A stretch of DNA of 35,023 nucleotides from Pseudomonadota bacterium (GTDB taxonomy: Bacteria; SZUA-182; DTGQ01): contig DAOURK010000034.1 of assembly GCA_030625085.1 (NCBI GenBank), forward strand, positions 1 through 35,023. The letters run 5' to 3'. The translations under genes and the position numbers were made by a program. This document shows, piece by piece, positions 1 through 35,023 of this stretch (the stretch's first letter is position 1; each line of letters begins with the position of its first letter). Under the pieces are notes generated by a model. It was not told the origin of the DNA. It worked only from the letters and a program-made list of their open reading frames with translations, and did no database searches.

Positions 1-138
1 TTACGTAATTTTATGCTTAAATCATGAGGATTTAGATCTACTTATACTCGGACAGGCTGAATTATACAAAACTGCCATTATTTGAAGAACCTTATTAGAG
101 AAGTACTTGCGGATTTTCCAACTGAATTTTTTTATTAT

Positions 139-160
139 AGGCTAAAGCCCTGCGCTACAA
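139..160. repeat. short intergenic palindromic repeat, half copy
   Basis: The segment is the reverse complement of the left part of the longer element at 19098-19150; they share a core reading GCGCAGGGCTTTAGCC. It lies just downstream of the Spy-like gene, where it could act as an RNA hairpin or 3' end element. No gene is visible in positions 1-226, which otherwise hold AT-rich sequence. Confidence 0.6.
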
Positions 161-226
161 AAAATAAGTAGGCAGGGCCATAACATAATAAAATGGGGAT
201 TTTTGCCGGCAATAAAAAAATATGGC

Positions 227-781
227 TCACATACCCCTGAATCTTCCCTGACCACGACCAGGCCCAAAACCTCGCCCTAAAAATCCTGGCCTTGCAGTTC
301 CCCGATAACCTCTCAATTCATCATATTTTTCTTTTTGTTCCGAGGTTAAAATTTTTCTAATTGCAAGGCGTTTTCGTATTCTCTTTTTATGCAATTCGGC
401 CCTAATAACGCTGATTTCATCGGTCAATTTGTCTACTTTTTTTAAATCAATTGTGTCCTCTTCCATGAGTTCATGACGTTTCAGCAGCTTTTGTCCCTCT
501 TCATTATTTAAGTCAATAGTATCTTTTAAAAAATCCATGTTGATTTTATGCAATTTTTGTCGCTGTTTAATTGTTGGTTTAAGATATTTCATAATCTGCA
601 TAGATTCTTTGTCTACAAACATTGAAGATTCTCCCATTTCCGGGCCAATATCTTCTTCGCCGTAAGTCTGCTTACCGAAAGATCCTTCTTGTGCTAGTAC
701 ATTAACCCTAGTGATTAATAATAAAACCATGGAAATAGCTAAAATAAGGGAAAGACTCAATAATGCTAGTTTTTTACTCAT
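227..781 (-). CDS. Spy/CpxP-like periplasmic protein (metal-resistance/chaperone type)
   Basis: This 184-residue protein has an N-terminal signal peptide (basic MSKK, a hydrophobic stretch to about residue 24, likely cleavage near VLA-QE) and an all-helical body with two copies of the LTxxQ-type motif seen in the Spy/CpxP/ZraP family: one around LKPTIKQRQKL and one at LTSEQKEKYDEL. The C-terminus is a Gly/Arg/Phe-rich tail. Family members act in the periplasm as chaperones, metal-binding sensors or brakes on envelope-stress kinases. I chose the ATG at 781 rather than the in-frame ATG at 823 because AGAGGAG sits at the right distance upstream of it and the signal peptide then starts properly. 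It is divergent from the selenoprotein/Ni-SOD pair. No cognate two-component system is adjacent. The family call is good; the exact role is open. Confidence 0.75.
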   Translation of the reverse strand: MSKKLALLSLSLILAISMVLLLITRVNVLAQEGSFGKQTYGEEDIGPEMGESSMFVDKESMQIMKYLKPTIKQRQKLHKINMDFLKDTIDLNNEEGQKLLKRHELMEEDTIDLKKVDKLTDEISVIRAELHKKRIRKRLAIRKILTSEQKEKYDELRGYRGTARPGFLGRGFGPGRGQGRFRGM

Positions 782-969
782 TTCTTTTCTCCTCTTTAAA
801 TTAATAAAAAAAATCTTCTGCAAAATATCTTTTTTTCATTTCTACCGATGGCTATGAATTATTAATAGTCTGTTTGAGACTATTATCAGTATCCTCTATA
901 AATTAATGTCTTATATAAATCGGCATTTTTTATCTATAGTTATTACCTCTGATATAAAAATAAGGTAAG

Positions 970-1031
970 CATCAAGGGGGAGGGACAATTGTAAGTAACC
1001 TCACCCATCAAGGGGGAGGGATAACTGTAAG
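970..1031. repeat. two direct copies of a 26-bp purine-rich unit
   Basis: Two copies begin CATCAAGGGGGAGGGA and end TGTAAG, at 970-995 and 1006-1031, with two mismatches and a 36-bp period. They lie in the 500-bp gap between the divergent Spy-like and thioredoxin genes (782-1284), which is otherwise AT-rich and without a reading frame. They could be regulator binding sites or a minimal tandem repeat. I see no convincing -35/-10 pair for either gene here. Confidence 0.7.
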
Positions 1032-1284
1032 GAGCTTAAGTTAATGACATTGAGGTAAGTGTAATAAGAAAGTAGCTAATATTGGTAATAATTTTCGATA
1101 ATAATTCCAAAATACTTTTGGTTGTAAAAATATTTTAAATTTAAATAGTAAAATGATGGTCTGGTAAAAAATCCTGAATTAACAGGTTTAGGTAGTATAA
1201 TTATTTGATTTTATTAGGTATTATTTTTATAAATTTAATTTTTTACTATTACATCGTTAAATGATAAAAGGAGGCATAAAAATC

Positions 1285-1875
1285 ATGAGAAATAAAATTT
1301 ACTGGGAAAAAACAATGGAAGAAGCTCTTGGGCTGGCGCGCTCTAAAAATAAACCCATATTACTCGATTTTTTTAATCCTGAGTGAATCGGCTGCCAACA
1401 AATGGATGCAGTTACGTATCCAAATACCGGCATCATCAACTTCATCAATGAAAACATGATCCCTTTACGATTATCCTTTGATGCAAAACCATGGTCAGCG
1501 GAGTTTAATATTCAGTGGACGCCCGCCATTATTACTTTAGATCAAGAAGGAAAAGAACACCACCGAACAGTTGGGGGTTTTTCACCCGAAGAATTAATCC
1601 CTTCCCTGATACTGGGGATCGGTAAGGTGTATTTTGATGGGGGTGATTTTGATAAAGCAGCGCGAAACTTTGAAAAGCTGACGGATTATCCCAATAGTAA
1701 TTCGACACCTGAAGCCATCTATTGGCGGGGAATCTCCAAATTTAAAATCAATCATGATCCTACCACTCTTAAGGAGACATATCAATACCTTGAGGCTAAA
1801 TATCCTTCAAGTGAGTGGACCAAACGGGCTTATCCTTATAGCCTTTTAGAGAGCTTACATAAAGCAGCATTATAG
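1285..1875 (+). CDS. thioredoxin-fold selenoprotein (UxxC) with C-terminal helical repeat region
   Basis: Translation from the ATG at 1285 (AAGGAGG at 1268-1274) runs 33 codons to an in-frame TGA at 1384-1386 and continues open to 1875, giving 196 residues with selenocysteine at 34. The context is FFNPE-U-IGC-QQMDAVTYP, so UGA occupies the first position of a CxxC redox motif, exactly where relatives have cysteine. Residues 1-110 look like a thioredoxin fold of the kind found fused to a short TPR-like C-terminus (GKVYFDGGDFDKAARNFEKL onward); the thioredoxin cis-Pro is likely in QWTPAII. There is no signal peptide, so it should be cytosolic. A hairpin just after the UGA fits a bacterial SECIS. 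It lies 39 bp upstream of the Ni-SOD gene in the same direction. A conventional gene caller would start at 1402 and lose the active site. The alternative is a nonsense-mutated thioredoxin, but the UxxC placement argues against that. Confidence 0.82.
1404..1421 (+). promoter_or_regulatory. candidate bacterial SECIS hairpin
   Basis: GGAUGC (1404-1409) pairs with GUAUCC (1416-1421), including one G-U pair, around a six-base loop AGUUAC. The stem begins 17 nt after the UGA, and the loop G is 24 bases downstream of it, inside the usual 16-37 nt range. The stem and loop start resemble the E. coli fdhF element, which has a GGUUGC stem and an AGGUCU loop. Confidence 0.65.
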
Positions 1876-1914
1876 GAGACCATAACCTTGATAATTTAAA
1901 ATAAGGACGAAAAA

Positions 1915-2367
1915 ATGAAAAAAATATTTATTCCGATTCTGTTACCGCTATTATTACTAGTTTTCGCCCTATCCAAGGCAGGCGCCCACTGTGAAATCCC
2001 TTGTGGAATTTATGATGATGGAATGAGAATAACTATGATTGCCGAGCATATTACTACTATTGAAAAGGCGATGAAGTTTATTATAGATCTTGAGAGTCAA
2101 AAGCCGATAAATCACAATCAAATCATCAGATGGGTTGTGAACAAAGATCATCATGCTGATGAGATTCAGCACATTGTCACTCAATATTTTATGACCCAGC
2201 GAATAAAGCTTGATGCCAAAAAATATAGTGAAAAATTGACCTTGCTTCACCAAATGCTTATTTACGCTATGAAATGTAAACAAAGCACTGACCTTTCCCA
2301 TGCAACCACTCTACGATCACTTTTAGAGAAATTCCGCAATCTCTATTTTGAAAATGCACACAAGTAG
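1915..2367 (+). CDS. sodN: exported nickel superoxide dismutase
   Basis: The 150-residue product has a Sec signal (MKK, then a long Leu-rich core) ending in AGA, followed directly by HCEIPCGIYDD. His1, Cys2, Cys6 and Tyr9 of the nickel hook are all present in the H-C-x-x-P-C-G-x-Y arrangement of Ni-SOD. The rest is the expected helical bundle. In Streptomyces a short propeptide is removed to free His1; here an ordinary signal peptidase site (A-x-A) would expose it, placing the enzyme outside the cytoplasm. It dismutates superoxide to oxygen and hydrogen peroxide. No sodX-like maturation peptidase is next to it, consistent with maturation by signal peptidase. AAGGAC precedes the ATG. It probably shares a transcript with the upstream selenoprotein thioredoxin. 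Confidence 0.93.
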   Translation: MKKIFIPILLPLLLLVFALSKAGAHCEIPCGIYDDGMRITMIAEHITTIEKAMKFIIDLESQKPINHNQIIRWVVNKDHHADEIQHIVTQYFMTQRIKLDAKKYSEKLTLLHQMLIYAMKCKQSTDLSHATTLRSLLEKFRNLYFENAHK

Positions 2368-2377
2368 AAAAATAATA

Positions 2378-2409
2378 GTTTCCTTCCCGGTCCCAGGGTC
2401 ATAGGAAAC
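2378..2409 (+). terminator. possible hairpin after the Ni-SOD gene
   Basis: GTTTCCT (2378-2384) can pair with AGGAAAC (2403-2409), with an inner CCC/GGG helix. It lies 10 bp after the stop codon. No T-run follows, so a rho-independent terminator is uncertain. Confidence 0.3.
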
Positions 2410-2501
2410 CTTCAGTGTACCATACACGTAAAGCCTAAATAGTTTAAGGTCAAGTTTTAACTGAATTACTGCTCGAAGATCGACAACATAGGAATCCATA
2501 G

Positions 2502-2654
2502 TTTGTTTTGAGCGTCCAATGGCCTTTCATCAAGAATCTTGCAAATTCAGCGCTTTCTCTTGCTTGTAGGCAAATCCAGGAGGATTGGCAACGCTGCTAC
2601 GGTTATCGGCCGGTCCTTATGGAGACCTTGGTGAAAACAAGTAGATTTTCCGGG
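2502..2654 (+). pseudogene. DUF4338-type protein fragment, 5' piece
   Basis: The plus-strand frame from 2502 reads VQWPFIKNLANSAL and then DWQRCYGYRPVLMETLV-KTSRFSG. This matches the DUF4338 signature (KNLAS, YGYRPVLLETFVD, RFxGTCYxAANW), a family often found beside transposases. The frame has a stop just upstream at 2499, so the N-terminus is lost. It is interrupted at the GGG codon (2652-2654) by the antisense group II intron and resumes at 4823. The remaining stretch 2368-2501 shows nothing I can identify. Confidence 0.65.
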
Positions 2655-2686
2655 TAGAAGCACCGGTTACCCGGCGCCCCCCCACA

Positions 2687-2720
2687 GTGCCGTACGTGAA
2701 CGACTAGCTCATACGGTTCT
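2687..2720 (-). ncRNA. group II intron domain V
   Basis: On the minus strand a hairpin with CCGUAUG opposite CACGUACGG has the size and core of a group II domain V. The lower stem is imperfect: GAACC faces GGCAC, and the catalytic triad position reads AAC where AGC is most usual. This may be a lineage variant or damage. Confidence 0.65.
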
Positions 2721-2792
2721 TCGGTTCTGCTTTCGCAGAAACCAAGCAGGCGACCCCGCTTGGCGCACAACTTTGCTGCCCTGCAAGCTGGT

Positions 2793-4103
2793 TTAGATAT
2801 TATGGACTATTCTAGGCTTAGGAAATGGGAAGCTTACTTTAATCTTCTCAAACTTCTCCCAGCTAATCGCACCCTTGTGACTTCGCCGACTCAACCAGTA
2901 ACGCCATGCTTTCTCTGCATATTCGAACACGATCTCAAGTGCCTTGTAATTACACCGAACACCATAGTACTGATAGTACCCTCTCAATTTCGCACATAGG
3001 GTTTTGTATTGCTCTACAATCCGCTCGTGCCGGTTTTCTCTACACCATCTCCATAGGGCTTTCATAAATCGGCAGAGGCGCTTTCCCGCTGTTTTCTTCT
3101 TTATCACCCAGTAACCTCGACGTGATTTTGACCAATAGAAGGTGAATCCTAGAAAATCAAATGTGCCACTCACTGAATTGATTCTGATGTTCCTTGCCGG
3201 TTTTCTAAATGGTACTATCTGAGTCTTGTCCGGATGGAGGCTTAATCCATTCCTCTCGAACTGATTTGTCAGTGCAGCCATGATCCAGCGTGCATCAGAT
3301 TCTAATTCGCAGCATATTAAAAAGTCGTCAGCAAATCTGATAAGGAAGCACTTTCCCTTGCACTTTGGCTTGACCTGTTTTACAAACCAAGCATCCAGTA
3401 CATGATGAAGAAAAATGTTACTGAGCAGGGGCGAAATCACTGACCCTTGTGGGGTCCCCTTCTCAGGGTAGCTGATGTCCCCTTGCTCCATTACACCGGC
3501 ATTTAACCACTTGCCAATCAGCAGTAATATTCCTCCGTCGTTGACTCGCTGCTGAATAACTCCTCGCAGAATTCCTCGATCAATATTATCAAATAGTCCG
3601 GTTATATCCGCGCTCAGTACCCATCCAATATTCAACAACATACACTTCTCTCGTAGCTCCTGTATTGCTTGATGCTGACTAAAACCCTTGCGGAATGCAT
3701 AGGAGAAGTCGTAGAAATCCACCTCATAGATCTCCTGCAATATCATTACAACCGCCCTTTGGACCACCTTGTCCTCGAAGGTTGGTATGGAGATCGGACG
3801 CTTTTTCCCATCTTCCTTGTCTATCCATATCCGCTCTACTGGTGGGGCTATATATGTCCCCTCTCGAAGACGCTTACATAGATCCTCCAGGTTCTCTTCA
3901 AGGTTTGCAGCATACTGCTTGGCTGTTACCTTGTCCAGCCCTGGAGCCCCACCCTTGCGGGTTTTCCGATACGCTTCCCGTAGTAACTCAACATTCACCC
4001 TATGATATAGATTGTTGAATACCATATCCGGATACAGAGCTGCTTGCTCCGCAATCCTCTGAAGTTGTGTTGATATGGTTTGTGTCCCCAGAGTAACTCC
4101 CAT
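2793..4103 (-). CDS. ltrA: group II intron reverse transcriptase/maturase
   Basis: This 436-residue protein has all the core reverse transcriptase blocks: GAPGLDKVT near 52, RPISIPTFEDKVVQ near 102, ADITGLFDNID at 165-175 with catalytic Asp166, GTPQGSVISPLLSNI near 216, and RFADD at 256-260 (FADD in place of the common YADD). After residue 310 comes the maturase X domain with FDFLGFTF and the LRGYYQYYGV motif. There is no HNH endonuclease domain at the C-terminus, so mobility would depend on reverse splicing into target DNA or into forks. GGAGGGG precedes the ATG. The reading frame is intact, so the element may still be active. It assists splicing of its host intron and copies it at new sites. 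Confidence 0.93.
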   Translation of the reverse strand: MGVTLGTQTISTQLQRIAEQAALYPDMVFNNLYHRVNVELLREAYRKTRKGGAPGLDKVTAKQYAANLEENLEDLCKRLREGTYIAPPVERIWIDKEDGKKRPISIPTFEDKVVQRAVVMILQEIYEVDFYDFSYAFRKGFSQHQAIQELREKCMLLNIGWVLSADITGLFDNIDRGILRGVIQQRVNDGGILLLIGKWLNAGVMEQGDISYPEKGTPQGSVISPLLSNIFLHHVLDAWFVKQVKPKCKGKCFLIRFADDFLICCELESDARWIMAALTNQFERNGLSLHPDKTQIVPFRKPARNIRINSVSGTFDFLGFTFYWSKSRRGYWVIKKKTAGKRLCRFMKALWRWCRENRHERIVEQYKTLCAKLRGYYQYYGVRCNYKALEIVFEYAEKAWRYWLSRRSHKGAISWEKFEKIKVSFPFPKPRIVHNI

Positions 4104-4822
4104 ATTCCCCTCCAGAAAAACGTTGTACCCGGCCTCTCCTTCCCTTAAATGGGTCCCTTGGGCATCGGTTCCCCATCCTACCGGCCGGTGAAATATACTT
4201 CATCGACCATCGGTACTATGATTAGCTAAGACTGCCAAATGCCCTTCTCGGGTTCGTTCGCTCTTCGCTATCCTCCCCCGATACCTTACAGCGCTCCTCT
4301 TTGTTTGTGTCCCTTATTAGGACTCGTTTGGAAAGCTGGAGCTTCTCCCCAAACTCCGGGAGTTTTCCTTTCCGGCGGTACTCCTTAAACCTTATTCCAC
4401 TGTAAGGAGACAGTTGGCTCTCCCAAGTTCCCGAGTTACCCCTTTGAATACATGCCCTGCTCGTAAGACCCCGGTGGTATCCCAAGCGACCTCGCCTTAA
4501 CGTCCCCAGGATTGCTGCCTTCCAGCCACTCCACACTGTCGGCTTTCCCTCTGTGGTGTCCCTTGTTTCCCACATAAGGTTATCCTTTTGGACCACAACT
4601 ATACATTTTTCGGGGTTCTATCACACAGCCTGTATCCTTGTTCCATCCGGCTTCGGACTCCCCTTACGGGGTTTGCCCTCGAACTTCTCTACTGACCCGC
4701 TGGCTAAGCTTTAGTCAGGTGGGACTTTCCCTAATCCTCCGGGATCACCCACTGGGTAACAATAACCAATTTCATGGGATCTCTCCCATTTCCAAGATTT
4801 CGAGTTTATCTTGGCACGAAAA

Positions 4823-4922
4823 GGGCCTTGCTATAAGGCCGCCAATTGGGTACATGTGGGCACAACTACACTATTTAGAATTACAGGCTTGGAATCCCTC
4901 ATGAGAGGATTGCCAAGCGATT
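4823..4922 (+). pseudogene. DUF4338-type protein fragment, 3' piece
   Basis: From 4823 the frame reads GPCYKAANWVHVGTTT, continuing the RFSG of the left fragment and matching the RFxGTCYxAANW-VG signature. It loses similarity after VGTTT and stops at 4920-4922, so the gene is truncated at this end too. Because the intron lies on the opposite strand, it cannot be spliced out of this gene's message. Confidence 0.65.
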
Positions 4923-5042
4923 AGGGGCAATCCAAAGAACAATATCCAACTATAAAAGAAAAAATGCCAGAACTGGTAAATTTCCTAAAAGCCGATTTAT
5001 CCGAGGGGCTCACCCTTTCCTGAGTGGCCGAAAAGCACGGCG
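4903..5042 (+). pseudogene. decayed helix-turn-helix (ParB-like) remnant, copy 1
   Basis: From 4903 one frame reads ERIAKRLGAIQRTISNYK, a plausible helix-turn-helix. After a frame change it continues KEKMPELVNFLKADLSEG-LTLS, a stop, then VAEKHGG. This looks like the C-terminal half of a ParB-like HTH protein broken by a frameshift and a stop. A related remnant lies inverted at about 15880-15990. The remaining gap to 5300 has no gene. Confidence 0.4.
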
Positions 5043-5300
5043 GAAGCCTACGTGAAGGAAAGCATATCTACACTGCCAAAGAAAGAGTACCTGGAATTTT
5101 TAAAACTTTTTCACCCTGATGTGTCGAAATAACAAGAGTAACCAGCCGCTATGTGGTTATCCTTAACAAAATTAGATTATAGTCTTCAAACATCCCGGCG
5201 ATAATTTCCGGATGAAACTGCGCAAGATATAACCAGGAAGTGACTCTACCGAAAAGAGGCTCCTTCTCATTTTCAAAGGGGAGACACTCTTCCTTTTACC

Positions 5301-5330
5301 TTGACAATAAGGGTTTATTTAGGTGATACT
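5301..5330 (+). promoter_or_regulatory. candidate sigma70 promoter for the methylase operon
   Basis: TTGACA at 5301-5306 and GATACT at 5325-5330 are separated by 18 bp, with a TG just before the -10. The start codon of the methylase is 94 bp downstream. Confidence 0.5.
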
Positions 5331-5359
5331 TTAGCCATAGAATTCATCTTTATAATATT

Positions 5360-5377
5360 TTCTATAAGATTATAGAA
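5360..5377. promoter_or_regulatory. perfect 18-bp palindrome, candidate operator
   Basis: TTCTATAA and TTATAGAA flank a central GA, giving an exact 8-2-8 inverted repeat between the promoter and the methylase start (47 bp upstream). Its position suits a repressor site or a leader hairpin. No controller protein gene is adjacent. Confidence 0.4.
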
Positions 5378-5423
5378 TAACAGTAAAATCTAGTGCCTTA
5401 TTTTTATTTCGGTTCAGGAATAA

Positions 5424-8400
5424 ATGGATCAGAAAGATATATCTTTTTTAGACATAGATCTCGGCCCCCACGATATTCAAGCCCTCAACGATTCAAAGGC
5501 CATATCAGCTTTCTTTGCTCGACTTCGTTATAATACTAATGTACATATAATACAATCACCCGGGAACTTGGGTATTAATGCAGAGGGTATTGTCCGCTCT
5601 ATTAAAAACATTGAGCTCATAGCTGATCAGGATGGACTTTTTCAAGTTTATCTTTTTGAACTCACCAGTGTAACTGTAGGAAATATACTTGCCTTAGGAA
5701 AAGCTTTTCGCAATCGGGCGGGGAATTATCTTTTAGTGCTCACCAGTGATTATGAACGACTCGATTTTGTGGTCCTTGAAAAATATTTGCCACCTGGGAA
5801 GGGAAGCGGCATAGGTGCAAGCCAAAAACAGGTAGGTATTCGCCCTCGTGTTTTAACTATCGAACGGCGCAAACCTAGCCGAATCCATCTAAGAGTTATA
5901 CGGCGTTTTACCTGGACAGAATCAGACCCTTTTGCTCAGTATGATAAGCTTCTATCTGCCTACACTGTTGCAGAATGGTCTGAGGAATTTTTTAACAATC
6001 GTGCCCTTTTTTCTGATTACTATCTCCTTGAAAGACTGCGTGGATTTTCAGTATGGGCTGAAGATCCGAAGCCTTCTTATCTTCGCCTACTTGAACTCTA
6101 TCATGGAGCAGCCGTGCGATTTGTTAATACGGAAAAGGCCTCTTTAAAAAAAGAATTATTGGAGCCGGTTTTTAAAAAATTAGGATTTCAAGCTATTGCA
6201 AGTAAAAACCCGGTAAAGGATGTAACTGAACCAGATTATCGCCTCTTCTCACTTTCCAAAGGAGAGACAACATCCAAAGATTTGGCTCCCCTGGCTTTAT
6301 GCCTTGTTTACCCATGGAATAGATTCTTGGATGGTAAGGATGATCTCCGGGACAAAGAAAATCCTGATGATAATCCCAGCGCAATAGTAGTTAGCCTTCT
6401 TGATAAGGGCGAATCACCATGGGTCATATTAACAAACGGAAAACTTTGGCGGCTTTATGCACAACAAGCCCATTCTCGCGCAACGAATTATTATGAAGTT
6501 GATATTGAAGAAATCCTGGCCCAAGCCGGCCCTCATATCATTAATCCTGCAGAATCCTTTCGCTATTTCTGGTTATTTTTCAGGGCACAGGCATTTAGGC
6601 AGGAAGAGTTTGTTCATGAAGGTAAAAAGAGATATCTTTCTTTGCTGGATCAACTTTTTCTGGAAAGCAATGAGTATGCTAAAGAATTAGGAAAACGCCT
6701 TAAAGAACGAGTATTTGAGGAAATTTTCCCCTACCTTGCCTCCGGATTCATTACCCATATTCGCCAAAATGGAATTGGGTCCTTTACCTCACCTGATAGC
6801 CGAAATAAACTTCAGGGAGCTATCTCTCCTGACAGCTTTCCAGAGGAAATCTTAGATGCCGTTTTTCAGGGAACATTAACCCTTTTCTATCGGCTACTTT
6901 TCTTACTTTATGCAGAAGCACGTGATCTTTTGCCGGTGAAGGAGGTCCGTGGTTATTACGAAGAAAGCCTCACGAAAATGAAAAGGGAGATAGCTGGTAT
7001 TGCTAAAGACCTTCCTGATGGAGTCGAGAAGAATATCAAAAATGGCTATCATGAAAATCACTATGAGCTTTATGACCGCCTTCTTAGCCTTTTTAAAATA
7101 GTGGACAACGGCAATCCATCGCTAAACGTGCCTGTTTACAATGGCGGATTATTCCTTTCGGACCCTGCACATGATGATGACAGTATGGAAGCACAGGTTG
7201 TAAGATTTCTGAATACAACCAAAGTGCCCGATCGTTTTCTTGCGCATTCGCTGGATCTGCTCACTCGGGATGTTGATTCGAAACGACATGATCTGGTTTT
7301 TATTGATTACAAATCCCTCGGGGTGCGCCAACTTGGATCAATTTATGAAGGGCTTTTAGAATTTAAGCTCCGCATTGCTGCACGAAAGTTAGCCGTAGTA
7401 AATGAAAAAGGGCGCGATGTATATAAGACTTTCCGTAATCTTGACACTAAAGAGCAAGAGAAAGCAGAACGTCATGGCCGGGTAATTAAAAAGGGTCAAA
7501 TTTACCTAGAAAATGATAAAAGTGAAAGAAAGGCTTCAGGATCTTACTATACTCCTGATCATATTGTGAATTATATAGTCGAAAATGCTGTAGGATCTGT
7601 GCTGGAGGAAAAATTTGATTCAATTCGGCCAAAACTTCGGGACGTCCAACAAAGGCGACGTGCTTTTTTTCAAAAACAGGAAGCTCTCCAAAGGCAAGGC
7701 ATTAAGCCGGAGCCTGCGAGTAAAGCAGAGTTTATAGGACAGGAATTAGTCAATGAACTTTTCGCTATTAAGGTGCTTGATCCTGCTATGGGTTCCGGCC
7801 ATTTTCTTGTGGAAGCTGTTGACTATGTTACAGATAAATCCCTTCATTTCTTAAACTCCTTCCCCTGGAATCCGATCTTTGCATACTTGGGGCGGATGAG
7901 GGAGACAATCCTTCAGGAGATGGAAAATCAGGGAATTACAATTGATGTTAAAAGGTTGACAGACATTAATTTGCTGAAACGGCATATTTTAAAGCGTTGC
8001 ATCTATGGGGTAGACCTAAATCCAATGGCTGTGGAATTAGCCAAAGTTTCACTCTGGCTTGATTGTTTCACCCTTGGTGCTCCGCTTTCCTTCTTGGATC
8101 ACCACCTACGATGCGGTAATTCATTAATAGGGGTTGCAGTGAAGGAGGTTAAGCAGGCAGTCGAGCCGGTAACCCGCGTCAATACAAAAACCAAAGTAGC
8201 TGCATCAGCTACAGAATGGAAGACAATAAAATCCCGCGTTGTTAAATACACCCTCTTTGGCAGCCGTTTTGCCGGCCTACTTCTGGCTACAGACCTCATG
8301 CGCCATGTGGGCGAACTGTCTGACGTCACCAGCGCACAAGTGCATCAATCGAGAAATGAATACAGAAAAGCTTCCGACGCGCTTGCTCCATTCAAACGTA

Positions 8401-10058
8401 TTCTGGATGTGTATACGAGCCAATGGTTTGGTAATGAGACGAAGAAACAAGGAAAAAGAAAAGCCAGTGCAGAGTCTCCATTTGTAACATTTCTTAAAAA
8501 ACCTGAAGCAGAAGCCTTTATCACTGCTTGTGATAAACAATCCTTAAATCAAGCACGTGAAGCTCTCTCGCCAGAGGATCGCCAAATTGTTGAAACTGCC
8601 CTTGAGGCTAAGGCTGAAAAAAAATTCTTTCACTGGGAATTAGAATTTCCGGAAGTCTTTTATGGCCCGCGCCCTGGGACAACTCAGGCTATTGAGCGAA
8701 AGGAAGGCGCTGGTTTCGATGCGGTAATCGGAAATCCGCCGTATGATGTACTGGCAAGTCAGGAGCTCGGCTATGATATATCAAAGGATTTGACTTTTTA
8801 CGAGACAACGTCGCTCTTTAAACCGGCAATTCGAGGAAAGAAGAATCTCTATAAACTTTTTATATGTCGCGGTTCAAGTATAATGGGGCAGTCAGGGGCT
8901 TTTTCTTTTATTGTCCCTATGGCCCTTTTAGGGGATGACCAAGCTGTAGGTGTGCGAAGATTGCTTCTTGAGAAAACCAGACTAATAGCTATAGAATCAT
9001 TTCCTCAAAAAGATGATCGAAATAATCGAGTTTTTTTTGAAGCTAAGCTTCCCACTACTATTTTTATTTCCCACGCAAAGTCCATAAACATTTCTAACTA
9101 CATAACTATCAGGACACATCCTGGAAAGTTCATAGATATTAATTCACCTAAGCTTAATGTGGTTCCTACAGAAATTTTAGCCTTTGACCCAGAGAATGCG
9201 GCAATTCCGTCTTGTACACAAAAAGATTGGAAAATTGTGATCCATATCTTGGCATCTAATAACATACGTCGTATGCGAAAAATTGCTAAGTCCTTCCAAG
9301 GTGAAGTAAATGAGACCAATGAAAGATCAAGAGGTACCCTTACAGATGAAATCAGAGCTCCCATAACTCTTCGAGGGTCTAACATTTGTTTATATGCTGT
9401 TCGAGAACCTTCCCAGGGTGAGGAAGTTAGAATTGATAGAAAAAAATTCCTTGCAGGTAAGAAAAAAGATGCCAAAGCCTTTGCCTTTGAGAAGGAACGA
9501 GTTGGATTTCAGCGCAAATCCCCTCTAAATAACTTCAGAAGAATTATCGCTGCCCATGTTCCGAAGGGTAACTTTTGTATTGATTCTGTGAGCTATATTA
9601 TTGAAGAATATTCAGAGGTAGATCTTGATTTATTGCTTGCACTGCTCAACTCAAAAATTCTAGATTGGTATTTCAGGCTCGGAAGTACTAATTCAATGAT
9701 CAATGAATATCAGGTTAACTCATTACCAGTCCCGGCATTTGCAGAGAGAAAATTGGATATTAATTGGAAAACAATTATGGATAAAGGGCAGTGGGATGAC
9801 ATGAGTGAGCTTCTTTGTTCGTCTTGCACTGCCCCTGGGTTAATGACCAGCTCAGTTGTAGAAGCTCTTATTGCCATGTGTCGCCGCATACAGGAAATTG
9901 AGGAAAAGCGTATACTTAAAAACCGGACTGAACGATCCCATCTTGACCCTGCAAGCCAGCCCATACAAGATGCTATTGATGCGGTTCTCTTCAAATTTTA
10001 TGGCCTTTCCAAGAAAGAAGCTCAATATATTAACCAGCGCCTAAAGGAAATGCTTTAA
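5424..10058 (+). CDS. Eco57I-like N6-adenine DNA methyltransferase of a defence operon
   Basis: This 1544-residue protein contains a complete gamma-type adenine methylase: motif I DPAMGSGHF at 786-794, YGVDLNPMAVELAK at 861-874, and catalytic NPPY at 1104-1107. The C-terminal 300 residues fit a target recognition region, ending in a helical tail. Around 250-345 lies a domain like the N-terminal PD-(D/E)xK nuclease of type IIG enzymes (EPDYRLF, then PLALCLVYPWNRFLD, then WVILTNGKLWRLY). The expected E-x-K is L294-V-Y296, so it looks catalytically dead. The first 230 residues are not recognised. AGGA lies before the ATG. An Mrr-like gene follows after 21 bp, and a PLD-SNF2 helicase lies farther down. 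It likely marks host DNA so that the partners attack unmodified DNA. A PglX-like (BREX) role was considered, but no other BREX genes are present. Confidence 0.88.
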   Translation: MDQKDISFLDIDLGPHDIQALNDSKAISAFFARLRYNTNVHIIQSPGNLGINAEGIVRSIKNIELIADQDGLFQVYLFELTSVTVGNILALGKAFRNRAGNYLLVLTSDYERLDFVVLEKYLPPGKGSGIGASQKQVGIRPRVLTIERRKPSRIHLRVIRRFTWTESDPFAQYDKLLSAYTVAEWSEEFFNNRALFSDYYLLERLRGFSVWAEDPKPSYLRLLELYHGAAVRFVNTEKASLKKELLEPVFKKLGFQAIASKNPVKDVTEPDYRLFSLSKGETTSKDLAPLALCLVYPWNRFLDGKDDLRDKENPDDNPSAIVVSLLDKGESPWVILTNGKLWRLYAQQAHSRATNYYEVDIEEILAQAGPHIINPAESFRYFWLFFRAQAFRQEEFVHEGKKRYLSLLDQLFLESNEYAKELGKRLKERVFEEIFPYLASGFITHIRQNGIGSFTSPDSRNKLQGAISPDSFPEEILDAVFQGTLTLFYRLLFLLYAEARDLLPVKEVRGYYEESLTKMKREIAGIAKDLPDGVEKNIKNGYHENHYELYDRLLSLFKIVDNGNPSLNVPVYNGGLFLSDPAHDDDSMEAQVVRFLNTTKVPDRFLAHSLDLLTRDVDSKRHDLVFIDYKSLGVRQLGSIYEGLLEFKLRIAARKLAVVNEKGRDVYKTFRNLDTKEQEKAERHGRVIKKGQIYLENDKSERKASGSYYTPDHIVNYIVENAVGSVLEEKFDSIRPKLRDVQQRRRAFFQKQEALQRQGIKPEPASKAEFIGQELVNELFAIKVLDPAMGSGHFLVEAVDYVTDKSLHFLNSFPWNPIFAYLGRMRETILQEMENQGITIDVKRLTDINLLKRHILKRCIYGVDLNPMAVELAKVSLWLDCFTLGAPLSFLDHHLRCGNSLIGVAVKEVKQAVEPVTRVNTKTKVAASATEWKTIKSRVVKYTLFGSRFAGLLLATDLMRHVGELSDVTSAQVHQSRNEYRKASDALAPFKRILDVYTSQWFGNETKKQGKRKASAESPFVTFLKKPEAEAFITACDKQSLNQAREALSPEDRQIVETALEAKAEKKFFHWELEFPEVFYGPRPGTTQAIERKEGAGFDAVIGNPPYDVLASQELGYDISKDLTFYETTSLFKPAIRGKKNLYKLFICRGSSIMGQSGAFSFIVPMALLGDDQAVGVRRLLLEKTRLIAIESFPQKDDRNNRVFFEAKLPTTIFISHAKSINISNYITIRTHPGKFIDINSPKLNVVPTEILAFDPENAAIPSCTQKDWKIVIHILASNNIRRMRKIAKSFQGEVNETNERSRGTLTDEIRAPITLRGSNICLYAVREPSQGEEVRIDRKKFLAGKKKDAKAFAFEKERVGFQRKSPLNNFRRIIAAHVPKGNFCIDSVSYIIEEYSEVDLDLLLALLNSKILDWYFRLGSTNSMINEYQVNSLPVPAFAERKLDINWKTIMDKGQWDDMSELLCSSCTAPGLMTSSVVEALIAMCRRIQEIEEKRILKNRTERSHLDPASQPIQDAIDAVLFKFYGLSKKEAQYINQRLKEML

Positions 10059-10079
10059 AATTGGAAAGTTATTAAACTA

Positions 10080-11552
10080 ATGGACCTTTTAATCCTAGGT
10101 AAAGATAGCAATGAAAAGGGTAGTCAGCTTGAGCACCTTACCAAGTATCTACTACAATATTTGGGGTATAAAGAAATTGTCACAAATGAAAAAGGAGCTG
10201 GTGGCCATGAGATTGATGTTAGAGCCGAGATAGTATTGCCATCTTTAGGAAAGGAGATAAAACATCGTGTAATTTGTGAATGCAAAGCTCATAAATCACC
10301 AATTAAAATGAATGATTGGCTAAAATTCCTTGGTAAAATTTATCTTGAAGAATCTCAGCTCAAAAGTGAAGTAACCGGTTGTTTCATTGCTCTTTCAGGT
10401 GTAAATGGGAATGTTTCAGGAAATTATGACCTACTTCAGCGACATCGCGCTAATATTCAATTAATTACTGGAAATCAGCTTGTCCAACTTCTTGGCAAAA
10501 TATATTGCCTTATCCCAACTGATGCCCTTATAATTCGGTTAAGAAAATTTACATCCCGCCAATTCGTTAAACTCTCCCTAGTCTACTACCATCATAAAAT
10601 TTATTGGTTAGTGGAATTCATGGATTCATGCTTCTCCTTACTGACTCATCTTGGTGATACAATCACTTCCGATCATGAAGCGGAGGTAAAAAAGCTAGTA
10701 TCTCAGTCAATATCTGCAGGACAATACATCAATTTAGAAGCCGAAGCCGCAGCACGCAAGCATACTTTTTTAGCTGAAAAAATCGTTATAGGGCGACTAA
10801 TGTTACTCAATGGTGAAGGAGATTCAAGGCAAGTTTACGATGAATTGCGGACAACATGTTATAAGGCATATGAATTATATTCCTATCAGGATCTTTACAC
10901 TGCTGCTGAGCATCTCTCAAATAAACAATGGTTCAAGATAGATAATTCCCTAAATACTTGGCGGTTACTTCCAGAGAACGAGCATTTAATATCACTCTAC
11001 CGTTATTTTTTAACTGGTGAAACGGTCACTTGGGCAATTGGAAGCCCATTTTATGATCAATATATCAACTCTGAATTATTATCAAAAATTTGTAAAATAC
11101 AAGGAGGTATTGAAATACCTGAAAATAGGGTGGATAGTTGTATTAAATTATTGCGGTGGTCACCGAAAGCTCTCGCCTGGGCACTTTATCCTGATCCATT
11201 TTTGGTTGGTTACCAGCGTCAGGGACTTCCACTTGATAAACGTATTATAGATAGTTATTTTAGATACTTCATTGGCAAATTGATCGATCATTTTAATGCA
11301 GATTTCCAAAGACATGAATTTTATAAATATTTTTATGAATTAAGGGGCTTACGGGAAACAGACACAATACGACGCATTTTAATTAAAGGAACTGAAGATA
11401 TTGAAATTGAATTGGGCCATAGTGAGCGACTTGAAATCGGACCAGTAAGCCCAAATTATGGCGGTGGTTTTATTATGATGTGGCTTATTGATGATTCCCC
11501 TGAGCTATCCGATAGTGTAAAGAAGGAAGACCCCTCGAAAGATAAAAATTAA
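10080..11552 (+). CDS. Mrr-like restriction endonuclease fold protein
   Basis: Residues 14-130 of 490 have the Mrr-type PD-(D/E)xK arrangement: a helix with LEHLTKYLLQYLGY, then GGHEIDV with Asp46, then VICECKAH with Glu67 and Lys69, and a helix followed by strands (GCFIALSG). All catalytic positions are present. The rest, about 150-490, is mostly helical and not recognised. It ends in a charged, possibly flexible tail. The gene starts 21 bp after the methylase stop, so the two are probably cotranscribed. In context it is the natural nuclease partner of a methylase whose own nuclease-like domain has lost its active site. An alternative is a modification-dependent (type IV) enzyme. DNA cleavage is an inference from the fold. 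Confidence 0.75.
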   Translation: MDLLILGKDSNEKGSQLEHLTKYLLQYLGYKEIVTNEKGAGGHEIDVRAEIVLPSLGKEIKHRVICECKAHKSPIKMNDWLKFLGKIYLEESQLKSEVTGCFIALSGVNGNVSGNYDLLQRHRANIQLITGNQLVQLLGKIYCLIPTDALIIRLRKFTSRQFVKLSLVYYHHKIYWLVEFMDSCFSLLTHLGDTITSDHEAEVKKLVSQSISAGQYINLEAEAAARKHTFLAEKIVIGRLMLLNGEGDSRQVYDELRTTCYKAYELYSYQDLYTAAEHLSNKQWFKIDNSLNTWRLLPENEHLISLYRYFLTGETVTWAIGSPFYDQYINSELLSKICKIQGGIEIPENRVDSCIKLLRWSPKALAWALYPDPFLVGYQRQGLPLDKRIIDSYFRYFIGKLIDHFNADFQRHEFYKYFYELRGLRETDTIRRILIKGTEDIEIELGHSERLEIGPVSPNYGGGFIMMWLIDDSPELSDSVKKEDPSKDKN

Positions 11553-11633
11553 ATGGTTCAACAGAAAAGTAGATAAAGGCAATTTTAAGTAATAATAAGC
11601 TCGAATATTTCCCAAGTTAGGGGAATGAGGTTT

Positions 11634-11662
11634 TTGACAACTTTGTATGATATTTATAATAT
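11634..11662 (+). promoter_or_regulatory. strong sigma70-like promoter for the toxin-antitoxin pair
   Basis: TTGACA at 11634-11639 is followed by TATAAT at 11655-11660 (15-bp spacer), overlapping TAATAT at 11657-11662 (17-bp spacer). It lies about 40 bp upstream of the DUF433 gene, in the 148-bp gap after the Mrr-like gene. It gives the pair its own transcription inside the operon. Confidence 0.65.
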
Positions 11663-11664
11663 AG

Positions 11665-11928
<264 letters not shown>

Positions 11929-11938
11929 GATACTGACT

Positions 11939-12292
11939 ATGAAATTTAAAATTGACGAGAACCTGCCAAAAGAATTAGCCTTATTGCTTCAGCAAAAGGG
12001 GCATGATGCGGTAAGTGTGCTGGATCAGGAGCTTGGTGGAAAACCAGATAAAGAAATTGCCTTAGTTTGTCAAAATGAAAAACGTTCCTTAGTAACCTTA
12101 GACAAAGATTTTGCCGATATTCGCCATTATCCTCCCCGAGAGTTTTCAGGGATTATTGTATTTCGTCTTAATCACCTAGATAAACCCCATGTGCTTGAAA
12201 TTTTAGAGCATCTAATACCGATATTTTCCCGGGAGCCTCTTGAACATCACCTTTGGATAGTGGAAGAGGACAAGATAAGAATAAGAGATTAA
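11939..12292 (+). CDS. DUF5615 PIN-like toxin
   Basis: This 117-residue protein begins MKFKIDENLP, with the conserved Asp6-Glu7-Asn8 of the PIN-like DUF5615 (Mut7-C-related) fold, and has LVTLDKDFAD with Asp55 and Asp57 in the second acidic cluster. The C-terminal GIIVFRL strand and HLWIVEEDKIRIR end are also typical. A longer frame opens at 11882 inside the antitoxin gene, but the ATG at 11939 gives the family's usual N-terminus. It probably acts as a metal-dependent RNase. The pair sits between the Mrr-like and helicase genes and may stabilise the island or act as a back-up abortive module. Confidence 0.85.
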   Translation: MKFKIDENLPKELALLLQQKGHDAVSVLDQELGGKPDKEIALVCQNEKRSLVTLDKDFADIRHYPPREFSGIIVFRLNHLDKPHVLEILEHLIPIFSREPLEHHLWIVEEDKIRIRD

Positions 12293-12393
12293 CCTAATCA
12301 TTAAACCATTATTTAATTTTCAAACTACTTGTTTTACTTATTTACCTTACTGTTTTTAGAGACAGCCAAAATGCAGTATAAAGGCTTTACACT

Positions 12394-15300
12394 ATGAAAA
12401 TCCCTTATGTTATTGACAATCAGTCAAATTTTTTAGCCGATATTCTTAATAAAATACTTATTACCAAACACAAAGGCCGGTCCCTTGACGTGGCTACGGC
12501 TTATTTTACTGTTGGTGGTTTTGGCCTCATCAAAGAAGGGCTCATGGGGTTGGGGAATTTTCGTCTGCTCCTTGGGGCAGAGCCCACTATGGGTGAACAT
12601 ATAGGGATACGGCCAGACTCAAGGAAAGTAAAAAATCAGATAAAAAAAGATTTAGAGTATCTTCCTTTCGATGAAAAGACCTTGCGCTTTGTAGAAGACC
12701 TGATTGCCTACCTAAGCACCGACAAAGTGGCAGTGCGACTGCATGAAAAAGGATTTCTTCATGCCAAATGTTGGCTTTTTTACTCTGACCGCCCAGGGCA
12801 ACAAGCGCTCTTCAATCGCTTCCGCCCGATCCTAGCCATAGTCGGCTCATCCAATTTCACCATACCCGGCCTCACCTCTAACAGTGAACTTAACTTATGC
12901 CATAAGATACTTCTTGATCAAGAAGAAATAGAAGATATTGATGCTGCTAATGCTGTCTTATGGCTCACAGCTACTAAACCCAGCGAGCGGGTAAGCTCAA
13001 CAAACCGCCAATTGATGAAAAGTGAAGTCGGCGCACGGGCCATAATTGATTTAGAGAACTGGTATGAGAGACAATGGGCTGATGGCCGGGATTTTAAGGA
13101 AAATCTGATTAAATTATTAGATGCTTCAAAATTTGGGAAAAAGGAATATACCCCTTATCAGGTCTATATGAAAGTACTCTATGAATATTTCAAGGACGAA
13201 TTGGCTGAAGGAATACCTACCGCAACCCGGTCGGCTATTGATCTTGCAGAGTTTCAAGAAGATGCTGTCAAAAAAGCGCGTAAAATACTGGCCCGCTATG
13301 ATGGTGTCATGATTGCGGATTCAGTTGGCCTTGGGAAAACATGGATTGGCAAAAAACTCCTGGAGGACTTTGCTTACCACTTGAGGCAAAAAGCCTTAAT
13401 CGTCTGCCCGGCAAGTCTTCGTGAAATGTGGGCACGGGAATTGACCGAAGCGAATATTCCGGCAACAGTGCTCTCCCAGGAGGAATTGGGACGCGAAGGC
13501 TTCACCCCTGCCATGTGGCAAGATGCGGATATTGTCCTGATAGATGAGTCCCATAACTTTCGCAATCGAAACTCCCAGCGCTATGCGCAACTTGAAAGTT
13601 TGCTGGGCGCAAATGGAGGCAGGGGCCGCGATGGTGCCTTAAAAAAAGTGATCTTGCTTACAGCCACCCCTATCAATAACGACCTTTTTGATCTCTATAA
13701 CCAACTGTGCCTGATCACTCGAGGTGACCGAAGTTACTTCTCAGCTTGTGGTATCGGCGACATCTACCGCTATTTCCTCAAGGCGCGTCGTGATTCGAGA
13801 AAAAACAGCAGCGCCTTTGCGCTTTTCAATCTGTTGGAAGAAATTGTGATCCGGCGCACTCGGCCTTTTATCCGCCATGCCTATCCTGAGGCAACAATCA
13901 GGGGGAAAAGAATCCATTTTCCACAACGCAGGCTAAAAACTGTTCAATATAACTTAGAATCTACCTACTCCGGAATTTATGATGAGGTTGTATTTGGCAT
14001 CGAAAGCTTAAAGCTTGCCCCTTACAACCTTGAAGAATATAAAAAAGCCGGGATTACCATAGATAAATTTGAGGCAGGCCGTGAACAAGCCTTGGTAGGA
14101 ATATTCAAAAGCCGATATTTGAAGCGATTTGAGTCGAGCATTGAGGCATTCCGCATTAGTATAAGACGTGGGCTTGAATTCCTCAAAACCTTTGAGTCCT
14201 ATATTCTTGATGGCCGTCTTCTTAAAAGCAGCCAATTTCACAAGGCCTTGCAATATCTCTCCCGCGAAGATGAGGAAGACGATGCAACGCCCACATCCCT
14301 GGCAGATGACATGGATGACAACGAGGAAATAGGTAAGATCTTAGAGGAAATGGAAACTATAGATCCCGCCATGTATGATTTAAGAAATCTTCATGGAGCG
14401 GTTCAGCATGATGTAGAGGTTATTTCCGAAATATGGCAAAAGATTAAAAATATCAATCCTGCAAACGATGCCAAGTTGATTCGTTTGAAAGAGCTTTTAT
14501 CAAAAACGCTCCAAGGGAAAAAAGTTCTCATTTTCAGCTATTACAGGGATACAACGCGGTATTTGTACCGCAATTTAGGGCATCCGGATATTCCTCAGGC
14601 TGTAGAATTCTGCAAACAACTTGGCGGCATAAGAGTGCGAAGAATGGATAGTGGCGCTGATCCAAAAGAACGTCTGCGCATCGTCCAAGGATTTGCTCCT
14701 AAGGCGAATGATAAAAGTGAATGGCTCGGAACTGATAAGGAAATCGATATCCTCATATCCACCGATGTTCTTTCAGAAGGACACAATCTTCAAGATTGTG
14801 GTTATATGCTGAACTATGACCTCCACTGGAATCCAACCCGCATGGTTCAGCGAGCAGGAAGGATCGATAGGATTGGAACCGAATTTGATACCCTTTGGAT
14901 CTATAATATGTTTCCTGATGATGGTCTTGAACGATTGCTGCGGCTGGTGGAGAGTCTTAGTCGAAAAATTGCCGCTATTGATCGAGCCGGTTTCCTAGAT
15001 GCAAGCGTGCTGGGTGAGATCGTTCATCCTCAAAACTTCAATACTCTTCGAAGAATTTGTGAAGAAGATGGAACGGTGATCGAAGAAGAGGAACAATTTA
15101 CCGAACTTGCCAGTAATGAGTTTTTAGTCCAACAACTTCGTTCTCTTTTAGCTTCCGGCGGGCAGGAAATGTTGGATACCTTGCCTGACGGCATTCATTC
15201 CGGGTTAATAAAAGCAGGTGCTAGCGGGATATTTTTTTATTTCCAGGCTGATGACACAACAGGCGGAAAGTTCCATTTTTGGAAATATTATGACTTAAAA

Positions 15301-15807
15301 AGCCATCGATTTATTGATAACCGCTATCTCATCGCCAATCTCATCTCCTGTGAGAAAGATACCCCTCGGGTAGTTGATCCGGAAGTATTCAGCGCCATAT
15401 TTGATATAAAAGAGAAAGCCGTCAATAGTATTCTTCGCTCACATCAAGAACAACAAGCCTTAAAAGCAGCGCCACGTGCTATAGATCCTATACAACAAAC
15501 TGTGGCAACCGCCATACAAGGCTATCTGAATCATCCAACCATAGAGCGCAAATTGGCCATAGACGCCATTAAATTTTTAAATCAACCTATGCTGGCTATT
15601 CAAGTGCGTGCACTTCGCAAAGCATATAAGGAGTTTCAACAAAAATCAGAGATCCAATCCCTCTTAACCGCTGTAGAGGAATTACGGGCCAAATTTGGTG
15701 AGCAATCATCATCCGCCATGGGCAATGGCAATAGAGGCAAACCTGTTTGCCCAATTAAACGCGAAGATCTTCGTTTAATCTGCTTTGACTTTGTAATTGG
15801 TGGATAA
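12394..15807 (+). CDS. PLD nuclease-SNF2 helicase fusion
   Basis: This 1137-residue protein starts with a phospholipase D-type nuclease domain (residues 1-200) with H123-A-K125 and GSSNFT at 151-156. A SNF2/superfamily 2 motor follows: GLGKT at 312-316, DESH at 384-387, TATP at 423-426, an acidic insert near 625-645, STDVLSEGHNLQ near 789 and QRAGRIDRIG at 819-828. The last 280 residues are not recognised. It should translocate on double-stranded DNA and carry its own nuclease. Together with the Eco57I-like methylase and the Mrr-like protein it forms a restriction-type system. DISARM also uses a SNF2 helicase and a PLD protein, but as separate genes and with DUF1998 proteins that are absent here. 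Confidence 0.88.
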   Translation: MKIPYVIDNQSNFLADILNKILITKHKGRSLDVATAYFTVGGFGLIKEGLMGLGNFRLLLGAEPTMGEHIGIRPDSRKVKNQIKKDLEYLPFDEKTLRFVEDLIAYLSTDKVAVRLHEKGFLHAKCWLFYSDRPGQQALFNRFRPILAIVGSSNFTIPGLTSNSELNLCHKILLDQEEIEDIDAANAVLWLTATKPSERVSSTNRQLMKSEVGARAIIDLENWYERQWADGRDFKENLIKLLDASKFGKKEYTPYQVYMKVLYEYFKDELAEGIPTATRSAIDLAEFQEDAVKKARKILARYDGVMIADSVGLGKTWIGKKLLEDFAYHLRQKALIVCPASLREMWARELTEANIPATVLSQEELGREGFTPAMWQDADIVLIDESHNFRNRNSQRYAQLESLLGANGGRGRDGALKKVILLTATPINNDLFDLYNQLCLITRGDRSYFSACGIGDIYRYFLKARRDSRKNSSAFALFNLLEEIVIRRTRPFIRHAYPEATIRGKRIHFPQRRLKTVQYNLESTYSGIYDEVVFGIESLKLAPYNLEEYKKAGITIDKFEAGREQALVGIFKSRYLKRFESSIEAFRISIRRGLEFLKTFESYILDGRLLKSSQFHKALQYLSREDEEDDATPTSLADDMDDNEEIGKILEEMETIDPAMYDLRNLHGAVQHDVEVISEIWQKIKNINPANDAKLIRLKELLSKTLQGKKVLIFSYYRDTTRYLYRNLGHPDIPQAVEFCKQLGGIRVRRMDSGADPKERLRIVQGFAPKANDKSEWLGTDKEIDILISTDVLSEGHNLQDCGYMLNYDLHWNPTRMVQRAGRIDRIGTEFDTLWIYNMFPDDGLERLLRLVESLSRKIAAIDRAGFLDASVLGEIVHPQNFNTLRRICEEDGTVIEEEEQFTELASNEFLVQQLRSLLASGGQEMLDTLPDGIHSGLIKAGASGIFFYFQADDTTGGKFHFWKYYDLKSHRFIDNRYLIANLISCEKDTPRVVDPEVFSAIFDIKEKAVNSILRSHQEQQALKAAPRAIDPIQQTVATAIQGYLNHPTIERKLAIDAIKFLNQPMLAIQVRALRKAYKEFQQKSEIQSLLTAVEELRAKFGEQSSSAMGNGNRGKPVCPIKREDLRLICFDFVIGG

Positions 15808-15879
15808 AGCTTATTTATTAATCCACTTTTGATATAGCGATGTTATTTATTATTATCTTGATAATTGTCGTGACAGAAT

Positions 15880-15990
15880 CAGCATTTGGCGGATTTGGTA
15901 ACGCTGCCATTTTCGCCAAATGGACACTGATTTTTTCTCTGGCAGCACCTAACCTTTTGCCAATCCTCTCCTGCGAGCTCCTAGGCCGGT
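15880..15990 (-). pseudogene. decayed helix-turn-helix remnant, copy 2 (inverted)
   Basis: The minus strand, from about 15970 downward, reads ERIGKRLGAAREKISVHL followed by AKMAALPNPPN. Its DNA begins GAGAGGATTG, as copy 1 does at 4903, and similarity continues for about 80 bases. No start, and no complete frame, remains. The gap 15808-16155 holds nothing else I recognise; the two plus-strand frames seen there have no family features. Confidence 0.4.
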
Positions 15991-16155
15991 TGAGATTTTT
16001 ACCGCTATCTCTTTTTTTATCAGTTTATCAACCTCTGAAATATCATTGGCCGCCTGAGAATCCAGGATTGGGGTGAAGGTATTCCGCAACAGGCACGTAT
16101 CTACAGTAAGAAGCAGGACTTATCCTGGAATTTTGCTGCAGAATGATGAAATAAT

Positions 16156-18789
16156 TCATTTTTTAACCCCATGCCCCGATATTATCACCTTATGTAATAT
16201 CTCACTTAATTCTTTAATTTCATATGGTTTTGTGACTATGCCGCTGAAACCATACTGCTGGTATTCGCACAAAACAGGATCATTAGAATAGCCGCTGGAA
16301 ACAATTGCCTTAACATCGGGTTCGATTTCAATAAGCCTTTGAATAGCTTCTGTGCCTCCCATTCCGGCAGGCACTGTTAAATCCAATATTACTGCATCAA
16401 AGGGGTTTTTTGATTCTTTTGCATTTTTAAAAAGTTCGATTGCTTCCTGCCCATCATTGGCAAACTCGACTTCATATCCAATATAATTCAGCATTTCCCC
16501 AACGGTATCTCGAACATTTTGCTGATCATCCATGAACAAAATCTTCCCTTTGCCTGAATCAATTATCTCTTCAACAACTTCCTCCATGGCAAAAATTTGT
16601 TTCTCTATGGCAGGAAGGTAAATAGAGAAAGTTGTTCCGACTTTTTCCCCGGATTTCAGAGTAATGTATCCCTCATGTTTTTTGATTATGGAATAGGTGA
16701 TGGCTAAACCAAGACCACTGCCCTTTTGTTTAGTGGTGAAATAGGGATCAAATATCTTCTGAAGATACTCTTCCGGCACACCAATTCCCTGATCTGTTAT
16801 TGATATTTTTATATATTTGCCGTCTTCTAAAGGCAAATTATCTTGTTTATTAACAATTACATTTTCGGCGCCCACCTCGACAACCCCCCCTTCAGGCATT
16901 GCCTGATCAGCGTTAATAATCAAATTATTGATCACCTGATCTATCTGGCCTTCATCAATTTCTACCCACCAAAGATCATCCGGAAGAGAGAAGGCGCACT
17001 TTGCTTTAGTACCGCTCAAGGCAAAGCTCGTTGTATTAATGAGCAATTCCGAGATAGGGGTGAGTTTTTTAATCGGCTCTCCACCCTTGGAAAAGGTAAG
17101 TAATTGATGGGTTAATTTTTTTGCCTGCTTGGATGCTTTTTTGGCGCCTTTCAATATTTCAAAAACATCATCCCCGGACTTGGCAAATATCTCCGCCATG
17201 GATAAATTTCCCATAATAGAGGTTAACAAATTATTGAAATCATGGGCTATTCCACCGGCAAGAATACCAAGACTTTCAAGCTTCTGGATTTTTTGCCTTT
17301 CTTCTTCTCTTTTTTTGAGTTCAGTGATATCCTTGAAATTGACAAGTATGCCGATCAGTTCTCCACCAGGGTCATGAAAAGCAGTTGTCGTCAGGAGACA
17401 AGGGATTTTAGCGCCGTTTCGATCTTGTAATTCCAGATAAACTTCGGTTCGTTCCTCACCATTGATAATAGAGGTTAATGGACAATTGATGCTATGACAA
17501 ATATATTCAGGAAATACCTCACGGCACTTTTTACCTATAACCTTATCTTTGTTTATATCCAATAAAACGGCCAAGGTTTCGTTGATTCGCAGCACATTGA
17601 AGTCTTTATCAATTACACACATCCCGCTATCTATGATATCGAATATCTGGGTAAGTTCTGCATAGGCAAGTTTGATCCCCTCTTCCGCCTTTTTACGCTC
17701 GACAATTTCCTGCTGCAGTTGCTCATTGATGGCTGTTAGTTGAGCAGTGCGCTGTTTGACCAGGTTTTCAAGCTGATGTTTATATTTTTCTAATTCTTCT
17801 TCCTTCTTCTTGATCTCGGTAATGTCACGGAATATTTCTAACTTTGATATGGTCCCATCAGGGTTCCTCAAGGGCGTATCAATAAGATCATATGTCTTCT
17901 TATTCTTAATGGAATACCATTCCCAACGAACTGTTTTACCGGCAAGAACATGCGGAGTCTTGCACCAGGGACAAACTTCCCGGCGTTCGTGAAAATACTC
18001 ATAACATTTTTTTCCTTTAACCGGCCCGAATTGTCTTTTTAGATGGGAATTTATATATTGGATATTATATTCCCGATCTACAATATATACCCCATCCTCC
18101 ATGGAACTTAGAATATTAATCAGATTATCTCTCTCTAAACGAAGCGCATCCTCTGCCCTTTTGCGCTCGGAGATATCTTTGAAATCTTCAACTATACCAA
18201 TCAGTTCCCCCGTAGGGTCCCGAAAAGAAGTTGCCGTCACCGTGCAAGGAATTATGAGGCCGTCGTTTCGCTCTTTTTCCGCATCAAATTCAATCAGTTC
18301 CTCACCATTAAGAATCCGGGCTAAGGGACAAATGTTTGTATGACAAAGAGGGCCGTGAAATATCTCATAACACTTTTTACCCACTGCTTCATCTTTATTT
18401 ATACCTATTAGGTTGGCCAGTGTATCGTTAATTCGAAGTATAGTGTGATTTTTATCGATCAAACGCATGCCATCTGCTGCAGTGTTAAATATTTGATCAA
18501 GCTCTTGACTAATATGTTCAGCTCTCTTTTCTGCTCGTTTGCGTTTATTAATAATGTATTGAGCATATAAGCCAAACATAATAAAAAGAAAGGTAATCAC
18601 TAAACGCATCCACAGTTCATGAGGATTTGAGGGAACTATTTGATTAATAAGATTACCTTCATGAAATATAAAGGCATGTAATGCAGATTCAAGAATCCAA
18701 AAAATGGCCCCCAACCCCATCCCGAGCAAGATGAAACTCTTCTGCTTGATTATACTGATAATGGTTTTATTGTTTTTTATCCTGTCCAT
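16156..18789 (-). CDS. membrane hybrid histidine kinase with three cysteine-rich PAS domains
   Basis: This 877-residue protein has two membrane helices (about 18-41 and 60-80), three PAS domains (about 95-210, 220-328 and 383-492), a coiled coil between PAS2 and PAS3 (328-380), a dimerisation/phosphoacceptor helix with His516 (GGIAHDFNNLL), and a catalytic ATPase with an N box at 621-630, DQGIG at 667-671 and GSGLGLA at 690-696. A C-terminal receiver domain follows, with Asp754/755, phospho-acceptor Asp803 and Lys854. All catalytic residues are present. Each PAS carries three cysteines after a GKKC motif, ending in C-P. No output regulator is adjacent, so the signal may pass by phosphorelay to an unlinked partner. 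The Shine-Dalgarno sequence is weak. The signal sensed is unknown; the cysteines point to redox or metal. Confidence 0.92.
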   Translation of the reverse strand: MDRIKNNKTIISIIKQKSFILLGMGLGAIFWILESALHAFIFHEGNLINQIVPSNPHELWMRLVITFLFIMFGLYAQYIINKRKRAEKRAEHISQELDQIFNTAADGMRLIDKNHTILRINDTLANLIGINKDEAVGKKCYEIFHGPLCHTNICPLARILNGEELIEFDAEKERNDGLIIPCTVTATSFRDPTGELIGIVEDFKDISERKRAEDALRLERDNLINILSSMEDGVYIVDREYNIQYINSHLKRQFGPVKGKKCYEYFHERREVCPWCKTPHVLAGKTVRWEWYSIKNKKTYDLIDTPLRNPDGTISKLEIFRDITEIKKKEEELEKYKHQLENLVKQRTAQLTAINEQLQQEIVERKKAEEGIKLAYAELTQIFDIIDSGMCVIDKDFNVLRINETLAVLLDINKDKVIGKKCREVFPEYICHSINCPLTSIINGEERTEVYLELQDRNGAKIPCLLTTTAFHDPGGELIGILVNFKDITELKKREEERQKIQKLESLGILAGGIAHDFNNLLTSIMGNLSMAEIFAKSGDDVFEILKGAKKASKQAKKLTHQLLTFSKGGEPIKKLTPISELLINTTSFALSGTKAKCAFSLPDDLWWVEIDEGQIDQVINNLIINADQAMPEGGVVEVGAENVIVNKQDNLPLEDGKYIKISITDQGIGVPEEYLQKIFDPYFTTKQKGSGLGLAITYSIIKKHEGYITLKSGEKVGTTFSIYLPAIEKQIFAMEEVVEEIIDSGKGKILFMDDQQNVRDTVGEMLNYIGYEVEFANDGQEAIELFKNAKESKNPFDAVILDLTVPAGMGGTEAIQRLIEIEPDVKAIVSSGYSNDPVLCEYQQYGFSGIVTKPYEIKELSEILHKVIISGHGVKK

Positions 18790-19097
18790 CTTATAAATTC
18801 TGTCTACTAAAATGGCCTCAAGCCGCCTAGATAAAATCCCAACGCTATTTAATTAAATTTCTAATATTACAAATGACAATTTATAATTATACATTATACC
18901 ACCTAAGATCGGCATAAAAAATAAGGGGATTTAACTTTTTGGAAAAAATAATGGGGAATATAAAGTGTTAAATTGAACAATGGGTAAAGCTCAGACCCGA
19001 ATATAATCAACTAAGTTGTACGCAACTTATTAGAGACTAATGTAAATAGTATCAATAAAATATGACGATATAGATTTTTAGATATTAAATTTCATAT

Positions 19098-19150
19098 TGT
19101 AGCGCAGGGCTTTAGCCCTGCATTTTGGTCGGGCCGAAGCCCTGCGCAAC
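19098..19150. repeat. palindromic intergenic repeat with alternative pairings
   Basis: GCAGGGC-TTTA-GCCCTGC (19103-19120) is a perfect hairpin. GCGCAGGGCTT at its left can instead pair with AAGCCCTGCGC at 19138-19148. The left part recurs inverted at 139-160. It sits in the 615-bp gene-free gap 18790-19404, which otherwise shows only AT-rich sequence. Confidence 0.7.
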
Positions 19151-19404
19151 TTTTGTCTAAATATCGATTATGGAATTATTTTTTAAAAATCTATAGTTAT
19201 TTGTCTTGTCTGAGAATCATTTAATATCATAGGGATGTCGGTTCGTATAAAGATAAAATATCTCCTTTAAAAAATATATTACCTTATGAAATGGTAATTT
19301 TTGTATTAGATGTCTACCATCTTAGAAAAATGACTGCATTGCCATTTTTCCTTGAATAGGGAAATGACTCTAATTAAAAAAATATCAACCACTATAGTTT
19401 AAAT

Positions 19405-20232
19405 ATGAAAGATGCCAAAAGAGTGCCGAAAATTTTGAACAAAAGCTTATGGAATAAAATTACTCTCAATCTCATAAGTTTGCTGGTTATTTTATTGCTA
19501 TGGCATTTTATTGTCCTTTTGGTGAAATTCACAAAAGGTTCACTATTTCCATCACCGAGGGACACTTTTGAAAGGTTATTTCACCTATTAAAAGGAAATA
19601 ATCTTTATAACCATACCATCTTTGCACATTTTATAAAAAGTCTTTGGCGGTGGGGAACCGGATATCTATTGTCAGTTATGATCGGTGGATTTACAGGCCT
19701 TATGCTGGGATTTTTTCCTCTTATGCATCAAGTGCTCATGCCTGTAATATATATACTCCAGCTCATTCCTGGCCTAGCCTGGATTCCTATTGCACTTCTG
19801 ATATTTGGAATAGGGAATATCAGCACAATATTTATGATTTTTATTATTGGTTTTACTCCTATTGTGATTAACACTGCCGGAGGGATAAGGAACATTCCGC
19901 CCATTTATGTAAAAGCCGCCAAAATGATGGGAGCTTCAAATCTTTTCATATTTTTTAAAGTCCTCTTACCCGGTGCTCTTTTGTCGATTATTAACGGGCT
20001 TAGAATAGGTTTAGCTAATGCATGGCGAGTCCTCATTGCCGCAGAAATGATTGTAGGGGCAGGAGTCGGATTAGGGTATGTCATTATCCAAGCGCGCTGG
20101 TCCCTGGATTTTGAGGCAGCTTTTGTTTCAATAGTTATCATTGCCATAATAGGTTTGATTATTGAAAAGGGCGTTTTTAATCTTTTAGAAAAAAACATTG
20201 GTCAAAAGCTGGGAATGGGCGCATCAGCATAA
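19405..20232 (+). CDS. ABC transporter permease, SsuC/TauC-like
   Basis: The 275-residue protein has about six membrane helices and the cytoplasmic coupling loop of the binding-protein-dependent permease family: YVKAAKMMGASNLFIFFKVLLPG, with the AA and G of the EAA motif. The length is normal for SsuC/TauC/NitT-type importers. The ATPase gene follows after 18 bp and the binding-protein gene after that, so the three form an operon. No good Shine-Dalgarno sequence precedes the ATG. The family imports sulfonates, nitrate, taurine, thiamine precursors and other small anions or organics; the sequence does not settle which. Confidence 0.9.
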   Translation: MKDAKRVPKILNKSLWNKITLNLISLLVILLLWHFIVLLVKFTKGSLFPSPRDTFERLFHLLKGNNLYNHTIFAHFIKSLWRWGTGYLLSVMIGGFTGLMLGFFPLMHQVLMPVIYILQLIPGLAWIPIALLIFGIGNISTIFMIFIIGFTPIVINTAGGIRNIPPIYVKAAKMMGASNLFIFFKVLLPGALLSIINGLRIGLANAWRVLIAAEMIVGAGVGLGYVIIQARWSLDFEAAFVSIVIIAIIGLIIEKGVFNLLEKNIGQKLGMGASA

Positions 20233-20250
20233 AATGATAAAAATAATAAA

Positions 20251-21006
20251 ATGATTCTTGAAATTCAAAATGTATCAAAAGTATTTAAAAACGAAAAACA
20301 AAAAAAAGATATTACAGCCCTCAATAATATTAGTTTGCGGGTAAAGAAAAATGAATTTCTATGTATTATTGGCCCAAGCGGCTGCGGCAAAACAACACTT
20401 CTTCATATCATCGCAGGACTTGAAAGTCCTACATCAGGTGAAGTTTATTTACAGGAAAAGCAGATTCCGGGGCCTTGCCCTTGCAGGGCTATTGTTTTCC
20501 AGGAATCCGCTATTTATCCCTGGAGAACTGCCTTGGAAAATGTAGAGTTCGGGCTGGAAATACAGGGAATTTCCAAAAAGAAGAGGCGAGAAATTGGTTT
20601 AAAACATCTTGAAATAGCGGGACTTAAAGGGTTTGAGCACAGCAGGCCCCACCAGCTTTCCGGAGGTATGAAACGAAAAGTGGAGATAGCTAGGGTCCTA
20701 GCTCTTAACCCTGAACTTTTGCTCCTGGATGAGCCGTTTGCCGCCTTGGACGAAATAACCAGGCACCACTTGGATATTGAACTTTTGAATATATGGGAAA
20801 AAGAGAAAAAAACTGTCATTTTGGTCACCCACGCAATTGAAGAAGCCATTTTATTGGCTGACAGGATAATACTATTCAGCGCCCATCCAGGTGAGGTAAA
20901 GGATGAATATCAAGTAGATTTTTCCAAACCCCGTGATATGTTCAGCAGGGAGGTTGTGGAATTACGAAAAGAATTAAGAAATAAATTAATCCCTGGTTAT
21001 CCCTAA
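20251..21006 (+). CDS. ABC transporter ATPase, SsuB/TauB-like
   Basis: The 251-residue protein has Walker A GPSGCGKTT at 41-49, the Q-loop at VFQESAIYPW, the signature LSGGM at 136-140, Walker B LLLLDEPFAALDE near 157-169 and switch His194. All ATPase elements are intact. The signature region LSGGMKRKVEIARVL is the form found in the nitrate/sulfonate/taurine group. It powers the importer formed with the permease upstream; the binding protein follows 37 bp downstream. Confidence 0.93.
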   Translation: MILEIQNVSKVFKNEKQKKDITALNNISLRVKKNEFLCIIGPSGCGKTTLLHIIAGLESPTSGEVYLQEKQIPGPCPCRAIVFQESAIYPWRTALENVEFGLEIQGISKKKRREIGLKHLEIAGLKGFEHSRPHQLSGGMKRKVEIARVLALNPELLLLDEPFAALDEITRHHLDIELLNIWEKEKKTVILVTHAIEEAILLADRIILFSAHPGEVKDEYQVDFSKPRDMFSREVVELRKELRNKLIPGYP

Positions 21007-21043
21007 AGAAACCTATTTCATAGAATTTATAAAGGGGAAAAAT

Positions 21044-22000
21044 ATGAAACAAAAAGTGGTGTTATTAGCCGTAGGTATCTTACTTATTTTTATTGGAGCA
21101 GTATGTGCTTATACAATATTAAATTCAACACCTAAAAATATGATAACTTTTGTATATTCCAATAAAGTCAATTATGAGCCAATGATTATTGCGACTGAAA
21201 AAAAATATTTTGAAGATGAAGGCCTGGATATAAAAGTTGCAACCGTAGTTGGCGGCATACAGGCTGCTGAAGCGTTAGCCACAGGATCAGCCGATGCTGC
21301 AGCAATGGGAGATGCACCTGCTATCATGTTGATGTCAAAAAATATTCCGGTAAAAATTGTCGCCCGCTATGGAGGGGGTGATAAGATTCATCGTTTAGTG
21401 GCCTTACACAATATAATCTCGCCAGAGGGTTTGGAAGGAAAAAGGATTGGTTTACAGCTTGGCTCCAGTACCCATGGAGGATTTATGCTCTGGGCAAGCG
21501 CCAATAACGTTGATATGTCCAAGGTTCATATCGTTGCTCTCAATCCACTTGATATGCCCGATGCACTTAATACCGGTCAAATTGACGCTATGGCCGGAAG
21601 CGAGCCCTGGCCCACAAATGTAGAAACACTCTGTAGAGACAAAGTATATGAGTTGGCTGATTTTAGTGGGTTAGGAAATACCTTTCCTCATGTGCTCGTG
21701 GTAACCGAGCGGCTTATCGAAAAAAATCCTCAGGCAGCGGAGGGTTTGATAAGGGCGATCCATAGAAGCGTTGAATACATAAAAAATAATCCTGATGGAG
21801 CTGCGGAAATTACCTCAAAATATATAGGATTACCAAAAAAAATTCAAAAAAGATGCACCAACAGATTAGTATGGCAAATTGGTTGGGAGGACCAAGATTT
21901 ACAGAGCATGCATATAACAGCCAAATTTCTTAAGGATTTTGGAAAGATTAAAGAAATCCCGGATTTTCATAACTTTGTTGATTCTCGCTATATCCATTAA
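21044..22000 (+). CDS. NMT1/SsuA-like substrate-binding protein
   Basis: The 318-residue protein has a hydrophobic N-terminal segment (VVLLAVGILLIFIGAVCAY) that may be a signal anchor. The Cys there is preceded by Val, so it is not a standard lipobox. The mature part follows the SsuA/TauA/NMT1 pattern: YEPMIIATEKKYFEDEGLDI, ALATGSADAAAMGDAPAI, then GLEGKRIGLQLGSSTHG and a C-terminal lobe ending in FHNFVDSRYI. It should capture the substrate outside the membrane and deliver it to the permease. AAAGGGG precedes the ATG. The ligand is not predictable from the sequence. Confidence 0.88.
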   Translation: MKQKVVLLAVGILLIFIGAVCAYTILNSTPKNMITFVYSNKVNYEPMIIATEKKYFEDEGLDIKVATVVGGIQAAEALATGSADAAAMGDAPAIMLMSKNIPVKIVARYGGGDKIHRLVALHNIISPEGLEGKRIGLQLGSSTHGGFMLWASANNVDMSKVHIVALNPLDMPDALNTGQIDAMAGSEPWPTNVETLCRDKVYELADFSGLGNTFPHVLVVTERLIEKNPQAAEGLIRAIHRSVEYIKNNPDGAAEITSKYIGLPKKIQKRCTNRLVWQIGWEDQDLQSMHITAKFLKDFGKIKEIPDFHNFVDSRYIH

Positions 22001-22094
22001 GATCAAATAACCTCCTGTCCGAAAGCTTAATGTAGCCGCCGGATGTTGAAAAAAATTAAGGGATTCCGGGCATCCTTCATTACATACAAAGAGT

Positions 22095-22226
22095 AGTTGA
22101 CACTTTTTATTGTCATTTCGAGGAATGAAACGACGAGAAATCTTATATGCCGCATTATTAAAGATTTCTCACGGAGTTTACACTGAACGTAGTGAATGTG
22201 TTCGAAATGACAAAGAAGTGTCAACT
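22095..22226. mobile_element. 132-bp MITE-like element
   Basis: The ends are imperfect inverted repeats of about 25 bp: AGTTGACACTT...TTGTCATTTCGA on the left, and TCGAAATGACAA...AAGTGTCAACT on the right. A second inverted pair, GAGAAATCTT and AAAGATTTCTC, lies inside, so the whole unit can fold into one long hairpin. It has no coding capacity and no clear target duplication. It occupies the 316-bp gap between the binding-protein gene and the radical SAM gene. Confidence 0.75.
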
Positions 22227-22316
22227 GGAAAATGAATTATGCCGAATTCCGATAGGTAAGAAGTTGAATTATGAAATCTATGAAATCTAAATACCCAGTG
22301 AGGAGTACTATTTACT

Positions 22317-25300
22317 ATGTCTTTTAACCCTCTCCTTTGGAATCGACTGGAGTTAAACCAGGTGCCCATATATCTGAGAAATGATAAACCGCATTGGTTT
22401 GTGCCTAATAAGTCCGGAGATGAAATACTATGCCGCTTATCTCAAGATCTTACCCTAAGCGCTGATCTTGCCGCCAGGCGATTTCTCGACCGGCTGCCTG
22501 CTGATTGTGCCTCCGATTATCCAGGCCGCGCCTCATTATTGAAGGTACCAACTTTGCGGGAACTTTGGTTTCACATTACCAACCGATGTAATCTGACCTG
22601 TACTCATTGTCTATGCAGGTCTTGTCCGGAAGAAAAGAGTGAAATGCCGGTTGATGGAGTCCTTAAAATTGCAGATGAGGCCTTCAATATGGGGTGTCGG
22701 GTATTTGCTCTGACTGGCGGTGAACCTTTTATCCATAAAAATTTTACTGACCTTATTGATGGACTCCTATCCTACAGGAACATCCATGTGGTCGTCCTGA
22801 CCAATGGAATGAATTTACGCAATTGTCTGGGAAAAAGGCACCGGGATTTTGATCGATTTCATCTTCAAATCAGCCTCGATGGACTCCAAAAAAACCATGA
22901 TCTCATCCGAGGCAATGGAAAATTTGACAAGCTTTTTCAAGAGTTAAAATGGCTTAAGGCTGAAGGCATCCCCTTTACTCTTTCCATGTGCGTTGAAAAG
23001 AAAAATCTCAATGACATGCCAAAAGTGGTGGATTTGGCAGCAGAAGCAGGCGCAAGCAATATTCATTTTATGTGGTACTTTATTCATGGACGAGGTAATA
23101 AAGAAGATTTTGTTCCTTCAGACCGCATCTTTGAATATTTGCTCAAAGCTGCTGAGCAGGCACAAATTTATGGGATACCTATTGATAATATAGAGGCGAT
23201 GAAAACCCAGATTTTTGCGCCCAAAGGCACTATTCATGATGGAAGCACCGCAGGATGGGAATCCGCTGCCGTTGGACCGGACGGCAAATTGTATCCTTCG
23301 GCGGCCCTGGTGGGTATAGAAGTTCTGGCTACTGATATGAAAAAAGGTCTGGTTTCAGCCTGGCAGGAAAGCCCGGTATTAGAAAAAATACGCCGGACAT
23401 CAATTGTAAAACTTTCCTCTCCCTGGCGATTTATCCTGGGGGGAGGTGATATGGATCATAGTTTTGTTCATGCAGGCTCCTTTACCGGCCAAGACCCTTA
23501 CCTACCGCTTTATGAAAAAATAGCTCTATGGCTGATTGCCAAAGAAGCTTTACAGCAGAGGGATAAAGAAAAACCGGCTTTGCGCCTCAAGATGGGAGAT
23601 ATTCTTGAAAGCTGTGGCGCTCATGGCTCTGTGGCCCTTGTTCATTCCAATTGTCTTTTAGCTTTAGCCCAGGAAAACAGCTTGACTGTGGTGAAAGAAT
23701 TTTATTCGGATGCAGCCGGCGATCTCAAGGAAGACATACTCAATCCTGTAAGCTATCAGGATGATCTAATAATGCATATCCCTGAAAAATTTCGATTCCG
23801 CGGCTATGGATGCGGAAGCCCTGTCATGGATGCGGACCTCAAAGATGGTGAGTGTGTTGTTGATCTTGGGTGTGGCAGTGGAATCGAATGTTTTATCGCC
23901 GCACGACTGATCGGTAAAGCGGGCTGTGTCATCGGCATTGATATGCTCGATCCTATGTTGAGCTTGGCCAGCCAAGGGGCAAAGTTTGTGTCTCAAAATC
24001 TGGGATATAAAAACCTCACCTTCTGTAAAGGATATCTGGAAAATCTGCCGCTTCATGATAATTTAGCTGATGTTGTGTTATCAAATTGCGTGATGAATCT
24101 TTCTGTGCACAAACGCCGCTCTTTTGCTGAAGCCTTCAGGGTGCTGAAGGAAGGGGGGCGCCTGGTTATATCGGACGTGGTATGTGAGACTGAACCGGAC
24201 GCTGCTATTCGAAATAATAAAACCCTGCAAGGCGAATGTATTGCAGGCGCCATGACCCAAACAGACCTCCTTGCCATATTGGAAGAGTCAGGATTCGAAT
24301 ATATTTATTTTATCAAACGCTTTCCCTATCGAATTGTCAATGGACATCCTTTTTTTTCATTAACTTTAGTTGCTCGAAAGCCTGCTTATTCTGAGCCGGT
24401 CAAGGTGATGTATCGGGGGCCGTTTGCTTCGGTGGTAACCTCAAAAGGAAAAATGATGTCCCCGGGCGCTATACACGAACTTTCAAACCACGAGGCCTAT
24501 ATCTTAACTGAGCATATGTTTATCCTCGACTACCAAGGCGCTGTAACCAATGTGGAATTGGAAAACACCTGTGCCTGCTTTATTTCTCCTGAGGAAAAGG
24601 TGAACAATCAATCACAGGAGGACCAAAAGCCGGACTCAGGCCGGAGCGCATCTTCAAGGTTTTCTTCCGGCTGCATGGTGTGTGGCGCACCACTGATTTA
24701 TTTGCCGGAAGATAAAATAAGGCAGTGTACCTATTGTAAAAAGTCCTTGTCGGCTAATGCAGTATGCCGGAACGGCCATTTTGTTTGTAATTCCTGTCAT
24801 TCTGAGAAAGGCCTTGAGGTAATCGAGCATATTTGTCTGGAGACCAAAGAAACTGATATGATTACCCTGTTCAAAGAGATTCGCAAACATCCGGCCATTC
24901 CTATGAATGGCCCTGAATATCATTCGTTAGTGCCGGGTATTATCCTTACCACCTATCGAAATCTCGGTGGACCAATGCCCTCCTCGATCATTAAAACCGG
25001 CATCGATCGGGGTGCAAAAGTTGCCGGAGGGTATTGTGCGTTTATGGGAGTATGTGGTGCAGCCATCGGTGTTGGTATAGCTTTTAGCCTTATCTTGGAT
25101 GCAAACCCCTTAAAACCAAAAGAGCGTAAGATCGTCCAATCAGTTACTCAGGCAGTTCTTGCAGAGATTGCAGCACTTAAAGCGGCCCGCTGCTGTCAAA
25201 GGGACTCATGGATTGCTCTGAAAAAAGCCGCTGAACTATCTCAAACTTTCTTGCCTATTGCTTTAAATGCAGAAAAACGTCTTACATGCCATCAGCAGCA

Positions 25301-25367
25301 TCAAAATACAGAATGCATGGGGATCAACTGTCCCTTGCAAAAGATGAATTCTCTCTCAATCAGATAA
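22317..25367 (+). CDS. radical SAM + ArsM-like methyltransferase + DUF5714 fusion
   Basis: This 1016-residue protein has three parts. Residues 75-330 form a radical SAM domain with C91-x3-C95-x2-C98 and GGEPF at 134-138; the following region has no obvious auxiliary cluster cysteines. Residues 490-690 form a SAM methyltransferase very like arsenite methyltransferase: GYGCGSP (C499), VDLGCGSG at 515-522, SNCVMNL (C591) and GECIAGA (C641), so all three catalytic cysteine positions of ArsM are filled. Residues 780-1016 have zinc-ribbon-like cysteines (C786, C789, C804, C807, C817, C824, C827) followed by a DUF5714 domain with YCAFMGVCGAA. GAGGAG precedes the ATG. The ABC importer genes upstream run in the same direction, so a shared pathway is possible. 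The substrate is unknown; arsenic is one option among thiol-reactive metalloids and cofactors. Confidence 0.82.
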   Translation: MSFNPLLWNRLELNQVPIYLRNDKPHWFVPNKSGDEILCRLSQDLTLSADLAARRFLDRLPADCASDYPGRASLLKVPTLRELWFHITNRCNLTCTHCLCRSCPEEKSEMPVDGVLKIADEAFNMGCRVFALTGGEPFIHKNFTDLIDGLLSYRNIHVVVLTNGMNLRNCLGKRHRDFDRFHLQISLDGLQKNHDLIRGNGKFDKLFQELKWLKAEGIPFTLSMCVEKKNLNDMPKVVDLAAEAGASNIHFMWYFIHGRGNKEDFVPSDRIFEYLLKAAEQAQIYGIPIDNIEAMKTQIFAPKGTIHDGSTAGWESAAVGPDGKLYPSAALVGIEVLATDMKKGLVSAWQESPVLEKIRRTSIVKLSSPWRFILGGGDMDHSFVHAGSFTGQDPYLPLYEKIALWLIAKEALQQRDKEKPALRLKMGDILESCGAHGSVALVHSNCLLALAQENSLTVVKEFYSDAAGDLKEDILNPVSYQDDLIMHIPEKFRFRGYGCGSPVMDADLKDGECVVDLGCGSGIECFIAARLIGKAGCVIGIDMLDPMLSLASQGAKFVSQNLGYKNLTFCKGYLENLPLHDNLADVVLSNCVMNLSVHKRRSFAEAFRVLKEGGRLVISDVVCETEPDAAIRNNKTLQGECIAGAMTQTDLLAILEESGFEYIYFIKRFPYRIVNGHPFFSLTLVARKPAYSEPVKVMYRGPFASVVTSKGKMMSPGAIHELSNHEAYILTEHMFILDYQGAVTNVELENTCACFISPEEKVNNQSQEDQKPDSGRSASSRFSSGCMVCGAPLIYLPEDKIRQCTYCKKSLSANAVCRNGHFVCNSCHSEKGLEVIEHICLETKETDMITLFKEIRKHPAIPMNGPEYHSLVPGIILTTYRNLGGPMPSSIIKTGIDRGAKVAGGYCAFMGVCGAAIGVGIAFSLILDANPLKPKERKIVQSVTQAVLAEIAALKAARCCQRDSWIALKKAAELSQTFLPIALNAEKRLTCHQQHQNTECMGINCPLQKMNSLSIR

Positions 25368-25499
25368 TCCGCCAGCCAAAAGATACCTATAAACCAGGGG
25401 ATTACCCGGAACCACTACCACAGTAAAACTGAAGATCCCGCACCTCTTCTCCCAAAGATCATTAAAATCATCGGGAAGACCGATCTTTTCATCTCTGTA

Positions 25500-25800
25500 T
25501 CGCCACAGGAAATCCGCTGCACTTTTAATGAGAGTATGCCTTGTGGACAATTTGAAGCCAACGCTGTTTTTTTTTAGAATTGGTGTTTTAGCCTATAATC
25601 TGTACCGGCTTTTTATCTTAAAAACCTTAGACGAATCATGGTATCATCATCAATTACAGACTGTGCGATGGAGAATGTATCAGATAGCTGGAAAAATTGT
25701 GTGGTATGCAAATCAAATTTTTTTAAAAGTTCATCTACGCTTTTGTGATCTATTTAATGAGATCCGACTAAGAATATGGGAATTTGTCAATACTATGTAA
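25500..25800 (+). pseudogene. IS1380-type transposase, C-terminal remnant with frameshift
   Basis: One frame reads MPCGQFEANAVFF to a T9 run (25567-25575). The next frame reads RIGVLAYNLYRLF, then TVRWRMYQIAGKIV and a helical end, as at the C-terminus of IS1380/IS4-like DDE transposases. One extra T in the run explains the break. Most of the transposase is missing upstream. The strip 25368-25499 shows nothing recognisable. Confidence 0.65.
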
Positions 25801-26471
25801 ATATAGATCGGAACCTATCGTAATTATGAAATTTTGATGGGGAGTGGTGTAGCTAAAAGCTATGACTTTTTAAGAGAGAGGTCGCAATATAAATAAAACC
25901 CAAGACAAAACTGGATAAAAAAGTATATTAAAGCACCCAAATTATACACTCAAATTATAATATTCGCACCTTAGTGAAATCAATGTCGGATTTTGGGTAG
26001 ACTTAATTATTTGACTAATAATATGATATATTGTAATATATCTATTAATTGATTTTAATAATTATTTTTCAGGTTGCCTGGTTATGCTCCTGTGCACTTT
26101 TCGCATTCTCTCGCACTACTTAGTTAGATTAGGGTCACATACAGATGTCATTATTTAATAGGGAAAAATGAAGTGATGTTGGCATACAATCATAAGATCT
26201 ATGATATACGCAATTGCACACTGCATGATACTGAATGTTTTCGAGGGTCTTGGTACCATGACTAAGGGCTTAAAATATTAGCATAACAATATGGCCTTTA
26301 TCCCCAATGGATGATTGATGTGAATTGCCAATAAATTCATGCAGTAACCAATATGGATGAAATAACTAAGGAGAACAGAGGGTCAAACGAGCGTGATGGG
26401 TGTATGTAGTATAAAAAAATTTACAATTTTTTCATAGGAAAGGGTTGTTTTTTTCTTTAAAAATCCTTTAA
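25801..26471. other. gene-free AT-rich strip with an 18-bp palindrome
   Basis: No supportable gene is seen. GATATATT-GT-AATATATC at 26025-26042 is an exact 8-2-8 palindrome. It may be a regulatory site for the operon starting at 26561 or leftover mobile-element sequence. Confidence 0.4.
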
Positions 26472-26564
26472 CCCCAACAATGCACCCTTGGCTGCGCTGA
26501 TAGCTCCAAAATAGCTATTGATCACAAGCCTGAAATGGATCAGTATATTGTTGACATGCCATGA
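26472..26564 (+). pseudogene. tail of a truncated gene overlapping the next start (ATGA)
   Basis: A 30-codon frame with no start ends AIDHKPEMDQYIVDMP and stops with TGA at 26562-26564, overlapping the next ATG at 26561 as ATGA. Such overlaps usually mark translational coupling, and the downstream gene has no Shine-Dalgarno sequence of its own. The simplest reading is that an earlier operon gene has lost its 5' part. Confidence 0.35.
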
Positions 26565-29500
26565 AAAAAGAATCAAGGGATATAGAAAGCAATTGCTTGT
26601 CGGAATTATTTGCCGCTGCTATACAGTTTGATAAGGCAAAATTCCTTCAATACATCCGCGAATCTAATTTTCGCCACATAAAAAAGTTCCAGCAGATAGT
26701 CCTTAAAGGATATTCCAGCACGAAAAAAATGCCTGATGACGAACTGGAAATAAAACTATGTAAGTATTCTACCACAATCACCAATCCTCCCTGTCTTGGT
26801 TATTTTGATTCCACTCGGGATATGTTTTCAGTAATATATTCCTCAAATTTTACGCTGCCTATAGAAGATCGTATCAAAAAGGCGATAGTCCTCGTCACTA
26901 GCCAAATCGGATGGCCCATTAAAATAGTAAATTATATTATAAACTCTTATTCTGCTCTTTGTAACCACTTCACAGAGCAGAACATGCCTTCTTATACTTT
27001 ACATAGAGACCTAGCTGATTTTAGAAACGAGTTTGAACTAAATCTAACGAAAGATGCCGTTGCAGCATGGAGAATGAATTTTAGTTTCACCCCCCCATCG
27101 ATCTTTGACGGTATCAAACTGGAACATGAGCAGCTATCCCCAAAATGGGGGCCCATTCGCGAAGCAGTAGCAGAAGCAAATGAAGAGCATGTAGCGGCTA
27201 ATCTTGTAGAAATAGTTAAACAAGAGAAAGAGGATTTTGCACTCCTTGCGCAGGCTGCAATTGACCTGATTCTCATTGGAGTTGACCTAAAAAGCGCCGA
27301 CTTGATATCCATAGCGCTGGAAAAGATAGAAAATGATCTTTTACATAAGTCGATTACTTGTCCATCACCCTTTACATTACTCACAACAAATGCACTCGCA
27401 TATGCTTTCCTGCAGCAGTTTGATAAGGCTATTGCTTCACTATCCCTTATCAATAGGAACGATAAATATAAAGAGCAACTCTTGGGATTCTCGGGAAGTA
27501 TTTTTTTAATGGCTGGAAAGCCTCAAGAAGCCTCAAAACTGTTTTCATTAGTTTTTAAAAGGAGAAAAACCCCTCTGATATGGCCATTGCACGCACTGTT
27601 TGAGTTAGATCCTCAGTTAGCAGACTTAATAAAACATAATCATGAGCTTCCTGCATTTCTCGATAGTATTACAGGAGCAAAAATTAATGAAATAATAGTA
27701 AAGCAACATCCAAAGTGGAATTCTGAGGATGAACTTATTTCTCCGCTAATGCCAAGGGCGCAGTCTAAAAAGGAACCTAACCAGGATAAGCTGGCAGAAA
27801 AAAAATGTTTGATAGACGAGGGCCAAGGATTAGAAGCACAAGTACTCGTGACCAGAAGCAGCCTTGCTAAGGAACTTTGGGCATTGTCTGATTACCTTGA
27901 AAAAATTATTAGTGCCGAAAAAAAAATCGAGATGGCTCAAAGGAAACGCGACTGGTCGTTAGCACAAAAAATTGCTGCCCAACTGGTACAAATGGGGAGT
28001 GACAGTAAGGCTGAAATGGAAAGAATAATTTTTAATCTTGGATTAAAAAAACTTGGATTAAAAGAACAATGCACTAAGAGCGAGCCAATCCAAAAAGTCC
28101 TTAATGAAGGAGAAATAGATCCTAAGGTTTTCCAGCAAGCTCTTCATTCACTGGATGCCCTCTATTCGGAAAAATTAAAACGTGAAAAAGATGAATTTGA
28201 AAGTAAGAAAGCTACATTCCAATCAAGGCTAAAAGATTTGAATTTGATGCATCTTTTGCCCAAGGAGGAACTAACAGAGCAAGGTTTCATTAACATTCAG
28301 AAAGAATTAATGCCGCAAATTGCTAAGGCAGAAAAAATACAAGAAATCGAGCGTGGATTGGTCGACCCAGCAGCTTTGACCATTGCCTTTCCAACTGAAT
28401 CCGAAAGACGTTGCATTGTTCACGAGCTCTTAAGCAAAGTAGCCCAAAAGGCCATCGATGCCCCTAGGAAATTAATAGATTTAGTTTGTTCATTGGATTG
28501 GGATGAATCCACTGCTTTCAATATTCTGAATGATTTTCTCTTAGTACTCAAAAGAGATTTCAGTGAGAGAGCTAATGATGAAATATGTATGATAAATACC
28601 ATATTGCCCTTTATCGTTAAGATATCATCTTTGTTAACCTGTGCTCCTCTTCGGATCATACTCCAAGAGCCTTTCCTTGCTAACTTCTTCAATAAACTAA
28701 TATTACCATCAGCGGGTAAAAAAACACGGGATGTGTTGAAATCTATAGTAACTGATACTGGTAAATCACTAGCCTTAAACCTTTTGGAATGGAAGAGCGG
28801 CTTAAAAAGTGAGGAAATATTAAAAAAGTTTCTAATAAAATGGATTGATTTTGACACGAGGATAACGCCTCTTGATAAAGTAGAGATGCTATCCGTTTGG
28901 CTCGATTCTATACAGCAACCTACTATCTCAGAGGGTATGAAGCCTGATATAGAATGCTTCCATCGGCTGAGAGATGCCTTAGTTGAATGTAAGCGGATAG
29001 CCGAGGCTACTGTTCTGGTATCGGCTTTGTGGAGCACTTTCGCTGATGAAAAAATTTTAGAAGGCTTTGAGATCCCGCTTTATGATTTATTGGCCAACCT
29101 CTTAAAAAAGGGAGGGTCATCTTCTCAATTTGCCCACAACGTACTTGAAAGTCCCGAATGGCTAATTAAGCAAGAGTATGGAGTTATGTTATTCCTCCAT
29201 TTATGTCATCTTGGTAGCTTCGTAGACCTCGTTGAACAGGCAAGATACCAATTTTTTACTGACTTTGAGCAGGCTAAAGAAAAAAACACTGTCTTGGTTG
29301 GGCAATTTTTTCTTGATCCCCAATTTAGTGAGGGCACAGTTCAAAGTGACGGCTTCCTTTGTTCAGAAGCAGAAAGAATGCACGCTCAGCAAGCAATGAA
29401 AGACTTAGAACATGCATTAAAAAGGCCCTCATGCTATAAAACCCGGGCTTTCGCAACAGAGTATCAGCGGTTTTTTAATGAGAAAATAATGAAAATGAGA

Positions 29501-29842
29501 GATAGAATAATTCGTTCTAAAGGGAGAGACCTCCTAGATTTAGAAAAAAACCTAGGCTTTAGCCAACCAAGTGACTGGATACAGGATGCCGATCGGGAAC
29601 TTCACAGCAAAGCTAAATATCAGGCGAGAGATCTAATGGGAAGATACTTAGAAGAGCAGTTATCTAGGCTCAGGGAGATCCTCAAAGTAAAGAAAAAGAT
29701 AGGTGATAAAGACTTTATTGCCTATTTGCATACAACAAATAAACGTTTAAGGGAGCGGCTACTTAATGAAGCTTCAAACTTAAAAAATGCACCACCAAAA
29801 GTGGATCAGATTTATCAAGAAATTTTGGAGGCTGTCAAGTGA
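26561..29842 (+). CDS. large helical protein, first gene of a three-gene ATPase/HEPN operon
   Basis: I do not recognise this 1093-residue protein. It is soluble, with no signal peptide or membrane segment, and is almost entirely helical. Around 270-330 it has TPR-like helix pairs (NALAYAFLQQFDKAIASLSLI and a following repeat). Lys/Glu-rich segments at about 430-480 and 530-610 can form coiled coils, and the C-terminal 150 residues are again basic helices (MRDRIIRSKGRDLLDLEKNL). No Walker motif or nuclease motif is apparent. No Shine-Dalgarno sequence precedes the ATG, and a stop lies in frame 9 bp upstream. Its end overlaps the next gene by 4 bp (GTGA). A role as sensor, scaffold or regulator of the two ATPases encoded downstream is an inference from context. 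Confidence 0.8.
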   Translation: MKKESRDIESNCLSELFAAAIQFDKAKFLQYIRESNFRHIKKFQQIVLKGYSSTKKMPDDELEIKLCKYSTTITNPPCLGYFDSTRDMFSVIYSSNFTLPIEDRIKKAIVLVTSQIGWPIKIVNYIINSYSALCNHFTEQNMPSYTLHRDLADFRNEFELNLTKDAVAAWRMNFSFTPPSIFDGIKLEHEQLSPKWGPIREAVAEANEEHVAANLVEIVKQEKEDFALLAQAAIDLILIGVDLKSADLISIALEKIENDLLHKSITCPSPFTLLTTNALAYAFLQQFDKAIASLSLINRNDKYKEQLLGFSGSIFLMAGKPQEASKLFSLVFKRRKTPLIWPLHALFELDPQLADLIKHNHELPAFLDSITGAKINEIIVKQHPKWNSEDELISPLMPRAQSKKEPNQDKLAEKKCLIDEGQGLEAQVLVTRSSLAKELWALSDYLEKIISAEKKIEMAQRKRDWSLAQKIAAQLVQMGSDSKAEMERIIFNLGLKKLGLKEQCTKSEPIQKVLNEGEIDPKVFQQALHSLDALYSEKLKREKDEFESKKATFQSRLKDLNLMHLLPKEELTEQGFINIQKELMPQIAKAEKIQEIERGLVDPAALTIAFPTESERRCIVHELLSKVAQKAIDAPRKLIDLVCSLDWDESTAFNILNDFLLVLKRDFSERANDEICMINTILPFIVKISSLLTCAPLRIILQEPFLANFFNKLILPSAGKKTRDVLKSIVTDTGKSLALNLLEWKSGLKSEEILKKFLIKWIDFDTRITPLDKVEMLSVWLDSIQQPTISEGMKPDIECFHRLRDALVECKRIAEATVLVSALWSTFADEKILEGFEIPLYDLLANLLKKGGSSSQFAHNVLESPEWLIKQEYGVMLFLHLCHLGSFVDLVEQARYQFFTDFEQAKEKNTVLVGQFFLDPQFSEGTVQSDGFLCSEAERMHAQQAMKDLEHALKRPSCYKTRAFATEYQRFFNEKIMKMRDRIIRSKGRDLLDLEKNLGFSQPSDWIQDADRELHSKAKYQARDLMGRYLEEQLSRLREILKVKKKIGDKDFIAYLHTTNKRLRERLLNEASNLKNAPPKVDQIYQEILEAVK

Positions 29843-32800
29843 GCTTAAGTGAATGTTTCGCAAGGTTTGGTGGGCCTGGGGCTTGGGCAAAAAATCTCGA
29901 AGTAAACAGGATTTTATTTTTCCCTGAAGAAGTTAGTGAAAATATTACTACTGCCTCATACGATTGGGTAAAACAAATACTGGGAGTTTATGCGGGCAGG
30001 ATCAACTATCATACAATATTCGATAGGTATATTTCACAGGGAATATGGTCTAAGGCATTTCAAATCCTTCATTATATCGACGATGAGGAACATTTCTCGT
30101 TAAAAAGGCGGTTAACGGAAAATCTGAAAGCTGCTTATGAAAAAGCGTCAAAGAAAATAGAGAATTTTCATCATCGAATTCAAGGTATTGAGGGGAAGAA
30201 TATCCTTGAATCGGAAAAATCACTACTTGAACAAATCAAAGAGAGAGTATCTCATATTTCAAATTTATCGTTCCCCCAGTTTGTTTCTCATTCTAGCATA
30301 GAATCTATTGCGACGCATTTTAGCGAGATTGATGAAATAGAGGAATATTTGTGGCTGCTTGAATCGGAAGTTACAGCTCGTGAAAAGAGGGCCCTCGGAG
30401 ATGCGTTTGAGTTATTTGAATCTATACTAAGTAATATAAAACCCTTTCTCTTGCAATATGAAAGAGATAAAAAAAGGCTGCTCGAACAGACCTTTTGTTC
30501 CTTACCTAGCCTCGTGTTGAGTGGCCGGACCGATGTGCTGCAAGAGATGGCCTCCATTGTGAGGACTGGAAATGTTGAACAACTCGAAAATGTTAGTTTC
30601 CATATAAGACATTACTCCCCCCCCGGAACAATACCTCTTAATATTCAGCTTCTTCCTAAATCCAGAACAAAGTCTCTAGGAGATATTCTTCCAATCACTT
30701 TTAGGCCAATCACTGATTTTTTTTGGAAAAATATCCCAGTATTGAACAAAAAATTTGAATCACCGAAGGATGTCCGGGAATTCATTGAAGGACAAGTACG
30801 TAGTGCAGAAACACTTAACGAGGCCGCTAATCTATATTTGGGCGGCGCGCAATATATCCTTTCAATGGGAGAAAAAAATATACTGGATTTACAGGCAAAG
30901 GGGTTAGCCGAACTGGCAAAGCATCAGTTACTAAATGGAAAATATAAATATGCCTTTGACCTTTTTGCTGATTCCTTTTGCCTGTGGGTTGTTGTCCGTC
31001 AGGAGTTGAACTGTATGTCTTTGGAAATGAGAGAAACGGCTACTGGAATGATATTGGCCCATTGGGTCCCAAGGAAGATTATCCGTCAGCAATATCCTGA
31101 TATTACTGCCATATCAAGGCCAATTTTCGATAATCCCGGCCTCATGTTGGAGGCATTAACAAAAGGAAATGACCTTGATATCCTTTTTAATTGTGTTGAC
31201 CAATTAAATGAATTCGATCAGATTTTGGCATTTCTAACATACCTTGAAGAAAATTCTCCAAAGATCGACTGGGTGTCGATCCTTTTGGAAAGGATTTTCC
31301 AGCCAAGGCTCTTCTTTCATAAACCATTGAGAAGTGTGCTGCAGTTGCAAGCCATCCTTTATGGGAAATTCGAAGAGACGGTTGTCGATGAGATAGTCCA
31401 AAGACTAGGGAACGTAATTGATATCACCCTACCTGACCATAAACCGTCCAGGAGTGACATAACCGAACTTGAGAATCTTGCAGGGAAATTACAATGCAAA
31501 TTACCTGATAGTTCAGTATTTCAAAGATTCACAGAGGGAATTACCCAGATTATTGAATCACTAAAAAGTAAAGTTCCAGTTGCAGAGGAGATTCAATTTA
31601 CTATGCGTCCGGTGAATACAGTTTTTTTTCTTGAGGAAAAATGTAGTGACTTAGAAGTGATCATGTCTCTTAAACTTCAAGAAACAAGCCTTTCCGCTCA
31701 ATTTTTTACAGTAGAGGCTAGAATTGAAGAAAAGCAAAAAGGCAAACTTGCCCCTTACATTTCTTTGATTAATTCCAAGATTGAAATAGGCGCAATTGAA
31801 CCAGATTCAAAGGAAGAGCTTCTTTTTAGGATTAATGTGAATTCTGAAATATTTAATGAATATGCAGACATACCAATAGAGTTCAATTTCTTTGAAGGTG
31901 TAAAGGCCATTAAGCCTATTGATAAGAAACGAATTTTTCACTTGTCTTTCAGGAGTAGGCGTCAAGGCGCAAAGGAAAATCCCTATATTACGGGGCCAGC
32001 AATAGAAATCGGAGGCTTATACGTTGGGCGTGAGCGATATCTTGAAAGAATAAAAAACGCCTTAATTGGTCAGAGCCAGGATAACATCCCGCTTGTTCTT
32101 GGAATAAGAAGAATTGGGAAAACCAGCCTTTTAAAAAGATTAATTTCAGATGATGAAATTAAGCGGAAATATATCCCTGTGTTTTTGGATCTGGAGGCCA
32201 TGCCGGAAAGTGAGACGACAACCCAGTTTTTTAAAAGGCTTTGCGAAGAAATAAATAATAAATGTGGTGAAAAGTGGGGGATACCTTTTTCAAGAATCCC
32301 TTTTGATGATGACCCCTTTGGAGCTTTCGACCGCTACATAATGAGCTTCCAGCAAGCAACTATAGCTACACGTATCCTTATTGTATTTGATGAATTTGAA
32401 AAATTAATTGCTAATCTCAGAAGATGGCAAGATCGCTTCAAGGAAAGCGATATACCTCCAAATCCTTGCAGTGCTTTGGTTCCCGAAATCTTTGGAGCCC
32501 TTAGAAAGGTTATGTTGCATTCACAACGATTCTCTTTTGTTGTTGCTGGGCTACCTAATCTAAAATCATCATTCCAGGATTATGAGGCAAGATGGTTTGG
32601 TCTTATGATCCCTATTCATATTGAGCCTCTTGGAGAGGACGAAGCTAAAGCGCTTATACAGCCACCAAGAATTCCCTATAAAGTATCATCAGAAGCAGTA
32701 AGTGAAATCATATATATGTCAGGATATCAACCTTATCTGATGCAATTGATTTGTTGGAATTTATTTAACAAGATCATAGAATCCGGTCGAGAGACAGCTA

Positions 32801-33138
32801 CAAGAATGGATGTTGAAAGGGTTGTTGAGTATGATATCCTTTCTAACGAAGAGTACTTTGCCGATTATCGTCGGCTCATGGGGGAAGATATAAACATTCT
32901 CAATGCTATTGCTTTGTGCCATAAGAAAGCTGGCAAAAGAAGAAGATTTGTTACCCTCACTGAGATCTCTGAAGTATTAGCGAGGGCTGGAAATCCATTA
33001 CCGAAGACCTTACTTACGAGCAGACTTAAAGCGATGGAAAAGGTCGAGCGTCCATTAGTCCAAAGGAGTCCAAGCAGATCAGATGCTTACATGATAGTTA
33101 TTGGCATGTTAAGTAGACTTCTTGAGGAGGAAATATAG
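29839..33138 (+). CDS. helical + beta-rich segment + AAA/STAND ATPase + winged helix
   Basis: This 1099-residue protein starts at GTG, overlapping the previous stop, with GGAG(G) at 29827-29831. Residues 1-580 are helical and unrecognised. Residues 580-705 are beta-rich, like an Ig-type sandwich (EVIMSLKLQE, EFNFFEG, HLSFRSR). NPYITGP and VGRERYLERI (729-738) then lead into an AAA/STAND ATPase with Walker A GIRRIGKTS at 755-763, Walker B ILIVFDEFE with D851-E852, and a sensor strand VVAGLPNL at 901. The end, about 1010-1099, resembles a winged helix as in Orc1-like ATPases. The next gene overlaps by 1 bp. It is a probable nucleotide-driven switch or oligomer acting with its neighbours. The domain calls after 715 are firm; the front half is not assigned. 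Confidence 0.85.
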   Translation: MSLSECFARFGGPGAWAKNLEVNRILFFPEEVSENITTASYDWVKQILGVYAGRINYHTIFDRYISQGIWSKAFQILHYIDDEEHFSLKRRLTENLKAAYEKASKKIENFHHRIQGIEGKNILESEKSLLEQIKERVSHISNLSFPQFVSHSSIESIATHFSEIDEIEEYLWLLESEVTAREKRALGDAFELFESILSNIKPFLLQYERDKKRLLEQTFCSLPSLVLSGRTDVLQEMASIVRTGNVEQLENVSFHIRHYSPPGTIPLNIQLLPKSRTKSLGDILPITFRPITDFFWKNIPVLNKKFESPKDVREFIEGQVRSAETLNEAANLYLGGAQYILSMGEKNILDLQAKGLAELAKHQLLNGKYKYAFDLFADSFCLWVVVRQELNCMSLEMRETATGMILAHWVPRKIIRQQYPDITAISRPIFDNPGLMLEALTKGNDLDILFNCVDQLNEFDQILAFLTYLEENSPKIDWVSILLERIFQPRLFFHKPLRSVLQLQAILYGKFEETVVDEIVQRLGNVIDITLPDHKPSRSDITELENLAGKLQCKLPDSSVFQRFTEGITQIIESLKSKVPVAEEIQFTMRPVNTVFFLEEKCSDLEVIMSLKLQETSLSAQFFTVEARIEEKQKGKLAPYISLINSKIEIGAIEPDSKEELLFRINVNSEIFNEYADIPIEFNFFEGVKAIKPIDKKRIFHLSFRSRRQGAKENPYITGPAIEIGGLYVGRERYLERIKNALIGQSQDNIPLVLGIRRIGKTSLLKRLISDDEIKRKYIPVFLDLEAMPESETTTQFFKRLCEEINNKCGEKWGIPFSRIPFDDDPFGAFDRYIMSFQQATIATRILIVFDEFEKLIANLRRWQDRFKESDIPPNPCSALVPEIFGALRKVMLHSQRFSFVVAGLPNLKSSFQDYEARWFGLMIPIHIEPLGEDEAKALIQPPRIPYKVSSEAVSEIIYMSGYQPYLMQLICWNLFNKIIESGRETATRMDVERVVEYDILSNEEYFADYRRLMGEDINILNAIALCHKKAGKRRRFVTLTEISEVLARAGNPLPKTLLTSRLKAMEKVERPLVQRSPSRSDAYMIVIGMLSRLLEEEI

Positions 33139-34652
33139 TGAACAAATTAAAATTGCAAGAGGCATCCCAAATGGTTGGGCTTCGGTCCCCTTTGCGCGAT
33201 GATCCCACTTTTGTTGGAAGGGGACGCGAGGTAAACAAAATACGAGCTTCACTATTGGGCACACAGGTTAACTCCATATGGATATGGGGGCCAAGGCGGA
33301 TAGGTAAAACTAGCCTATCTTACCATCTTCCTATGGAAGGTGGGCTGACAATCATAAGAGCCTCTTGCGACAAATGTAAGTGGAGTGGAATTGACAGCTT
33401 AATAGAGTTCATTGCAGCGGAGGGACAATCTCAGTTAAATATTAAGTTTAATAGTTCTGGAAAAGAGTTACTAATAGAATTAGCGGGCAGAGCGGAAAAA
33501 GGCCAGCCCATTATTCTTATTTTAGATGAAGTCGATCAAATAGCAATAAACCTTGAGCAGTATGAGCAGGCCTTTTTAAGGGCAACATTACAGAACAACC
33601 CCTTCTTCGGTATAATATTTATTTCAAGAGTTAGACCAGGTGATTTACTCCAAGATTACTCTGATGAAAGTTCAAGATTAGTGGGAGTATGTGAGATAAT
33701 TCGTGTTCCAATGCTTAGCCGAGATGAGGTCTCAGCATTAGTAAAAATAGTAGAGGAGCACTGTGGTGAAAGGTTTCCTGAATGGCTTCCCCCTTGGATA
33801 TACGATCGAGTTTGTGGTTATTCAGTCTGTGTTCAAGCCCTTCTCCGTGAGTTCCTGATTTTGTGTTATCAACTTGATTCCATTCCGTCAGAAATAGAAG
33901 TTGGATCTCATAGCCATGCATGGTTTGAAGCAAGCAGTAGCGACTTATTTGGACTGTGGGGCGATCTGTCTCTGAATATTAGAAAAGTTTTACTGGGTGC
34001 AAAGGATAAATTCATCGGTACCACCAGGCGAGAATTAATCACTTTAAAGTTAGCTACAGAGAATGAACCATTGTTGCCTAGCTGGTTAATAGAAATTGGG
34101 ACTGAAAAAGGAATATTGGCAGAGCCTAGAAATTTACCTGGTCTCATTGGGCTAGCTACAAAACTTAGTGAGACCCTTGAGATGTGTAACGAGATTTCAC
34201 TTAGAAAAGGTGGAAACCAATTCTTCCAAACAACACAACAGCTTTTTAAACTGGTCCACTTAGCCCGTTCTGTAGCGAACGAAGCCGATCTGAATGAAAG
34301 AATAAATCTCCTTTACAAAATATGTATTGAAAGTACAAGTTCTGATAAACTTCCCAAAGAAGACAGATGCCTTATACCTGAAGGTCTTCGATCTATATAT
34401 AAAAAAAGCGTTGGGTTTGAGACATTATCTGCATGGAGAAACTTTTCCTTTCACGACCCTTCTCATGATTTGGAACAAGGCAATTCATCCAAAAGGTATA
34501 TGAATATTGGCAAAATTTGTTGCAGATATCTTGGCCCTGCACGTCATGTTCCAAAAGATAAAAATGATTATAATAAGATTTATCAAGGAGTGTTTGCCGA
34601 TGTTGTAGATTCAGTTGATTGTCTACGGAAAGCAATACAGGAAATGGATTAG
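33138..34652 (+). CDS. AAA/STAND ATPase with a C-terminal HEPN-like domain
   Basis: This 504-residue protein starts at GTG after a strong GAGGAGG (33124-33130). VGRGREV at 26-32 and Walker A GPRRIGKTS at 51-59 are followed by Walker B ILILDEVDQ near 126 (D130-E131), a sensor strand FISR at 161-164 and a helical lid. The C-terminal part, about 355-504, is helical and contains AWRNFSFHDP: R434-N-x3-H439 fits the R-x4-6-H active site of HEPN RNases, with the preferred Asn after Arg, flanked by long helices. This would make it the toxic effector, with ATPase gating of an RNase. A HEPN call from one motif plus helix context is moderate; the ATPase is firm. No further gene follows in the remaining 371 bp. 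Confidence 0.83.
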   Translation: MNKLKLQEASQMVGLRSPLRDDPTFVGRGREVNKIRASLLGTQVNSIWIWGPRRIGKTSLSYHLPMEGGLTIIRASCDKCKWSGIDSLIEFIAAEGQSQLNIKFNSSGKELLIELAGRAEKGQPIILILDEVDQIAINLEQYEQAFLRATLQNNPFFGIIFISRVRPGDLLQDYSDESSRLVGVCEIIRVPMLSRDEVSALVKIVEEHCGERFPEWLPPWIYDRVCGYSVCVQALLREFLILCYQLDSIPSEIEVGSHSHAWFEASSSDLFGLWGDLSLNIRKVLLGAKDKFIGTTRRELITLKLATENEPLLPSWLIEIGTEKGILAEPRNLPGLIGLATKLSETLEMCNEISLRKGGNQFFQTTQQLFKLVHLARSVANEADLNERINLLYKICIESTSSDKLPKEDRCLIPEGLRSIYKKSVGFETLSAWRNFSFHDPSHDLEQGNSSKRYMNIGKICCRYLGPARHVPKDKNDYNKIYQGVFADVVDSVDCLRKAIQEMD

Positions 34653-35023
34653 GAATAATAAAATTGCCATCGGCTTATTGATGGACTTGGTAATAAGAGG
34701 AAGTACTATTTCTCACTCTGATCATCCCACTATAGCCATGGTTCTAAAAATTATGTTTATTTTTCTCGAAAAATGACAACAGTGAACTTCACTTGGGCCA
34801 GTGCTGAAGTCCTCTAAATTTTCGTCTTCTTCCTTATACTTTTTGTAATTTTTCTGTGGCCAGTCTAATGGATGGTGATTCAACTGAACCACGCAGTAAG
34901 TTACAGAGTTAGGCGCAATTAGAAATGGCCTAAGAATGGAAAGCATAGAAAACCAAACATAATATTTGAGAATATAGTATTTAAGCAATTATTACAGATA
35001 ACCAAAGTTAATGCAATAAAAAA
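34653..35023. other. end of window, no supported gene
   Basis: The stretch is AT-rich. A minus-strand frame of 88 codons (34722-34988) has no family features, a poor start context and a hydrophobic beginning unlike its charged remainder. I see no terminator with a T-run after the operon. Confidence 0.5.

Follow-up and report, generated by a model that had tools for sequence, protein, structure and literature searches.

Thioredoxin-fold selenoproteins with a UxxC active site are a well-known kind of protein. TsoB and the VPGUxxT and Trx7/PDZ selenoproteins (NF045694, NF041382/3, NF041199) are thioredoxin-like and carry selenocysteine (Sec), and among the selenoprotein families in Table 1 of a 2026 inventory is one named 'Thiol:disulfide interchange protein' (PF13098, UxxC, WP_011366075.1; PMC13188914). 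An N-terminal thioredoxin domain followed by a C-terminal TPR domain is the arrangement of CnoX/YbbN. CnoX combines holdase and redox functions; the form found in Caulobacter is an oxidoreductase with a CXXC motif, and the TPR part of the E. coli protein is built of two five-helix subdomains (PMC8129009).

The window, a 35,023-nucleotide stretch from a Pseudomonadota bacterium, carries on its + strand a gene (1285..1875) for a 196-amino acid protein with Sec at residue 34, a thioredoxin-fold domain (residues ∼1-106) and a TPR domain (∼107-190). The best Pfam match of the protein is PF13098 (41.1 bits, cut-off 27), and PF13174 (TPR_6) is also above its cut-off (30.3 bits against 26.3). The first-pass annotation had described a UxxC thioredoxin-fold protein; this description holds, and is extended by the conserved C-terminal TPR domain. 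A thioredoxin domain above cut-off, a C/UxxC motif and a downstream TP motif, which together mark a thioredoxin-fold oxidoreductase, were all found, and UIGC and WTP are invariant or nearly so. Thioredoxin_2, Thioredoxin_7 and DsbH-type models match all 24 aligned members of the family, and TPR_6 matches 22 of them. The residues invariant in this alignment are W7, D28, F29, U34, G36, C37, W78, T79, P80, G97, L162 and W178.

The protein and the WP_011366075.1 family are alike in PF13098, in the UxxC motif and in Sec number, and they may be one and the same family, a comparison made by description only. By sequence, the protein shares a superfamily with the DsbD C-terminal domain, DsbH (PF03190) and thioredoxin_7 proteins, but it scores far below the respective NCBIfam cut-offs, lacks a membrane domain and has a fused TPR domain. 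Its similarity to TsoB and to the VPGUxxT and Trx7/PDZ selenoproteins is weak (14-37 bits against cut-offs of 275-805), and motifs and architectures differ. Unlike CnoX/YbbN it has Sec in place of Cys/Ser, and it is smaller (∼190 amino acids), with a reduced TPR part. Membership in the CnoX/YbbN family was considered and is not supported: the NCBIfam YbbN/CnoX models match none of the 24 members, the protein is too short for two TPR subdomains, and the structural similarity is low. In an AlphaFold model built from a two-sequence input (pLDDT 76.8 overall, below 50 at active-site residues 30-43), the top PDB fold match was E. coli YbbN/CnoX (3qou) with a TM-score of 0.37, followed by Trx, DsbD, AGR and YbgF-TPR, all with low TM-scores. 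In NCBIfam release 20.0 the protein lies below the cut-off of every model, and the 24 members match the same distant models; NCBI annotation therefore probably truncates members of this family. No Sec-containing thioredoxin-TPR protein appears in the term-matched passages of selenoproteome reviews and of the deep-Sep, Sargasso and marine Deltaproteobacteria papers. We see in it a modestly novel case of a selenoprotein family that is widespread but under-annotated, with a representative in a small phylum.

We read the product as a probable thioredoxin-fold oxidoreductase of the cytoplasm, a location to which the lack of a signal peptide on visual inspection points. In the proposed mechanism, Sec34 would act as the attacking nucleophile, Cys37 would resolve the selenenylsulfide, and Pro80 of the WTP motif would be the active-site cis-proline. 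As in CnoX chaperedoxins, the TPR domain might serve to hold a substrate or a partner protein; we put forward such a CnoX-like mode of action tentatively, by analogy of architecture. A broader proposal, which we regard as rather unlikely to hold in full, is that this unnamed, Sec-dominated thioredoxin-TPR family constitutes a selenium-based chaperedoxin of anaerobes, whose selenol, being more reactive, would protect or repair TPR-bound clients and which would have entered the phylum of the window horizontally, into a host already equipped for Sec.

Alternatively, the protein could be a true selenoprotein whose TPR part does not hold substrates in general and which serves as the dedicated reductase of a single partner. 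A candidate partner is encoded 39 nt further downstream, in the same orientation, by a Ni-superoxide dismutase gene (1915..2367, +; PF09055, E = 7e-33, 114 bits) whose product has Ni-hook cysteines that must be reduced. The two genes are possibly operon partners, although this arrangement falls outside the conserved context of the family. Clustering of the neighbourhoods of 82 loci revealed no conserved partner gene, and the recurrent neighbour clusters do not include Ni-superoxide dismutase; a search of the genome that carries the homologue L024 (see below) likewise revealed no relative of the dismutase. Furthermore, the dismutase begins with a signal-peptide-like stretch and is probably exported. 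We consider a dedicated reductase quite unlikely. The nickel hook of the dismutase, HCEIPCGIY, directly follows the signal-peptide-like stretch, which ends in AGA; this suggests that signal peptidase, and not a dedicated SodX protease, matures the enzyme. The dismutase had no PDB sequence match.

From ATG 1285 to the TAG at 1873-1875 the reading frame (coding part 1285-1872) is interrupted by a single in-frame TGA, at 1384-1386 (+). When this codon is read as Sec, U34 falls within FFNPEUIGCQQM (NPEUIGC), at the place of the first Cys of the thioredoxin-fold CxxC, and C37 takes the resolving position. A Shine-Dalgarno sequence, AGGAGG (1269..1274, +), is located 10 nt ahead of ATG 1285, and a strong one precedes the equivalent start in most homologues. 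The plain list of open reading frames shows only 1402..1875 (+), a 157-amino acid product that starts at Met40 and has lost the active site. The first-pass annotation had anticipated each of these features: a UGA at the first Cys of the CxxC, a frame open and in phase on both sides, a strong ribosome site and an automatic gene call cut back to 1402.

The truncated frame raises the question of whether the TGA is an ordinary stop followed by a restart at ATG 1402, to give a 157-residue TPR protein without a redox site. This ATG is in frame, and Met40 is ∼90% conserved. However, no ribosome site precedes 1402, whereas the start at 1285 and those of most relatives have a strong one; the 33 codons that lead up to the TGA show conservation at the protein level, and two full-length relatives, L133 and L143, encode Cys at the TGA position, which the first-pass annotation had proposed to look for in homologues. 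Translation restart is thus very improbable.

A scan of GTDB species genomes returned one relative, L024, from a metagenome-assembled genome of the Desulfobacterales, with 54% identity and a TGA at the equivalent residue; in the 38 bases that begin with the TGA and take in the hairpin described below, it differs from the window at only two (36 of 38 identical). A profile made from these two proteins was run over 395 genomes of the phylum of L024, probably Desulfobacterota, and matched in 104 of them. In the loci retrieved from these genomes, a TGA falls exactly at profile column 34 in 80 sequences, which represent 76 genomes. All are UxxC: UIGC (62), ULGC (8), UGGC (3), UTGC (2), UVGC (2), UGAC (2) and UGSC (1). 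Hence about one in five of the sampled genomes (76/395) carries a gene that has no name in NCBIfam and whose active site is expected to be lost in standard annotation; a dedicated model for the family would repair many gene calls. These data also bear on the suggestion that the gene once encoded a Cys protein and owes its TGA to a nonsense mutation or a wrong base. In favour of it, the source is a single draft assembly of 247 contigs, and TGC or TGT is one change away from TGA. The same codon in 80 sequences of 76 other genomes, many only 35-63% identical, refutes it, and the hairpin after the TGA is conserved as well. A pseudogene or a sequencing error is extremely improbable, and the wrong base that the first-pass annotation had named as a possible point of failure is not borne out.

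Bacterial SECIS elements are recognized as a hairpin immediately downstream of the UGA with a small loop that contains G (PMC1088965). In the window, a predicted SECIS hairpin (1403..1422, +) directly 3′ of the TGA has a six-bp core stem, GGATGC/GTATCC (1404-1409/1416-1421), an outer T-A pair and the small, G-containing loop AGTTAC (1410-1415). The stem-loop spans 18-35 nt past the TGA, and by folding the TGA-to-loop distance is 23 nt. Both this distance and the presence of a G among the first two bases of the loop are usual in bacterial SECIS models. Rfam, searched for SECIS models, gave no match. The prediction rests on folding, conservation and covariation. The full six-pair stem is present in 68 of 81 sequences, the window included. 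When synonymous codons were redrawn 1000 times from the codon usage of each gene, the full stem occurred in 8.4 sequences on average and in 18 at most, although this control overstates independence because the 81 sequences are related, a bias that affects covariation less. Shifting the 3′ arm by 1-4 bases left 0 or 1 fully paired stems among the 81.

Covariation was observed at three stem pairs: one is G-C or A-T (70/8), the next A-T or G-C (50/16), and the third T-A or A-T (63/4). In several of these cases a base change that alters the amino acid in one arm goes with a change in the opposite arm that is either synonymous or also alters the amino acid, with Asp GAT found with Tyr TAT, Gly GGT with TAC, and Glu GAA with Phe TTT. 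The GAT/TAT, GGT/TAC and GAA/TTT couplings are a clean example of an RNA structure that constrains the active-site region of a protein. Of the 13 incomplete stems, nine belong to one clade of the GGACGC-GGTC-GCGTACC type, which could pair with a bulge. The full stem was absent from all 15 Cys-containing homologues and more distant paralogues checked. The earlier claim of a SECIS-like hairpin at legal spacing is thus upheld, with a stem conserved in relatives.

The source genome (4.94-Mb assembly) encodes SelA (547 bits), SelB (380 bits), SelD (383 bits) and tRNA-Sec (70 bits). The genes for SelA and SelB are adjacent on one contig (C17), and those for SelD and tRNA-Sec are on two others (C73 and C83). 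The first-pass annotation had proposed a search for selA, selB, selC and selD, whose absence would have counted against it; all four were found. SelD itself reads through a TGA (GUAAKLGPGDL) at its known Sec site, so that the genome already decodes TGA as Sec at another gene. A genome-wide reassignment of TGA, or its reading as Trp or another residue, would explain why a conserved gene tolerates an in-frame TGA, but it can be dismissed as hardly credible given the complete Sec machinery, the position of the other in-frame TGA seen, in SelD, at a known Sec site, Cys rather than Trp at this position in homologues, and a hairpin confined to TGA-bearing members. The gene in the window is almost certainly a genuine bacterial selenoprotein gene, with Sec insertion deduced from sequence: UGA 1384 would be decoded by SelB and Sec-tRNA(Sec), directed by the downstream hairpin.

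In the sampled phylum, SelA was found in 72 of the 76 genomes with the Sec gene and in 283 of the 319 without it; the difference runs the way a functional link would predict but falls short of significance (p = 0.14), and the association is weak because SelA is nearly universal there. At a threshold of 1e-60, SelA was not found in four Sec-bearing genomes (G014, G051, G087 and G161). Three sequences from such genomes (L099 from G087, L101 from G014 and L111 from G051) form one clade that has kept the TGA and has a different hairpin, GGACGC-GGTC-GCGTACC. The Cys-encoding L133 lies inside a Sec clade (98/84 support) and retains 4 of the 6 stem pairs, and SelA had no match in its genome, G297. 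This switch from Sec to Cys, in a genome whose search yielded no SelA, offers a natural test of the trait.

In the phylum of the window (nine genomes in total), searches at the level of order, class and phylum did not find the gene in the eight other genomes. In the tree, the window sequence groups with sequences that all come from the other phylum, in a 55-member clade; the support (96/87) is for the clade as a whole and does not fix the place of the window sequence inside it. Horizontal transfer into the phylum of the window would be the simplest reading of this topology, with gene loss in the relatives as the alternative. Mis-binning of the contig was considered and rejected on the basis of a repeat common to ∼20 other contigs, a 93% identical intron on another contig (C22) and a tetranucleotide correlation of r = 0.94. 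No family member was found on viral contigs, and none on plasmids beyond one weak Trx match in Prevotella.

Further Sec proteins were seen among the retrieved loci. The L067 locus (10505-11155, -) encodes a second Sec-containing family member in its genome, with an N-terminal signal-like extension, and it is possibly exported. L159 and L160 (∼4001-4324, -) represent a second group of Sec thioredoxin-like paralogues with the motif YLEGUPHC or YMEGUPHC; this group has Cys relatives with YLEGCPHC and lies below every NCBIfam cut-off.

The intron and repeat that link the contig to its genome are located downstream of the dismutase gene. The group II intron with its reverse transcriptase/maturase (2793-4728, -) was recognized by an Rfam D1D4-6 match, and the dispersed repeat (4867-5000), with 71-91% identity to its copies on the other contigs, adjoins it. 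An apparent restriction/defence cluster follows (5424-15807, +), with a 1544-amino acid Eco57I/DrmMI-like methylase, an Mrr-type nuclease, a DUF5615 PIN-like protein and a 1137-amino acid HKD+SNF2 helicase. Finally, a 1016-amino acid protein (22317-25367, +) in which radical SAM, methyltransferase and DUF5714 domains are fused adjoins an NMT1/THI5-type ABC transporter.
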